Assembly: GCA_022414725.1 (NCBI GenBank) | Contig: CM039462.1 | Coordinates: 46,217,815-46,281,814, forward strand | Direction of reading: 5' to 3' | DNA from: Microglena sp. YARC | Taxonomy: Eukaryota > Chlorophyta > Chlorophyceae > Chlamydomonadales > Chlamydomonadaceae | DNA length: 64,000 nucleotides | Part shown: positions 1-64,000 of the stretch, in pieces | Layout of the letters: every line of letters begins with the position of its first letter | Position numbering within the stretch: position 1 is the first letter of the stretch | Program-made: the position numbers and the translations under genes | The notes under the pieces: generated by a model | Databases searched by the model: none | Told to the model about the DNA's origin: nothing | What the model saw: the letters and a program-made list of their open reading frames with translations, nothing else

Positions 1-339
1 CTTCAATGGGTCGATTACAACAATGACTATCATTGCGTCAAAGGATACATCCCTCCCGGGGAAATACGTATCCTGCTGAAACTGCACTTCCTTTGCATTC
101 ACCCCACATCGCCTCAATCATGCATCAAGTTCACACACGACCTGAACAACTCTTGGACGCACTTTAGCCGTGAGCTCATGAGAAAGTCCGCGGACCCAAC
201 GACCTCTCTCGAACACATGATATCGTTCGTCTGTTCTGGGTTGCTCGAAATTGTACAACAACTCAAACATCCTATATGTTGGAATCGGGCTCATGGTAGC
301 GCTATCCATAATCTTTATTGTGCGGTGTCTGCACTCTAA
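1..339 (+). CDS. Partial C-terminal CDS, uncharacterised
   Basis: An open frame enters from the left edge and stops at 337-339, giving 112 codons with no start inside the window. I recognise no domain. Two rivals overlap it. One is a codon-aligned antisense frame (118-516, minus). The other is a plus-strand frame starting near 251 that would encode a short protein with one convincing membrane segment (about residues 7-27). Only one of the three is likely to be real; the upstream sequence would decide. Confidence 0.35.
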   Translation, partial: LQWVDYNNDYHCVKGYIPPGEIRILLKLHFLCIHPTSPQSCIKFTHDLNNSWTHFSRELMRKSADPTTSLEHMISFVCSGLLEIVQQLKHPICWNRAHGSAIHNLYCAVSAL

Positions 340-403
340 CACCTGGCGCCTCGCACAAGGTCGGCAAGGAACTCTGCGTCCTCCTCTCCGTCCCGCAGCT
401 GCC

Positions 404-628
404 TCAGCCACCACCGGTCTGAGTGTAACTAAAGCGTCTGGAGACGAAGGACATGGAGTGAAGCTCAATTGCAAGCTCGTCGAGCGTAGCTCGCTTGGTG
501 GCGAGGTACGCCTCACGCTGTGAGGGAGTCTGATTCATGCACGCGAGGTGCGCGCACGTTCTTAACAAATTGGGTTCAAGGGTCACGGCGACTTCTCGTC
601 CACTCGTCATCGAATGAAGTGTAAACAA
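404..628 (-). CDS. Small uncharacterised protein, paralogue of 2004-2189
   Basis: This 74-codon frame is divergent from the F-box/LRR gene at 671. Its middle shares about 25 residues with the frame at 2004-2189, including QREAYLATK and the pattern ATLxELAIELxSMS. Both copies sit directly upstream of an F-box/LRR gene. The conserved peptide suggests a real gene, but the two loci are also similar as DNA, so the similarity could reflect only a recent duplication. No domain is recognised. Confidence 0.35.
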   Translation of the reverse strand: MFTLHSMTSGREVAVTLEPNLLRTCAHLACMNQTPSQREAYLATKRATLDELAIELHSMSFVSRRFSYTQTGGG

Positions 629-670
629 CCATTCATTCTTCAGTGACAGAAACGAATCAATTTAATTTCC
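604..670. promoter_or_regulatory. Putative divergent promoter of the first LRR gene
   Basis: The stretch has CTCGTCATCGAATGAAGTGT followed by an AT-rich run and CGAATCAATTTAAT just before the ATG at 671. The first module recurs upstream of 2217 (with changes) and of the SF3 helicase near 39207-39224. The AATCAATTTAAT part recurs immediately before the LRR gene at 4952. A promoter role is inferred from this recurrence only. Confidence 0.4.
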
Positions 671-1969
671 ATGAGTTCCTTTGACGAAATCAATGAAGAT
701 GTATTGGAGATCATTCTATCCAATGCGATTTCGAACGAATGCCACCTCAAACAAGTGGCTCTCGTAAGCAAACAGTGGAGAAGCGTCGCACTACGGTGTG
801 TCACAAGGATTCAAATAAGACATTATAACAGTTTGGACAACGTCTCACGCATTTGCAGGCTCCAAGAGTTGAAAATTTGTATCAATCGGGGGAAAGACGT
901 ATCCTATGAAAAAAGGTCGGAAGACGTGCTCGACATATCACCTCTGTCCGGACTCACTTTGTTGTTTCACCTGGATATATCGTACATCTACGTGACCGAC
1001 CTATCACCTCTGTCCGGCCTCGCTTTGTTGGTTCACCTGAACATGTCGTCGTCCCCACGTGTGTACGACATATCACCACTGTCCGGACTCACTGCGTTGC
1101 GTTACCTCGACATGGCGTACACACGCGTGGGCGACGTATCACCGCTGTCAGGCCTCACTTCATTGGTTCACCTGAACATATCGTCCACACGCGTGGGCGA
1201 CGTATCACCGCTGTCCGGCCTCACTTCATTGATTCACCTGAACATGGAGTACACCCACATGGTAAACGACATATCACAGCTGTCCGTCTTCACTGAGTTG
1301 GTTCACCTAAACATGTCGTCCACACGTGTGGACGACATATCACTACTGTCCGGCCTCACTTCGTTGGTTCATCTGGATATATCGTACAACGACGTGGGCA
1401 ACGTATCACCTCTGTCCGGCCTCACTTCATTGATTCACCTGAACATGGATTACGTCCACATGGTGGACGATATATCACCGCTGTCCGGACTCACTTCATT
1501 GGTTCACCTGAACATATCGTCCACACGTGTGGCCGACATATCACCACTGTCCTGCCTCACTTCGTTGGTTCACCTGAACATATCGTACAACGACGTGGGA
1601 TGCATATCACCTCTGTCCGGCCTCACTTCATTGATTCACCTGAACATGGAGTACACAAACATGGTGGACGGCATATCACAGCTGTCCGGACTCACTTCGT
1701 TGGTTCACCTGGACATATCGTACACCTACGTGACCGACCTATCACCTCTGTCCGGCCTCGCTTCGTTGGTTCATCTGAACATGTCGTCGTCCACACGTGT
1801 GGAAGACATATCACCACTGTCCGGACTCACTGCGTTGCTTCACCTCGACATTTCGAACACACTTGTGGACGACATATCACCGCTGTCACGCCTCACTTCG
1901 TTATGCGTCTACACGCAAGGAGGATGCGGTGGCACGAAAGATGGCGTGAACCTCCTTACATTACATTAA
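671..1969 (+). CDS. F-box / leucine-rich-repeat protein (LRR copy 1)
   Basis: A 432-residue protein. Residues 1-45 resemble an F-box (VLEIIL, then LVSKQWRSVA), the module that binds Skp1 in SCF ubiquitin ligases. From about residue 95 come some 14 tandem leucine-rich repeats of 22-23 residues built on DISPLSGLTSLVHLN. These should form a curved protein-binding surface, so the likely role is target choice for host ubiquitination; this is inferred from family architecture. The last unit runs into a Gly/Cys-rich tail that breaks the repeat, which suggests a frame change near the 3' end. Paralogues lie at 2217, 4952 and 8803. Confidence 0.85.
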   Translation: MSSFDEINEDVLEIILSNAISNECHLKQVALVSKQWRSVALRCVTRIQIRHYNSLDNVSRICRLQELKICINRGKDVSYEKRSEDVLDISPLSGLTLLFHLDISYIYVTDLSPLSGLALLVHLNMSSSPRVYDISPLSGLTALRYLDMAYTRVGDVSPLSGLTSLVHLNISSTRVGDVSPLSGLTSLIHLNMEYTHMVNDISQLSVFTELVHLNMSSTRVDDISLLSGLTSLVHLDISYNDVGNVSPLSGLTSLIHLNMDYVHMVDDISPLSGLTSLVHLNISSTRVADISPLSCLTSLVHLNISYNDVGCISPLSGLTSLIHLNMEYTNMVDGISQLSGLTSLVHLDISYTYVTDLSPLSGLASLVHLNMSSSTRVEDISPLSGLTALLHLDISNTLVDDISPLSRLTSLCVYTQGGCGGTKDGVNLLTLH

Positions 1970-2003
1970 AAATATACAAAATGAGACAAAAAAAGAGGTT
2001 TTA

Positions 2004-2189
2004 CTAACTGAGCGCCAGGAAGACGAGGGACATGGAGCGAAGCTCAATTGCAAGCTCGTAGAGCGTAGCTAGCTTGGTGGCGAGGTACGCCTCACGCTGT
2101 TTCATGCACCCCGTGCCAACGTCCTCGGTGGTTTCGTCGTCCTCTGGAGGGCGACGGCGACTTCTCGTCATCAAATGATGTGTAAACAA
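2004..2189 (-). CDS. Small uncharacterised protein, paralogue of 404-628
   Basis: A 61-codon frame divergent from the LRR gene at 2217. It shares a QREAYLATK core and an ELAIELRSMS stretch with 404-628. The N-terminal halves differ, with a charged insert here. No domain is recognised, and it may be part of a duplicated upstream region rather than an expressed gene. Confidence 0.3.
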   Translation of the reverse strand: MFTHHLMTRSRRRPPEDDETTEDVGTGCMKQREAYLATKLATLYELAIELRSMSLVFLALS

Positions 2190-2216
2190 CCATTAATTCT
2201 TCAGTAACACAAACGA

Positions 2217-3618
2217 ATGAGTTCTTTTGACGAAATCAATGAAGATGTATTGGAGATCATTCTATCCAATGCGATTTCGAACGAATGCCACCTCAAACAA
2301 GTGTCTCTCGTTAGCAAACAGTGGAGATGCGTCGCACCCGGTGTATCACAAGGATCCACCTGAGACATTATACAAGTTTGGACTATGTCTCACGCATTTG
2401 CAGGCTCGAAGAGTTGAAAATAGGTATCAATCGTGGGAAAGACGTCGTACCCTACAAAAAATGTCGTACACCTCAGAGGGCGAAGACCTATCACCGTTGT
2501 CCGGCCTCACTGCGTTGGTTCACCTAGACATTTCGCACACAGACGTGTTTGACATATCACCGCTGTCCGGACTCACTTCGTTGGTTTATCTGGATATGTC
2601 GTACACCTCAGCGGGCGTAGACCTATCGCCGTTGTCCGGCCTCACTGCGTTGGTTCACCTAGACATTTCTCACACAGACGTGTTTGACATATCACCGCTG
2701 TCCGGACTCACTTCGTTGGTTTATCTGGATATGTCGTACACCTCAGCGGGCGAAGACCTATCACCTCTGTCCGGCCTCACTTCGTTGCTTAACCTGTACA
2801 TGTCGTACAACGAAGTGGAAGACATATCACCTCTGTCCGGACTCACTTCGTTGACACACCTGAACATGGAGCACACCTACGTGTTTGACATATCACCACT
2901 ATCCGGCCTCACTTCGTTGATTCGCCTTAACATCCCTTACACACGTGTGGAATACATATCACCGCTTTCCGGCCTCACCTCGTTGGTTCACCTGAACATG
3001 TCGTACACCTCCGCTGGCGAATACCTATCACCTCTGTCCGGCCTCACTTCGTTGATTCACCTGGATATGTCGTTCAGCGAAGTGGAAGACATATCACCAC
3101 TATCCACCCTCACTTCGTTGACGCACCTGAACATGGCGCACATCTACGTTGCCGAACTATCACCGCTGTCCGGCATCACTTCGTTGATTCACTTGGATAT
3201 GGATAACACGCTTGTGGACACCATATCACCTCTGTCCGGCCTCACTTCGTTGACGCACCTGAACATGTCGTACACACGTGTGGACAACATATCACCTCTG
3301 TCAGGACTCACTTCGTTGCTTCACCTCTACATTCCGAACATCGAAGACAGGATCGAAGACTTATCACCGCTGTCCGGCCTCACTTCGTTGGTTCACCTAG
3401 ACATTTCGCACCTCCACATGACCGACATATCACCGCTTTCCGGCCTCACTTCGTTGGTTCACCTGAACATGGAGGGCACCGACGTGGACGACATATCACC
3501 ACTGGCAGGACTCACTTCATTGGTGCACCTGGACATTTCGAACACCGACGTGGACGACATATCACCGCTTTCCGGGCTCACTTCGTTGATTGATCTGAAA
3601 TTGACGGAAAAACGGTAA
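2217..3618 (+). pseudogene. F-box / LRR protein (LRR copy 2), two frameshifts
   Basis: The F-box part starts at the ATG at 2217 and is nearly identical to copy 1 for about 38 codons. It then loses frame near 2338, where one base is missing from a C run compared with copy 1. The middle segment continues in a second frame to about 2460 and shifts again at an A run. From there about 17 repeats of the DISPLSGLTSL type run to 3618 without a stop. The long intact array argues for recent breakage or sequencing error. Role as for copy 1: F-box adaptor with a variable binding surface. Confidence 0.8.
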
Positions 3619-3742
3619 AGTAGTCTCGAATGTCCCGTGGAGCGGGAAGAGGGATTCAGTTGCAGAAACCTACAGTAAACGGCAGAAAACTGTCGAATCC
3701 ATCCGTCTGTCCATTCATTACACACGATGCGGTGGCGGAATA

Positions 3743-3780
3743 TACAGTTGTTCTCAAATAATTTTGGGACACTCAGTATA
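3743..3780. repeat. 37-bp TIR-like repeat (family A)
   Basis: The unit starts TACAGTTGTTCTCAAATAA, continues to GGGACACTC and is flanked by TA. It resembles a lone Tc1/mariner terminal repeat. Other copies are at 4779, 12409, 21156, 21272, 27149, 42668, 45249, 48625 and 56731. Confidence 0.7.
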
Positions 3781-4041
3781 ATTTGAATGATATCCCCTGA
3801 AACCAGGTACAGGTCCGTGGTTCACTACAAATATTTTTTGAGGAGTCCTGATGCTTACACTTCACCGAGTATTTGGTAGAGAGCGTCCTCTCGCGTTTCG
3901 CCGAGACGCGCCTAGAAGTTCCTCGACAACCCCACCCCCACCCCCTGATACTGATATGGGGACACAGACGGTTGAACGGTTTACCAAAGAGGCTACTCTG
4001 AATATCTTCGAGAACCTCTTCAACCTGCTGCACCCCCCAAC
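3781..4041. other. Intergenic stretch with shared repeat
   Basis: I see no convincing gene. About 75 bases (3962-4040), including ACGGTTGAACGGTTTACCAA and a C-rich end, recur at 13322-13386. This looks like remnant duplicated DNA. Confidence 0.4.
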
Positions 4042-4476
4042 GTGAATACATACCCAGAAAAAAAATGGGATTGGTATTTCTTAAAGAAGCACTTAAATAA
4101 CAACGAATACGAAGACGAAATGTTGTACATGCGGAGTTTAAGTGATGATCACGTGGAAATCACGTGGGATATTGTGCAAGCAGACCCTGACAAAACATGG
4201 AACTGGAGTATATTGAGCAGACACGAAAGTGTAACATGGGATATTGTACAAACCAACCAAGACAAACCATGGAACTGGCGGCAATTAAGCTCTAACAAAA
4301 ACATGTTGCTTTCTGACTCCGACATTTACAATATAATTAGAAGACATACAGCAGCGCGATCTATACAAAAAACTTGGAAACATGTCAATACAGACCCAAA
4401 ACACCCAATATGTAAAAGGAGACTATTTTATGAATATACGAATATGTTGAATGAGCAATGCACCTGGTCTCGTTAG
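4042..4476 (+). pseudogene. 5'-truncated PDKPWDW-repeat protein fragment
   Basis: The frame opens at a GTG with no ATG nearby and encodes two to three degenerate copies of the ITWDIVQ/PDKxWNW repeat. A conserved C-terminal tail follows: IIRRHTAARSIQKTWKHV, resembling an IQ-type helix, then a Cys/Arg-rich end. The same tail closes the full-length relatives at 15834 and 54102, which have about 12 repeats. It therefore appears to be the 3' remnant of a larger gene; no biochemical role is known to me. Confidence 0.6.
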
Positions 4477-4549
4477 AGTACTTCATACAATATCCAAAAA
4501 CACGAAGGCTGATGGAAATAGTATCGATGACAAACACATACAAGTCATG

Positions 4550-4717
4550 TAATGGGCGTTCCTGCCTCCCGGCGATTTTTTTTAAATTTCTAATCAGGAT
4601 TTAGAGCCTCCTGAACGACTCGCTAGCTTGAGACATAAGCACCAAGGAATCACAAATCCGCTCCATACCATGTTTAGAAACCAGTCAAAATCGGCCGGGA
4701 GTCAGGAACGCCCATTA
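4550..4717. mobile_element. MITE family C, copy 1
   Basis: A 168-bp element including the flanking TA on each side. It starts ATGGGCGTTCCTGCCTCCCG and ends with the inverted complement. The core GAACGACTCGCTAGCTTGAG is shared with copies at 10391, 14146, 21982 and 27925. It has no coding capacity. Confidence 0.85.
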
Positions 4718-4778
4718 TGTGATAACTGAACGATTCTAAAGCATGAAAAAAAATCAATATTGATTTTAACCAAAGCAA

Positions 4779-4802
4779 CCACTTTATTTGAGAACAACTG
4801 TA
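4779..4802. repeat. Partial family-A repeat
   Basis: CCACTTTATTTGAGAACAAC followed by TGTA: the right two-thirds of the 37-bp unit. Confidence 0.6.
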
Positions 4803-4951
4803 GTATTGATGTGTAAACACACCTGTTGCAATATTGTATTGATGTGTAAAGACAACTGTTGCAATATTGTTCAGTGCCAGCACATTTCACAGTATTTGAT
4901 CGCAATTTATATCCAGTAGCTGAAAACAGAAAAAAAACGAATCAATTTAAT

Positions 4952-5791
4952 ATGAGTTCCTTCGCCGACATCCCTGAATATGTCCTGGAGATCATTCTCT
5001 CCAATGCGATTTCTAATGACTTCCACCTCAAACAAGTGGTTCTCGTTTGCAAACAGTGGAGATGCGTCGCACCCCGGTGTGTCACAGGGATCCACATAAG
5101 CCATTACGAAAGTTTGGAATCCGTCGCACGCCTTTGCAGGCTCCAAGAGTTGAAAATATCCCCACATTTATACCTCCAACCTCACTTGGACATTCCGGAA
5201 ATCGAATATCTCAAAGACCTGAAACATCTGTCCTGTCTAACTTCGTTGCTTCACTTGGACATATCGCACACCGTCGTTGAAGACATATCACCGCTGTCCC
5301 GCCTCACTTCGTTGATTCACTTGGACATGGCGCACAGCTCTGTGGACGATATATCACCGTTGTCCTGTCTAACTTCGTTGATTCACCTGGACATGTCGAG
5401 CACCTTCGTGTACTCCGACCTATCACCTCTGTCCTGCCTCACTTCATTGGTTCACCTGAACATGGCGCACATCAACTTTTTAACCAACATATCACCGCTG
5501 TCCGGCCTCACTTCGTTGGTTCACCTCGACATTTCACACATCGATTATAAGCTCGAAGACATATCACCGCTGTCCCGCCTCACTTCGTTGACGCACCTGG
5601 ACATATCGTACACCTCCGTGGAAGACATATCACCGCTGTCCCGCCTCACTTCGTTGACGCACCTAAACATATCGTCCACATACGTGGACAACCTATCACC
5701 GCTTTCCGGCCTCACTGCTTTGACGCACTTGCAGAGCACATCAAAGAGATCGATAGAGTTGGCGGAACACTCATTTCATTGGTTCATCTGA
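4952..5791 (+). CDS. F-box / LRR protein (LRR copy 3), eroded 3' end
   Basis: The start at 4952 is chosen because the N-terminus then matches copies 1 and 2 (MSSFADIPEYVLEIIL) and the ATG directly follows the shared CGAATCAATTTAAT motif. An F-box (residues 1-45) is followed by about eight LRR units of 22-24 residues. After the unit at about 5700-5735 the frame leaves the repeat and ends in an unrelated tail. Repeat-coding sequence continues out of frame to about 5905, so the array was longer. Role inferred as for the other LRR copies. Confidence 0.8.
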   Translation: MSSFADIPEYVLEIILSNAISNDFHLKQVVLVCKQWRCVAPRCVTGIHISHYESLESVARLCRLQELKISPHLYLQPHLDIPEIEYLKDLKHLSCLTSLLHLDISHTVVEDISPLSRLTSLIHLDMAHSSVDDISPLSCLTSLIHLDMSSTFVYSDLSPLSCLTSLVHLNMAHINFLTNISPLSGLTSLVHLDISHIDYKLEDISPLSRLTSLTHLDISYTSVEDISPLSRLTSLTHLNISSTYVDNLSPLSGLTALTHLQSTSKRSIELAEHSFHWFI

Positions 5792-5910
5792 ACATGGCGC
5801 ACATCAACTTGTTAAGCAACATATCACCGCTTTCCGGACTCACTGATTCACTTGGACATTTCGAACACCGACGTGGACGACATATCACCGCTGGCACTCT
5901 CCTCAACCTT
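5792..5910 (+). pseudogene. Decayed continuation of the LRR array
   Basis: Readable LRR pieces (HLNMAHIN, NISPLSGLT) appear in other frames than the gene upstream. They show that at least two further units were lost through indels. Confidence 0.6.
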
Positions 5911-6057
5911 TGCAGCAATGTGTACATGTGTACAACAATCGACCGTCTGTCCAAGTTGTACATAGAGAATTGGAATTGATTCAATATATTGTAACATTAT
6001 TGACCGGTCTGAGTGTAACTGCTTTGACGCACTTGGACAGCACATCAAAGAGATCGA

Positions 6058-6144
6058 TACAGTCGGCGGAACAGTAAAATGGTACTTGCACTCTCGAAAG
6101 TAGTTTCTACGAGGCGGTTTCATTTTAGTATTCCGTCGACTGTA
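6058..6144. mobile_element. 87-bp mini-element of the mariner/Fanzor family (TIR family B)
   Basis: The left end is TACAGTCGGCGGAACAGTAA and the right end reads ATTCCGTCGACTGTA. They match the 5' end of the element at 16941 and the 3' end of the one at 8235. Almost nothing lies between, so this is an extreme deletion derivative. Confidence 0.65.
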
Positions 6145-6186
6145 ATTGCAGACATTAACATCCACAATGTACCCAATCCGCCCCGG

Positions 6187-6262
6187 AATTCTTGAGAGGC
6201 CAAATAAATTACAAGCTGACAGGATTATTACGTAACATAATTCCCTTGTCCGAGTGTATAAC
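6187..6262. repeat. Dispersed repeat ending CCCTTGTCCGAGTGTA
   Basis: AATTCTTGAGAG...TTACAAGCTGACAG...AATTCCCTTGTCCGAGTGTA. A related copy at about 8319-8428 is inserted inside the element at 8235, and a scrap lies at about 11515-11540. It directly precedes the amidoligase-like gene. Confidence 0.5.
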
Positions 6263-6272
6263 AATACATATA

Positions 6273-8259
6273 ATGCAGTGGGGACTCGGTGTTGAGCACG
6301 AGTTCAACGTCTCTCTATCTTCTTCCCCGCGTGCGCAAACGATCCTTCCGTCAAAGGTCCTCCCCGAGTACGGCGGGTCGTCGTATTACTCTTCGATAAA
6401 AAACGATGAGAGCGTGTCTGCCGTGCGCGCACCCGCAGGCGTCGACCTGGACACAAAGGCGATCCGCGAGCACCTGCAGCACATCGCAGGACTGGACGGG
6501 CTTTTCTTGGACTCCGAAAAATCAAAGTCTAACGCGTCCAGGTCATTGTCGATTCAAACCTTCATGCGCAAGCAAGGCAAGGATACCGTACAGACGAGCA
6601 TTTACCGTGGGGACACACTGTTTGTCACATGCTGCAATGATGACATGTATTCGATCACGGTGATCCCGAACGAAAAAGCGACCTAGCACACCGCTGTCCG
6701 ATGAGGACACACTGCGCAGCCTGTGCGCGCTCCGCGCAGTCAAGGTATTGAAGAAATCCCAACGACAACAACAACAAAAACAACAACAACAATCCAAAAT
6801 AAACAAAAGTTACGACGTGGACGGCCCATTCCTGGAGACTCGCAGCACAAAGCACAAAAACGCGACCGTTGCCGGCGTGGCGAGACAGCTACACGACGCC
6901 GAAGCAGCGGTCCTGGCACGCGCGAACGAGGAGGGAATCACCGGCGCGCAGATATTTCCGTGGAGCGGCAGAATCACCCCACAGGGCGACGCCTTATACG
7001 AGGGCAGCTTCCACGTCTGGGTGACGCTCCCGCACGATCGCAATGTAGACATGACCTTGCGCGAGTACAAGCTGCTGCAACTGCAGCACGCGTACCTGGG
7101 CCATCTGCTGCAGACGGTTGAGCCATTACTCATGAGTCTTTTCTCGGGCGACCCCCGCGCCCTTGGCGACGACAAGAACACGCACAACCGCGCCAGTATG
7201 CGCGCGGACACCAGTAACTTTGCCGGATATGGCACCACAGCCGTGAAGTACATCGCACGAGGGCCGGACGTCGATTCGATTACCGGGTTCCAGGTCATGT
7301 GGTTCGAAAACGAGTCGGACATGCTGGCAAGACGCGGGGCACGCATGCAGCGCGACGACATGTCCAAGCTATTCGTGTGGATCGATGGCAAAAAGGTCCC
7401 GTTCACAGCATGCATTGGCTCACATATGCGGAACGGGTATTATTACCCTAATTACACGTGGAATATCCCATTACATAGGAGTCCAGAGGCAGGGACGGGG
7501 GCCGACATCCGCAGCAGGCTCTGCGACTCTTTAGACATGTCCCTGAAGAAGGGTTGGGTGCCCCTCTGGCTCCGCGTCCGCGACACACTGGAACTCCGGT
7601 TCGTGCATGGAGAGGGGACGCCGAAGGTCAAGGTGTCGCGGAACGCGCCTATTGACGCGAGGCGGTGGGGGAAGGAACTCGTCGGCATCGAGTTCCGCGC
7701 GATCGACAACATGCCCACGCACCAAATCGATCATGTGCTTCACCTCGTCGTGCTCTTGGGCGCAGCCGCCGTCTCGCAGGTCGAAAAAATATGGCATGAT
7801 AACGCCGACTCTGACCCAGACACCCAAGCCTTCTTCGCCACGCACGCCGCCACCCTCTCGCCCCACTGGAACGCCGCGCTCGACGCCGTACGCAAGCAGG
7901 GAGCGCACGCCCCATTACCCAAGGCGTACACCACCTACATCGCGTCCCAGGCGGGTATTTCATCCCTGAAGACACGCAATGCATCATCCGCCACCGCGTT
8001 CGGTGCGCTGCAGGACTTCGCGAAGAGCCTTCACGCCGAGTACTTCGCCCACTCCGTCACAGCCCTCATGCATCCGCGGTCGAACGACGAAGGACCGCCC
8101 GCGTTCTCGAACACCAACCAGGAGGCGTGGGAAGCGATGTACAACGAATTGGATGCTACGGAAAAAATATTGGTAGAAAAGTCAAAATTTGACGCACCAT
8201 ATCTCGTCGCAATGATGAACAGAGCGACGCATTCTACAGTAGGCAGAACAGTAAAATGA
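6273..8259 (+). pseudogene. Amidoligase / glutamate-cysteine-ligase-like protein, one frameshift
   Basis: The first part (6273-6686) opens with MQWGLGVEHEF, the GVExE motif that starts enzymes of the carboxylate-amine ligase group. It stops at 6684, but the next frame continues at once from a run of five A near 6673-6677, so one extra base explains the break. The second part has a Gln-rich linker, then EGSFHVWVTLPH with LLQTVEPLL, and later VGIEFRAIDNMP, all reminiscent of amidoligase-type enzymes that join an amino group to a carboxylate. The substrate is unknown. The last codons and stop lie inside the TIR of the element at 8235, so the original C-terminus was replaced. Confidence 0.5.
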
Positions 8260-8422
8260 AACATATATCAGATGGAAATAAATGTACGACATCGCCGTTA
8301 GAAAATTGGCGTTAAAATTCTTGCGAGTCCAAAGAAATATTGCAAACTGGAAATTGATTACAAGCTGACAGTTTCTTTAGATAACGCAGTGTCGAGCGTA
8401 GTGTAGTAATTCCCTTGTCCGA

Positions 8423-8653
8423 GTGTACCACTACATCGCCGTTAGAAAATTGGCGTTAAGAATGGTCGCTGACTTGGGTGTGTTAAAAACTTCTGTGTTT
8501 ACGAACATCAGTCGTTCTACTCTGTGGAGGTGGAAACGCTTTGGTGTAAATCGAAAACGACGTGAATTTGTAAGCAACCTTTTTGAGAAGAATAAGGATT
8601 TGTTAAAGTCACCCCGTCAATATTTTTTACACAGCAGCTCTGTTGATGAATAA
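8423..8653 (+). pseudogene. Transposase N-terminal remnant
   Basis: About 68 codons are almost identical to the N-terminus of the transposase at 16988 (helix-turn-helix with STLWRWKRFG). An internal deletion then replaces all three catalytic regions with a short unrelated tail. Confidence 0.75.
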
Positions 8654-8689
8654 AAACTCGTATTTTTGTGGTCGCGACAACATTAGGTT

Positions 8690-8703
8690 ACACCGCAAGG
8701 TGT
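8690..8703 (+). other. Hairpin in transposon 3' end (ACACC-GCAA-GGTGT)
   Basis: A perfect 5-bp stem closed by a GNRA-type tetraloop lies about 43 bp inside the right terminus. The stem is kept with different loops at 24743 (minus), 42898 (minus), 51955 and 56415. It is a candidate part of a Fanzor guide RNA scaffold (inference). Confidence 0.45.
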
Positions 8704-8802
8704 GCCGTACACGAAGCGGTTTCATTTAAGTATTCCGTCAACTGTATTGTATGTTGACTTTAAGGCTATTGATAGCGGTTAGTCCGGACAGCGGTGACAG
8801 GT

Positions 8803-9843
8803 CTACCAAGCTGTTGGAAGAGACTGTATCTTGAGAGAGGTTAGTCCGGACAGAGGTGTCAGGTCTACCACTCTGGTGCGAGCGACGTTAAGGCTCTTGA
8901 GAGCGGTTAGTCCGGACAGCGGTGTCAGGTCTACCACGCTGTTGAAAGAGACGTCAATGTCCGTGAGAGCGGTTAGTCCGGACAGCGGTGTCAGGTCTAC
9001 CACGGTGTTGCCAGAGACGTTAAGACCCTTGATAGCGGTTAGTCCGGACAGCGGTGTCAGGTCCACTACTCTGTTGTCATAGAATTGAATATCCGTGAGA
9101 GCGGTAAGTCCGTACAGCGGTGTCAGGTCCACTACTCTGTTGCCATAGAATTGAATATCCGTGATAGAGGTTAGTCCGGACAACGGTGTCAGGTCTACCA
9201 CTCTGTTGAAAGAGAATTGAATATCCGTGATAGCGGTTAGTCCGGACAACGGTGTCAGGTCTACCACTATGTTGGAAGAGACGTTAAGGCTCTTGAGAGC
9301 GGTAAGTCCGGAAAGCGGTGTCAGGTCTACCACTCTGTTGAAATAGAAGTTAAGGCTATTGATAGCGGTTAGTCCGGAAAGCGGTGTCAGGTCTACCACT
9401 CCGTTGAAAGAGACGTTAAGGCCCTTGAGAGCGGTTAGTCCGGACAGTGGTGTCAGGTCTACCACTATGTTGGAAGAGACGTCAATGTCCGTAAGAGCGG
9501 TTAGTCCGGACAGCGGTGTCAGGTCTACCACTCTGGTGCCAGCGACGTTAAGGCTCTTGAGAGCGGTTAGTCCGGACAGCGGTGTCAGGTCTACCACGCT
9601 GTTGAAAGAGACGTTAAGGACCGTAAGAGCGGTTAGTCCGGGCAGAGTTCTGAGGTCGCTTACTCCGGTTTCCGAGATATCCAACTCGTGGACACACCGG
9701 GGTGCGACGTAGCTCCACGTTTTGCAAACGAGCACCACTTCTTTGAAGAAGTAGCAATTGCCAGCAATTTCCTGCGATTTAATCGCATTGTGGAGAATGA
9801 TCTCCAGGACATCTTCAGGTATGTAGTCGGCAGAGAAACTCAT
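8803..9843 (-). CDS. F-box / LRR protein (LRR copy 4)
   Basis: A 346-residue protein. The N-terminus has an F-box-like module (DVLEIILHNAI, then VVLVCKTWSYVAPRC). Twelve nearly identical 22-residue repeats built on VDLTPLSGLTAL follow, ending in a partial unit and a short tail. The 66-bp DNA unit is highly homogenised, suggesting recent tandem expansion or gene conversion. Residues differ mainly at the positions expected on the concave binding face. This subfamily (VDLTPLSGLTAL) is distinct from the DISPLSGLTSL copies at 671-5791. Confidence 0.85.
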   Translation of the reverse strand: MSFSADYIPEDVLEIILHNAIKSQEIAGNCYFFKEVVLVCKTWSYVAPRCVHELDISETGVSDLRTLPGLTALTVLNVSFNSVVDLTPLSGLTALKSLNVAGTRVVDLTPLSGLTALTDIDVSSNIVVDLTPLSGLTALKGLNVSFNGVVDLTPLSGLTAINSLNFYFNRVVDLTPLSGLTALKSLNVSSNIVVDLTPLSGLTAITDIQFSFNRVVDLTPLSGLTSITDIQFYGNRVVDLTPLYGLTALTDIQFYDNRVVDLTPLSGLTAIKGLNVSGNTVVDLTPLSGLTALTDIDVSFNSVVDLTPLSGLTALKSLNVARTRVVDLTPLSGLTSLKIQSLPTAW

Positions 9844-9912
9844 TGAGAATATTGATTGCCAGGTTTTGGAATGGATATTAGGGTTTATGGTTCACAAAAC
9901 ATAATGCGGATC

Positions 9913-10392
9913 TTATCCGAAACTGTCTGTACAAGGGGGTTGATTCTGGTTTGTTCGGCGCATTGTATATGTCGCAGTTCGACGGATAGATTCGCGTGTA
10001 TCTGTATCGCGTGGTTCTGAATGTTTACACTCGTTTTTTGATGCGCGTGTGGAACACGTGTCTTCGCAGCAGACTGCGTTTTTGTCATTCTTAGTCACCT
10101 TCTCCATGAGTTCAAACCTACCATGACATTTGCTCTCAATACAAGATTCGAGGGGCTTTGAAGTTTTCTCACCTACCTTACCAGCAGACGATACTTTCTC
10201 GTTGCATTTTGTTACTTTTCTGTACTTCGAGGCGTTCATGCGGAGCGCGCCGGCCCACTCGATCCATTCATCAAGCGTCCGTTCTTTTTTGTCAGAGTAA
10301 ACGCGGCGAACTCTTCGGATGTACGAGTCGTCCTTCTTTCCGCGTGGAGCGACTGATGTTCGTAAGTAAACACAGAAGTTTTTAACACACAA
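9913..10392 (-). CDS. Uncharacterised basic protein, chimeric N-terminus
   Basis: A 159-codon frame with a charged, Lys/Arg-rich middle (RTLDEWIEWAGALR) and a Cys-containing C-terminal half. The first dozen codons are antisense to a scrap of transposase DNA (AAACTTCTGTGTTTAC, also at 17050), so the native start is probably internal or lost. No domain is recognised. The MITE at 10391 abuts its 5' end. Confidence 0.35.
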   Translation of the reverse strand: MCVKNFCVYLRTSVAPRGKKDDSYIRRVRRVYSDKKERTLDEWIEWAGALRMNASKYRKVTKCNEKVSSAGKVGEKTSKPLESCIESKCHGRFELMEKVTKNDKNAVCCEDTCSTRASKNECKHSEPRDTDTRESIRRTATYTMRRTNQNQPPCTDSFG

Positions 10393-10557
10393 TGGGCGTT
10401 CCTGCCTCCCGGCCGATTTTTTTAAATTTCTAATCAGGATTTAGAGCCTCCTGAACGACTCGCTAGCTTGAGACATGAGCACCAAGGAATCACAAATCCG
10501 CTCCATACCATGTTTCGCAACCAGTCAAAATCGGCCGGGAGGCAGGAACGCCCATTA
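10391..10557. mobile_element. MITE family C, copy 2
   Basis: A 167-bp copy with both terminal inverted repeats. Its internal sequence is almost identical to copy 1 at 4550. It lies between the gene at 9913 and the glycosyltransferase. Confidence 0.85.
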
Positions 10558-10639
10558 CACCATTACGTAGGAGAGGAGACAGTAAACACCATTTCCGGTG
10601 ATCCAAAATGCTTAAAAAGATGTACCGGTATTACTGTAA

Positions 10640-11447
10640 ATGATGATTCATAGAAGTGTGGATGGCATCGTGATTCTGCGATGCATGAAAAAACCGGTGC
10701 ACATGTGGTATTGGCACACGTGCGTGCACCGCATCCGAGCGGTGCACCCGACCATGCCGGTGGTCATCGTAGACGACCACTCGGACCCGGACATGCGCGC
10801 AGCATGCATACCCATCGAAGGGACGATACCTCATCTTACCGTGATTGAATCGGACTTGCAGGCGGGGGCTGGTGAGATCATTCCGTTGTACTACATGTTC
10901 ACTAAGCGCTTGTTCGAGACGGCGCTGGTCATTCACGACGCTATGTTCCTGAACCAACCTATACCTGAGTCTATTGCCCTACACACCCCCGGCTTCAGGT
11001 TCCTGTGGCACTTTTCGAGCAACTTCAGACACGAGGAGGCCACTATGCAGACGATGGGCGCTCTATCTTCGGAAACGCAAAAGGAGATCATGCGTGTGTA
11101 CAATAATGGGGGGGAATGGTTGGGGTGCTTCGGCACCGCTATGTACGTCACGCTAGACGCACTCGATAGTATAGAGACACGGTTTTCGGGCATCACCAAA
11201 CTCGCCGCGACTGTCAATACTAGAAGCATGCGCAGTGGCCTAGAGAGAGTCATCCCCTTAATGCTAATGATCATAAACGACGACAAGTCGTCGACAACCG
11301 GTGTGTATTCGAAATGTGAGTATTCGGTGTTTGGGGACATTTTTTTTGAATCATCCTATGCCATTCAAGCTGACCTTTGAGAATTACATGCAGAATACAG
11401 GCACGTTCAAGAACCGGCCGGTTGTCAAAGTGTGGTCCGAAAGATAA
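10640..11447 (+). CDS. Glycosyltransferase-like protein, frameshift near the C-terminus
   Basis: The N-terminal region (WYWHTCVHRIRAVHPTMPVV) followed by VIVDDHSD resembles viral and bacterial GT-A type glycosyltransferases, with IVDDHSD as the probable nucleotide-sugar/metal segment. The main frame stops at 11380 after a run of eight T (11340-11347). In the next frame a plausible C-terminus continues to 11447, so one surplus T is likely. It would modify glycans of virion or host surface; donor and acceptor are unknown. The start could be 10640 or the adjacent ATG at 10643. Confidence 0.6.
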
Positions 11448-11611
11448 CACGTTATTCACTTTTTCCACGAAATGCGGAAGAGTTCGGGGGCGAAGACGAC
11501 GAGACCTGTACCGGTAGATAACGTAATTCCCTTGTATCACCCTGTGGGATGATGACGTTTGAAGTGTTTTACATTGGAACGATGATTACTTGAATGACGG
11601 TCGTACGTGTC

Positions 11612-11700
11612 TCTTCGTATCGTTTCATAAAACTCATTGGTTTTACAAGAAAAATAAAACTCCGTAAAGGGGACTTAGTTCCACTTGTCACTGAATTTAA
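11612..11700 (+). pseudogene. Mariner transposase fragment
   Basis: The sequence around CGTTTCATAAAACTCATTGG to CACTTGTCACTGAATTT matches 17263-17353 of the transposase. Here the peptide crosses the region where the larger copy is frameshifted without a break. Confidence 0.65.
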
Positions 11701-11778
11701 GGGGGCAGAATCTACTGCTGGCAGCCGAGGTCAATTGAGCGAATCTCAAGGCCCAGGTTGTCGATCTTATAGAGAAGA

Positions 11779-12195
11779 TCAATACCTTGGCACAAAAGCA
11801 AAAGCATCAGTCAAACCAAATACAGAAGCAAAAGCAGCATGAACAAGTTCTTCAGAAGTTCTAGGAACAACAGCAAAAGCATCAGCAGCAGGATCAACAC
11901 CATCAACAGCATCGACCACATCAGAGATCACATGGTAAAGTACGGCCTGCAGAGGCGCCTTCTCCCATTTAAAGGATAAGACGAGAAACCTCGCGTGTGC
12001 CCTCTTCATTGTGCCGACAGAGTCGGCGAGGCACGCAGGAACGCAGATCAAGGAAATGATCGCGTTACAGGTGTCCTTCAATTGAGCGACGGTGGCTCTC
12101 TGGGATATCCTCTTTCGGTCAGTCTTCAGGAGAATGTCAAAGATACGGGTGGTATCGATGAATGCAGCGATCTCGGCAGACATAGTTGTAGACAT
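11779..12195 (-). CDS. Uncharacterised protein
   Basis: A 138-residue protein, largely helical in appearance (ISQRATVAQLKDTCNAI) with an Ala/Val/Asp-rich C-terminal half that repeats DAFAxVPR. No family is recognised. It stands alone on the minus strand between the transposase scrap and the F-box gene. Confidence 0.5.
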   Translation of the reverse strand: MSTTMSAEIAAFIDTTRIFDILLKTDRKRISQRATVAQLKDTCNAIISLICVPACLADSVGTMKRAHARFLVLSFKWEKAPLQAVLYHVISDVVDAVDGVDPAADAFAVVPRTSEELVHAAFASVFGLTDAFAFVPRY

Positions 12196-12408
12196 GGTGA
12201 CGGGAAAGTTGAAGGAACGAGGGGGGAGAGGAGAGATATTAATTATCAGTTGTCGGTATTACGTTTCAATTTCTTTTAGAAACTTTTTAGAGGGAACGGC
12301 GACCACTCTCATCAAGGACGGCGGCATCTGTGTCGAGTCGAGTCGAGTAACCCATGGAAAAATCGGAAGATTTGAAATTGTTGGGGCGGCGAAATATCAG
12401 TAATGTGG

Positions 12409-12445
12409 TATAAGGTGTGTCCCTCTTTATTTGAGAAAAACTGTA
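12409..12445. repeat. Family-A 37-bp repeat
   Basis: TATAAGGTGTGTCCCTCTTT through to ACTGTA. It lies 25 bases upstream of the F-box gene ATG, so it may shape that promoter. Confidence 0.7.
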
Positions 12446-12469
12446 GAGAGAGACGATACGATACTAAGC

Positions 12470-13204
12470 ATGCAATTATTAGAATTGCCTTTGGAAGTGC
12501 AAGAAGCGGTATTGACATGCTTGAGCTTAACTGATGTCCGAGAGTGGGCTTGTTGTTGCAAGGCATCACACACGGTTATTGAAGATGCCCGTCGACGCGC
12601 ACATGAGTACTTGTGCATGCGTGATCCTTCGTCACCAGCCAACTGGTTTGCCCTGACACTAATGGATGATAGGCGACAAGCATGTGCAAGGACGGCTTCC
12701 TCGAACATCGAGGAGATCGCACAAAACAGGGACGTTGCCCAATTGAACAGCACCGGGTGCGGGAGAGAGATTTCTGCCAAGTACGTGCCTGGCTATTGGA
12801 TTGATATAGATTCCTCGTGTCAGCACAGTTTATTTACATGTCTTGAAACAGTGGCACTCAGATGCCCGCAATTCGTCATGATTACCAGCTGCGACCAATG
12901 TTTAAAATACACACTCCGGGACCACCACGTAGCACTTCTTTCTAAAGTTCAATATGTGGCGGTCCCAGGAAACAAAGGCATCACAGACATATCGCTGGAA
13001 AAGTTGTCTCGATGCAAAGCAATATGGGTGGCCGGTTGTTCAGGACTGAGAGGAGAAAACCTACCACGCTTAGTTGCACAACACAATGCACTCTTACAAA
13101 TAAAATGGTTAGGGGGGTGGGGAACAGACCATCCGTTTGACCTCCCAGTATGGGAATGGCTACGCAGACAAGAATCCATGGGATTAATTGTTAACCAATG
13201 GTAA
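12470..13204 (+). CDS. F-box protein with uncharacterised C-terminal region
   Basis: The ATG at 12470 opens directly into an F-box (LLELPLEVQEAVLTCLSL, then VREWACCCKAS). The remaining 200 residues have no LRR or ankyrin array but keep a loose repeat-like segment (GITDISLEKLSRCKAIW, then GCSGLRGENLP) resembling eroded cysteine-containing LRRs. The likely role is an SCF ligase substrate adaptor. Upstream frame extension reads through the family-A repeat, so I do not use it. Confidence 0.7.
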   Translation: MQLLELPLEVQEAVLTCLSLTDVREWACCCKASHTVIEDARRRAHEYLCMRDPSSPANWFALTLMDDRRQACARTASSNIEEIAQNRDVAQLNSTGCGREISAKYVPGYWIDIDSSCQHSLFTCLETVALRCPQFVMITSCDQCLKYTLRDHHVALLSKVQYVAVPGNKGITDISLEKLSRCKAIWVAGCSGLRGENLPRLVAQHNALLQIKWLGGWGTDHPFDLPVWEWLRRQESMGLIVNQW

Positions 13205-13434
13205 CGCAGGTATGGGCAATCGCAGCCAAGCTTTGGTGCAGCACTCAACATTGCAAGGAGGGATCGGGGGGGGGGGGGGCGAGCTACTACAACAATGCGT
13301 TGTCGCTTTCGTGCATGGCATGGCAGACGGTTGAACGGTTTACCAAAGAGGCTATCTTCCTCTTAAACCTGCTGCACCCCCCAACGTTGCCCAAAAGCAA
13401 CGATCTGCAGTCTGGATGATCATAAGGTGTGTCC
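13205..13434. other. Intergenic stretch with poly-G tract and repeat scrap
   Basis: It holds a G14 run near 13267-13280, the 60-base repeat shared with 3962-4040, and a truncated family-A end (ATAAGGTGTGTCCCA at 13422). I see no gene. Confidence 0.4.
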
Positions 13435-13628
13435 CACAAGGCAGGTCACGCAGATGTCTGCAAGCTGCTGATGGATCCAGTGGTGGCTGGCCCCGAGTAC
13501 TTTGCCCGTGCTAACTCTGGCATAGCGGGGCCTTGTGGGCGGCTGCCAAGGAAGGTCACTCAGATGTCTGCTTGCTACTGATGGAAGCCATTGTGAAGCT
13601 TGACAACAACTGGTTCTTGTCACTGTAG
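13435..13628 (+). pseudogene. Ankyrin-repeat gene remnant
   Basis: It encodes AGHADVCKLLMDPVVAG, then a frameshift, then LWAAAKEGHSDVCLLLM and a short tail to a stop. These are two ankyrin units of the type found in the gene at 52612. It is joined directly to the broken family-A repeat at its 5' side. Confidence 0.75.
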
Positions 13629-13774
13629 AAGTGTTCGGATAATTACAGATCGGTGACTAAAGAATCAGAATCCCCCAAATACAAGGTGTTCCAATATCAA
13701 ATGTAGAATCGTTTAGTATAAAGAATGAATGGCCAAATAAAACACATTCATTGGAATGAAAAACATTGCATGGC

Positions 13775-14041
13775 ATGGCATGCCTCCCCAGGGACATACA
13801 GATCAGAATATTGTCTCAGTGCAATATGGACATCCGCCGCATATGTGGGATAAAACCAGGAAAGATGCAACTGCCCTCACAATTGCAGCAGAAGCTAGAT
13901 GACATCCTTCAGAGACAAATACAATACGTAGAAAAGTGGAAAACTGCTTACAACTACCTTCGAGCAGGCCATCATAACCTTTTTCTAATGTGTTTATGTC
14001 GTCTCACACAACATGAGATTACTAAAACCAAACCCTGGTAA
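13775..14041 (+). CDS. Small F-box-like viral protein
   Basis: An 88-residue protein starting MACLPRDIQIRILSQC, an F-box-like helix, followed by MDIRRICGIKPGKM, a pattern I associate with short giant-virus proteins of unknown role. The basic middle is helical. The ATG at 13775 is preferred over the upstream TTG. Confidence 0.5.
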   Translation: MACLPRDIQIRILSQCNMDIRRICGIKPGKMQLPSQLQQKLDDILQRQIQYVEKWKTAYNYLRAGHHNLFLMCLCRLTQHEITKTKPW

Positions 14042-14145
14042 GCTCACGAGAAGATGCCCCGAAGTTTGTTGGAGAAGCAAGTCGCCAAAAGCCATCCTCT
14101 GTAACGCAAACCTCAAAATTGGTTAGGATTCTTAATGGGATCAAT

Positions 14146-14350
14146 TAATGGGCGTTCCTTCCTCCCGGCGGATTTTATGAAACAAAGGGCGTTCCTTCCT
14201 CCCTGCGGAATTTTTGAAATTTTTACTCAGAATTTAGAGCATCCTGAACGACTCGCTAGCTTGAGATATCAGCACCGAGGAATCACAAATCCGCTCCAGA
14301 CCATGTTTCGCAACCATTAAAAATCGGCCGGAATGCAGGAACGCCCATTA
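14146..14350. mobile_element. MITE family C, copy 3 (rearranged)
   Basis: It carries the left end twice (14148 and about 14189) and one right end at 14350. A further scrap of the internal sequence lies at 14365-14388. It looks like a nested or recombined insertion. Confidence 0.75.
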
Positions 14351-14388
14351 AACGTCTACTCATAATTTAGAGCCTCCGGAACGACTCG

Positions 14389-14946
14389 TCACAAATCCAC
14401 CTCAAAGTACAACTCAGAGCTGGGAAGGTCAAGGAAGACATGCTGTCTCCAAACACCTTCCATGGGACTGTCTACCAGTGCTATTTGTCGTTCATCTACC
14501 GACATACTCATCAACATGCGAATAGAAATTTCAGACGGCAACACCATAAAGCGAAGGCCATCTTCATTCGGCGAGGCCGCACCAAAGCCTGATTCATGAT
14601 TGCGGGATACGACTGCATCACTCAACAAGTAGTCGTCAGCAGACGCCAAGGGGACTGCCACTCCTACGGGTCCATCATTGAAAGCCCATATTGATAGTAT
14701 CTTAAATGGTGAGATTGGCTCCCTCTTGTACGCAGCCCTCAGCTGCAGGTGCTCACCAAGCTTTGCAGATGCTGTTCGCATGATGTCAGCAACTGAAGTC
14801 GTACCAGGGTCAAGCATAACAAAACAACGGTGGATGGACTTCTGGAACGGATTTCCAGGCGTTGCAAGTCGTGAGAGGTCCAACTTGGGCACAAATGACA
14901 ACATCATTCTTCTGGTATCCATTTGGACAATCTGTCGGTAAGACAA
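14389..14946 (-). CDS. Uncharacterised protein
   Basis: A 185-residue protein with a clean start (MSYRQIVQMDTRRMM) and mixed alpha/beta composition. No family is recognised. Its last codons abut the MITE scrap, so the original C-terminus may be altered. Confidence 0.6.
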   Translation of the reverse strand: MSYRQIVQMDTRRMMLSFVPKLDLSRLATPGNPFQKSIHRCFVMLDPGTTSVADIMRTASAKLGEHLQLRAAYKREPISPFKILSIWAFNDGPVGVAVPLASADDYLLSDAVVSRNHESGFGAASPNEDGLRFMVLPSEISIRMLMSMSVDERQIALVDSPMEGVWRQHVFLDLPSSELYFEVDL

Positions 14947-15341
14947 AACGCGGGTGTCAGTGCCATCTCATGGAGCATCACGACATCATCGCATGCACAG
15001 CTCAGCGCAATTCCATGCAGCATGAAATTGCCAACGAGGCTTCAAAAGCCACCGTGTCGTGGGTGAGAATGAATGAATGAGAATGTACGGACGGGGGGAT
15101 GCGCAAGCCACCGGGGAGGCAGATGGACGATGATGAGTCTGCGCAAGCCGCCATGTCATGTGTGTGTGTGCGGTCTGTCTGGACACCTCTGAAAAGAACG
15201 CCGTGCGGTGCACTGAGAAAAAATAAATTCAGGTCAAAACCCTTGAGGAACCCTTGCTTGGCTGATGGTGCCGCCACAGTGAGGCCAGAAAGTTTGAGGC
15301 TTAGGGGTAATTACTTAAATATATATTGATGTACCGTGAAG
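14947..15341. other. Intergenic stretch, no convincing gene
   Basis: Several overlapping short frames occur on both strands, none with recognisable features. I see no repeat of the window's main families here. Confidence 0.35.
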
Positions 15342-15653
15342 ATGATGGAGTCTGTTTATAACTTCTTATTGCAGGTCGGTGTAATCGATGCAACGTCGGT
15401 CAGTGTGTGGGAAGAACGGGTCTTCAAAGAAATTGAAAGATGTGCCGCAATATTTGAAGACAAAAATGAACAAGCTCAGTTTTTTTTGCGAGAGGAACTG
15501 AAGTGGAACAATTTTACAGGACATAAATACTTCCAGTCTTTACAATCGAATGCAAAAAATGTTTATGCTAAGCACATCGCGTGTCGCACAATAGACCGTC
15601 TACAACTGCTGTATCCTTGTATCAAGGATGTCTCTGGTAAGAAGCGGGAATGA
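15342..15653 (+). CDS. Uncharacterised small protein
   Basis: A 103-residue, helix-rich protein (MMESVYNFLLQVG, then VWEERVFKEIERC). The ATG at 15342 is taken over the GTG six bases earlier. It lies just upstream of a PDKPWDW remnant. No domain is recognised. Confidence 0.5.
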   Translation: MMESVYNFLLQVGVIDATSVSVWEERVFKEIERCAAIFEDKNEQAQFFLREELKWNNFTGHKYFQSLQSNAKNVYAKHIACRTIDRLQLLYPCIKDVSGKKRE

Positions 15654-15694
15654 TGCTTGAATGTTCAGCTAGCCACATGCATATGCCGATCAAA

Positions 15695-15785
15695 CCATAC
15701 AATACAAACCCGAGTTATAATGCGTGTCGACGTAGAATCTTTAGGGAATATAATGAAATGGACAAATCGGGCCATTGGCCAGTAT
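15695..15785 (+). pseudogene. C-terminal scrap of a PDKPWDW-repeat gene
   Basis: In one frame the DNA reads TNPSYNACRRRIFREYNEM before a stop. This is the conserved end of the PDKPWDW family, which shows a tandem second copy once lay directly upstream of the gene at 15834. Confidence 0.6.
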
Positions 15786-15833
15786 AAAGATATCTATTAT
15801 TTAGTTATCATAAAATTTACAATCATAATTTTT

Positions 15834-17021
15834 ATGATAATTACAGCGGAAATAAATAACCACATCTCGAGACGGCTCAAATGCCTAGAACACAAGTGGA
15901 AGTGGAGTTTATTGAGTTATAACTCATCTTTAACGTGGGACATTATCGAATGCAATCCAGACAAACCTTGGGACTGGTATTGGATCAGCAGAAACCCTTG
16001 CATCAAATTGGCGGTTGTCAAAGCAAACCCCGACAAACCTTGGGACTGGCGTGGGATGAGCGGAAACCCAGATATCACATGGGAGATTATACAAGATAAT
16101 CCAAACAAACAATGGGACTGGTATGAGTTGAGCGCAAACCCCAACATCACATGGGACATTATCGAATACAACCCCAACAAACCGTGGAATTGGTTTTGGA
16201 TCAGCAGAAAAACCGACATCACGTGGGATATTATCCAAGCCAACCCAGACAAACCATGGGACTGGCTTGGATTGAGCGCAAACCCCAACATAACGTGGGA
16301 CATTGTCAAAGCCAACCATGATAAACCTTGGAATATGTATAGGATCAGCAGAAAACCCAACATCACGTGGGATATTATACAAGACAACCCCGATATACCA
16401 TGGGATTGGCGTGGATTGAGCTCAAACCCCATCATCACATGGGATATTGTCAAAGCCAACCCAGACAAACCGTGGGACTGGGACTGGATCAGCAGAAAAC
16501 CCAACATAACGTGGGATATTGTCCAAGCCTACCCAGACAAACCATGGGACTGGCTTGGATTGAGCGCAAACCCCAATATCACATGGGATATTATCCTAGC
16601 CAATCCAGACAAACTATGGGACTTGTATGAGTTGAGCAGAAACCCCAACATCACATGGGATATAATCGAAGCCTACCCCGACAAACAATGGGACTGGTTT
16701 GGATTGAGCAGAAACCCCAATATCACATGGGATATTGTACAAGCCAATCCCGACCAACCTTGGTGTTGGTATGAATTGAGCACTAACCCCAATATGTTGC
16801 TATCTTCCCAAGACATATATGATATCATACGCAGATACATGGCAGTAAGAACTATACAAAAAATATGGCGACATGTCATCACAAACCCGAGTTATGTTGC
16901 ATGTCAAAACAGACTCTATATGGAATATAATGAAATGGTCTACAGTCGGCGGAACAGTAAAATGAAACATATATCAGATGGAAATAAATGTACGACATCG
17001 CCGTTAGAAAATTGGCGTTAA
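15834..17021 (+). CDS. PDKPWDW-repeat protein, tail replaced by transposon
   Basis: About 12 tandem repeats of some 27 residues (NPDKPWDW, then LSxNPNITWDII), each with conserved tryptophans and prolines. The tail IIRRYMAVRTIQKIWRHV resembles an IQ-type helix. The start at 15834 is chosen because earlier codons derive from the preceding gene scrap. At 16941 the reading frame enters the mariner TIR, so the last 27 residues are transposon-encoded. Repeats of this type occur in giant viruses; their function is unknown to me, and a protein-binding scaffold is a guess. Confidence 0.75.
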   Translation: MIITAEINNHISRRLKCLEHKWKWSLLSYNSSLTWDIIECNPDKPWDWYWISRNPCIKLAVVKANPDKPWDWRGMSGNPDITWEIIQDNPNKQWDWYELSANPNITWDIIEYNPNKPWNWFWISRKTDITWDIIQANPDKPWDWLGLSANPNITWDIVKANHDKPWNMYRISRKPNITWDIIQDNPDIPWDWRGLSSNPIITWDIVKANPDKPWDWDWISRKPNITWDIVQAYPDKPWDWLGLSANPNITWDIILANPDKLWDLYELSRNPNITWDIIEAYPDKQWDWFGLSRNPNITWDIVQANPDQPWCWYELSTNPNMLLSSQDIYDIIRRYMAVRTIQKIWRHVITNPSYVACQNRLYMEYNEMVYSRRNSKMKHISDGNKCTTSPLENWR

Positions 17022-17973
17022 GAATGGTCGCTGACTTGGGTGTGTTAAAAACTTCTGTGTTTACGAACATCAGTCGTTCTACTCTGTGGAGGTGGAAACG
17101 CTTTGGTGTAAATCGAAAACGACGTGAATTTGTAAGCAACCTTTTTGAGACGAATAAGGATTTGTTAAAATCGTTTTTATTGTCAACTCAATGCACAACC
17201 GCAAGAGGCGTTGTTGCTTTTTTCAAACGTACTCACAATGTACGATTATCAACTAAAACAGTGTATCGTTTCATAAAACTCATTGGTTTTACAAGAAAAG
17301 GAGCAAACTCCGTGGACAGTGCAAAGGGGACTTAGTTCCACTTGTCAATGAATTTTGTAGTAGGTACAAGGAGACAATCAATGCTGGGAAAATTTTAGTA
17401 TCAGTTGACGAATGTGGGTTTAGTGAGCGTCTCAAGCCACATTATGGGTATTCCCCTGTAGGAAAACCTGTTATCGTTAAAACTACTGGTGGGTGGGTAC
17501 ACCACAGTTTGTTGATGGCAGTTTTTTCAGATGGTAGGAAAGAATTCGTTGTGAAGAAAGGATCTGTGAAGAAGACGGACTTCGTTGCATTTATTGAATC
17601 ATTGAGTTTGTGCAATAATTCAGTAGCAATAATGGACAATGCCAGTATCCATAAGAAATTGGTCCTCAGTCACCCCGTCAATATTTGTTACACACCTCCT
17701 TACAGTCCAGAATTCAATGCTATTGAGCTATGCTTCGCTAAGGTGAAGAGAGACTTTCGTCGTTTGAACTACATACCGAATGAAACAAAGACGCACGTGT
17801 CTGATATGATTTCCTTAGCATTCGGCAACCTCACTGATAAAATTATTATGGGTTGTTTTGAACATGTTTGGAACACTTATGTGTATAAAGCGGTCTGTGA
17901 CGTATTGATTATGAAAGATGGCGACGAAACCTCCGACAGTCGCGAAATTGAAGGAGCTACTGAAATTGGCTGA
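16988..17973 (+). pseudogene. Tc1/mariner (IS630-like) transposase, one frameshift
   Basis: The N-terminal helix-turn-helix (STLWRWKRFGVNRKRR) is in the first frame, which ends at 17335. The catalytic part continues in another frame with SVDECGF (first Asp), IMDNASIHK (second Asp) and YSPEFNAIELCFAKVK (Glu), the DDE triad that cuts and joins DNA ends. The break fits one missing A in a run near 17298-17301; the fragment at 11612 reads through this point. The C-terminus overlaps the Fanzor start by about 50 bases. Confidence 0.85.
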
Positions 17974-20300
17974 AGTACCATACTCGTCGAAGTCCAACAA
18001 GGACGATCTTGTCCGTTTATGCGAAGACAATGGTCTCATCGCCAGACCCCCTCCAGAATACAAGACGGTGGAAAAGATGTGTGTCGTGAAATGCGCCCTG
18101 AAGAAGGCAATGAGTCTTGACGATGAAGAATTCGGTAAGTTTAGGGAGCATGTGGACCAGCTCGTCAATGTGGTGAGCCGCATGTTACGGCGGTCCAGTC
18201 TGGTGCTGACTTTCCACATCACGAGTCTATTAGAGAAAGGTCTGGATATTCCAGACCTGTACAACATGAAAGATACCTACTGGAAGGATTGGCTACGTAT
18301 CGGGGTAGACGGAATCTTCCCTGATGAGGAAAGCAAGATATCGTACGAAGCTGTGAAGGACTCCATCGGCGATGTAATTGGTAATGACGACGCTGACTAC
18401 ATCAAGTCTTATCCGATCTATTTCGATCAGGTATTGAACTATGCAGGTCACACATTGAGCACTGTCGTGTCAAACAACGCATGGGTTCCTTTGATACCAC
18501 GTCTGACCAGACTCACTTCCACCACTTTAAATAAATTAAATGCCCCGAAGACGCTGGACACATCGAAGATCATTCGGGGATACGACGTGATGCAGGCTAT
18601 TCAGGAAGAAGTCCAAAACATGGAGGGATGGCCAGAGTCTGTTCAAGAGTACGTCAATGAAGTTAGGGAGATGCTGAGTGTTCCAGATGGAAGTCGAGTT
18701 TATGATAACTATGGCAAAGACATGGACTTTCCGACCATGGTCCGGTTTAATTATTGGATACAGACACGGTTGGAGGATATGGATGCACGTCGTTCCGATT
18801 GATGCCCATCTTCAATGTCCAACGGGTGCATGTTCGCCTTGACCTGAAGACCCTCGTGAACCTGTTCAGGAACATGTTCCCCAATGACCAGAACATCGTT
18901 GAGCTTTCCAAGTGGGAACATGTAAAGAATCCCGACAGCTTCATGTTGCCAGAGCCTGCACAGAAGAAGAAAAAATCATGTGGTCCTGGTGAATGGGAGG
19001 CATACAAGTCGGTCCTGAAGCAGTACGATGATGATGTTAAGGATATCAAGGCTACTGACGAGTACAGACATGCAAAGGGTTTGTATGACACGCTTGTGAA
19101 CGCCCGAAAAACAGTCGCAGGTTCCTTCTTCAGAAAACCACCTGTCAAGAATGGGTGGGTTTTCGACTGCAGCATCTGTACTGACGGAGTCTCTTTGAGC
19201 ATGCAGTACAGCAAGACAGTACAGGTCCTTGTCTCAGATTTGAAGAAGACCTGTAAGAAGCCTCGTAAAGAAGAAGGTATCAAGATCGCAGAAAAATACG
19301 ACGGCTCACTTAAAACGATATTGCCCGATATGGGTATCGTCGTCCTGGGTGTGGACCCAGGACGGAGCAACATCGCTACGGTAACGTATTTGGCAGACGA
19401 TAAAAATAAGACATGGAAGCTGACACGTGGTGCATTTTACCACAAGTCGGGTATCAAGAAGCAGACAAGGCAGAAGGAACTGCGTTTTGCTGACATGATT
19501 CCTATGTGGGAGTCTCTGCGTGAAAATGGAGCAGCTTTGAGTACATCGAGGACGGATAAGATCTCCGCGTACTTGTCAAATTACGCTAAGTTTTCTGACG
19601 AGTGGTGGAGATTGGCTTTGCGACGCCGAGAATCCCGTGACAACTTGCAGCGTTACATCGGAAAACGAAAGGTCAAAGACTCTTTCTGGGCGGGTATCAA
19701 GCGGTGCATGATGAAAGAACTTCCTGATATGAAGGTTTGCGTGGCCTACGGATCTGCCATCACGAAACTGAAGCCTACTGGACCGGGAGAAGTTGCAGTT
19801 CCCACTGGGGCCATGTTCGCATCGTGTAAAAGAATTTTCAAAGAGGACGTTTCTGTGACAGATGAGTTCAAAACGACTCTTATGTCGTGGGAGAACGGGT
19901 ACAGAAAAAGAAACGTGTTTACAAGAATCCCAAGTGTTTGTTCAGCAGACGTGAAGCTTAGGTTGGGTGGTGAACGTTTTGGGTCACACGAAATCGAAAA
20001 CGATGCCAAAGGTCGCTGATTGCGACCACTTAGGGGTAAGGTTGTACAATAAACGTAAAGGCGCACAAGAGAAGCACAGGAGGGGTGGCTTCGCCACTTC
20101 CCTTGTCGATTCTCAAAAATCGATCGAGCGGTACCCAGAGGTACGAGGACTGCGATTCTCTCCAGAAACATGCATTTACTCGGACCGGGATCGATCGCTC
20201 TTCTGCTCTCACAATCGCAAGGCTGCACTGCATGGAATTGATGGGTCTAGGACGACCTCTTCCATTTGCCCACAGCAGCTCTGTTGTTGTTGATGAATAA
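17918..20300 (+). pseudogene. Fanzor (TnpB-like RNA-guided nuclease), several frameshifts
   Basis: Segment 1 (17918-18802) is the N-terminal recognition part, beginning with a SAP-like helix (VAKLKELLKLAEVPYSSKS). Segment 2 (18754-20019) holds RuvC-I, LGVDPGRSNIATVTYL, with the catalytic Asp. RuvC-III (DRDRS, then SALTIARL) lies at about 20178-20220 in two further frames. The break near 18795 needs one base; those between 19930 and 20190 disrupt the zinc-finger zone. Family members are RNA-guided DNA endonucleases of transposons. As read, this copy could not make a complete enzyme. Confidence 0.75.
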
Positions 20301-20433
20301 AAACTCGTATTGTTGTAGACACCACTCGGTCCCCCTCCGGTCGGTCGCGACAACATTAGGTTACACCGCAAGACCGTACACTCGAGTGTAATGTAGATCA
20401 TCACTTTGTCGTCTGAGTGGGAAGTGTAGTTGA

Positions 20434-21027
20434 TTACAAGCATGCAAACGGTACATTATTAATCTCGTCGAGCGCTTCGCAAAAAAGATTGAACGTGGGG
20501 AATATCCCGCCGTATAAATTGTACAATCGCTTCCGAGTGCTCTCGATCATCTCCCTGAAGATAAATATATAGTCGACGCTCATGATGAGATAGGTGGCAC
20601 TACTAAGGGGATCACCATCACCATTTTTTGCCCTAAAGAATCGCCCGTTCATGAACAAATATCTGATCGATTCGTGCTTCGTCCATCGATTGTTGTAAAT
20701 GCAGTTTTCAAAGAGGATGCAGTTGGCTTTATTTTGTTGCTTCAACTGTTTTCCACTCATTCTTCTGCATTGCGAGAAAGTCGTCGACGATCTCCTCAGC
20801 GTACTCTATGTGATGTTGCGATGTGTGGGATGCTCGGGATGCTCTCGGGGGTATTCTTGTTTGTCCATCTCAGTCGGATTGATAATCTCCGCGTGCGAGC
20901 AGTTCAGGTGGGGGAGCAATTCCTTTACCAGGGAAGTCTTTCCTACGTATCGCTTTCCGATGATGATGATGTTGTGCATGTTACTCGCATGTTCGTGCGG
21001 GTCAAAACTCTTGAATCGAGTCATCAA
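20434..21027 (-). pseudogene. A32-type DNA-packaging ATPase, multiply frameshifted
   Basis: The N-terminal segment has IIIIGKRYVGKTSLVKELL, a Walker A P-loop. After several frame changes the C-terminal segment has NRWTKHESIRYLFMNGR, DYIFIFRE and YGGIFPTFNLFCEALD, which match the viral FtsK/HerA-like packaging ATPase that pumps the genome into capsids. At least four single-base shifts are needed, including around the segment between NGR and VDYIF. The position where this family has an LDDC Walker B reads FENC. It is either a decayed second copy or error-rich sequence. Confidence 0.65.
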
Positions 21028-21155
21028 TACAAATTCTTCAAATAAAGTGGACCTCCCTTACATGCGATTGGACAGATGAAGAAGGAGGCGACAGGTTTCC
21101 GCAGTTTGCGGTTGGTAATTCGGAGAAGCCTCAAAGTTGGCGTGTGGTGGATGAT

Positions 21156-21192
21156 TATAAGGTGTGTCCAACTTTATTTGAGAACAACTGTA
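21156..21192. repeat. Family-A 37-bp repeat
   Basis: TATAAGGTGTGTCCAACTTT to AACTGTA, same orientation as 21272. Confidence 0.7.
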
Positions 21193-21271
21193 AGTGTATT
21201 ATGGCACTTTGATGCGACCATTCCTGCCCGAAGAATGAACGATTCATCAGGGGATAATATCATTCAAATTA

Positions 21272-21307
21272 TACAGGGTGTCTCAAAATTATTTGAGAAC
21301 AACTGTA
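21272..21307. repeat. Family-A variant, 36-bp near-palindrome
   Basis: It starts TACAGGGTGTCTCAAAATTA and ends GAACAACTGTA. Both ends read TACAG outward. Its last A is the A of the next gene's start codon. Confidence 0.7.
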
Positions 21308-21984
21308 TGCTCAAGGCGACAGCCAAGCGCAGTGGGGTGTCTTTCTTCGAACCTGACCCAACCTTGTTTGATGCTGTGCACAAGGAGATGAGAGGCATAG
21401 CGGGAGATGAGGCGATGTTTAGCATCACCGTGCCCAACGTGGACTTGCCAGTCGACCTTGGGTTCACTCAGGACTTTGATCTGAAGCTGGCGATTGGGGA
21501 CGATGGAGATGTCGTGGTCTGCGGACGGCACTGGACTTTGTTTACCACTGTCACCCAGCCCATGGCAGACTTTGAGGCGGCGTATGGGATCCTGCAACAG
21601 ACTGCAATGGTCTCTTGTGCGGCAGCTGCAGCAGCGGAACCACCGCCGCTCGACATCGACGACTCCTGCATGCCATTCGATAAGCTTACATATGCAGTAG
21701 TTGTGGCACTGGAGGAGCTGGTGGACAACAGCTGCTGCCCCAACACTCGTGTGTTTGCGTGGCTGTATGCCAAGCACCTGCGGGCAGCCGACATGGATTT
21801 CATGGACCTGCTGCAAACTCCGGCCATCGCCAATATGGCATCTACAGCGCTGGACGCCTGGTTTGTGCGGCACCCGATGTTCAGGGCACAGGCGCATGAG
21901 GCTCAGGATCTGCTGATCACTGTGCTGGATGACTACACGCCATCGCGTCCGCGGTACGAGCCATACTGGGTGAGTGAGAGTTAA
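21307..21984 (+). CDS. Uncharacterised protein, partly duplicated at 22303
   Basis: A 225-residue protein from the ATG at 21307, which directly abuts the repeat; earlier codons come from repeat DNA. It has a beta-rich segment (DLKLAIGDDGDVVVCGRHW), an Ala/Pro-rich linker and a helical C-terminal half. No family is recognised. The MITE at 21982 overlaps the stop codon. Confidence 0.6.
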   Translation: MLKATAKRSGVSFFEPDPTLFDAVHKEMRGIAGDEAMFSITVPNVDLPVDLGFTQDFDLKLAIGDDGDVVVCGRHWTLFTTVTQPMADFEAAYGILQQTAMVSCAAAAAAEPPPLDIDDSCMPFDKLTYAVVVALEELVDNSCCPNTRVFAWLYAKHLRAADMDFMDLLQTPAIANMASTALDAWFVRHPMFRAQAHEAQDLLITVLDDYTPSRPRYEPYWVSES

Positions 21985-22126
21985 TGGGCGTTCCTTCCTC
22001 CCAGCGGATTTTTTGAAATTTCTACTCAGAATTTAGAGTCTCCGGAAAGACTCGCTAGCTTGAGACATCAGCACCAAGGAATCACAGATCCAGTAAAAAT
22101 CGACCGGGAGGCAGGAACGAGCATTA
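21982..22126. mobile_element. MITE family C, copy 4 (internally deleted)
   Basis: It has both ends, but about 20 bases before the right inverted repeat are missing relative to copy 1. It supplies the stop codon region of the gene at 21307. Confidence 0.75.
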
Positions 22127-22189
22127 TTTCTCAATTTCTTCATGTCTCATGTCTCATTTCTCAATTTCTTCGCTCGACACCGAAATTAA

Positions 22190-22302
22190 GAGTCACATAC
22201 TGGATCGAGTCAAATCCGGAGAATGCAAATGGGATTGGGGTCACTTGATAATCTAACCCAGACAAACCGTGGGATTGGCGTAAATTGTGCTTAAACCCCA
22301 GT
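22190..22302 (+). pseudogene. PDKPWDW-repeat scrap
   Basis: Pieces encoding CKWDWGHL and PDKPWDWRKL in shifting frames lie between the MITE and the duplicated segment at 22303. Confidence 0.5.
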
Positions 22303-22518
22303 GTCGACCTTGGGTTCACTCAGGAATTTGATCTGAAGCTGTCGATTGGGGACGATGGAGATGTCGTGGTCTGCGGACGGCACTGGACTTTGTTCACCAC
22401 TGTCACCCAGCCCATGGCAGACTTTGAGGCGGCGTATGGGATCATGCAACAAACTGCAATGGTCTCTTGTGCGGCAGCTGCAGCAGCGAAACCACCGCCG
22501 CTCGACATCGGTGTGTAA
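22303..22518 (+). pseudogene. Partial duplicate of the gene at 21307
   Basis: It is nearly identical to 21452-21667 (VDLGFTQEFDLKL to PPPLDI), then diverges to a stop. The junction with PDKPWDW DNA shows it is a recombined fragment. Confidence 0.75.
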
Positions 22519-22549
22519 GTAGTCGATGTAACACCGCAGCATACTACTT

Positions 22550-22598
22550 TGAAGTGTAAACAACACAGCGTACCCTTCTTCATTGTCAGCACACTTCA
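22550..22598. promoter_or_regulatory. Putative promoter dyad of the D5 helicase
   Basis: TGAAGTGT at 22550 and ACACTTCA at 22591 are inverted repeats 41 bases apart. The same pair with the same spacing lies at 39215 and 39256 between two other core genes. TCATTGTCAGCACACTTCAC is also conserved there. The regulatory role is inferred. Confidence 0.45.
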
Positions 22599-22629
22599 CA
22601 AACACTACTTCTTTGCGACAGAGGACGCG

Positions 22630-24492
22630 ATGCTCATTCCAGATGTAATAAAAGACAATTGGTACAAGGGAGACTACGGTCTGGGCCAGGTCGCGCACTT
22701 CTTGTTGAAAGGGTCCGTGAAGAAGACTGGGGCTGGCCGCGGAGGCTACTACATATTCGAGGAGGACACGTGCCAGTGGGTCAAGGTGGATGGAGGGAGG
22801 GTGAAGAGCGTGGCGGTCGAGGCCATGGAGGCGGCGCTGAGGGATGTGGACGCCTGGATATCAACCTCGATGATGGTAGCGGACCTGGATTTGAAGAGAA
22901 GAGAAGTTTTAAGGCTGATCCGGTACACAAGGTCTCATCGCGGAGTGACAAACGTGATGGCCTTCGCAGGCCCGATGCTGAGGGACGAGACGTTCGAGGT
23001 GGGTGGGGGAAATGACACTGACGATGATGATGATGATGACCCGTCCTCCATCACAGAGATGGTGCTTGCGGAGAAGTTCCGGTACGCCGCCCCAGAATTC
23101 TTCAGACGAATCAAGTTTGTGCCAGAGGTCAAGAAGAAAGAATGTGTAGGCGACATGTATTACTGCGACCCCGCTACCAATCGCTGGTCGAACTGCAGCA
23201 ACACCAAGATAACCAACGCAATCGCAACCGAGTTCAACTCCAAATTCCCTTCGGAGAAGAATAACAAGAAGATTCGGTTGTTTTTAGACACGGTGCGGGG
23301 GCGCTCTGCGTTCCTTCAATCCGTTGCATGTCTCGTCCTGGACGAGACATTCGCTGATAACCTAGATAACAACCCGGATCTCTTTGCGGTCAACAACGGC
23401 GTCTTCGACAGCTCGTCGAGGGACACAGTCGTGTTCCGAAACGTCGAGATGACCGACAACATTAGTAGGTGCGCCAAGTGGGATTACCAGGGAGAGGACA
23501 ACTACCACCTCCAACGATGCAAGGAGGAGCTAGATGACTTCTTGAGGAAAGTCATGCCTGTGGACGAGGAGCGTGACGTCGTGCTCGCATTCTTCGCGGG
23601 GCTCATGTCCGGTCGCCGCAAGGAGAAGAAGTTCCTCGCCTTCACCGACAAGACGTCCGGGGACAACGGCAAGAGCACACTTATGGCCCTACTGGGTAGC
23701 TTCTTCGACGAGTACGGGAGCAGCAATGGGACAAAGTTTATGACGAAGGGATCTTTCGCCAGGAGTCGTGATGACCACGACGCGGGTCTCAAGCCAATGA
23801 AGGGCGTGAGGCTACTGGTGGCCGAAGAAATGAAACCCAACATCACGCTGGACGAGGCGTTTATCAAGCGCATTGCGGGGGGAGAGGGTGTGCGTGTTTG
23901 CGGGAGCTCATGTGACACTGGGAACTCATTCGACTTCTTGTGGCAGGCTGGCATTGTTATTGTCTTCAACGAAGGCGATTGTCCCAAGTTCGACGGAGGA
24001 GACACCGCATTCGTCAAGAGGATGGTCGTGGTACCAATGCGATCCAACTTTGTGCTACACCCCGACCCACAGCGCGAGCACGAGTTTGAGCGCCGCGACA
24101 ACCTTGAAGATGCCCTGCCAACTTGGCGGTCTGCGCTGGCGCAGCTGCTCATCGAGCACTTTCGTCGACCGGGGCGCTCCAGCATCTTCGACAACTTGCC
24201 GGTCTCTATGACCGAGTGGAAATCTGGTATTGCGGACTGCGCCAACCCCCTGACCGAGTGGCTAGAGGAGGTGGTGGAGATGACGGGGGCGTCTTCGGAC
24301 GCTGTGTGGATCGGGGACCTCAAGGTCCGGTGGAAAGAGTCCCACTATGGTGAAGCTTCAGTCTTCAGCACGAAGATGGTCAAGGCGTTCTTTGTGGGCA
24401 AACAGGGAACCGAGTGGAAAGAGACTGGAAGAATCGATACGAAAGTCAAATACGGGGTGATAAGGGGGTGTAAAATTGGCGAAGTTAAGTGA
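22630..24492 (+). CDS. D5-like primase-helicase (SF3 helicase part)
   Basis: A 620-residue protein starting at the ATG at 22630. The middle has a D5_N-type region. The SF3 helicase core has Walker A SGDNGKSTLMALLG (about residues 343-356), Walker B RLLVAEEM (about 394-401) and motif C IVIVFNEGD (about 441-449). D5 proteins unwind DNA at viral replication forks. The archaeo-eukaryotic primase domain usual in full-length viral D5 is absent here; a primase-like piece lies alone at 61091-61711. Fragments of this gene recur at 57783 and 60750. The frame is intact. Confidence 0.85.
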   Translation: MLIPDVIKDNWYKGDYGLGQVAHFLLKGSVKKTGAGRGGYYIFEEDTCQWVKVDGGRVKSVAVEAMEAALRDVDAWISTSMMVADLDLKRREVLRLIRYTRSHRGVTNVMAFAGPMLRDETFEVGGGNDTDDDDDDDPSSITEMVLAEKFRYAAPEFFRRIKFVPEVKKKECVGDMYYCDPATNRWSNCSNTKITNAIATEFNSKFPSEKNNKKIRLFLDTVRGRSAFLQSVACLVLDETFADNLDNNPDLFAVNNGVFDSSSRDTVVFRNVEMTDNISRCAKWDYQGEDNYHLQRCKEELDDFLRKVMPVDEERDVVLAFFAGLMSGRRKEKKFLAFTDKTSGDNGKSTLMALLGSFFDEYGSSNGTKFMTKGSFARSRDDHDAGLKPMKGVRLLVAEEMKPNITLDEAFIKRIAGGEGVRVCGSSCDTGNSFDFLWQAGIVIVFNEGDCPKFDGGDTAFVKRMVVVPMRSNFVLHPDPQREHEFERRDNLEDALPTWRSALAQLLIEHFRRPGRSSIFDNLPVSMTEWKSGIADCANPLTEWLEEVVEMTGASSDAVWIGDLKVRWKESHYGEASVFSTKMVKAFFVGKQGTEWKETGRIDTKVKYGVIRGCKIGEVK

Positions 24493-24553
24493 AGAACAGG
24501 CCGTGCGATGGCTTGAGGTCCGGTGGCGGCTCGGCCACACATCATGCATGCCC

Positions 24554-24634
24554 AGTGGTCGCCGTGTGACTCGACATGATCCGCCGTGACGAGAGTGGTC
24601 GCCTTGTGACTCGACATGATCCGCCGTGACGAGA
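24554..24634. repeat. Two-copy 41-bp tandem repeat
   Basis: GTGACTCGACATGATCCGCC plus flanks occurs twice in direct succession, with one or two differences. It follows the D5 stop. Confidence 0.8.
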
Positions 24635-24695
24635 GTCCACCGGGAGGGTTTTTTTCATTCAAAGCCAATATAAAACATAAACAAATAATGGATAT

Positions 24696-25131
24696 TACAC
24701 TCGACGGAATACTAAAATGAAACCGTTTTCTTGAGGTACGGCACACCTTACGGTGTAACCAAATGGTGTAGCAACCCACGGGGCAGTGGAACACCAATAC
24801 GATTTTGAATCAACAAATTGCAGGATGTTAACGAGAATATCGTGGTTCTTTTTTAGATCACGGCTCTCCATCCTGCAGACTCCGTATCGTTCTTTTGTCG
24901 GTACTTTCGAGAGTGTCCATTGAAGGACCAGCCGCACTTAAGCGATCGACTCTTCCCCGGTACCGTGGCCCAAAAGAACACGGGGTCTTTGTTGATGTGC
25001 AATGCGTCATGAAAGGAGGTTTCTTTGCTGGACGGGCCATTTTGTAGGACCATCCACTCGTACACTATAATGTCTGTCGACGCCTTATACCGTTTATTGG
25101 GATGTTTCATTTTACTGTTCCGCCGACTGTA
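24696..25131 (-). mobile_element. Non-autonomous family-B element
   Basis: A 436-bp element with TACACTCGACGGAATACTAA at the left and ACTGTTCCGCCGACTGTA at the right, in minus orientation relative to 16941. The conserved 3' hairpin is at 24743-24756. The interior carries gene-like scraps (minus-strand peptides such as KERYGVCRMESRDLKKNHD) also found at 42960-43140 and partly at 43990-44098. It may be a captured gene fragment. Confidence 0.7.
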
Positions 25132-25142
25132 GTATTGACTTC

Positions 25143-26257
25143 TTGTGCAACGGTAAGAAATCATTGCAACCTTTGATGTGGGATATGCTTGCGGCCGGGG
25201 GTAATGAATCTTGCAAGGAGCTTTTAAACACCTTCCGAGTAGCTTATGCTACCGGTCTGATCGATTACATCCGCCAGATGTGTGGGGATGATGTTTGCAA
25301 CCCGAAACAGGTCGGGACTGTAAACGTCAACTACTCTTCTGACATCGACGTGAATCTGAACTTCAATGGGGAAATTCTGCATAATGATTTGGATCGCATC
25401 GTATTAATTTTCAAATCAATCAAAGATTACCATTATCAACGCTTCAAACGTAATTTCACCGACATGTTTGATATCAACATTTACGGATCTCATTTCGGCA
25501 TGCTCAACAACCCAAGAGCGCAAAAAGCAAGGAAGAGATTTACCTTATTTCTAATGATCCGCAACAACGTCTCTTTGCCATGGGTAAGTTGGCAATCATG
25601 TGCAAATGGAGCGATAGAGAAGACATGTTGAAGGCCAGAGATTTCATTAAGAAGCAGCCGACATACAACAGTAATAACAATGAGAAGTTGTACACATCTT
25701 ATCTGAAAAAGTATTTCGCAATTGATAGAAATAATACGACGACTACGACGTCGCGAACCGGGGCTGTATCCGGTATAGTGAAGGTGGGTCGTATTTTCTC
25801 GATGACGAAGCTCCTTGAGAACGATGTTTACTGGTCCGTTGGTGCGTTTCTCCATATTGTTTCGGGAAGGAAGGACCTTACAGAGAGCATGTACGTGGAC
25901 TCGATGTTGGACAACACGGGGTTCATTGTTTCCAATTTGCGTAAAAAGCACGTTTGCAAAAAAGAGGTTTCTCCGTACACCACTGTGCTCCGGGTTGCAA
26001 AGTACATGGAGAGGGTCCTGGATGCTTACATGTTGTGTCGACATGTCAAATCAGAAGCCCACTTACAGAAATTATTGACCATGTGCTCTAAGTTGAACAT
26101 TGAGAGGAAGAGAGACGTGATTGACGATGAAACGATTAATAATGTAGATACGTTCGTTTCATTGTTGGGACTTAAGATGTCGAATCGGATATCGTTTTTG
26201 AAGTTTGAAAAGAAAATTGTGGATTTTGTCTTCGATCTGGTGGACAATTTACACTAG
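25143..26257 (+). CDS. Probable viral poly(A)-polymerase-like protein, one frameshift
   Basis: Two overlapping frames (25143-25631 and 25580-26257) join if one base is adjusted near the A run at 25520-25524. SSDIDVNLNF looks like the DxD metal-binding motif of nucleotidyltransferases. YWSVGAFLHIVSG and YVDSMLDNTGF recall conserved stretches of large-DNA-virus poly(A) polymerases, which add 3' tails to viral mRNA. The 5' end begins right beside the element at 24696, and no ATG was found before about 25174, so the N-terminus may be truncated. The identification is from motif memory and moderate only. Confidence 0.45.
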
Positions 26258-26366
26258 TTTTTATGAAAAACATGTGTACTCGTTTTTCGAGGAACGGACG
26301 GCGGATCATGCGAGTCACACGGCGACCATGCAGTGAAGTGCATCGGCAATGTCAAGCAAGGTCTAC

Positions 26367-27134
<768 letters not shown>

Positions 27135-27148
27135 ATTGTATGTATGTA

Positions 27149-27182
27149 TACATTTGTTCTCAAATAATTTTGGGACACTCTA
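27149..27182. repeat. Family-A repeat
   Basis: TACATTTGTTCTCAAATAAT to GGGACACTCTA. It lies just upstream of the membrane protein start. Confidence 0.65.
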
Positions 27183-27261
27183 CAAATATTTTTTGAGGCT
27201 TTTACGTTCCACGATATCCAATAATCCAGTCCGTGTCGTCTGCGTGTTGATGGATTTTATA

Positions 27262-27324
27262 AAATCGTATTGTTGTAGACACCATCGCACAGACACGTTT
27301 CATTTATATATTCTGTTGAGTGTA
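27262..27324 (+). mobile_element. Degenerate 3' end of a family-B element
   Basis: ATCGTATTGTTGTAGACACC is shared with 20307-20326, and the terminus reads ATATTCTGTTGAGTGTA. It directly precedes the start codon at 27326. Confidence 0.5.
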
Positions 27325-27325
27325 A

Positions 27326-27634
27326 ATGGATATCATCCCTCGGATTCACCACCAGCGTGGGAGGAAAAGCCAACGTCCAGAGTTCAAACTCAGAGAAGAG
27401 CTTATAAACCGCAATAGGGGCAAACACATTTGGAAATGTGGTCTACTTGAAATGTCAGAATTACAACCATACAGATGCATGAAATGCAACCTGACAATGG
27501 CAGAGCTGCAGGAACTTGGCAACACTGGAGTTTGCTCCTCGGAAATTGACTTTACAAGCACCGTGATTGCCGAGGATGGCCGACTGTTATTGGATTTAGG
27601 CACATCCATCGTCATCCGTGATTGGATAGGGTAG
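27326..27634 (+). CDS. Uncharacterised small protein with Cys pair
   Basis: A 102-residue protein: a basic N-terminal third, then WKCGLLEMSELQPYRCMKC, which could be half of a zinc ribbon, and an acidic C-terminus. No family is recognised. Its ATG follows transposon-derived DNA. Confidence 0.4.
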   Translation: MDIIPRIHHQRGRKSQRPEFKLREELINRNRGKHIWKCGLLEMSELQPYRCMKCNLTMAELQELGNTGVCSSEIDFTSTVIAEDGRLLLDLGTSIVIRDWIG

Positions 27635-27689
27635 AGCGTTTATTTTTTCGCATCATCGTAGAGAGCGGCCAAGAAATTTGTTGGTCGCT

Positions 27690-28170
27690 CTCTACTATGC
27701 GGTTTGCTGGTCCCTGAACTCTTTCTTGAGGTAAAAAACTATCTTCCGAATTCGAATGTGCTTCTTTATATTCATCGCCATCCAAGTACCTTTAGGGCCT
27801 ATTACTCTGGGAATAAAATAAAGGTACTCGCAAGTCTTGTCTTGGGCAGCCTTATTGTAGCTGCCTATGGTATGGTATGGTAAGACTTTAAGTGGGAAAT
27901 CAGTGAATGAATCAGTTTGACAAGTAATGGGCGTTCCTTCCTCCCGGTGGATTTTTTGAAATTTTTACTCAGAATTTAGAGCATCCGGAACGACTCGCTA
28001 GCTTGAGATATCACCGAGGAATCACAAATCCGCTCCAGACCATGTTTCGCAACCAGTCAAAATCGGCCGGGAGGCAGGGACGCCCATTAAGTGTCGGATG
28101 CTTGTCCCTGACCAAGCATTCTCTGGTGAGTACGTACCATTGTTTTGCGGACACCTGTGTCGATGGATGC
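27690..28170 (-). pseudogene. TnpB fragment split by a MITE
   Basis: 27700-27790 matches 49450-49520 and 28089-28165 matches 49605-49690 of the IS607 TnpB. The MITE at 27925-28089 sits in between, at a point equivalent to about 49604. The intervening 27790-27910 has diverged or been replaced. Confidence 0.65.
27925..28089. mobile_element. MITE family C, copy 5 (nested in TnpB remnant)
   Basis: A 165-bp unit flanked by TA on both sides. The flanking TnpB homology lines up across it, which supports the element boundaries and a TA target duplication. Confidence 0.85.
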
Positions 28171-28228
28171 ATGTTATCTACCGCCCCAATTTTTTTTATT
28201 ACTATTATTATATTCAAAAACGCACACA

Positions 28229-28645
28229 ATGCAACTTAAGACAAATACACAAATTAAGCAACATCAGCAACAACAACAAAACAATAGGAGACAACAAAAT
28301 CAGGCTGGCGGTGGTCTTTTCTCAACCAAAGAAGTGACCTCAGAGAAGGTGATGAAGGAACTCGCAAAGATCCCCCCAGGCGACCTCATCAACCGCATGA
28401 ACATGAACATCAACACAAGCCTAATCAAGAAGACCTCAACCCTAGACGAGCAGAATGCAATCACAAATCTAGTGGAGATCATCGAGACAGCTATGAAGCA
28501 GAAGGATGATTTCGATAAGGCCACACGCGACTTCTATACCGTCTACGATAAGCTCAAGACTGCAATCTTTGAAGCGTGCCAAACCGGCCCCAAGTTGTGC
28601 GGCACCGTTAACGGCGCAATGAAGACCCAGAAGAAGAACTCGTAA
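28229..28645 (+). CDS. Uncharacterised Gln-rich / helical small protein
   Basis: A 138-residue protein from the ATG at 28229, after an AT-rich promoter-like run (28190-28215). The N-terminus is Gln/Asn-rich (about residues 7-25). The rest is helical (NAITNLVEIIETAMKQKDD) and probably coiled coil. It ends 53 bases before the RPB2 start on the same strand and could share its expression timing. No family is recognised. Confidence 0.6.
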   Translation: MQLKTNTQIKQHQQQQQNNRRQQNQAGGGLFSTKEVTSEKVMKELAKIPPGDLINRMNMNINTSLIKKTSTLDEQNAITNLVEIIETAMKQKDDFDKATRDFYTVYDKLKTAIFEACQTGPKLCGTVNGAMKTQKKNS

Positions 28646-28698
28646 ATTTCCCGACAATAAAAACACCACAAAATGTAGACGCGACGCAAAAATAAACT

Positions 28699-31600
28699 AT
28701 GCACTACACTCCCGACGCCGCAGCCGCACCCATCATGGACGCATTCTTCAAGGAACGCGAGAAACACTTCGCTACACAACATCACATCGACTCGTTCGAT
28801 GACCTACTAGGAACGCGTCTAAGAGCGATCGTACGCAGCATGAACCCAATCACAATGGTTCGCGAAGACCCCAACACGAAAACCAAACACACTGTGAAGG
28901 TGTACGTAGGAGGAGACGAAAAACTCCGCCCCGATCACGACGTGCACATAGGAGACCCAACCCCGACTCTACCATCACAAGCCCGTATAGCAAACCAAAC
29001 GTACGGTGCGGACATCTTCGCAGACGTCCACGTGGTCTATCCGGACGACAACGACGAGACACGAGACTTCGAACGCGTGCACATCGGATTCATGCCCATC
29101 ATGATCCACTCCAAAGCGTGCTCTCTAAGAGGGCTAAATCCGCACCAGTTACGAGCACGAGGAGAATGCCCATACGATATGGGCGGATACTTCGTAATAG
29201 ACGGACGCGAAAAGGTCATCGTGACACAAGAGGAACGCGTCCCGAACCGACTCTACACACGACGCGGAGAGAAAATAGAATACGACAAACTCATCCTAAA
29301 AGCATTCATCAGGTGCGTGTCCACAGACGCGCGCGACGTGTTCCCACGCACAAGCGTCTTCCGAGTCATGACTTCGGGTGAAATCACAGCCACGGTCACC
29401 CACATCAACGAAGGAGCCGTGCCCGTCACAACTCTCTTCAGAGCACTCGGCATCGAAAGCGATCGCGCCATCCTCAAAACCATCTTCCACGAAGATCCAG
29501 GAGAAGAGAGAAACAAGGTCGAAATCGAATTCATGCACGCATCCATAGCCGCAGGACACAAGTCCGGAGTAAGCAGCCAGAGAGGAGCCATAGATTTCCT
29601 CATACCACGCACACGATTCAAGTCCCAACTCGACCTCAAAAGCGTCCTCACAGACGACCTCTTCCCAAATGTAGGACGCACGTTCGAGGCCAAAGCAATC
29701 GCCCTAGGAGAAGTCGTGAGACATCTCGTAAGAGCCGCTCTAGGAAAAGAACCCATGTCGGAACTCGATCACTACGCCAACAAGAGACTCATGTGCTCAG
29801 GTGCAATCACAGCCAATCTCTTCAGAGACGCGTACCTACTATCAATCGCAACAACCCTGCGCACGCTCAACGAAGAGTTCCTCACCGGACCATGGCGCGT
29901 CGCAAACGATATACACACGCTCGTCAACGAAGCCAACCTGAAAAATATATTCCAACCAAGAATCATCCGAGAAGCCCTCGTACGAGCACTCAAAGGATCG
30001 CGACGCGGCGATGACAATGCACGCGCGCCCGTCCAAGAACTCAGCAGAGTCTCATATCTAGGATACATTTCACACATGAGACGAGTAAACAACCCCGTCG
30101 ACAGGAACGTCAAGATAGCAGACACACACCGTCTAAGGCCGTCGCACTGGGGAGTCATCTGCCCAGTAGAGTCACCAGACGGACCCAACGTAGGCCTCCT
30201 CACGCACCTAGCCACGCTTGTCACCATATCACTTGCCATACCAGAACCCGTCGTACAAGAAACCATAAGACCCGCCATAGACAAATACACGAGACATCTA
30301 TCAAACAGCACACTATCCCCACAATCAACCGCGGTGCACTTTAACGACACATGGATAGCGATCACAGACACACCCAAGGAACTAGTCGATGCACTACGAA
30401 AAATGAGGACGGAAGACACCAGACTGAACACACTCGGTGTCACATGGGACGTGTGGAGGAACGACGTGGCAATCCGCACAGATGCAGGAAGATGCTGCAG
30501 ACCACTAAGAAGAGTACAGGAAGGAAAGGTCGTACCAATCAACGGCGATCCGTCGTGGACCGAATTGATACGCAGCGGAGCGATCGAAATGATAGACGTC
30601 GAAGAAGTAGCTACATGTCTAGTGGCAATGAACGAGGCAGACGTCAACAATCGAGACCCGATCCCAGGCAGATACACGCACGCAGAGATACACGCAGGAA
30701 GCACACTCTCAATGGTAAGCAACACCTACCCACTACTTAACCACAACAACGGGGCGTACAACTCACTATGTCTAGCGCAATTTAAACAAGCGCTAGGCAC
30801 GACCATGACATCCATCAGGGACAGGTTCGATACTAACACATTCCTACTACACCACGCCCAACGCCCTCTGGTAAGCACGAGCTTCGCAGACAGACTCTTC
30901 GGAGGACGTTTCGCGCACGGCGAGAACGTCGTGGTAGCAATCGCCACATACACAGGATACAACCAAGATGACGCCATCATCATCAATCTAGACGCCGTGC
31001 AGCGCGGCCGACTAGCACTCACAGTATTCGAAACCATCCGGTACGAGGAGTCAGAGGAGGAACCAGAGGACCCAAACATTCAAAAAACAAAAAACCAAAT
31101 TGTGTTTGCGAACCCACAGCGGCTAGTGTCACGTGGGTACGCCCTATCAACCACCACCAAAACAACCACAAAAGAATACTCAAACCTCGACGAACATGGA
31201 ATGCCAAAGATCAACAAAATGCTAAGAGAAGGAGACGCAGTTGTAGGAATGGTCAAGGTACCATCGACCGCAGCAAAGGAAGACGTCTTCACGGACGCAT
31301 CTCAACGTCTACAATCCCGAGAATCTGACCTTCCCACGTATGTAGACGGCGTCCACTTGCAAAACATAGATCAGAACACAGCAAAAGACACCGCACTACC
31401 ACAACTTAGAGCATGCAAAGTACGTCTCCGCCAGATGCGCAGCCCCGAACTAGGAGACAAACTAAGCTCGCGTTACGGCCAGAAAGGGGTTGTGGGAATG
31501 ATTCTACCCGCCGTGGACATGCCGTTCTGCGCAGAGGACGGTATCGTCCCCGACATCATCATCAACCCCAATGCATTCCCCAACCGTAGGACAGTCTCGC

Positions 31601-32187
31601 ATATACTGGAAGCCGTGCTAGCGCGCGAGGGAGCAGTCAAAGGAGCTCGCATGAACGCCGACACATTCGGAGGAGAAGACATCGGAGCCGCGCTGACCCA
31701 ACTGGGTCTGCGTGAAAACGGACACGGGAACATGCTCATGCACAACGGACGATCCGGAGAAGAGGCGAAAACACGCATCTTTGTAGGCGTGAATTACTAC
31801 GGTCGCTTGAAACACATGGTAGAGGACAAGTACCAGTCGCGTGCACGAGGAGCAGTCGACGCCACAACACGTCAGCCAACGAAGTCCAAGGGACAGAGCG
31901 GAGGGCTGCGCATCGGAGAGATGGAGCAGAACGCACTAATTGCACACGGACTCGCATCGTTCACACGCGAAGCGTTCATGCAGCGCAGCGATCACCACTC
32001 AACTAAGGTCAATGCCACGTCAGGAACGCCGGCGGAATGGTGGGCCGCAGCACGCGAAGACCCAGAAGGACCCGACGATGAGGCAACTGTTGAAACACCT
32101 TACACGTTCACACTCATGCAACACGAACTCAGAGCATTGGGGGTGGAGGCAGCGCTTCTCACATCCACTGATGAATTTTATTTATAG
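28699..32187 (+). CDS. DNA-directed RNA polymerase subunit 2 (RPB2)
   Basis: An intact 1162-residue protein with no intein. Conserved segments in order: GGYFVIDGREKVIVTQEER; SHWGVICPVESPDGPNVGL (about 482-500); NGAYNSLCLAQFK; TYTGYNQDDAIIIN (about 750-763), part of the active centre; GDKLSSRYGQKG (about 921-932), the hybrid-binding region; and YYGRLKHMVEDKYQSRARG, then GGLRIGEMEQNALIAHG near the end. It forms the polymerase active site with RPB1 for viral transcription. The C-terminal clamp zone between REAFMQRSD and PYTF has no cysteines, so the usual RPB2 zinc ribbon is missing. A fragment is duplicated at 46364. Confidence 0.97.
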   Translation: MHYTPDAAAAPIMDAFFKEREKHFATQHHIDSFDDLLGTRLRAIVRSMNPITMVREDPNTKTKHTVKVYVGGDEKLRPDHDVHIGDPTPTLPSQARIANQTYGADIFADVHVVYPDDNDETRDFERVHIGFMPIMIHSKACSLRGLNPHQLRARGECPYDMGGYFVIDGREKVIVTQEERVPNRLYTRRGEKIEYDKLILKAFIRCVSTDARDVFPRTSVFRVMTSGEITATVTHINEGAVPVTTLFRALGIESDRAILKTIFHEDPGEERNKVEIEFMHASIAAGHKSGVSSQRGAIDFLIPRTRFKSQLDLKSVLTDDLFPNVGRTFEAKAIALGEVVRHLVRAALGKEPMSELDHYANKRLMCSGAITANLFRDAYLLSIATTLRTLNEEFLTGPWRVANDIHTLVNEANLKNIFQPRIIREALVRALKGSRRGDDNARAPVQELSRVSYLGYISHMRRVNNPVDRNVKIADTHRLRPSHWGVICPVESPDGPNVGLLTHLATLVTISLAIPEPVVQETIRPAIDKYTRHLSNSTLSPQSTAVHFNDTWIAITDTPKELVDALRKMRTEDTRLNTLGVTWDVWRNDVAIRTDAGRCCRPLRRVQEGKVVPINGDPSWTELIRSGAIEMIDVEEVATCLVAMNEADVNNRDPIPGRYTHAEIHAGSTLSMVSNTYPLLNHNNGAYNSLCLAQFKQALGTTMTSIRDRFDTNTFLLHHAQRPLVSTSFADRLFGGRFAHGENVVVAIATYTGYNQDDAIIINLDAVQRGRLALTVFETIRYEESEEEPEDPNIQKTKNQIVFANPQRLVSRGYALSTTTKTTTKEYSNLDEHGMPKINKMLREGDAVVGMVKVPSTAAKEDVFTDASQRLQSRESDLPTYVDGVHLQNIDQNTAKDTALPQLRACKVRLRQMRSPELGDKLSSRYGQKGVVGMILPAVDMPFCAEDGIVPDIIINPNAFPNRRTVSHILEAVLAREGAVKGARMNADTFGGEDIGAALTQLGLRENGHGNMLMHNGRSGEEAKTRIFVGVNYYGRLKHMVEDKYQSRARGAVDATTRQPTKSKGQSGGLRIGEMEQNALIAHGLASFTREAFMQRSDHHSTKVNATSGTPAEWWAAAREDPEGPDDEATVETPYTFTLMQHELRALGVEAALLTSTDEFYL

Positions 32188-32246
32188 CTCAGTCAGTCTC
32201 AGTGGCATTGGGTTGTTTGAGTTCTTCCGTGTAAAAGTCGTACGGA

Positions 32247-32696
32247 TCAATCGATGTAAAAACCCGCCTCATCAATACTTATCAAATCCGATGTCGGAAC
32301 GGTCAGATACTCTTTACAAAAACTTTCGACAGAAGATTTGTGGTCATTCTTGTGTCGAACAGTTTTGTATGCGCGCTTGCGTGTGTAGCCAAGTCTGCGT
32401 GTGTAGCGTCCAAACGTTTTTGGAGACATCTTGATAGAGGACAGAGACGTCACACCCTCTGCAAGCTGAGACATTGTCAAGAATGGATTGGCGTCGATCA
32501 GTTTTTTTATAGCAACCTTGATATCTTCGGTAATGACGCTCGCCCGTTTCTTCCGATGATGTTTTATATTGGCTTTGGTGACCCAACGTTGGAGTGACGA
32601 TTTTGATACTTTGTACAACAGACTAACTTTCCTCAAGCTACGATTATAGTATTTGTAGTGAACAACCGCGCGATGTCTTACCTCTGCATCAATCAT
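32247..32696 (-). pseudogene. Truncated IS630/Tc1-like transposase (second family)
   Basis: 149 residues: N-terminal helix-turn-helix (VSLLYKVSKSSLQRWV), a second HTH-like region (LTMSQLAEGVTSLS), and the first catalytic segment SIDEAGFYID, where a stop follows at once. The rest of the DDE domain is absent. It differs in sequence from the transposase at 16988. It lies tail-to-tail with RPB2. Confidence 0.7.
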
Positions 32697-32773
32697 GATA
32701 ACGTGCGCGTATTAGGGTATAAGGAAATTGTCCGTTAGTATGGTATCACTAAAATAATAATCACTCCCTATCG

Positions 32774-34856
32774 ATGGGGGTGGTGACAAACAACGGAGAT
32801 GACGACGATCTGGACATCATGGTGGTCAAGAAGACGCTTAATTCTTTGTGCATGGATGTATCGAGGCAGCAGATCTGCTCAAGGATCCAAAGCATGGTAC
32901 TCGTAATCAACCAAGCAGTTGCAGAGGCATACTTATTCGCAAATTTTCACATAACCAGATGCCTAGATGATGGAGACTTTGATGTCAATCAGTTGCCGCA
33001 CCTGGATCGGAACTTCTACTACAGGTGCATCCTTGCTGTCTCGACATCCAACGTTCGAAAGGATACGCTGGGACAAAGCTTGAAGGATAGCATGGTTGCT
33101 TTCGACGCTCTCAGGCCTGCAGGCTACTTAAAGGTGGACGTTCGTCAATGGGGACAGGTAATCGCAGACGTCTCAATACAAATGGCGACGATGGCATGCA
33201 ACAGCGTCTGGGCAAACGTGGACAGGGTTGTAATCAAGTACCTGCGCTTGAAACATCCCTCGTTGAAGAAACATTTCAATAAGATTGTCAAAGCGGTGGT
33301 CCAGTATCCTGACTCGGATATCGACAAAATCATCCCAGCGGGTCTCGTGCATGCGAACCTCATCAAAGACGTTGTCAGACGCCTGAGAGATCTCTTGCCG
33401 CTTCCAAGGGGGAAGCAGTTCAACACTCGAGCACCTGACAATGAGACTGTTTCATCACGTGCTTACAGAGTTGGGAGCAGATCTAAAAGAGAAAACAACA
33501 AAAAAACGCCCCCGTCTGTTCAGTATCCTTCCACGCAAGAGCGGCTTCACCATTTCTTACGTCCCTATATCGTCCATGACACTCATGAAGCTTCTCAGCA
33601 TGGGCGATTCGCCGCTCGAGAGCGTCCGTGGCGATGGACGTCACGAGAATCATTCCATGTTGTGGAGAAAGTACTTCAATGTCCAAGGACTTGAGACGAA
33701 AGGGTCTCGTTTTGACAACCGAATCCTCAGCGACGGCAAAGGGGTCTCCGTCCAAATGAAGCATCAGGTGGGTAAAGATATCGCTGGAGAAGGAGGAGGA
33801 GATAATGCGGGGTATCCCAAAGACGCAAGTATCGAAGACTGCCAGGACGCTTCTTTGCGCCAGGGTGCGCTGCGTGTCGGTATCGACCCGGGTATGACAG
33901 ATATCGTCACTATAGCATCTTCTGACGGTCGAGTCGAGTCTTTCAGCTCTGCCCGCTTTAGCGAAGCAGCTGGGTACAATACCAGCAATCGTCGCACAAA
34001 CAAATGGAATGCCGATACGCAAGACCTCGTGAAGTCCATTCAATCGCCGACTACGAGCAGTATGCAGGACCATGTCAGAGGTTACCTTAGCGCGCTCCCG
34101 ACCCTCCTTCAACACCGAGCCAACAGAGGTTACCGATCGATGCGATTCTTTCGATATGTGGGCAAACAGAAGACGATTGAAAAGGTATGCGATTTGATTG
34201 CTCCAAAAGCACAGAAGAAAACGATTGAAGAAAAGGGATGCGATGTGATTGCTCCAAAAGCAAAGAAGACCGTTGTTGGCTTCGGCAACTGGTCCAACCA
34301 GGGCTATGGAATCAGTCGTTCGTGTTCTGGACCAGTGAAAGAGATCAGGAAGTGCCTTTCACGTCGTCAGAATGTTCTGTTCAAAAACGTCGACGAACGC
34401 AACACTTCTTGTACTTGCCACGGCTGCTTCCAGAAGCTCGTCAACATGAAGGCAGACAGCGTCGTCTGGCGCAGAGTTCAAAACGAGCCCTCCGCCCTCA
34501 TCGACGGGGCTCCTACAACAACAACAACAACAACGATTGAGAAGCAGAAGACGGTGGTGAAGAACGTTAAGGTCCACAAAGTACTGCACTGTCGCAACAG
34601 TGTCAAAAGCGCATCATCCAATGTGCGCTGTGGTGCAACATGGAACCGAGACGTGAACGCTGCCAAGAACCTTCTTCTGCTTCTGACGACGTGGATGGAC
34701 GGGAAAGAGCGACCAGCGGCATTTTGTGGGCCCTCCTCATCGCCCCCCCAAAAACCACAGTTTCCGGAGAGGCAAATGTGGGCGCTCAACAAACCGACCC
34801 ACCTGGGTCAGTTAGCAGCTTACAATTGTTATCCTCTGGGCCAGCTTAAATGCTGA
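32774..34856 (+). pseudogene. Second Fanzor nuclease, one frameshift
   Basis: N-terminal part in 32774-33470, then a frame change between 33441 and 33690 into the long catalytic frame ending at 34856. RuvC-I is VGIDPGMTDIVTIAS (about 33877). The RuvC-II zone has VVGFGNWSNQGYG (34274-34312). A zinc-finger zone has CTCHGC (34412-34429), CRN and RCG. RuvC-III is WNRDVNAAKNLLLL (34643-34684). These are the marks of Fanzor1-type RNA-guided nucleases. A stretch of about 48 bases around 34171-34266 is present twice in tandem. I found no transposase in its element. Confidence 0.8.
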
Positions 34857-34944
34857 AATACGGGATGAAGGACACGAAGGATTGGGACCTTGATACAAAA
34901 CCTTTAGCTGACCTACCCAATCAATTGGGTTCAAGGGTCACCGG

Positions 34945-34978
34945 TAAGGGTGTCCCATAAATTCTGTCTCTGACTGTA
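34945..34978. repeat. TIR-like repeat (family D)
   Basis: TAAGGGTGTCCCATAAATTC to CTGACTGTA. A second copy is at 58105. Both follow GGGTCACCGG. It lies 88 bases after the Fanzor and may be its element end. Confidence 0.5.
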
Positions 34979-35149
34979 ATAGCGTCAAGCAGTTTCCTGG
35001 ACGATGCGTGGATGATGCGATAAGAGTGCACTGTAGTATCTCGAAGACCAAGAATGTAGAGCATGAAGCAAATAGGTTACAACATGCCAACGCGGCATAC
35101 GCTTTGCTTACAAGATACAGTCAAACCGTGTAGATGATTATAAATTTTA

Positions 35150-35180
35150 AAAAATCGGCCGGGAGGCAGGAACGCCCATT
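35150..35180. mobile_element. MITE family C, right end only
   Basis: AAAATCGGCCGGGAGGCAGG to CGCCCATT, with no left partner nearby. Confidence 0.7.
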
Positions 35181-35200
35181 TCAGCTCGGAAGAAACAATA

Positions 35201-35823
35201 CTACAAGTTCGGGTTGGGTCTTCCTCCTCCCATTATTAGTAGTTGGCTGTGGATATCTTGACTGAAGACGCGTCCACCGTGATTCACATCTGTCACGATC
35301 ATACGACGAATCGGTACACATCCAAGCGAGGTTCCGTCTTTCAGGTCCATGTTGATGAGATGCGGTAGCCAGGACGAAAGTGTATTCGAGCACTTAGTTG
35401 CATTCTGTATGGATTTCAACAACAACACCTTGGCATGTGGGGGGGGTCTTTGAGGATTTTCGCCTCCACAACGAAAAGGGTGTTGACAGCATGTGAGAAT
35501 AAAAGGGCGCCCCCGTGGGCGCCCTTGCAGCAGCCGTCATCGAAGAAGTACTCCACAGCAACGAGGAACAAACGTGACGCTGGGGATGTGTGGTGTCTTT
35601 GTTTAATAAAGTGAAGCAATGCGTTATATTTCAAGAGGCGTGGATCACCGGAAACAGCCGATGACTCCCGCAGTGCATGGAGACGGCTGACATTCTGGCA
35701 GTGGAGGCGATTAAGAATCTTGGCTGTGCCGAGACTGTCCATGTTCAGCGACAACGCCTTTCCTAGTTGGTGGACTGGTTTTGAAAGGGGCTGACAAGGC
35801 GGGATATATATATCGGTCGGCAT
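35201..35823 (-). CDS. Uncharacterised protein, frameshift at a C8 run
   Basis: The first frame (35823-35416) and second frame (35428-35201) join if one C is added to the eight-base run at 35439-35446, giving about 207 residues. It has mixed alpha/beta composition with hydrophobic segments (SRLFLVAVEYFF, then NTLFVVEAKIL). No family is recognised. Confidence 0.5.
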
Positions 35824-36075
35824 CGCGTATTTATGGATGATTTAGGCATGGATATTTCGCTGTTTACACTCGTTTTTGTTTCTGCGAGTCATCAGCTGAA
35901 TCCCCCTCCCTCCGTGGGTCCCGCGAGTCTTCTTTCATGATCCCGAAATAGATTGTCAAACAGACTGTCCCAATATCAAATGTCCCTAGCTGTATGTGAA
36001 TGTAGAATAATGTGGAGATGTTGAGACAACATGAGACAACGCCTGTGTGACCATTCGCGACAAGCGCCTGATAAT
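35824..36075. other. Intergenic stretch, no convincing gene
   Basis: Short frames only. It leads into the tandem repeat at 36076. Confidence 0.35.
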
Positions 36076-37184
36076 CACATTGGATGTAACTCTCCTGATT
36101 CTTTTTGATTCCAATGATTCCCATATTAAAGACCATCAATCAGATCTATAAACTATTTTTCTCAAATATCAAAACATGTTTCTGCCTGGAGTACAGAAAC
36201 CATGGAATCAATGGAATCAATGGAATCAAAAGATAATGTCACCACCATCAGAGGACAACTTCATGTTGACAATGACCATACGCTGGGCACGGTTACACAT
36301 TGGATGTAACTCTCCTGATTCTTTTTGATTCCAATGATTCCCATATTAAAGACCATCAATCAGATCTATAAACTATTTTTCTCAAATATCAAAACATGTT
36401 TCTGCCTGGAGTACAGAAACCATGGAATCAATGGAATCAATGGAATCAAAAGATAATGTCACCACCATCAGAGGACAACTTCATGTTGACAATGACCATA
36501 CGCTGGGCACGGTTACACATTGGATGTAACTCTCCTGATTCTTTTTGATTCCAATGATTCCCATATTAAAGACCATCAATCAGATCTATAAACTATTTTT
36601 CTCAAATATCAAAACATGTTTCTGCCTGGAGTACAGAAACCATGGAATCAATGGAATCAATGGAATCAATGGAATCAAAAGATAATGTCACCACCATCAG
36701 AGGACAACTTCATGTTGACAATGACCATACGCTGGGCACGGTTACACATTGGATGTAACTCTCCTGATTCTTTTTGATTCCAATGATTCCCATATTAAAG
36801 ACCATCAATCAGATCTATAAACTATTTTTCTCATATATCAAAACATGTTTCTGCCTGGAGTACAGAAACCATGGAATCAATGGAATCAATGGAATCAAAA
36901 GATAATGTCACCACCATCAGAGGACAACTTCATGTTGACAATGACCATACGCTGGGCACGGTTACACATTGGATGTAACTCTCCTGATTCTTTTTGATTC
37001 CAATGATTCCCATATTAAAGACCATCAATCAGATCTATAAACTATTTTTCTCAAATATCAAAACATGTTTCTGCCTGGAGTACAGAAACCATGGAATCAA
37101 TGGAATCAATGGAATCAAAAGATAATGTCACCACCATCAGAGGACAACTTCATGTTGACAATGACCATACGCTGGGCACGGTTG
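36076..37184. repeat. Five-copy 220-bp tandem repeat
   Basis: Units begin at 36076, 36296, 36516, 36745 and 36965. Four are 220 bp and the third is 229 bp because of one extra ATGGAATCA. The last unit contains the final 70 bases of the SF3 helicase gene (37115-37184), so each other unit carries a copy of that 3' end. The units are nearly identical. Confidence 0.95.
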
Positions 37185-39193
37185 GTTGCTGACGAGTAAA
37201 CACAACATCCCTTGCCAGACACATTGGAGCATGACTTGCACACATTCACCTTGGTGTCTGAACACCGGAAACCGAAGCGTTGGAACACACCGGCGTCCTT
37301 CTCAAACGTGCACTGCATTACGTTCTTGTACGCCGTTTTGAACGTACTCAGCAGTGTCGTGGCTCCCTCGATGTGCTCGATCTTGTATTGGCGATCTTCG
37401 TTGTCCATGCTCAAGAACTCGTGGAGCTTGTTCGTTGCAACAGCGAGGCGGCTCTGCCATTCAATCATGATGGGTGGAACAGCCGTCCAGAAGTCTCCAC
37501 GAATGCGCTTCCGCAGGGCATCGTACTCGACCAAGGCACGGTGGATAAAGTTGGCAATCTCTCCAGTCTCCATTATCTTAGTCTTGAGGCCGTAGTCGCG
37601 CTCTGCCTTTGGTACAGCGACGTCGAAGCGGAAAGAGACGATGCGGCGCCCAATGTTGTCACCAGTGTCCTTGTAGTCCGGCGTGTAGTTGCTCGCGATA
37701 ATGATCGGCGTAGTCCACTTGATGAACACGGCCTTCTCCTTTTTCCTCGGGATTTCAAGCCGATCGCCAGAAGTCATGCTCTGGAACGAGACTTGTGGGA
37801 TACAGCTGCTCATTTCGGCCGGCATGTCACATCCCACGACGACCTCCTTGTCGAAGATGTTTGCTGAACCAAACACTTCCTCTCGCTTGCTGGAGAGATT
37901 GCCAACAGCATCTTCAGCAAAGCACGATGTGATGGTATTCAGCAGGACAGACTTGCCCGTACCACCGACGCCGATCATGTATGGCATCACTTGCCAGTCG
38001 TCGTATTTTCCAACTTCGAAGAACAGCCGGCCGACCATCGCATAAAACATCGACGCAACTTCGTCATCGAAGTTTGTCTCCAGGATCTTGTCGATGATCG
38101 GCGTGTCGGTAGATGCAGTGTAGTCGCAGTCGACATGGTGGCGAGCAACCTTTCCCATCACGCTCGAAGTGTCCCCGTCATAGGGGACGAACAGCATTTC
38201 AGACAGACAAAGAACTCCGTTCGAGAACGACAGTAGATCCTTGTCTACTACGTACTGAGGCATGCTCTCCTCTTGCTTCAGCTTCTGCAGGTACTTGACA
38301 CAGCTGTCCACGCGAGTAGGGTGCATCCGCAGCATCTTGTACGTCTCCGGGTTGTGCTTCAACGACGTGTTGACATATTCTTCATAGTCGCAGAGCACTC
38401 GGTAGGCACACGGGCAAGATTCGATAGGTTCATACACGTTGCCGTTGCCCTTCATGAGTCTCCTGTCCTTGGAGAATTCTAGCATTTGATCGAGCATGAC
38501 TACGTAGTCTGGGTCATCCTCTGACCTGACGATAATGTTGTTGTTGACCGTCCCGTTGTTGATGAATATCTGCTGGTTGATACCGAACCGGTTCTGCATG
38601 GCCATCTCCTGCTGCTTGTACACGATGTCCATTGTCTTCTTGATGTCTGACTTGCCATTGATAAACTTCGGCTTTGCATCCCGCATGTAGACTATAATGC
38701 TCTCGTTTCCAGAGTTGACGTTGCACACCTTGACCTCGAGTCCTTCGTGGGCCTTGCTCTTCATCGTCACACCAGAGATCTCGGAGTTGGACGTCTCCAG
38801 CTGCGCATCAAATGAGCAGTCCCGTGGCACGCCAATGAGGAACTCGAGAGCCGACTTGGGCATGGCGAACGTCTTCGGCATCGCGCCGTGGCACTGGGAA
38901 CCTAGTTTTACAATGTATCTGTTGCGGTCGATTGTTCCATCGATACCCTCTGCGTTCCTGAAGGTGATGGATCCATTCTTGAGTTCCACGTATTTGTTTA
39001 TATCAGAGCAGGTCATTTCCTCAAGCTCCCTAGCAACTGCGTCCAACTTAATCTCTTGGTTCTGTGTGGGCGTCAGCGGTCCTTCAACCTCGGTGGTGGT
39101 TGCAGCCGGCCGGCGCTGCGTAGAGTTATGGGCCGGCGCCTTGTGCACGGAAGACCACTTTTTGTATTCGTCCGGGTTGTCCTCCTTGGCCAT
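37115..39193 (-). CDS. SF3 helicase (D5/NS1-type), 692 residues
   Basis: An uninterrupted frame. Walker A MIGVGGTGKSVLLNT lies at about residues 404-418, Walker B EVVVGCDM at about 449-456 and motif C PIIIASN at about 494-500. The arginine-finger region is GRRIVSFRFD. The N-terminal 350 residues lack a primase signature that I recognise. It is probably a replicative or element-encoded helicase; the fold is shared with virophage and polinton-like virus helicases. The C-terminus has a Cys cluster (CSDTKVNVCKSCSNVSGKGC). The last codons lie within the 220-bp tandem repeat. Confidence 0.85.
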   Translation of the reverse strand: MAKEDNPDEYKKWSSVHKAPAHNSTQRRPAATTTEVEGPLTPTQNQEIKLDAVARELEEMTCSDINKYVELKNGSITFRNAEGIDGTIDRNRYIVKLGSQCHGAMPKTFAMPKSALEFLIGVPRDCSFDAQLETSNSEISGVTMKSKAHEGLEVKVCNVNSGNESIIVYMRDAKPKFINGKSDIKKTMDIVYKQQEMAMQNRFGINQQIFINNGTVNNNIIVRSEDDPDYVVMLDQMLEFSKDRRLMKGNGNVYEPIESCPCAYRVLCDYEEYVNTSLKHNPETYKMLRMHPTRVDSCVKYLQKLKQEESMPQYVVDKDLLSFSNGVLCLSEMLFVPYDGDTSSVMGKVARHHVDCDYTASTDTPIIDKILETNFDDEVASMFYAMVGRLFFEVGKYDDWQVMPYMIGVGGTGKSVLLNTITSCFAEDAVGNLSSKREEVFGSANIFDKEVVVGCDMPAEMSSCIPQVSFQSMTSGDRLEIPRKKEKAVFIKWTTPIIIASNYTPDYKDTGDNIGRRIVSFRFDVAVPKAERDYGLKTKIMETGEIANFIHRALVEYDALRKRIRGDFWTAVPPIMIEWQSRLAVATNKLHEFLSMDNEDRQYKIEHIEGATTLLSTFKTAYKNVMQCTFEKDAGVFQRFGFRCSDTKVNVCKSCSNVSGKGCCVYSSATNRAQRMVIVNMKLSSDGGDIIF

Positions 39194-39214
39194 ACTCCTG
39201 CACTCGTCATCGAA

Positions 39215-39263
39215 TGAAGTATAAAATATACAGCAGACTATTATTCATTGCCAGCACACTTCA
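39215..39263. promoter_or_regulatory. Divergent promoter dyad between helicase and zinc-finger gene
   Basis: TGAAGTAT (39215) and ACACTTCA (39256) have the same 41-base spacing as at 22550. The left module CTCGTCATCGAATGAAGT is shared with 604-622. The right module TTCATTGCCAGCACACTTCA is shared with 22580-22598 and, weakly, 4871-4890. Confidence 0.45.
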
Positions 39264-39316
39264 CAGACACATCTTTATTCACGGTACCAGAGTCTACATA
39301 GTTCTATCATATACAG

Positions 39317-40660
39317 ATGTCATCAAGGAAATTCGTATGCGATTTTAATGAACGCCACTATGCATTTTCTTATGATATTAATTTGACCACACACAAAAGA
39401 ACGCATACAGGAGAAAAACCATTTACATGCGATTTTGATGGATGTGGTGCTGCATTTGCTGATAGTGGTAATTTGAAGACACACAAAAGGGCGCATACAG
39501 GAGAGAAACCATTTACATGCGATTTTGATGGATGTGTTGCTGCATTTGCTCAGAGTGGTGCTTTGACGGTACACAAAAGGGCGCATACAGGAGAGAAACC
39601 ATTTACATGCGATTTTGATGGATGTGTTGCTGCATTTGCTCAGAGTGGTTCTTTGACTAAACACAGAAGGACGCATACAGGAGAGAAACCATTTACATGC
39701 GATTTTGATGGATGTGGTGCTGCATTTGCTCGGAGTGGTAATTTGAAGACACACAAAAGGGCGCATACAGGAGAGAAACCATTTACATGCGATTTTGATG
39801 GATGTGTTGCTGCATTTGCTCAGAGTTGTTCTTTGACGGTACACAAAAGGGCGCATACAGGAGAGAAACCATTTACATGCGATTTTGATGGATGTGGTGC
39901 TGCATTTGCTCAGAGTGGTAATTTGACGGTACACAAAAGGGCGCATACAGGAGAGAAACCATTTACATGCAATTTTGATGGATGTGGTGCTGCATTCGCT
40001 CAGAGTTCTGGTTTGACTAAACACAAAAGGGCGCATACAGGAGAGAAACCATTTACATGCAATTTTGATGGATGTGGTGCTGCATTCGCTCAGAGTTCTG
40101 GTTTGACTAAACACAAAAGGACGCATACAGTCGAGTATCACCAGCGGAAGAAAAGAGAAGAGCAAAATGTTGCCAAGTTGTTAGAAAATCATGGCATTGA
40201 TTTCAAAAGAGAACACCAGGTAGACTTTAGCTGTATGGGATCTACATTCGCAAGAATAGATTTCTTGATTGTAAAAGACGGGGTTGCTATATTCTTAGAG
40301 ATCGATGAGAATCAACATAAATTCGGTGGATACTCGGTTGCTTGTGACATGAAAAGGATGGCTAACATCTATGAGTCCCTAGTCTTCGATGACAACACAC
40401 TGCCATTGTATTTCATTCGGTACAATCCGCACGCATACAGGGTCGGTGGTGAACTACAAAAAACAAAGACTGTCTTTCGTCAACAATACTTAGTGGATGT
40501 TATCAACTCCATCAATTCTACAACTGTTAAACGAATGAACATATTGTATATGTATTTTGATTGTGATACACTTGTAGATGGATCCATTCGATTGTCTGTT
40601 CACACAGACCCAGAGTATAACGATACAATGAAAAAGTGCTGTCTACACCCAGTGTATTAG
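39317..40660 (+). CDS. C2H2 zinc-finger array fused to PD-(D/E)XK-like nuclease domain
   Basis: 447 residues. A degenerate first finger is followed by eight perfect 30-residue C2H2 fingers (FTCDFDGCGAAFAQSG, then HKRAHTGEKP) to about residue 272. Fingers differ mainly at helix positions -1, 3 and 6 (such as D/N/T, Q/A/V, Q/S/K, R/N/T, Q/N/V, Q/G/K). After a basic linker, residues 280-420 contain ARIDFLIV and FLEIDENQHKFGG (about 311-336), a D...ExD pattern seen in restriction-endonuclease-like folds. It could act as a natural site-specific nuclease or a DNA-binding regulator. The frame is intact. Confidence 0.75.
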   Translation: MSSRKFVCDFNERHYAFSYDINLTTHKRTHTGEKPFTCDFDGCGAAFADSGNLKTHKRAHTGEKPFTCDFDGCVAAFAQSGALTVHKRAHTGEKPFTCDFDGCVAAFAQSGSLTKHRRTHTGEKPFTCDFDGCGAAFARSGNLKTHKRAHTGEKPFTCDFDGCVAAFAQSCSLTVHKRAHTGEKPFTCDFDGCGAAFAQSGNLTVHKRAHTGEKPFTCNFDGCGAAFAQSSGLTKHKRAHTGEKPFTCNFDGCGAAFAQSSGLTKHKRTHTVEYHQRKKREEQNVAKLLENHGIDFKREHQVDFSCMGSTFARIDFLIVKDGVAIFLEIDENQHKFGGYSVACDMKRMANIYESLVFDDNTLPLYFIRYNPHAYRVGGELQKTKTVFRQQYLVDVINSINSTTVKRMNILYMYFDCDTLVDGSIRLSVHTDPEYNDTMKKCCLHPVY

Positions 40661-40905
40661 TATTTACATAGAAACAAACACCTGTTGGACGAAAAAATCT
40701 TTCGGTTTCTGAAGGGCAAGTGACTGTTGCATGCGCTTAACAAGCGTGCACGGGTAAGGTACGTGACCACGATCGATTCCATCGTGCTCATGCTCAACAA
40801 CTTCACGACCGACGTCAAGTCGCATGCATGCATGCATGGATGATCGAGTGAGAGCGTCAGACGTACACCATCGAAATCAAGCTTGACGGACGGCACATCA
40901 ATCAA
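40657..40905 (-). CDS. Small uncharacterised protein
   Basis: 82 codons (MIDVPSVKLDFDGVRLTLSL). It ends tail-to-tail with the zinc-finger gene, overlapping by four bases. It may be an eroded fragment of a larger gene. No domain is recognised. Confidence 0.3.
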   Translation of the reverse strand: MIDVPSVKLDFDGVRLTLSLDHPCMHACDLTSVVKLLSMSTMESIVVTYLTRARLLSACNSHLPFRNRKIFSSNRCLFLCKY

Positions 40906-41263
40906 GCTGGACTGCGCTCAAGATCGCATTACATTGGGACATTACATGGGGGGGTATACTCGTTTTCACATGTAAATGACATGATACAATCCGTAGGATA
41001 TCAAACAAAGGCATACACGTACACACGGCAAGATGGAGGGATAGTAAAACCGGGAATATTCATTTCACTCACAATCACTGTATTTCGGACAAATATCTGT
41101 TTGACTTCCGCTACACTTCACTGCCTCCAGCGGTGAATCCTGATGTTTTGTACAGTCCAGAGCTGGGTTTAGGTTTTAGTGTTTAGGGTTTCTCACTTGT
41201 GGGGAGTCGAAGATAAAATCAGGAAAGCCCATTATTTGTAAAAAAATGTAATCTACTTGGAAT
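40906..41263. other. Intergenic stretch, no gene seen
   Basis: AT-rich with a short GTTTAGGGTT-like direct repeat near 41175-41190. I see nothing coding. Confidence 0.35.
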
Positions 41264-42469
41264 CTAATCGTGGAGTTTTTTGTTAATGAACCTCTCGATA
41301 GCATCGGATGTCTTGGGTTGTGCAATGCTTCTGAGAGTTGCTTCTGCCAGTTCTTGAAAGGCAACAGTACTCTGCACTGCATGGGTAGGGATACGGGTGG
41401 ACAAAATTGTGTATTCTTTCGAATGTTCATCAAGCGGGCGAATTTCAATAGATACAGATTTTAGCTTACCTATGAACATATCCGCAATTTCAGAGTTGAA
41501 TCTGAAATAATTCCTCTTGTTAGAAGAGTCCATTCCGATATGGATTCGGCAGTTACGGGAGTATCCACAGTTGCTTTTTGGATTGCTATACCCACCAAGT
41601 GTTGTGAACAGGTCGCCCGGGAAAAACCATGCATTCGCACGGTCCATTTTTTCCATGGTGAGGTACATCGTAAGATACACCATAATCGACATGATCAATT
41701 TTCCATAACGAGGAGGATCAGAGGCATCAGGAGAAGCATGAGGATCAGCGGCATCAGGAGATGCGGGAGGAACCAGAGCATCAGGAGAAGCATGAGGATC
41801 AGCGGCATCAGGAGATGCGGGAGGAACCAGAGCATCAGGAGAAGCATGAGGATCAGCGGCATCAGGAGATGCGGGAGGAACCAGAGCATCAGGAGAAGCA
41901 TGAGGATCAGCGGCATCAGGAGATGCAAATTGTTCAAGTAATTGGTCAAACACTTGCGCACATTGCGCATAATGCTCAGCTTGAGCAGCTTGAGCAGCTT
42001 GAACACGAGCATCTTGCGCAGCTTGCTCAGCTTGAGCAGCAGCAGTAGCAGCAGTAGCAGCAGCAGCAGTAGCGGCAGCAGCAGCAGCAGCAGCAGCAGT
42101 AGCAGCAGCAGTAGCAGTGGCAGCAGCAGCAGTAGCAGCAGCAGCAGTAGCAGCAGCAGCAACAGCAGCAGCATCAGCGGCAGCAACAGTAGCAGTAGCT
42201 GTATCAGTAGCTGTAGCAGGGGACATTGATCTTGATCTTGCGCGTTGAGCTTGATCATGGTACCCAACAGGGGACCTTGATCTTGATCTTGTGCGTTGAG
42301 CTTGATAATGGTCCCCAACAGGGGGCCATTGATCTTCGAAATCCAGCAATCGGGGTCCGCTTTCAGAACCGCTTAGGGTAATACCGCTTAGGGTACCTAG
42401 GGTAATACCGCTTAGGTGGCTAGGTACATAACTGTCTGTTTTTTCATTTAATAACGAATATTCAGACAT
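41264..42469 (-). CDS. Low-complexity poly-Ala / ASPDA-repeat protein
   Basis: 401 residues. The N-terminus has duplicated SRSRSPVGYHDQAQR-type motifs. About 80 residues of nearly pure Ala/Thr/Val follow, then an Ala/Gln helix, then about eight ASPDA units alternating DPH and LVPP (residues 210-255). The C-terminal 140 residues look folded (NCRIHIGMDSS, then TVAFQELAEATL). It is probably structural or regulatory, and repeat lengths are likely to vary. No family is recognised. Confidence 0.6.
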   Translation of the reverse strand: MSEYSLLNEKTDSYVPSHLSGITLGTLSGITLSGSESGPRLLDFEDQWPPVGDHYQAQRTRSRSRSPVGYHDQAQRARSRSMSPATATDTATATVAAADAAAVAAAATAAAATAAAATATAAATAAAAAAAAATAAAATAATAAAQAEQAAQDARVQAAQAAQAEHYAQCAQVFDQLLEQFASPDAADPHASPDALVPPASPDAADPHASPDALVPPASPDAADPHASPDALVPPASPDAADPHASPDASDPPRYGKLIMSIMVYLTMYLTMEKMDRANAWFFPGDLFTTLGGYSNPKSNCGYSRNCRIHIGMDSSNKRNYFRFNSEIADMFIGKLKSVSIEIRPLDEHSKEYTILSTRIPTHAVQSTVAFQELAEATLRSIAQPKTSDAIERFINKKLHD

Positions 42470-42667
42470 TGTTGTTGTTGTTGTAGGGTTGTAGAGTTGT
42501 CATTTGGAAGTTATAGTAAATCATTCAATTTTTTTGCACAAATGTCAAGTTTATTGACAAACCCAAAATGAATGGACTGATGTGGAGGGGGGGCATGCGA
42601 AAGCGAGAGTAGTCACCACAGAGTGATGCGACGACTCTATATTATTATTCCGTCGTCAACTGTTGAT

Positions 42668-42704
42668 TATAAGGTGTGTCCCACTTTATTTGAGAACAAC
42701 TGTA
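42668..42704. repeat. Family-A 37-bp repeat
   Basis: TATAAGGTGTGTCCCACTTT to AACTGTA, the cleanest copy. It lies directly before the small gene at 42709. Confidence 0.75.
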
Positions 42705-42708
42705 CAAC

Positions 42709-42879
42709 ATGGAAATGCCGGATATCTCAAGACAATGCGGAGGAGGAACAATATCATTCTGCAAAAGCCTTTCTTTACCGAAGTATGTAGATGATCTAGG
42801 AATTTCGAGATGTTCTGTCTGCAAATGCAGAGGCCCGATGATTGACTATTCGAAACAATTACAAGTCATACTAAAATGA
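42709..42879 (+). CDS. Small Cys-rich protein, truncated by transposon DNA
   Basis: 56 codons starting MEMPDISRQCGGGT, with RCSVCKCRGP as a possible half zinc ribbon. The last codons (VILK) and stop come from family-B element sequence, so the tail is foreign. The 5' half recurs inverted at 48535-48625, so the gene was once duplicated. Confidence 0.4.
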   Translation: MEMPDISRQCGGGTISFCKSLSLPKYVDDLGISRCSVCKCRGPMIDYSKQLQVILK

Positions 42880-43140
42880 AACCGCTTCGTGTACGGCACA
42901 CCGTAATGGTGTAGCAACCCACGGGGCAGTGGAACACCGATACGATTTTGAATCAACAAATTAACGAGAATATCGTGGTTCTTTTTTAGATCACGGCTCT
43001 CCATCCTGCAGACTCCGTATCGTTCTTTTGTCGGTACTTTCGAGAGTGTCCATTGAAGGACCAGACAGCCGCACTTAAGCGATCGCCTCTTCCCCGGTAC
43101 CGTGAAACAAAAGAACATGGGGTCTTTGTTGATGTGCACC
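42868..43140 (-). mobile_element. Family-B element remnant
   Basis: It matches 24710-25013 in the same orientation, from ATACTAAAATGAAACCG, through the conserved hairpin at 42898-42912 and the captured gene scrap, to GGTCTTTGTTGATGTGCA. Both outer termini are missing. Confidence 0.65.
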
Positions 43141-43728
43141 CAAAGGGAAGATCTTGGTAGGATCGAATTCCACGTAGATCTGATCAACAGTCCATGTGAT
43201 TCCGCTCATGTACGTTCCATTACACTCATGTCCCCATACGTTGGTTTAAACGCCCAATGAGTTGTAAAGTGCATTTCTGAGATACGTGGATTGTATTGTC
43301 CCATGCCATATTGAAAATTACTCCGTTTGGTGTCACCAATTGTTCAGGCAGGTTCCGCCCTAATTTGATGGTGCGATCAGTGGGAGAAGGTGCAATGTGG
43401 GTAAAATCAGGGATGGCAAATTTAAGCAACATATTCTCAGCGGCTCTGATCTCTGATAATTGTCCATCATCAATCACCGATGCAGTGCCCCTGTTATCCG
43501 ATGCAGTGCCCCTGTTCAAGTTCTCTACATCAACCACTGCAACAACAGTTGGAAAATGCCAATGAAGCAAATCCGGTCTATCATGCAAGATGTATACGCT
43601 TTTCATTTTACAATTAAAAATAAAAAATAAAAAATAAAATAGCATTTAAACGATAATGGGCGGCTTTGAGAACTGAAGGAGAATAAAATGAGTCTCGATA
43701 TTCTCTCATTATTCCGTAGTCGACTGTA
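43127..43728. repeat. Segmental duplication, copy A
   Basis: About 600 bp are almost identical to 44124-44712. Both end in TTCTCTCATTATTCCGT and CGACTGTAG, a family-B-like terminus. Confidence 0.85.
43226..43609 (-). pseudogene. Uncharacterised protein, copy A (C-terminus altered)
   Basis: From MKSVYILHDRPDLLHWH it matches the gene at 44120 residue for residue until about 43255. There a short replaced stretch (ACGTTGGTTT instead of GCGGAGTCC) shifts the frame and ends the protein early. No family is recognised. Confidence 0.65.
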
Positions 43729-43775
43729 GACTGTCTCCATCTCTTTTCCACACAAGACAATCTTGCGAGGTCAGT

Positions 43776-43827
43776 GACAATGTTTCGCAACCAGTCAAAA
43801 TCGGACGGGAGGCAGGAACGCCCATTT
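43776..43827. mobile_element. MITE family C, right end only
   Basis: ATGTTTCGCAACCAGTCAAA to GGAACGCCCAT. The left part is absent. Confidence 0.7.
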
Positions 43828-43831
43828 ACTG

Positions 43832-43995
43832 CTACAACATCGTTTGCTGGTGTAAAATTCGCGACACCTGATCGATGTAATCCTTTCGCACGGCGCCAAA
43901 GTTGGCTCTGTCCACCTGTGGCAGGATGAGATCGACCGCGCGTTCCACATCGGGTACTTCGTCTGAGTGATGCTTGGTCAGGTAATAGCATAGGA
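43832..43995 (-). pseudogene. C-terminal gene fragment of unknown origin
   Basis: It encodes SDEVPDVERAVDLILPQVDR and about 25 more residues to a stop at 43832. The upstream frame is family-B element DNA, so only the end of the gene remains. Confidence 0.4.
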
Positions 43996-44119
43996 AAGTG
44001 TCCATTGAAGACCAGACAGCCGCACTTAAGCGATCGCCTCTTCCCCGGTACCGTGACACAAAAGAACACGGGGTCTTTGTTGATGTGCAATGCGTCATGA
44101 AAGGTAAAATCCTGCTTGG

Positions 44120-44593
44120 TTATTCGTGCGGGAAGATCTTGGTAGGATCGAATTCCACGTAGATCTGATCAACAGTCCATGTGATTCCGCTCATGTACGT
44201 TCCATTACACTCATATCCCCATGCGGAGTCCAAACGCCCAATGAGTTGTAAAGTGCATTTCTGAGATACGTGGATTGTATTGTCCCATGCCATATTGAAA
44301 ATTACTCCGTTTGGTGTCACCAATTGTTCAGGCAGGTTCCGCCCTAATTTGATGGTGCGATCAGTGGGAGAAGGTGCAATGTGGGTAAAATCAGGGATGG
44401 CAAATTTAAGCAACATATTCTCAGCGGCTCGGATCTCTGATAATTGTCCATCATCAATCACCGATGCAGTGCTCCTGTTATCCGATGCAGTGCCCCTGTT
44501 CAAGTTCTCTACATCAACCACTGCAACAACAGTTGGAAAATGCCAATGAAGCAAATCCGGTCTATCATGCAAGATGTATACGCTTTTCATTTT
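44120..44593 (-). CDS. Uncharacterised protein, copy B (full length)
   Basis: 157 residues from MKSVYILHDRPDLLHWH. The N-terminal half contains an internal near-repeat (NRGTASD, then NRSTASV). The C-terminal half is beta-rich (CTLQLIGRLDSAWGYECNG). The AT-rich 5' leader (44600-44632) is shared with copy A. No family is recognised. Confidence 0.55.
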   Translation of the reverse strand, partial: KMKSVYILHDRPDLLHWHFPTVVAVVDVENLNRGTASDNRSTASVIDDGQLSEIRAAENMLLKFAIPDFTHIAPSPTDRTIKLGRNLPEQLVTPNGVIFNMAWDNTIHVSQKCTLQLIGRLDSAWGYECNGTYMSGITWTVDQIYVEFDPTKIFPHE

Positions 44594-44712
44594 ACAATTA
44601 AAAATAAAAAATAAGAAATAAAATAGCATTTAAACGATCATGGGCGGCTTTGAGAACTGAAGGAGAATAAAATGAGTCTCGATATTCTCTCATTATTCCG
44701 TCGTCGACTGTA
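44124..44712. repeat. Segmental duplication, copy B
   Basis: Partner of 43127-43728, with few differences. Both copies are preceded by the same family-B-derived segment (GGTCTTTGTTGATGTGCA), so the duplicated block probably included it. Confidence 0.85.
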
Positions 44713-44769
44713 GCCGGATGTTGAGCATTTCGGTTCGAACCCACTTTATTTCCCACTTATTTGATAACA

Positions 44770-45182
44770 ATGACAAGGAGTGATAATAAAAACAACAACA
44801 ACAACCTCGCATCTAATGGGTACATGAAGGACGCTTTAGCGTTTGTCGCGTTCCTTATCGCATTGGTTGTGATCGTTGGGAGACCTCGCTCATGGTGGTG
44901 TTCTCCCACACAGAGAAACTTGATCATCCTCGTGCTCGTCGTGTGCGGGTCCATAGACTTTCTCTTCACACTGAACCCAGAGTGGCACAACCGACCGTTC
45001 ACGGGTACCGACACACCAAGCGTGTGCATCTGTTTCCAGGCCCTATCGATTATAGCAGGTATAGTGTACGCCGTAGTAAGCTGAATTGTGGATGGTCTGG
45101 AAACGATAAACTGGAAGACTACGACGACGTGACACCCGCATTAGATGCAAAGTATCTTGACAAACTCGATGTTCCGCTCTAG
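44770..45182 (+). CDS. Three-TM membrane protein, frameshift near the C-terminus
   Basis: Starts at the ATG at 44770. An Asn-rich start is followed by membrane segments ALAFVAFLIALVVIVG, LIILVLVVCGSIDFLF and AFQ/ALSIIAGIVYAVV. The main frame stops at 45082. The neighbouring frame continues with a hydrophilic acidic tail (KLEDYDDVTPALDAKYLDK) to 45182, so one base is probably wrong near 45075-45088. It may be a virion membrane protein; the order of segments resembles tetraspan-like viral proteins only loosely. Confidence 0.55.
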
Positions 45183-45248
45183 AAACATGCCCGATATTGG
45201 GGATATTGCCCAACGTTGCTCTTGAGCAACGAACTGCAACTTATTTAT

Positions 45249-45273
45249 TACAGTTGTTTTCAAATAAAGTGGA
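45249..45273. repeat. Partial family-A repeat
   Basis: TACAGTTGTTTTCAAATAAA then GTGG. It sits between convergent genes. Confidence 0.6.
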
Positions 45274-45307
45274 AGCTTCTCTCATGTTTCATCTTGTCAA
45301 ATCATCT

Positions 45308-46264
45308 TTATCCCCGTAAAACCGTGCCGAAATCGTCGACAACCTCCACGTACGTGCGGTAGTCCTTGTTCAAGTAAGCGTACTTGCGGAGCGTCCGGCC
45401 CTCTGCGGCGACCGAGGCGCGGAACAGCTCATGAGTCCTGCTCCCTCGCACTCCCCCATGTCGCGTCATGAGGACGTACAAGTCCCGATGGAACCACCCG
45501 TTCAACACTTTCACTGCAAGGTAGTCCATGACCTTCCCCTCATTGTCGTACTTGGCAAGGAAGCAGTCGGCATAGGCCGACCCGAAAAGGGTAATACTGC
45601 ATACGTGCTTCAGCAGGACGAGATGCGTGTCCGCGAGGTGACCGACGATCTTCTCGTACACATCGATTTCTCGCCCGTGCGGCTCAACGTCAATGATCAC
45701 CAAGTCGAATCTGTTGCTGCTCCTGCTTAAGAGGGTCGTCGTCGTCGTCTCATCAAAGACGTCACCGAGGATCTCGGTCATGCCGACGCCACACGCGAGC
45801 TTCAGCGACCTAGCCGCGAAACCGCACGTCTCCGGCATGGCCTTGTCGATGCAGGTGTACTCGGCAGAAGCCGCAGGAATCAGAGAGGCGATCTGTCCCG
45901 CGCTTGTCCTGCGACCGCAGCCCACGTCGATGATGCGCAGTGGCTTGCGGTCGCTCGACGCAGCAAGCCCCACCTGGTTCATGAGGGCGCTACTGAACGC
46001 ACTGTCTCCCTCGTTCTTGCTGTACGACGCGATATTTTCTTCCAAAGTTGGAGGCTTCTTCGATAACGCCTCGATGACGCGGGACGTCGCGATGTACAGG
46101 ACAGACTCCATGTTGCACGAGGCATGTTTCTTGACCCCACAAATCGCTCGCCCAGGTGCACGCTCATCATTTTCATCCCCTTCATAATCTACAAGTTCTG
46201 CAACGTCATCATGTTGGTCAGCCTCATGTTCATGTACAAACGAATGATGACTCGACGACCCCAT
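45308..46264 (-). CDS. Class I SAM-dependent methyltransferase
   Basis: 318 residues. After an acidic N-terminal extension (about 1-55) the core has motif I LRIIDVGCGRRTSAGQ (about 113-128), the acidic post-I position in YTCIDKA, and the motif IV region FDLVIIDVEPHG. The Rossmann-type fold is clear, but the substrate is not. VIIDVEPHG with a following LVLLKHVCS is compatible with RNA cap or rRNA methyltransferases such as the FtsJ-like group, but the KDKE tetrad cannot be assigned securely. Transcribed toward the membrane protein gene. Confidence 0.65.
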   Translation of the reverse strand: MGSSSHHSFVHEHEADQHDDVAELVDYEGDENDERAPGRAICGVKKHASCNMESVLYIATSRVIEALSKKPPTLEENIASYSKNEGDSAFSSALMNQVGLAASSDRKPLRIIDVGCGRRTSAGQIASLIPAASAEYTCIDKAMPETCGFAARSLKLACGVGMTEILGDVFDETTTTTLLSRSSNRFDLVIIDVEPHGREIDVYEKIVGHLADTHLVLLKHVCSITLFGSAYADCFLAKYDNEGKVMDYLAVKVLNGWFHRDLYVLMTRHGGVRGSRTHELFRASVAAEGRTLRKYAYLNKDYRTYVEVVDDFGTVLRG

Positions 46265-46363
46265 TCTCCATCACAAATTGTACCCCGAAAACGTTTTAGG
46301 GTTGAACATTCCTAACCCAATCTCCCGAATACTTTATACCACATTTCTATAAATTGCCATTCG

Positions 46364-46452
46364 AACCCGTCGTACAAGAAAGACAAAGACACGAGACAAC
46401 ACACTATCCGCACAAGCAACCGCGGTGCAATTGAACGATCACAGACACAATC
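46364..46452 (+). pseudogene. Duplicated RPB2 fragment
   Basis: GAACCCGTCGTACAAGAAA, GACACGAGACA, CAACCGCGGTGCA and GATCACAGACACA occur in the same order as at 30243-30372 of RPB2. About 40 bases are deleted between them. Confidence 0.7.
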
Positions 46453-46558
46453 GACCGTCTGTCAAAGTTGTACATTAAGAATTGATTACATACACACACA
46501 GTAAAGTTGTACATTGATTGGAACATACCATTATTGACCGGTCTGAGTGCAACAAATC

Positions 46559-48354
46559 ATGGAACTTCTCCCTGCAGGCCCACTCCACATCATCGCGTTG
46601 CATTTATCAAAAAGTGATGATAAGTACCATCGATTATGCGACGTCTCAGAGGACGCCGCGAACCTCATGTTGGTGGGAAACGTAGCGTTCACCGAGCTTA
46701 GTATTGCGGTGCAAGAGAAGCTGGAGCCTGGTGTTCGCCTCGTGAACGATTCAGTGTTCGAGAGGATGCGTATTCACGAGGGTCTTTCAGAGGCAAGCAA
46801 AGCGGATGTTCTAAAGAAGGCGTTGTCGAGATCGTGGACTGATGGTTTCTGGTGTCAAAGCCGCATTGTGGAGGAGGCTGATGGAGGCGGAAGTTGTCGC
46901 TCGCCCCCCTAGAGTGTGCATCCTGTCTGCCAAATTCCGTTCAGAAATGAGGGCTATGCGCTCAGCACGCATGTGTGTGTCAACGGTCAAGTTAGAGTAT
47001 CGCTTGACCGAGAAGGATCTCACGACCCTGAGTTGCGAACGCAAACGAAATCCGATGTATCGGTCAGCAGCACCGATGCGTTTATATCTTATCCGCGACG
47101 TGGCTCGGGTTGCGCTTAAGAAGCATGCATCATCATCCCATACACGTATTCGAGTCCCCGCCATCTCTGCGGATGAGCGACGTACCTCTCGGGAGACGTT
47201 GCTTTCCAAGAAGCTTGGTGACATGACGTTGGATTCCAGGATATTCTCCGTTTCGGAATCCGCATGCAGGGCCAGAGATTTGTACGTGAATTCTGGAAGA
47301 GGGGGGGTGCTGTGAAAGTCGCTGCAGACATCATTGCTACAAATACTCGCCTTCACATTTTGGAGAGGGCTCTCGAGGATCGAGGGTGTGAACTTCGCAG
47401 TGACTCACGTTTGTGCACAGGTTTTGTTGAAAACGACGACGGAGATCCAGAGGACATCGCTGTATCGATGCTTGAGATGAAATTCTTTCACAACCACACT
47501 GAGTACGCTTCAATTCTAGACGATCTTTGGGAAGATGCCAGACGCGAGCGTGATGGGGAGTATGACAGCGACATCGACGAGTACGAGTACGACAATTACC
47601 ACCACATCGATCCTCATGAGCTGAGTTCGTCTGCCAAGTCGGAAGCCATGAAGCAGTGGGCTGATACACACGATCTTGACGATGTCCTTGACATACCTGA
47701 AAGCCTGCGATCATCTGTCTTTCATCTGAAGGCAGAGTGTATAGTTTCCGACACAAGGAAAGCGTGGCGTGCTCGCCAGCCTCGAATTCCTGTCCAAGTC
47801 CTCAATAATATCGAGACGGTATTCTACCAGATCCACAAGCGCACTCGCGATGCAGAGTCCCTGGCATCCCTGCGATCCACACTCGAAGATGCAGAGAGTG
47901 GACTGTCTGCACGTGTGGATGCCGTTTCTGTGATGTGGGATAAGATCCGTGAGTGGCCACATGCGATTCCCGGTGCGACCGTGATATTCGATACCGAGTT
48001 CAAGATTCTCAACGCGACCCATGCTACCTACATCGCTTCCGCGGAGAAGTTTCGTATCGAGAAGGAGGAGAAGGCCCGTCTCAAGAAAGAGAGAGAGGAT
48101 AAGTGTCGTATCGAGAAGGAGGAGAAGGCACGTCTCAATAAAGAGAGAGAGGATAAGTTTCGGGAGAGAAAACGTATCCAGAAGATGCATAAGGCACGTC
48201 TCAAGAAAGAGAAGGTGGATAAGTGTCTTATCGACGGGGAAGAAAAATCCAGTATCGAGAAAGATAGTTGTGTTTGTCCGGTTTGCAAAAGACGTGCAAA
48301 AGTCGAGACGGTGTGAGCATGCACATGATTGACAAACATCAGCTGTACTACTAG
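46559..48354 (+). pseudogene. F-box-like / coiled-coil / C2H2 protein, three frameshifts
   Basis: The ATG at 46559 begins MELLPAGPLHIIALHL, F-box-like. The frame changes near 46845, at the G7 run (47301-47307) and near the A run at 48287-48290. Together the parts give about 595 residues: a basic N-terminal third, an acidic middle (YDSDIDEYEYDNYHH), a charged coiled coil (RIEKEEKARLKKERE, repeated) and, after the last shift, a C2H2 finger ending in DKH. The intact finger (CPVCKKTC, then SRHLLDKH) is visible in the partial copy at 51549. Another fragment is at 56473. Function unknown. Confidence 0.6.
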
Positions 48355-48411
48355 GACACGAGTTCCTTATTGGCATCTTTAAACGCTCAGCCACATGCAC
48401 ATGTAGACAGC

Positions 48412-48443
48412 AAAAATCCACCGGGAAGTAGGAACGCCCATTA
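48412..48443. mobile_element. MITE family C, right end only
   Basis: AAAATCCACCGGGAAGTAGG to CGCCCATTA, degenerate. Confidence 0.6.
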
Positions 48444-48534
48444 TATCGTGCGAAGCGCAGAGGAACTCAGTTACACTCAGAACGTTACCATTATGTCCAT
48501 AGCTGTATGTGAAGAAGAAAAAAAAAAATCTATC

Positions 48535-48654
48535 TCATCTAAATACTTCGGTAAAGAAAGGCTTTTGCAGAATGATATTGTTCCGCCTCCGCATTGTCTT
48601 GAGATATCCGGCATTTCCATGTTGTAAAGTTGTTCTCAAATAAGGTGGGACATA
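48535..48654 (-). pseudogene. Inverted duplicate of the 42.7-kb small gene and its family-A repeat
   Basis: The reverse complement matches 42675-42790: family-A repeat (48625-48654), then the first 25 or so codons of the Cys-rich small gene, then divergence in an A-rich tract. The repeat and gene moved together. Confidence 0.7.
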
Positions 48655-48734
48655 ACGGTTTTTTACGCACCATTTACAAATGGCCCAATTCAGAATCGAT
48701 TGGTTCACGGATCACCAATTCATTTCTGTACACT

Positions 48735-48953
48735 TCAGACTTCATACTTAATTTGAAAGAACTTGTTGTTGTAGATAAATGCAGCAACAACTGCAACAAA
48801 TACAACAACGGTCGCCCCATTAAAGTACATATTGGCGCGGGCGCGGCACGCCTGTTCGCGGGCAAACGGCACTCCCTTGACCCAGTATGTGCCTGAATAG
48901 GGCACAACGTACATCATGGGTACATATTTTTCATCCGGCATGCTGTCTATCAA
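48735..48953 (-). CDS. Small single-pass membrane protein
   Basis: 72 residues: MIDSMPDEKYVPMMYVVPY, a short basic stretch, then one membrane helix (ATVVVFVAVVAAFIYN) and a Lys-containing tail. It looks like a minor virion membrane protein. No family is recognised. Confidence 0.5.
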   Translation of the reverse strand: MIDSMPDEKYVPMMYVVPYSGTYWVKGVPFAREQACRARANMYFNGATVVVFVAVVAAFIYNNKFFQIKYEV

Positions 48954-49000
48954 TCCCGTTGAATTTAAGCTACCCGTATATCCTCGAACCTATGAATTTC

Positions 49001-49037
49001 TTACTAAACATCCGGGGGCCCGGGGGACATGTAGTAA
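49001..49037 (-). other. Strong GC-rich hairpin downstream of TnpB
   Basis: TTACT with AACAT on one side and ATGT with AGTAA on the other enclose GGGGGCCCGGGGG. The dyad lies about 65 bases after the TnpB stop on the minus strand, where IS605/IS607 elements encode the guide (omega) RNA. Role inferred. Confidence 0.4.
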
Positions 49038-49099
49038 GAAAGACAACGAATTCTCCATAGGGGTATCATAGGGGTCAACTCCCCAGGGGATGCTGTCCT

Positions 49100-50400
49100 T
49101 TACGAACAGGGATTTTCTGTTCGAACAGCCTTCAGGAAGATGCCAGCTGCCCCCACAATGTCTCTGTCGCAGGGTGAATTGACAGTTCTTGCAGGTGTAT
49201 GTCTCTCCACACTTTTCAAGAAACCGCACATAGGGCATGTCTGACTTGTGTAATGCTCAAGCACATGCAAGAACACTGTCCCGTACTCTTCACACTTCTC
49301 CTTCAGCCGATTGAACAGCACAGAGTGGCTCAAAGTCAGCATCTGACGGGCAACCTTGGTTGTCAGCTCCCGTTCAGCACTGATTGTCATCTTCGCCGTC
49401 TCCAATTGAGGTACCAACAACACATCGTAGCGAGGCGGCAAGAAATTTGTTTCTGGTCCCTAAATTCTTTCTTGAGGTAAAAAATTGTCTTCCGAATGCG
49501 AATCATCAGCTTCTTTATCTTCATCCTCTCTTTTGATCGTAAGGTTTTCTCAGTATCCAACCTTGACTGCAGCTTGTCATGAACCAGCAGGAGTTTGACA
49601 AGGTCGGATGCCTGTCCCTGACCAAGCATGAAGGATTCCTCATTCTCAGGTGAGTACGTGACCATTGTCTTTCGGACGCCTGGGTCGATGGAGGCAGTTG
49701 CAACCTTGTCTGGATTGACAGGCTTCCGCTCTGCCCTTCTGTCCCTAGCAGCGACAGACAATACGAGGAAATATTCGCCGAAGCGGGATTTTTGGACCTT
49801 CGGATCGTGGGTCGGGTTTTCCTCAGGCATCAACTTATGGAGTTGTTTGCTACCGAAGTAGCGCATGTTGCCCAATATTTCTTTGAAGATGAAGAGTTTG
49901 TCGCCATCCTTGGAAACGTTCTTCTGATCCATCTCAATGACCCAACCCCTCTCAAGCTCTGTCTTCTTCCGTCTGAACGGAGCTGAAAACTGCTTGATGT
50001 TACCTGCTTTCAGATTCGAAAAGCAAGCCTTGATGTTTGCCAATGCAGACTTGATTGCGCTTTGGCGTACGCTTTTGGGGCATTGAAGCAACCATTGGCG
50101 ATTCTTGAAGTACGGGTTTGGCATCTTCCCCTTCCCCCTCACCTTGTTCGTCACATACCTGTCTCGAATTCGGAAGACAGACTTGTGAGTGCTCCCGACG
50201 CCCAACCGTGCTGCCACCGCCTTGTTGTACATGAACTGGCTGCACCCGCAAACTCTGCCAGCATCGATTTCTGAGCCTTGGTTGGGTTCAGCTTCAGCTT
50301 TAAGGGTCCTCAACTTGGGTTTGGCATTTGACTTTGTAGCGTCTTCGACCGTTCCATCGGTAACTATATACTTGAACGATGGACATGAGGTCTTTTCCAA
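49100..50400 (-). pseudogene. TnpB (IS607-type RNA-guided nuclease), frameshifted
   Basis: The first frame (50400-49387) holds the N-terminal region (CGCSQFMYNKAVAARLG) and RuvC-I TASIDPGVRKTMVTYSPE. After a break near 49400-49440 the second frame holds RuvC-II DVLLVPQLETAKM with its Glu, then TCPMCGFL of the zinc finger, and RuvC-III CDRDIVGAAGIFLKAV. Two compensating shifts inside the finger hide its second half (YTCKNCQFTL is in another frame). TnpB cuts DNA at sites specified by an element-encoded RNA. The arrangement after a serine recombinase fits IS607. As read it is non-functional. Confidence 0.8.
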
Positions 50401-50904
50401 GCTCGTCTTCAGGGCTCTGTCTTGGTTATCGAGAACGATGATCGAGTAGGAGTGCTGTGAGCAAATCCATTAAATGAGCTCGAAACCAAACCTTGCGTGC
50501 CTGTCTTTGGAAGCCACAACAATTGACGATACAAGTCCTGCCGTGACGAGTCCCAATACTCGTAAAAGTCCAGGGAGCTTGAAGTTGATCCCTGATCCGA
50601 CGTCCTTGACTTGCTCGCATCCGGAATGTTTGTCAGAAATATGGGTTTGCAAGAACAATTGCTGTCTGAGCAGGTCGGGTTGTTGTTTGTGTGAGGACAC
50701 ACGTGCGTAGAGAATGACTTGACGACTGCTGGTTTTTTTTTCCTGCTCGATGAGGTAGCCTTGGATGCTGCTTGGGTCAAAGAGACGTTAGTTGCCTGGA
50801 GTCCGGATCGTGCCATTATCCGCCCATCGACGGAGGACGGTCCTGGAGACACCACGGGCATCGGAGACCTTGCCAATTTTACAGAAGCGTTGGTTGCCAT
50901 ACAT
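50300..50904 (-). pseudogene. TnpA serine recombinase (IS607 family), broken
   Basis: From the ATG at 50904 a MerR-like helix-turn-helix reads CKIGKVSDARGVSRTVLRRW and ends at an in-frame TAA. The same frame goes on with the serine-recombinase core QVILYARVSSHKQQPDLLRQ (catalytic Ser in ARVSS), then VKDVGSGINF and VVASKDRHARFGFELI. Two further shifts lead to the C-terminal signature DLMSIVQVYSYR. Total length, about 200 codons, is normal for IS607 TnpA. Its 3' end overlaps the TnpB start, as usual. Confidence 0.8.
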
Positions 50905-50955
50905 GGCATTCTGATATTTAGTACATGCAAATTCCTTATACACTGTTAGGTTTAC

Positions 50956-51411
50956 TTATTTTCGGAAAGCAAACGAGTCAACTGTTGCAACCTTCATAAT
51001 CAAATTCATCAGTGATCCCGGCTCATCGTTAATGCTCTCCATGATCTTTTCCTTCTGCTCATCCACCTCTGAACGCTTGGGTTGGAAGGGCTCCAATGCT
51101 TGCATGTACGCGATGTAAGTACGCTCAAGCTCGTTTACCTGCGCAAGCGACTTTGCGTTTTTGAGAGACGCCACGAGCCTGGCGTCTTCGTAGTTTGACC
51201 CCCCGGAAACAAACGCCTTGCAATTGCCAAATGCCTCGCGGGCTGAGACGACGTTGGCATCCGTCCAAGAGATTTTTTCAGACTCCATACTGTATCTCTC
51301 CCGATACTGCTGATGGTATTCGCAGTTTTTGTTGTTATCGAATAAATTGGGGAATTCTTTATACCTGTATCTGGCAATCAAAGCGGAAATTTGATCGAAA
51401 ATGCGCTGCAA
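50956..51411 (-). CDS. Uncharacterised helical protein
   Basis: 151 residues, probably all helical, with coiled-coil-like stretches (LKNAKSLAQVNELERTYIAY). The C-terminal FAFRK and its DNA resemble the end of the membrane protein at 26367, which suggests a shared 3' sequence. No family is recognised. It lies just upstream of the IS607 element on the same strand. Confidence 0.55.
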   Translation of the reverse strand: MQRIFDQISALIARYRYKEFPNLFDNNKNCEYHQQYRERYSMESEKISWTDANVVSAREAFGNCKAFVSGGSNYEDARLVASLKNAKSLAQVNELERTYIAYMQALEPFQPKRSEVDEQKEKIMESINDEPGSLMNLIMKVATVDSFAFRK

Positions 51412-51548
51412 CTGCTCGACATTGTTTCGGACGCTTCTACCAACGAAACTTTTTTTCGGACAAGAAAAAGACTGGGAGAAGAAGAAGCTCGAGCTTGAGG
51501 ATGCGAAGAATTACAAGGGGATGTCACGGAGGTAGCTTGTCGACTGTA

Positions 51549-51802
51549 TCTGCCACATGCGATTCCCGGTGCGACCTTGATATTCGATACCGAGTTCAAG
51601 ATTCTCAACGCGACCCATGCTACACATCGCTTCCGCGGAGAAGTTTCGTATCGAGAAGGAGGAGAAGGCCCGTCTCAATAAAGAGAGAGTGGAGAAGTGT
51701 CTTATCGATAAAGAGAGTTGTGTTTGTCCGGTTTGCAAAAAGACGTGCAAGACCCCAGATGGTGTAAGTAGACACTTGCTTGACAAACACATCAACATCT
51801 GA
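51549..51802 (+). pseudogene. Partial copy of the 46.5-kb coiled-coil/C2H2 gene
   Basis: It matches 47961-48345 with internal deletions and one early indel. It ends in an intact finger (CPVCKKTC, then RHLLDKH) and a stop at 51800. It preserves the C-terminus that is frameshifted in the long copy. Confidence 0.75.
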
Positions 51803-51810
51803 TGTAAGCG

Positions 51811-51885
51811 CTCATCTGCTCTCACAATCGCAAGGCTTTCATTCATTGCATGGAACTGTTGGGTCAAGGGAGACCGCTTACATTT
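51811..51885 (+). pseudogene. Fanzor RuvC-III fragment
   Basis: TCATCTGCTCTCACAATCGC and CATGGAACTGTTGGGTCAAG correspond to 20197-20252 of the Fanzor at 17918 (SALTIARL, then HCMELLG in a shifted frame). Confidence 0.65.
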
Positions 51886-51899
51886 TGCAGGGATGCGGC

Positions 51900-52012
51900 G
51901 TGTTGTTGATGGGCTACAAAAACATGATGGTGTTCCACTGCAAAGTGGGTTGCTACACCACTTTAAGGTGTACCCCGTACACTCCAGAAAGCGGAAATTC
52001 CGTCGAGTGTAC
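51900..52012 (+). mobile_element. 3' end of a family-B element
   Basis: GGTTGCTACACCACTTTAAG with the conserved stem at 51955-51971, then a terminus reading ATTCCGTCGAGTGTA. It follows the Fanzor fragment, as in the full element. Confidence 0.6.
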
Positions 52013-52152
52013 ACCTGATTATCTATCGTGATGGGCCAACGCTACATTGTAGTGCTTCAGTTCAAATACATACTCGCGCCTGCGAGAAACCAGGGCATTC
52101 TCCACAATATTGAATGTGCGGCCGCCACTAGTAGGCAAGTAAGCAATTACTG

Positions 52153-52468
52153 TTAAATAGGCCTTGGTTGAATGAGACTGTAGTGCGCGGTCATCCCATC
52201 GCCAAGGGCAGACCGGTGCACCTTTTCTGCGTTTGAATCTATTCTACGCCTTTCAAGAACGCGTTGATTGTTCAGGGGTGACAACTGGATTTCCAGCAAC
52301 TGGCCTGTCTGATTCGTCACGTGAATTGCCCCAGAAATGAGAACCCTCCATGTGCACCGCACTGTAGCGAATCCCATGTTCCACCGAATGTAGTAAGCCG
52401 CCTACAAACCATTTATACTCAATCTGAGAAAGTTGGACATGCCATGCGATTCTCAGTTTTGCAAACAT
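52153..52468 (-). CDS. Uncharacterised protein, one frameshift
   Basis: Two overlapping frames (52468-52253 and 52377-52153) probably form one protein of about 100 residues (MFAKLRIAWHVQLSQIEYKW, later LLEIQLSPLNNQRVLERRR). The 5' end lies inside family-B element DNA, so the start may be borrowed. No family is recognised. Confidence 0.4.
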
Positions 52469-52515
52469 TTATTTCCATCTGATATATGTTTCATTTTACT
52501 GTTCCGCCGACTGCA
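52466..52515 (-). mobile_element. 5' end of a family-B element (inverted)
   Basis: TTTATTTCCATCTGATATAT then ACTGTTCCGCCGACTGCA is the reverse complement of 16941-16990. No matching partner end was found within 600 bp in the right orientation. Confidence 0.65.
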
Positions 52516-52611
52516 GATACCGCCAACAAAACACAGGCTAGTGTAAAACCCTGAACCCTACGTACTTTATATATCATCTTCTCGCTTCTTGCATTATGTC
52601 TGTCCATAAAG

Positions 52612-54030
52612 ATGCATTCTCTCACGCGTCCATCATCATCTTCGTCGTCGTTTCCTGTGCTGACGACGTCGTTGCCACGTGAAATTATGTTTCAAATCGC
52701 CATTCTGTCTTCGAACCCCCGGATCGTCCTGGTGTGCAAAACCCTGCGCAACGGATTCCCGGGAGCGGCCCTCGCCCAACTGATCAGTCCGCCGCATAGA
52801 GCAGGAGAGATGATGGCTAAGGGGGGCGTGCCGACCTCCTAAAAAGTATGCCTGGAGTCAGATCCGCTGCGCATCAAGGTAAAGAAGGCAGACGCCGCAG
52901 GCACCCACCCCATACCACCAAAATTTAGGGCGAACGCAATCAACAGCAGGGCACTGTGGGCGGCGGCCAAGGAAGGCCACGCAGACGTGTGCAGACTACT
53001 AATGGACCCAGTGGTGGCTGGACGTGCGTTCCGGGCACGCGCGAACGCCGTCAACAGCAGGGCCCTGTGGGATGCAGCCAAGGCGGGACACGCAAGTGTC
53101 TGCAAGCTGCTGATGGACCCCGCGGTGGCTGGCCATGCGTCCAGGGCCCGCGCGAACGCCGTCAACAGCAGGGCCATGTTTGAGGCGGCCAGGGCAGGCC
53201 ACGTAGACGTGTGCAGACTACTAATGGACCCCACGACGGCCGGCCATGCGTCCAGGGCCCGGGCGAACGATGACAACAGCAGGGCCCTGTGGGCGGCGGC
53301 AGCGGCAGGCCACGCTGACGTTTGCAAGCTGCTGATGGACCCGGTGGTGGCGGGCCCCGGGTTCAGGGCGCGTGCGAACTACGGCGACAGCTGGGCATTG
53401 AGATTGGCTGCCCAGAACGGACACGCGGACGTCTGCAAGCTGCTGATGGATCCAGCGGTGGCTGGAATTGAGTTCAGGGCCAGGGCGAAGGCTTGCAACA
53501 GCTGGGCACTGAGATTGGCTGCCCAGAACGGACACGCAGATGTGTGCAGACTACTAATGGACCCCACGGCGGCAGGTGGCCCCGAGTTCCGGTCCTGTGC
53601 GAGCTACGGCGACAGCTGGATCTTGTGTGCGGCCGCCAGGGAAGGCCATGCGGACGTCTGCAAGCTGCTGATGGCGGCCCCCGGGTTCCCGGCACGCGCG
53701 AACGCCGCCAACAGCAGGGCCCTGTGGGTGGCGGCCGCTGCAGGCCACACGGACGTGTGCAGACTACTAATGGACCCCGTCGTGGCAGGAGGCCACGAGT
53801 TCCGGGCCCGGGCGAACGCCGTCGACAGCAGGGCCTTTTGTGAGGCTGCCAAGGCAGGACACGCGGACGTGTGCAGACTACTTATGGACCCCGTGGTGGC
53901 GGGCGACGAGTTCCGGGCCCGCGCGAACGCCGTCAACAGCATGGCCTTGTGCGAGGTGGCCAAGACAGGCTACGTGGAAGTCTGCAAGGTGCTGATGGAT
54001 CTAGTAATGGTGGAGGCAGGCAGGACATGA
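52612..54030 (+). pseudogene. F-box / ankyrin-repeat protein, two frameshifts near the N-terminus
   Basis: The ATG at 52612 gives a Ser-rich start and an F-box-like helix (SLPREIMFQIAILSSN, then RIVLVCKTLRNGFPG). Two shifts, at the G6 run near 52820 and the A5 run near 52842, connect it to about ten ankyrin repeats of 33-38 residues (ALWAAAKEGHADVCRLLMD, then GRAFRARANAVNS) running to 54030. F-box/ankyrin proteins are a known large-DNA-virus device to redirect host SCF ligases. The homogenised repeats suggest recent expansion. A remnant relative is at 13435. Confidence 0.8.
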
Positions 54031-54101
54031 GTTCACGGAACGGTCCCCATGAAACCATTTAAAGGGATTTCAAGTTTATTGTCAAAGATTGAGGTGTAGC
54101 G

Positions 54102-55226
54102 ATGTTTTCCAACGACAGTATCAAGGACGAAATTAATAAACACATCATAGCACAATTAAATCAGAAAGATGCACAATGGGTTTGGACGAGATTGAGTAGA
54201 AACCCTATCATTACTTGGGAAATTGTCAATGCCAATCTTGACAAGGAATGGAATTGGTATGGTATTAGCAGAAACCCCACAGTAACTTCGGAAATTGTCA
54301 CGTCCAATCCAGACATACCATGGAACTGGCTTGGAATAAGTGCGAACCCAAACATCACATGGGAACTTGTCGCTACCAACCCTGACAAACCCTGGGACTG
54401 GTATGAATTAAGCAGAAACACAAACATCACTTGGGATGTTATCATAGCCAACCCTGACAAACCTTGGTATTGGGTGGCCATATCACAACACCCAAACATC
54501 ACTTGGGATGTTATCATAGCCAACCCTGACAAACCTTGGTATTGGGTGGCCATATCACAACACCCAAACATCACGTGGGACATTGTTGTTGCAAACCCTG
54601 ACAATAATTGGGACTGGATGGGATTAAGCAGAAACCCTAATATAACATGGGATATTGTTGTTGCAAACCCCGACAAATATTGGAATTGGTGTGAATTGAG
54701 CAGAAACCTAAACATCACTTTGGACATTGTCTCTTCTAATCCTGAAAAAACATGGAGTTGGGTCGGTTTAAGCTGGAACACAAACATAACATGGGACATT
54801 GTTGCTGCCAACCCATACAAACCATGGGATTGGATAGGGTTGGGTCTGAATTCAAATATAACATTTGACATTGTCCAAGCCAATCCTACCAAACCATGGA
54901 ATTGGTGGAGCATATCACAGAACCCTACAATTACGTGGGATATAGTTGTTACCACCCCTGAAAAACCTTGGGATTGGAGGGGATTAAGCAGAAACCCAAA
55001 TATCACGTCGGAAATTGTAAATAGCAATCCTGACAAACAATGGGATTGGTGTGAATTGAGCATACAAAGTCAAATGCTTCTTCCATCAAAAGATCTTTGT
55101 AACATCATAAAAAAACGTAGAGCAGCTAAAGCAATCCAGAAAACATGGAGGCATGTTATTACAAACCCGTCTTATATTGTATGTAATCGAAGATTATTGA
55201 GAGAATTCAATGAGATTGTGCAATGA
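54102..55226 (+). CDS. PDKPWDW-repeat protein (intact)
   Basis: 374 residues from a clear ATG. About 12 tandem repeats of 27 residues (ITWDIVVANPDK, then WNWCELSRN) are followed by the conserved tail IIKKRRAAKAIQKTWRHV and CNRRLLREFNEIVQ. Two adjacent repeats (54430-54570) are identical at DNA level, marking a recent unit duplication. It is the best-preserved family member in the window, so its tail serves as reference for those at 4042 and 15834. Function unknown. Confidence 0.85.
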   Translation: MFSNDSIKDEINKHIIAQLNQKDAQWVWTRLSRNPIITWEIVNANLDKEWNWYGISRNPTVTSEIVTSNPDIPWNWLGISANPNITWELVATNPDKPWDWYELSRNTNITWDVIIANPDKPWYWVAISQHPNITWDVIIANPDKPWYWVAISQHPNITWDIVVANPDNNWDWMGLSRNPNITWDIVVANPDKYWNWCELSRNLNITLDIVSSNPEKTWSWVGLSWNTNITWDIVAANPYKPWDWIGLGLNSNITFDIVQANPTKPWNWWSISQNPTITWDIVVTTPEKPWDWRGLSRNPNITSEIVNSNPDKQWDWCELSIQSQMLLPSKDLCNIIKKRRAAKAIQKTWRHVITNPSYIVCNRRLLREFNEIVQ

Positions 55227-55353
55227 GTGAGTGACTGGCAATCCGCAAGGTTTCTACAAAAGTAGTTCAATCTACGAAAGTCCTTCTTCTTCACCTTAGA
55301 GAAGCATAACTAAATATAATTATAAATGGACATATCCAACCACAAGTTGTCCC

Positions 55354-55575
55354 ATGGCTTCTGCAAACAATGCGCCCCCCCCGGATTGGACTCTCATACA
55401 CAAACCAACGTCATATTCTCAGATCAAAGATCTGGAGAGCGGCGAATTCAACTCGTTGAATCCATTCCAACCAACGCTTGGAATACTTGGACGTGTGTTT
55501 CTTTTAATACCTTTGACCATTGTGGTATTCGTTGTCTATATCTTCCACATTTTGCTCGAAATCTATATCTTCTAG
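55354..55575 (+). CDS. Small membrane protein
   Basis: 73 residues: MASANNAPPPDWTLI, a hydrophilic middle, then one long or two short membrane helices (ILGRVFLLIPLTIVVFVVYI). It is followed by a charged residue-poor end. It may be a virion membrane protein; no family is recognised. An overlapping frame at 55326 is a less convincing alternative. Confidence 0.55.
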   Translation: MASANNAPPPDWTLIHKPTSYSQIKDLESGEFNSLNPFQPTLGILGRVFLLIPLTIVVFVVYIFHILLEIYIF

Positions 55576-55726
55576 TTTGCAATGTTGTATTAGTCAAGGA
55601 GGGGTCAGATGCAAAACTGTTAATTACTGAACTTGTTTTGCAGCATCTGTATGAGAATCGTTGGAATCTATCCGAATCTACAAATTAGTATAAGAATAAT
55701 TTCATGTTTGAGACTAAATAGTGAAT

Positions 55727-56201
55727 ATGGCTACTATTTCATTGTACCATTTGAATATAATGATAGTTTCGTTGGTTCGCGATGCCAGTGTGCTAGAGAG
55801 CACTGATTGGATAGAATGGATTAATCGTATAACCCGTATATACAATCATAAAAATACCAAAGTCGTTGATCGAGTCTCTTGCAAAATTCAACATACCAGA
55901 GCTTGACGAGTTTGTCAAATCTCAACGGTGCGTGATGACAGAAAACAATAAAAAGAAAGCCAAACAGATTGCAGAAGTCGAAGCTAGGTACGCGCAATGG
56001 ATAAATAGACGTGATTCTGGAAACCAACGAGTTAATAGAGAAAGATTAGACAAGATCCAGCGTGAACTTGACGAGGCTCGCGAAAAGGCAAAATGTGCAC
56101 ACGATGCATATGTTCAAAAAATGGCTCCGGAGTGGGATCGGGCGATTAGTTGTTTTGTGAAACAAAGGGAGACGGACAGACTTAAGTGGATGGGGTTGTA
56201 A
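55727..56201 (+). CDS. Uncharacterised coiled-coil protein, one frameshift
   Basis: The first frame starts at the ATG at 55727 (MATISLYHLNIMIVSLV). It shifts near 55866-55880 into the frame ending at 56201, which encodes a long charged helix (RERLDKIQRELDEAREKAK). It totals about 157 residues. No family is recognised. Confidence 0.5.
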
Positions 56202-56364
56202 TGTTCAGCGGTCTGACAGACTGTGTGAAATTCATTAGAAATTGTTGGAGTTTAGGGTTTTAATCCCCACAGCGGAGCGACCGAGCCACTCGTGGATGTA
56301 GCCGGTCTCCACATATGGACTGTGACAAACAGGCGGAAAGCGTGAGAGAAGAAGGGGGATTTGT

Positions 56365-56467
56365 TATTCAAATCGTATTGGTGTTCCACTGGTGGGTTGC
56401 TACACCATTTGGTTACACCGTAAGGTGTGCCGTACACTCCTTTCATTTTAGTATTCCGTCAAGTGTA
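56365..56467 (+). mobile_element. 3' end of a family-B element
   Basis: The conserved stem-loop ACACCGTAAGGTGT at 56415-56428 is followed by a terminus reading ATTCCGTCAAGTGTA. The 5' part is missing. Confidence 0.65.
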
Positions 56468-56472
56468 TCTTC

Positions 56473-56545
56473 CACATGCGATTCCCTGTGCGACCGTGAT
56501 ATTCGATACCGAGTTCAAGATTCTCAACGCGACCCATGCTACATG
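56473..56545 (+). pseudogene. Fragment of the 46.5-kb coiled-coil/C2H2 gene
   Basis: CACATGCGATTCC to GCGACCCATGCTAC matches 47959-48028 almost exactly and stops just before the coiled coil. Confidence 0.7.
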
Positions 56546-56730
56546 GTATTTGCAGATCCAATGCCGAAATCAGGCTGTCGACGCCACGACCTGTCCACAC
56601 GTACTGGAAGACGACATCGGCCATCTCCCGAAAGACGGCACCTGAATTACCCGCGTCAAGTTGGTAGTACTCGTATCCAACGTCGCGACGGGGATTGAAT
56701 CGAGGGTCTCCGAAAACAAGGAAAGCGTGG

Positions 56731-56752
56731 CTTTATTTGAGAAAATACTGTA
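56731..56752. repeat. Partial family-A repeat
   Basis: CTTTATTTGAGAAAATACTG then TA. It abuts the stop codon of the MscS gene. Confidence 0.6.
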
Positions 56753-56753
56753 T

Positions 56754-57757
56754 CTATCCTTGGAAGGCGAGACCGACATTGTGGTCGGAGAGGATCTGTC
56801 GCACTCGGGTGTTAAGTCGCATCTGCGCGTAGAAAGTGCTAGGCTTAACGACAGGATATACGATCCTCACGTCTGTCCCGAAGTTGGTCATGTCGAACAC
56901 AACCACCTGCACTCCACCCGCTCCATTCTCCTTGTACTTCCCTAGAATATCGGGCTTAATGCGTGTGAAGTCGACATCCGGGTAGTTCTCTTTTTTAGTG
57001 GGATTAAGAAGGTCGTTGATTATGATACGACGCACGAAGGATACGTCGGGCACGTCCTCTTTGAAGCCCCGGAAGCGACGTTAGTGAGCTTGACATTCAC
57101 ATGCATCCACTTGTTTGTAGCGAGAGAGAGATTGGTCGTAACATTGTTGTATATAGTGTTGTTGGGGATGGTGATGTACGCATAGGTGTGGAAGTCCCGA
57201 ACTACCGTGTGTAGCAGACGGAAGTCAACCACAATACCAATTACGTCTTTGACCTGTATGGTGTCGCCGATGCGGTAGATTGCAAAGGTTGCAATCAGCA
57301 CACCCGATAAGAAGTCGCCAAGCACTCCCTGCATTGCCAGACCGATGGTTAAACCGAAAGCGGTAATAATCGCAACCACACCCGTTGTGTGCAGCCCCAC
57401 GACCTGCATTGTCACAAACACACCCAGAATTAGAACGACCCAGAACGCCATCAAGGCGATCAGCCTGGTGAGAACGCTCCGCTTGTCATCTGTCTTAATG
57501 TTCCCCAACTCCTTTCCTGAATCGTCTGATTTTTGTAGGGTCACGGCGACGATGTCACGGTCCTTGGCCAGGACGAGTCCCCGAATACCGACCGCGATTG
57601 CAATGGTCACCACAATCATGACCATCGCAATCCCTCCGCGGGTCAATATGCCGCGACTAGAAAGATCCCAAATGTTCGATTTCTTGTTTTTTACCTCCCC
57701 TTTGCCCTTAACGGAATATTTTGTCAAACGACTCAACGTTTTTGAGGCGGCCAACAT
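56754..57757 (-). CDS. MscS-type mechanosensitive ion channel, one frameshift
   Basis: About 334 residues across two frames that join near the GGGG run at 57068-57071. Membrane helices lie at about 42-65, 95-125 and the pore helix, TAFGLTIGLAMQGVLGDFLS (about 130-150). This has the Gly/Ala packing of MscS TM3. The beta domain follows: YRIGDTIQVKDVIGIVVDF, then TYAYITIPNNTIYNN, as in the family. MscS opens under membrane tension and relieves osmotic stress. It is probably acquired from a host or bacterium. Confidence 0.8.
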
Positions 57758-57782
57758 TCTTATAAAGTAAATATCTTAAATT

Positions 57783-57906
57783 CGAACTTGGGACAATCAA
57801 TCGCCTTCGTTGAAGACAAGAACAACGCCAGCCTGCCACATGAAGTCGGACGAGTTCCAAGTGTTACACCCGCAATGCGTTTGATAAACGCCTCGTCCAG
57901 TGAGAA
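57783..57906 (-). pseudogene. D5 helicase fragment
   Basis: The minus strand encodes LDEAFIKRIAG and then pieces around the motif C region up to DCPKFE. It corresponds to 23851-23991 of the D5 gene with a short deletion and frame changes. The next 34 bases (57912-57945) belong to the family-B gene scrap. Confidence 0.75.
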
Positions 57907-58104
57907 AAGTAGTCCATTGAAGGACCAGCCGCACTTAAGCGATTCCGAGGCACGGTCGAACTGCACGGGACGCACTCGGACATTGTGAGGCACTTCATTA
58001 CTGGAAACCCTGACTTCGTAGACACCACTTCATTCGAGGACGTGTGACGACGAGACGAGGAGTGACGATGAATGAATGTACGGACAGACGGATTGGGTCA
58101 CCGG

Positions 58105-58137
58105 TAAGGTGTCACACAATTTGTGTCTCCGACTGTA
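58105..58137. repeat. TIR-like repeat (family D)
   Basis: TAAGGTGTCACACAATTTGT to CCGACTGTA. It pairs with 34945. Confidence 0.5.
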
Positions 58138-58148
58138 TTCGTTCTGTA

Positions 58149-60384
58149 TTAAAACTGTACGACATCGTTCGAAGTTGTGGCCGCGTTAGAAGTTGCGGCC
58201 GCGTTCGAAGTTGTGGCCGCGTTAGAAGTTGCGGCCGCGTTCGAAGTTGTGGCCGCGTTCGAAGTTGCGGCCGCATTCGAAGTTGCGGCCGCGGCCTCGG
58301 CCGCAATGCGGCGTTTTCTGCGCAAGATAAGAATGAAGACGATGGTAATCAAAATCGTGCCCAGACCGACTCCCAACCCGACTCCCAACCCGACGCCCAG
58401 CGCGATGCTCGAACTGCCCCCGGATCCGTCTTCCGATGGCATCTGAGGTGTGGGCGCATCCGTGATGATGGGGGGGGGCGTTTCAGGCACGGGGGACACG
58501 GAGACCTCTGTGACCCCCCACGTGTTCTTGAAGGTCTCCTGGAACACGATGTTCTCCGTCGCGGGTGGTTCGTTCGCGTACCGAACCGTGACGTCCACGA
58601 CCACCGACCCCGGGCGTATGCCGGTAATTGAGACGAGCTCGTTAGGGACGTCCAGGTTCTTTGCGATCTCTTCGCGCACGGAGTCTTTGAAGACCTGCAA
58701 GGCATTGGGGTCGGTCTCGAGGATAGAGTAATCGATTCCGATGAAGGATATGGTGAGGCGCGATGCATAGCACCTGGGTATGTACGGGTCGTCGCTGTCG
58801 CACTGGGTTTCGGAAATGAGCGAGCGCCAGTCGTGGTTTGTCGAGGGCAGGGTCTGCGCCGACGATGAGTCGCTCCCGAAGACTGTCCACTCCCATTCCG
58901 TGAGCGCGAGTCTGGTGTCAGGGTGGCTGACGAGGAACACGGAGTCATCTTGAGAACGATGTCGATGACGCCGTTTCAGCTCCGTGCGGTTCGAAATAGC
59001 GCGCGCGACGTCCACGCAGTCCTCAGCGCTTAGCCCCCCAGGGAGTACCGTTCCCGTTCCCGACGGGCACGAGACGCACCGCGCGGCGTCCGCGGCCGCG
59101 AAGGTGTTCAGAGGGCAAATGCGGCACGTCGGGTTCGCCTCCGGATCCGGCGCGAACCATCCGGGATCGCACGGCCAGCAGGACACGCCGTCGCCCATGC
59201 GCCCCGCGCCGCATCCTGAGCAAAAGGAGGCACTCTTGTCTTTGCGCAGCGAACTGCTTTCACCGGGGTCGTCGATATCCCCCTGTACTCCTGGCCCAGC
59301 CTGGAGTCCTGGTCGCTCTTCGTAGAGAAGCCCGACGGGCAGGGGGTGGGCGCTTCCAGCGCTGCGATCAGCGTCGCGACGACCTGCCCCACGGGGGACG
59401 TCACGAGAGGCTGCATCCACCAGCTCTGCGGGACAGGCACCAGCCAGTATCGCATCCCTAGGGCGCGCGAGAGCTGCATGAAGTCCCAGTGCGGCTCGAA
59501 GGTGAACATCATTTCGATGAGGGGCGTCCCTGGCGAGCAGAACATCGCGTTCACGAGGCCCGCTCCGTGGAAGCCCACCACAGCCGCCGCTCCTCTGAAG
59601 AGCGCGACGATCTGCGTCGGTGTTTCGATGCCGGTGAAGACGACGAGCGGGTAGGGCGACGCGTGGCGCAGCGCCTTGATGAGCTCGTGCTCGTTGAGCA
59701 TCCTGCGATCGCTCGACGACCCGCGGGATACGTAGATAACGTAGGGCCTGTCGTTTTCGACCCGCGGGGCAGGTGCGCGAGGACAGCTCGCACCAGATCG
59801 GGGTTCGTGTAGCCGGTGTGCCCCGGAGACGGGACAAACAGCTCGTCGGCGTGGTACACGGTGTGGTGGTCGTACTGCACGATTCTGTGCGCTGGAAGGT
59901 CGAATAGCGTCTGGATCCACGTTGTGTCGTTCTTCCAGACGAGAAGCTTCACCTCGGGGTCTGCGCGCAGGAGCGCGATGCCCTCGGCGATCTTGGGGAC
60001 GATTTCGTACATGAAATGGAACGTCATGAACCCGTAGCTGTGGACCACTGAGAACAGCTTGGCGTGGCTCTCATCACGGGGAAAGTGGCTCAGGCGTTGG
60101 ATAAGGGCGTCGAACGGCATCCTCGGTTCCGATACGAGCGGGTACACCACTTCGCGTGCGTGCGGGACGAGAATGTCGCCCAGGGGACCGGCGACGAGTG
60201 CCCTGTCGTACCGGGTGACTCCGATGACGGGGGGATACGGGCGGTCCTCGGGGTTCTGCACGAACCACGCACGCAGTTCGGTGGTCAGCACGTCGGCATT
60301 GAGAACGCGCACCTTGAGGTAGGTGCACGAGATACCGGTTACTAAAATCAGGGAGAGGGCAGCTATGGGAAGCCGGTACTTCAT
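58149..60384 (-). CDS. GT61 glycosyltransferase fused to Cys-rich and TM domains, two frameshifts
   Basis: The N-terminus at 60384 is a signal anchor (RLPIAALSLILVTGISC). The GT61 domain shows VIYVSRGSSSDRRML and GFHGAGLVNAMFCSPGTPLI (about 59565-59600), the family signature. A Cys-rich module follows (CSGCGAG, CWPCDPGWF, CRICPLNTF, CVSCPSG), like ephrin-receptor-type repeats. Then come a SEA-like segment (FKDSVREEIAKNLDVPNE), a membrane helix (ILITIVFILIL) and an AATSNAATTSN tail. Frame breaks lie near 59785 and 59290-59330. Two separate genes are possible. It is GC-rich, with CGC/GCG-type codons unlike its neighbours. Confidence 0.65.
58165..58300. repeat. Short tandem repeat GAAGTTG(C/T)GGCCGCGTT
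   Basis: Seven to eight units of 15-18 bp encode the AATSN-type tail of the fusion protein. Confidence 0.8.
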
Positions 60385-60513
60385 GGCAACTCGAAGCTTA
60401 ATATAGGTGGTCGGTCGTCGGCGACGGAAGAGAGATAACAAAAAAAAAGGAAATTGGTGTGTTGTATGTGTCTATTATCGTTCTTATTTTCTTCTTTAAG
60501 TACTCTTCCATTG

Positions 60514-60640
60514 CTCACTTTAGCTATCTTCTGTTGTCACTTTAGCTATCTTCTGTTGTCACTTTAGCTATCTTCTGTTGTCACTTTAGCTATCTTCTTT
60601 AAGTACCCTTCTGTTGTCACTTTAGCTATCTTCAGTCTGT
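60514..60640. repeat. 23-bp tandem repeat
   Basis: GTTGTCACTTTAGCTATCTT plus CTT/CT occurs about five times in direct order, one unit interrupted by TAAGTACCC. It lies upstream of the GT61 gene. Confidence 0.85.
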
Positions 60641-60665
60641 ATATAGTTCTACTTGTGCCAACATA

Positions 60666-60748
60666 AAGTCAACGGAATACTTAAATGAAACCGCTTCGTG
60701 TACGGAACACCTTGCGCCTAATGTTGTCGCGACCACCGGAGGGGAGTA
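60666..60748 (-). mobile_element. 3' end of a family-B element (inverted)
   Basis: It begins GTCAACGGAATACTTAAATG, then a degenerate stem and GTTGTCGCGACCACC, as near 8671-8690 reversed. It joins directly to D5 fragment DNA. Confidence 0.6.
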
Positions 60749-60749
60749 G

Positions 60750-61020
60750 GTGTCAAGGTCGTCGCGGCGCTCAAACTCGTGCTCGCGATGTGGGTCGGGG
60801 TGTATCAAGAAATTTGAGCGCATAGGGGACAACAACCATCCTCTTGACGAATGCGGTGTCTCCTCCGTAGAACTTGGGCAATCAATCGCCTTCGTTGAAG
60901 ACAAGAAAAACGCCAGCCTGCCACATGAAGTCGAAAGAGTTCCACGTGTTACACCCGCAATGCGTTTGATAAACGCCTCGTCCAGTGAGATACAAGGTTT
61001 CATTTCTTCTGACACCAGGA
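60750..61020 (-). pseudogene. D5 helicase fragment
   Basis: The minus strand reads SEEMKPCISLDEAFIKRIAG to PMRSNFLIHPDPHREHEFE with internal frame changes and a deletion. It corresponds to about 23820-24105 of the D5 gene. The motif C region is disrupted. Confidence 0.75.
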
Positions 61021-61090
61021 GGCAAAGTAGTGCCCTTTTTGGCAAAGTCACGGGGAATATAGGCACGATGAGCGAAGTGCAGAGGAATAT

Positions 61091-61711
61091 TTACATTGAT
61101 TGTGGCTTTTCACTATAATTATTTGCTTTGTCATTCTTGAATACTTGAAAGTCAAAGAACGTTGACAAACCGGTCGAGGATATAATCACTCTTGGGATGC
61201 TCTCGTACGTCCTATGTTCGGTCACGTCGTTGACGAAGTGCTCTCTGATGGCGAGTTGGATCTCTGGGTGTGTGATGACATTTGGCATGACCACGTGGAG
61301 ACCATCTTTGTACATCCCTAAGTGTTTCTTGTCGAGTCTTGGATTTGGCTTCTCGAGTATCACGACGTCCATGTGCTGCTGGTCTACAAAGTACTTGGTG
61401 GCCGACACGAGCGCGTCCATGAAATTCTCGATGTGCTTCTGTGTGTAGATGCGTTCTGGGGTGTTCTGTCGCATGTCCAGGTCAACGATGACGGGCGAGG
61501 TGTCTGTGTGGGCCTCGACGATAGACATGGGTCGACCCTCATCCCTGAGTGCGTGCACGTAGGCCTCGCGGAACGCCTGTGCCTGAGGGCCACCATCAGG
61601 GATCGCGAACGAACCGAACATGGGGTCCCCCATAGCACCGTGGGTTGCCTCGGTGGGGGCAGGGAAGTTCTTGACATGTGCCGCCGCCAGAATAACATCG
61701 AGGGATGACAT
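61091..61711 (-). CDS. Archaeo-eukaryotic primase-like domain, probably truncated
   Basis: 206 residues. SPVIVDLDMRQ (about 71-81) fits the DxD catalytic motif of AEP primases. HLGMYKDGLHVVMPNVITHP (about 130-149) matches the following motif with its His, as found at the N-terminus of viral D5 primase-helicases. These make RNA primers for DNA replication. The frame ends at 61091, about where a helicase part should follow. Only a D5 scrap lies downstream, so this is probably the 5' remnant of a full primase-helicase or a split gene. Confidence 0.6.
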   Translation of the reverse strand: MSSLDVILAAAHVKNFPAPTEATHGAMGDPMFGSFAIPDGGPQAQAFREAYVHALRDEGRPMSIVEAHTDTSPVIVDLDMRQNTPERIYTQKHIENFMDALVSATKYFVDQQHMDVVILEKPNPRLDKKHLGMYKDGLHVVMPNVITHPEIQLAIREHFVNDVTEHRTYESIPRVIISSTGLSTFFDFQVFKNDKANNYSEKPQSM

Positions 61712-61769
61712 ATCGGGTGTTTAATTAGTAATGCAATGTATTGTCGTTTTCACTTTATACAGAATCGAG

Positions 61770-63450
61770 AAAATGTGAAAATGTGATGTGAGAAATTAAT
61801 ACAATAAGACAACAAATACAGTATCATTGCGATACGGTTCTCATCCAAGTGGTGGCAACATATATACTTGAATAGCATGAGGTAAGACACATAGTAACCA
61901 CACAACGAAGTATGTTTTAGGGTATGTATGTATGTATGTATGTATTAATGTGCAAATTTTTAAATGAGCAATGGGCGATGGTCAAATGAGCAATGGGCAA
62001 ATGTGAAAATGTGATGTGAGAAATTAATACAATAAGACAACAAATACAGTATCATTGCGATACGGTTCTCATCCAAGTGGTGGCAACATATATACTTGAA
62101 TAGCATGAGGTAAGACACATAGTAACCACACAACGAAGTATGTTTTAGGGTATGTATGTATGTATTAATGTATTAATGTGCAAATTTTTAAATGAGCAAT
62201 GGGCGATGGTCAAATGAGCAATGGGCAAATGTGAAAATGTGATGTGAGAAATTAATACAATAAGACAACAAATACAGTATCATTGCGATACGGTTCTCAT
62301 CCAAGTGGTGGCAACATATATACTTGAATAGCATGAGGTAAGACACATAGTAACCACACACGAAGTATGTTTTAGGGTATGTATGTATGTATGTATGTAT
62401 TAATGTGCAAATTTTTTAAATGAGCAATGGGCGATGGTCAAATGAGCAATGGGCAAATGTGAAAATGTGATGTGAGAAATTAATACAATAAGACAACAAA
62501 TACAGTATCATTGCGATACGGTTCTCATCCAAGTGGTGGCAACATATATACTTGAATAGCATGAGGTAAGACACATAGTAACCACACAACGAAGTATGTT
62601 TTAGGGTATGTATGTATGTATTAATGTATTAATGTGCAAATTTTTAAATGAGCAATGGGCGATGGTCAAATGAGCAATGGGCAAATGTGAAAATGTGATG
62701 TGAGAAATTAATACAATAAGACAACAAATACAGTATCATTGCGATACGGTTCTCATCCAAGTGGTGGCAATATATATACTTGAATAGCATGAGGTAAGAC
62801 ACATAGTAACCACACAACGAAGTATGTTTTAGGGTATGTATGTATGTATTAATGTATTAATGTGCAAATTTTTAAATGAGCAATGGGCGATGGTCAAATG
62901 AGCAATGGGCAAATGTGAAAATGTGAAAATGTGATGTGAGAAATTAATACAATAAGACAACAAATACAGTATCATTGCGATACGGTTCTCATCCAAGTGG
63001 TGGCAATATATATACTTGAATAGCATGAGGTAAGACACATAGTAACCACACAACGAAGTATGTTTTAGGGTATGTATGTATGTATTAATGTATTAATGTG
63101 CAAATTTTTAAATGAGCAATGGGCGATGGTCAAATGAGCAATGGGCAAATGTGAAAATGTGAAAATGTGATGTGAGAAATTAATACAATAAGACAACAAA
63201 TACAGTATCATTGCGATACGGTTCTCATCCAAGTGGTGGCAATATATATACTTGAATAGCATGAGGTAAGACACATAGTAACCACACAACGAAGTATGTT
63301 TTAGGGTATGTATGTATGTATTAATGTATTAATGTGCAAATTTTTAAATGAGCAATGGGCGATGGTCAAATGAGCAATGGGCAAATGTGAAAATGTGATG
63401 TTAGAAATTAATACAATAAGACAACAAATACAGTATTATTGCGATACGGG
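61770..63450. repeat. Satellite, seven-plus copies of 228-236 bp
   Basis: The marker GTATCATTGCGATAC recurs at 61821, 62049, 62277, 62505, 62733, 62969, 63205 and (changed) 63433. Spacing is 228 except for two 236-bp units with one extra GAAAATGT. Each unit holds that dyad, a variable TATG microsatellite and two GAGCAATGGGC boxes. Reading frames inside it are repeat artefacts. Confidence 0.95.
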
Positions 63451-63451
63451 A

Positions 63452-63505
63452 TGAGCCGGTCTCTATATGTGGACTGTGACAAACAGTTGGAAAGCGTGAG
63501 ATAAG
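63452..63505. repeat. Dispersed repeat shared with 56299-56355
   Basis: GCCGGTCTCTATATGTGGAC and GACTGTGACAAACAG are shared by both loci, with a few changes. Confidence 0.5.
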
Positions 63506-63764
63506 AATGGGAATGTCACGGCGGTATCTTGTCCACTCCTATCGATCGTTCGTCCGTCCATCTGGGACCCAATGCCCCCCAAAAATAGAGTGGGACTTCA
63601 CGAATGAACGAAGAGCATCGTGACATGCATGCGCGGCAAACGGCGCATATTCGTCCTTGGATCTCGATTGGACCTCGTAAAAACGCCCGATTATCACGGT
63701 ATAAAGCTCGCGACAGCCATCTTGGCTGAGTAAAGCCTTCCCTTCCCTTGTGTATCATCCATCC

Positions 63765-64000
63765 ATGGCGCATCACACTCACCACATCGTGTACGCCCTC
63801 GTCGAGCGCGAGTTCCTGGGAAAGTCCCCGTTGGTCGTAAAGGTCGGCCGGACCAGCCATCCGTTCTGCAAGAGTCTCTCGCAGTACCCCAATGGATCCC
63901 AGATCATTTTTGCCATCCATGTTCGAGATGCACAAGCGTGCGTGGATGCAGAGGCGACACTGCTCAGGTACATGCGCGGTGGTTACGATTCCAGAATCCA
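63765..64000 (+). CDS. T5orf172 / GIY-YIG-like domain protein, partial
   Basis: The ATG at 63765 (MAHHTHHIVYALVEREF) opens a frame that runs off the window. HIVYALV, then VVKVGRTSHPFCKSLSQYP and the later acidic helix (VDAEATLL) match the T5orf172/MUG113 group, a GIY-YIG-like nuclease fold common in large DNA viruses, often beside KilA-N domains. TATAAAG at 63701 could be its promoter. The antisense frame at 63516-63935 is a shadow. Confidence 0.65.
   Translation, partial: MAHHTHHIVYALVEREFLGKSPLVVKVGRTSHPFCKSLSQYPNGSQIIFAIHVRDAQACVDAEATLLRYMRGGYDSRI

What the first reader, a model, noticed from the sequence alone, without database searches (positions are those of the whole stretch)
16941..20372. 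Mariner transposase and Fanzor in one viral transposon, with a small derivative revealing the missing end
The large copy has a mariner-type TIR, a DDE transposase and an overlapping Fanzor, but homology to its 3' end stops at 20372. The 512-bp element at 8235-8746 has the same 5' end and transposase start, then jumps to sequence found after the Fanzor and ends in a matching TIR. This shows that transposase and Fanzor were one mobile unit.
Basis: partly seen in the sequence, partly recalled or inferred. Interest (0 to 1): 0.88.

Follow-up and report, generated by a model that had tools for sequence, protein, structure and literature searches.

The report
Giant-virus-island mariner with Fanzor-like nuclease
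A cut-and-paste jumping gene with well over a thousand ends in a eukaryote's genome that is laced with giant-virus genes carries its transposase and a predicted RNA-guided DNA-cutting enzyme in one unit, and 98% of its counted intact left ends sit directly after the letters CTA, which are likely the cutter's recognition mark.

Summary
The window is not a viral genome: it is a giant-virus-like island in a 568-Mb eukaryotic genome. The copy at 16943 is 98.6% identical to a complete 3,471-bp element elsewhere, and 18 of 20 fetched transposase copies run end to end with transposase and Fanzor-like gene. So transposase and nuclease are one mobile unit. The window copy is dead: both genes are frame-broken, and its right end looks shortened rather than absent. 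Mariner-Fanzor elements have been in print since 2013 (PMC3627910), so the pairing is not new. New here: (1) the protein has a Fanzor1 fold and D-E-D triad, but 0 of 45 aligned relatives keep the C4 zinc finger; (2) of intact left ends with their TA, 1,385 of 1,415 follow C, against 656 of 2,533 right ends, a one-sided footprint that I read as the nuclease's target-adjacent motif (TAM), as in SpuFz1; (3) deletion derivatives keep a right-end segment predicted to encode the guide RNA. Whether the C is a TAM or a left-end preference of the transposase is not settled. New variant of a known kind.

The parts
16940..16942 (+). C + target-site TA before the left end (predicted TAM CTA)
   Evidence: sequence; 1385 of 1415 intact left ends with TA genome-wide have this C
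16943..16968 (+). left terminal inverted repeat, perfect
16988..17335 (+). transposase, N-terminal piece (HTH-like), frame broken after this
   Evidence: open 302-328 aa frames in other copies
17509..17973 (+). transposase, DDE_3 piece
   Evidence: PF13358 E 7.8e-16
17918..18802 (+). Fanzor-like nuclease, N-terminal piece (weak HeH-like start, REC part); overlaps transposase end
   Evidence: same gene as P0001
18754..20019 (+). Fanzor-like nuclease, WED/RuvC piece with TDG and DPG motifs, frame broken before the last catalytic D
20020..20300 (+). out-of-frame remnant of the nuclease C-terminus (RGLRF..DRD region)
   Evidence: read against P0001 and BLAST to L057
20311..20390 (+). remnant of the predicted guide-RNA (omega RNA) right-end segment; second stem and terminal stem damaged by ~4-bp and ~30-bp deletions
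   Evidence: inferred by comparison with complete right ends
20383..20390 (+). likely surviving outer bases of the right end (CGAGTG) and TA duplication
   Evidence: inferred
8235..8746 (+). small mosaic derivative, left end 8237-8262, right end 8719-8744, TA on both sides, CTA at left; carries the right-end hairpin segment
24698..25129 (-). 432-bp MITE of the same family, 93% identical to a MITE elsewhere (L003); left flank CTA
6060..6142 (+). 83-bp mini element with both ends, no hairpin segment, left flank ATA
51809..51994 (+). degenerate nuclease 3' end plus right-end segment of another copy
52465..52513 (-). isolated left end of another copy, flank CTG instead of CTA
56379..56465 (+). right-end fragment (MITE remnant)
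60666..60744 (-). right-end fragment

Best explanation
This is a broken copy of a ~3.45-kb Tc1/mariner-type transposon that carries a DDE transposase and a Fanzor1-like, zinc-finger-less predicted RNA-guided nuclease as one unit, and that likely keeps itself in place by cutting empty CTA sites. How it works: the transposase would excise the unit and insert it at TA (TA duplications and one clean empty site are shown; catalysis is inferred). The last ~105 nt of the element plus the duplicated TA would be transcribed as a guide-RNA scaffold, with the right flank as guide (predicted from conserved stems; transcription not tested). The nuclease loaded with this RNA would cut the sister or homologous site that lacks the element, where the guide's target follows C-TA. 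At the occupied right junction the base before TA is G, so the element would not cut itself. Repair from the occupied copy would restore or spread the element. MITEs that keep both ends and the right-end segment would ride on both enzymes. The setting is giant-virus-derived islands of a eukaryotic genome, where many near-identical viral copies would offer both empty sites and repair templates.
Against: No experiment: neither transcription of the guide RNA nor cleavage is shown. The C4 zinc finger, part of the motif called strictly conserved in Fanzor/TnpB (PMC3627910), is missing in 45 of 45, so activity may be lost or altered. RNA evidence is modest: single-sequence folds are barely better than shuffles (z -0.74 to -1.56 in 4 sequences), and RNAalifold alone found two stems with no pair changed on both sides; in the shuffle control the number of doubly changed pairs is no higher than chance (1 against 1.0). 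Elements with a left-type end on both sides (5 pairs) have CTA at both ends, as a transposase preference would give. Right ends have more C (25.9%) than background (16.2%), so some symmetric preference may exist. 13 of 20 probed nuclease copies showed no left end at full-length spacing. In 17 of 22 examined copies at least one frame is not open.
Confidence: 0.66

Rival explanations
1. The C before TA is a target preference of the transposase bound to the left end, not a TAM; the nuclease is a passenger as far as insertion sites go.
For: All 5 left-left pairs in fetched loci (L013, L021, L024, L041, L062) have CTA on both sides. Right-end C is above background (25.9% against 16.2%). The bacterial relative IS630 is recalled to prefer CTAG (recalled, no call).
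Against: Such a preference should be near-symmetric because the two ends are near-identical inverted repeats; it is 97.9% against 25.9%. The left-left pairs are few, L013 and L021 read alike, L041 ends in a tandem repeat, and others could be fusions of two insertions that each brought its own left end. SpuFz1 gives a measured precedent for flank = TAM.
Confidence: 0.28
2. The nuclease is inactive or has another role: it is kept only as part of the transposition machinery, for example as a DNA- or RNA-binding regulator.
For: Loss of the C4 zinc finger in 45 of 45 aligned relatives.
Against: D, E and D of the RuvC triad are kept in 45 of 45, the fold is complete, and dN/dS between subtypes is about 0.22.
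Confidence: 0.15
3. The element is a host transposon that piled up in silent viral islands after integration, rather than a virus-borne element.
For: It is seen here only in a cellular genome; the IMG/VR scans found no exact TIR and no encoded relative.
Against: The first 100 listed left ends fill 34 of 332 100-kb bins on the first 33 Mb of C1, and all 5 listed capsid/RPB2 places there lie within 60 kb of one (chance about 0.002), which shows co-location but not order. The longest-contig length 148,317 bp recurs for a nuclease relative (P0004, 74%) and an RPB2 relative (P0080, 51%), probably one virus-like JGI contig.
Confidence: 0.35

Closest known systems
Fanzor1 in Tc/mariner elements (PGv-1, PUl-1, HMa-1; Bao and Jurka 2013, PMC3627910, abstract and passages read)
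   Same: Mariner-like transposase plus Fanzor1 in one element with TIRs and TA duplications, in giant viruses and in a virus-like contig of a Hydra assembly; 5' transposase shared while the 3' part differs.
   Different: [quoted passage not shown] here over a thousand left ends, no C4 finger, and MITEs with the right-end segment.
SpuFz1 elements and ghost loci of Spizellomyces punctatus (Saito 2023, PMC10432273, section 7 read, other passages)
   Same: Fanzor1 fold; conserved bases upstream of the left repeat; non-coding ghosts that keep the right-end RNA segment.
   Different: SpuFz1 loci hold a single ORF and the TAM is CATA; here an own DDE transposase sits beside the nuclease and the footprint is CTA.
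SfAV Fanzor1 element (Yoon 2023, PMC10711439, section 28 and passages read)
   Same: Right TIR and duplicated target letters are part of the guide-RNA scaffold.
   Different: Another virus and another element; no transposase is named for it in the text that I read.
Submariner MITEs of Pandoravirus salinus (Sun 2015, PMC4495683, passages read)
   Same: Tc1/mariner MITEs with TA duplications multiplying in giant-virus DNA.
   Different: 30 copies, near-palindromic 243 bp, no nuclease mentioned in the passages; the related autonomous element was found in the amoeba and has stop codons.

Membership tests
Tc1/mariner (IS630) transposon | terminal inverted repeats | tested here: met
Tc1/mariner (IS630) transposon | TA target-site duplication | tested here: met
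   TA at 61 of 63 left and 43 of 44 right distinct ends; empty site with single TA
Tc1/mariner (IS630) transposon | DDE/D transposase | tested here: met
   PF13358 DDE_3 E 1.4e-23; D141, D217, E247 with 29 residues between the last two (residues picked by eye), shorter than the 34 that I recall as typical
Fanzor1 | Fanzor1 fold (REC, WED, RuvC) | tested here: met
Fanzor1 | TDG motif in the WED domain | tested here: met
   45 of 45 aligned; motif named in PMC10711439 section 28
Fanzor1 | D ... alternative E ... RD catalytic residues | tested here: met
   D494, E664, D771 in 45 of 45, R770 in 44; E assigned by its place before [TS]T
Fanzor1 | C4 zinc finger between [TS][TS] and RD | tested here: not met
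   no CxxC in this interval in 45 of 45 (45 of 62 available sequences aligned); hence I call it Fanzor1-like, not a Fanzor1 in the strict 2013 sense
Fanzor1 | right-end omega RNA | tested here: inconclusive
   four-helix structure counted on 26 of 33 right ends in hand, one compensatory pair, but weak folding scores and no RNA data
Fanzor1 | RNA-guided DNA cleavage with a TAM | not testable with these tools
   only the one-sided CTA footprint
MITE / ghost element | short, non-coding, both ends of an autonomous family, many copies | tested here: met
   10 of 33 left-right pairs are 415-441 bp, 18 are over 3 kb

The most novel reading that the evidence does not exclude
A zinc-finger-less Fanzor built into a mariner drives the whole family through giant-virus DNA by homing: each of the many MITE copies still makes a guide RNA that ends in its own flank, so one nuclease is served by hundreds of different guides, cuts every empty CTA allele in co-resident or co-infecting viral genomes, and has printed its TAM on 98% of intact insertions. 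The genome would then be a readable record of an RNA-guided gene drive among viruses.
Probability: 0.33. Interest if true: 0.85.

Novelty: new variant of a known kind. Interest (0 to 1): 0.62.

Why it matters
What Fanzors do for eukaryotic transposons is an open question. Here one can read, in a single genome, over a thousand left ends with a one-sided flanking letter that would be part of the enzyme's TAM, beside a transposase family with many open frames. That makes the homing (retention) model testable by counting: TAM alleles, empty sites, guides and MITEs are all there. The loss of the C4 finger in the sampled subfamily with the catalytic triad kept would also suggest that this domain can be dispensed with, which bears on how small or altered RNA-guided nucleases may be.

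Tried and rejected
Phage records: no megablast match to the element. IMG/VR: no exact left- or right-type TIR and no encoded relative of the nuclease among 21 pattern stretches. Left-left elements as a test of TAM against transposase: only 5 pairs (L013 and L021 read alike; L041 composite), so not decisive. The 83-bp mini family (ends in AAATGGTAC) as a control without the RNA segment: 11 with C and 33 without; but several copies lie 47 bp apart in tandem, and the copies whose flanks I could read share one flank, so I do not count them as independent and use them as evidence neither way. Foldseek on viral models gave mostly proteins named transposase, Cas12f1-like/TnpB-like or unnamed, with a few other names further down. 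The weak match of the nuclease to nickel superoxide dismutase (E 0.0009 over 81 residues) was dropped as chance; it did not recur with the profile. The idea that the window copy lacks its right end altogether was dropped after comparison with complete ends; that the closing bases are at 20383-20388 remains inference. The output of the empty-site script was cut, so only part of its hits was seen: one clean case, one with a substitution in the TA (L057 against L016), others with gaps at the junction or inside copies of the element. The organism was not identified; the closest RPB2 relatives bear only EukProt gene numbers.

Rows dropped before counts: 17 of 61 nuclease relatives (short, partial or surplus) were left out of the 45-row alignment. 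7 of 33 right ends were left out of the RNA alignment (5 near-duplicates, one without hairpin, one with a CA repeat). The genome-wide flank counts take only ends that match the given pattern exactly and have TA beside them.
Full report
Setting. The window is C1:46217815-46281814 of an unnamed 568-Mb genome with 2,390 contigs; C1 has 195 Mb. It is therefore cellular DNA. Yet the window holds a 1,162-aa RPB2 in one open frame (28699-32184), D5-like and DUF5906 proteins, F-box-like, LRR and repeat proteins, and a second Fanzor at 33441-34853, whose weak PF07282 match and four spaced cysteines before NRDVNAAKN look canonical. The genome has 46 RPB2 match rows at 40 scored places, 36 of the rows at 95% identity or more, and 57 of 59 NCLDV capsid match rows over the curated cut-off (some rows are pieces of one gene), with 0 of 14 control genomes matching. 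So the window is one of many giant-virus-derived islands.

The element. A TIR pattern with up to 3 mismatches, which takes in left- and right-type ends, has 6,048 matches in the genome and none in the reversed control. A protein search with an open transposase gave 134 match rows from 130 scored of 2,716 candidates. I fetched 20 of these with 5.5 kb each. 18 of 20 align to one complete 3,453-bp unit (TA included) from L032 along its whole length (L063 in two pieces), 17 of them with a right TIR at up to 4 substitutions and TA at both ends; L050 and L062 lack the nuclease. Two subtypes exist: one 97-98% identical to L032, one about 84%. The window copy belongs to the second: 98.6% identical to L057 over 3,435 columns.

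From the nuclease side the picture is mixed. Of 55 best-scored nuclease places (of 2,206 candidates), 22 had a listed transposase directly upstream. Of 20 others probed with 101-base stretches at full-length spacing, 6 showed a left TIR, 1 transposase sequence and 13 neither.

The window copy. Its transposase is split into two frames and its nuclease into two frames plus an out-of-frame tail. I infer a shortened right end at 20388; the pairwise alignment to L033 alone leaves the last bases ambiguous.

The nuclease. The 823-aa frame of L032 (P0001; in most other copies the frame would open at the internal MATKPP start, because one stop lies ahead of it - inferred from the one-TGA rows) has 61 relatives in a 5.8-billion-protein collection, almost all of them unnamed ena, jgi or lgn sequences, and one named Chlamydomonas incerta protein. 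Pfam sees only a weak HeH-like start. A profile of 45 sequences matches Guillardia Fanzor1 (E 3.1e-8) and SpuFz1 (0.029) in the region with the TDG and DPG motifs. The AlphaFold2 model (pLDDT 87.3) has Fanzor1 structures as its first seven PDB matches by Foldseek and by VIA-align. TDG, D494, Y625-G626, E664, T668 and D771 are invariant in 45 of 45, but no CxxC occurs between E664 and D771 in any. Bao and Jurka define Fanzor/TnpB by D-X-[TS][TS]-XX-[C4]-X-RD; this family keeps all but the C4 finger. I therefore call it Fanzor1-like.

The one-sided flank. In fetched loci 61 of 63 distinct left ends have C at the third position outside (60 of 63 read CTA in full), and positions further out are mixed; 44 right ends have 13 A, 9 C, 11 G, 11 T there. 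Genome-wide exact counts of ends with TA: left 1,385 C and 30 other; right 656 C and 1,877 other. C before TA is 16.2% of NTA in the window and 16.5% in the loci, so right ends are also somewhat raised. A clean empty paralogue of the L052 site shows C-TA-G with one TA, hence C was there before insertion; a second, less clean case (L057 and L016, 88% identity) has a substitution in the TA. In Spizellomyces, SpuFz1 and ghost loci have a conserved CA upstream of the left repeat, and the measured TAM is CATA. By this precedent I read CTA as the TAM. It has a logic (my inference): the TSD re-creates TA at the right junction of an occupied site, so only a base outside the TSD can tell empty (C-TA) from occupied (G-TA). 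The rival, a left-end preference of the transposase, is kept at 0.28 because all 5 left-left pairs have CTA on both sides.

The right end. 31 of 33 left-right pairs in hand have CTA at the left, and 31 of 33 have a hairpin ACACC-N4-GGTGT some 41-60 nt from the right end, MITEs included; the two without are the 83-bp mini and L004 with a CA repeat. On 26 right ends a four-helix structure that I drew from the folds pairs 96.8% of cells, slid versions at most 56.5%, and one pair is compensatory (G-C in 14, U-A in 8 of 25 distinct rows). The terminal stem would include the TSD. In 10 of 10 ends with the upstream TACACTC the TIR reads GAG instead of GAC, as in one further end (TACCT-C), which restores pairing; shared ancestry could also explain this. 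Single-sequence folding is only weakly better than shuffles, and RNAalifold unaided found two stems without covariation. So the RNA is predicted, not shown.

Selection and activity. Among open frames the nuclease has median dN 0.125, dS 0.577, ratio 0.22 in the 5 pairs with dS over 0.15; the transposase has ratio 0.21 in its 25 such pairs, at dS only about 0.16. Both genes look constrained. The larger dS of the nuclease half suggests that halves have been exchanged, as Bao and Jurka describe for chimeric elements. In 5 of 22 copies both frames are open (transposase 295-335 aa, nuclease 760 aa or more).

Where it lives. The first 100 listed left ends fall in 34 of 332 100-kb bins of C1, and all five listed capsid or RPB2 places in that stretch lie within 60 kb of one (chance about 0.002). 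Relatives of both the nuclease (P0004) and RPB2 (P0080) have the same longest contig length, 148,317 bp, in JGI data: probably one virus-like contig with both genes, which I could not fetch.

What is known. Mariner elements with a Fanzor1 and TA duplications were described in 2013, also in giant viruses (PMC3627910, abstract and passages). Ghost elements with the RNA end were described in 2023 (PMC10432273, section 7). MITEs in giant viruses were described in 2015 (PMC4495683, passages). No paper of the held library has the three words 'Fanzor', 'mariner' and 'giant virus' together, though PMC3627910 covers the matter in other words. Of the listings for Fanzor with TSD/TAM, zinc finger, or endogenous viral terms (titles and abstract starts of 20, 20 and 10 papers seen, apart from the papers read) none announces a finger-less family; most subscription papers are not held. 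Verdict: a real and informative variant of a known kind.

Noticed in passing
32774-34856: A second, different Fanzor in the same window, with canonical-looking cysteines before NRDVNAAKN, split over two overlapping frames; a similar pair of frames lies in L031 5980-6993 (minus strand).
   Followed up: partly
28699-32184: Viral-type RPB2 with 40 scored places in the genome out of 428 candidates, 36 of 46 match rows at 95% identity or more: an unusually virus-laden eukaryote with recent copies.
   Followed up: partly
4551-4717, 10391-10557, 14184-14350, 21983-22149, 27918-28095: Another MITE-like family of about 170 bp with inverted ends AATGGGCGTTCCTGCCTCCCGGC.
   Followed up: no
3742-3793 and 21257-21308: Inverted pair of a 52-bp repeat with ACAGTTGTTCTCAAATAATTTT; looks like the end of a further Tc1-type element.
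   Followed up: no
15861-16880 and 54141-55168: Arrays of a 72-bp repeat coding for NPxITWDIxxxNPDKPWDWxxLS; the large element at 16943 is inserted at the end of the first array's gene.
   Followed up: no
L032, L057 and sister copies: The two subtypes share a close transposase but a much more diverged nuclease half, which suggests exchange of halves.
   Followed up: partly
L041 2450-2560, L050 1427-1546: 47-bp tandem units that each contain a left TIR, as if a satellite were starting from a transposon end.
   Followed up: no
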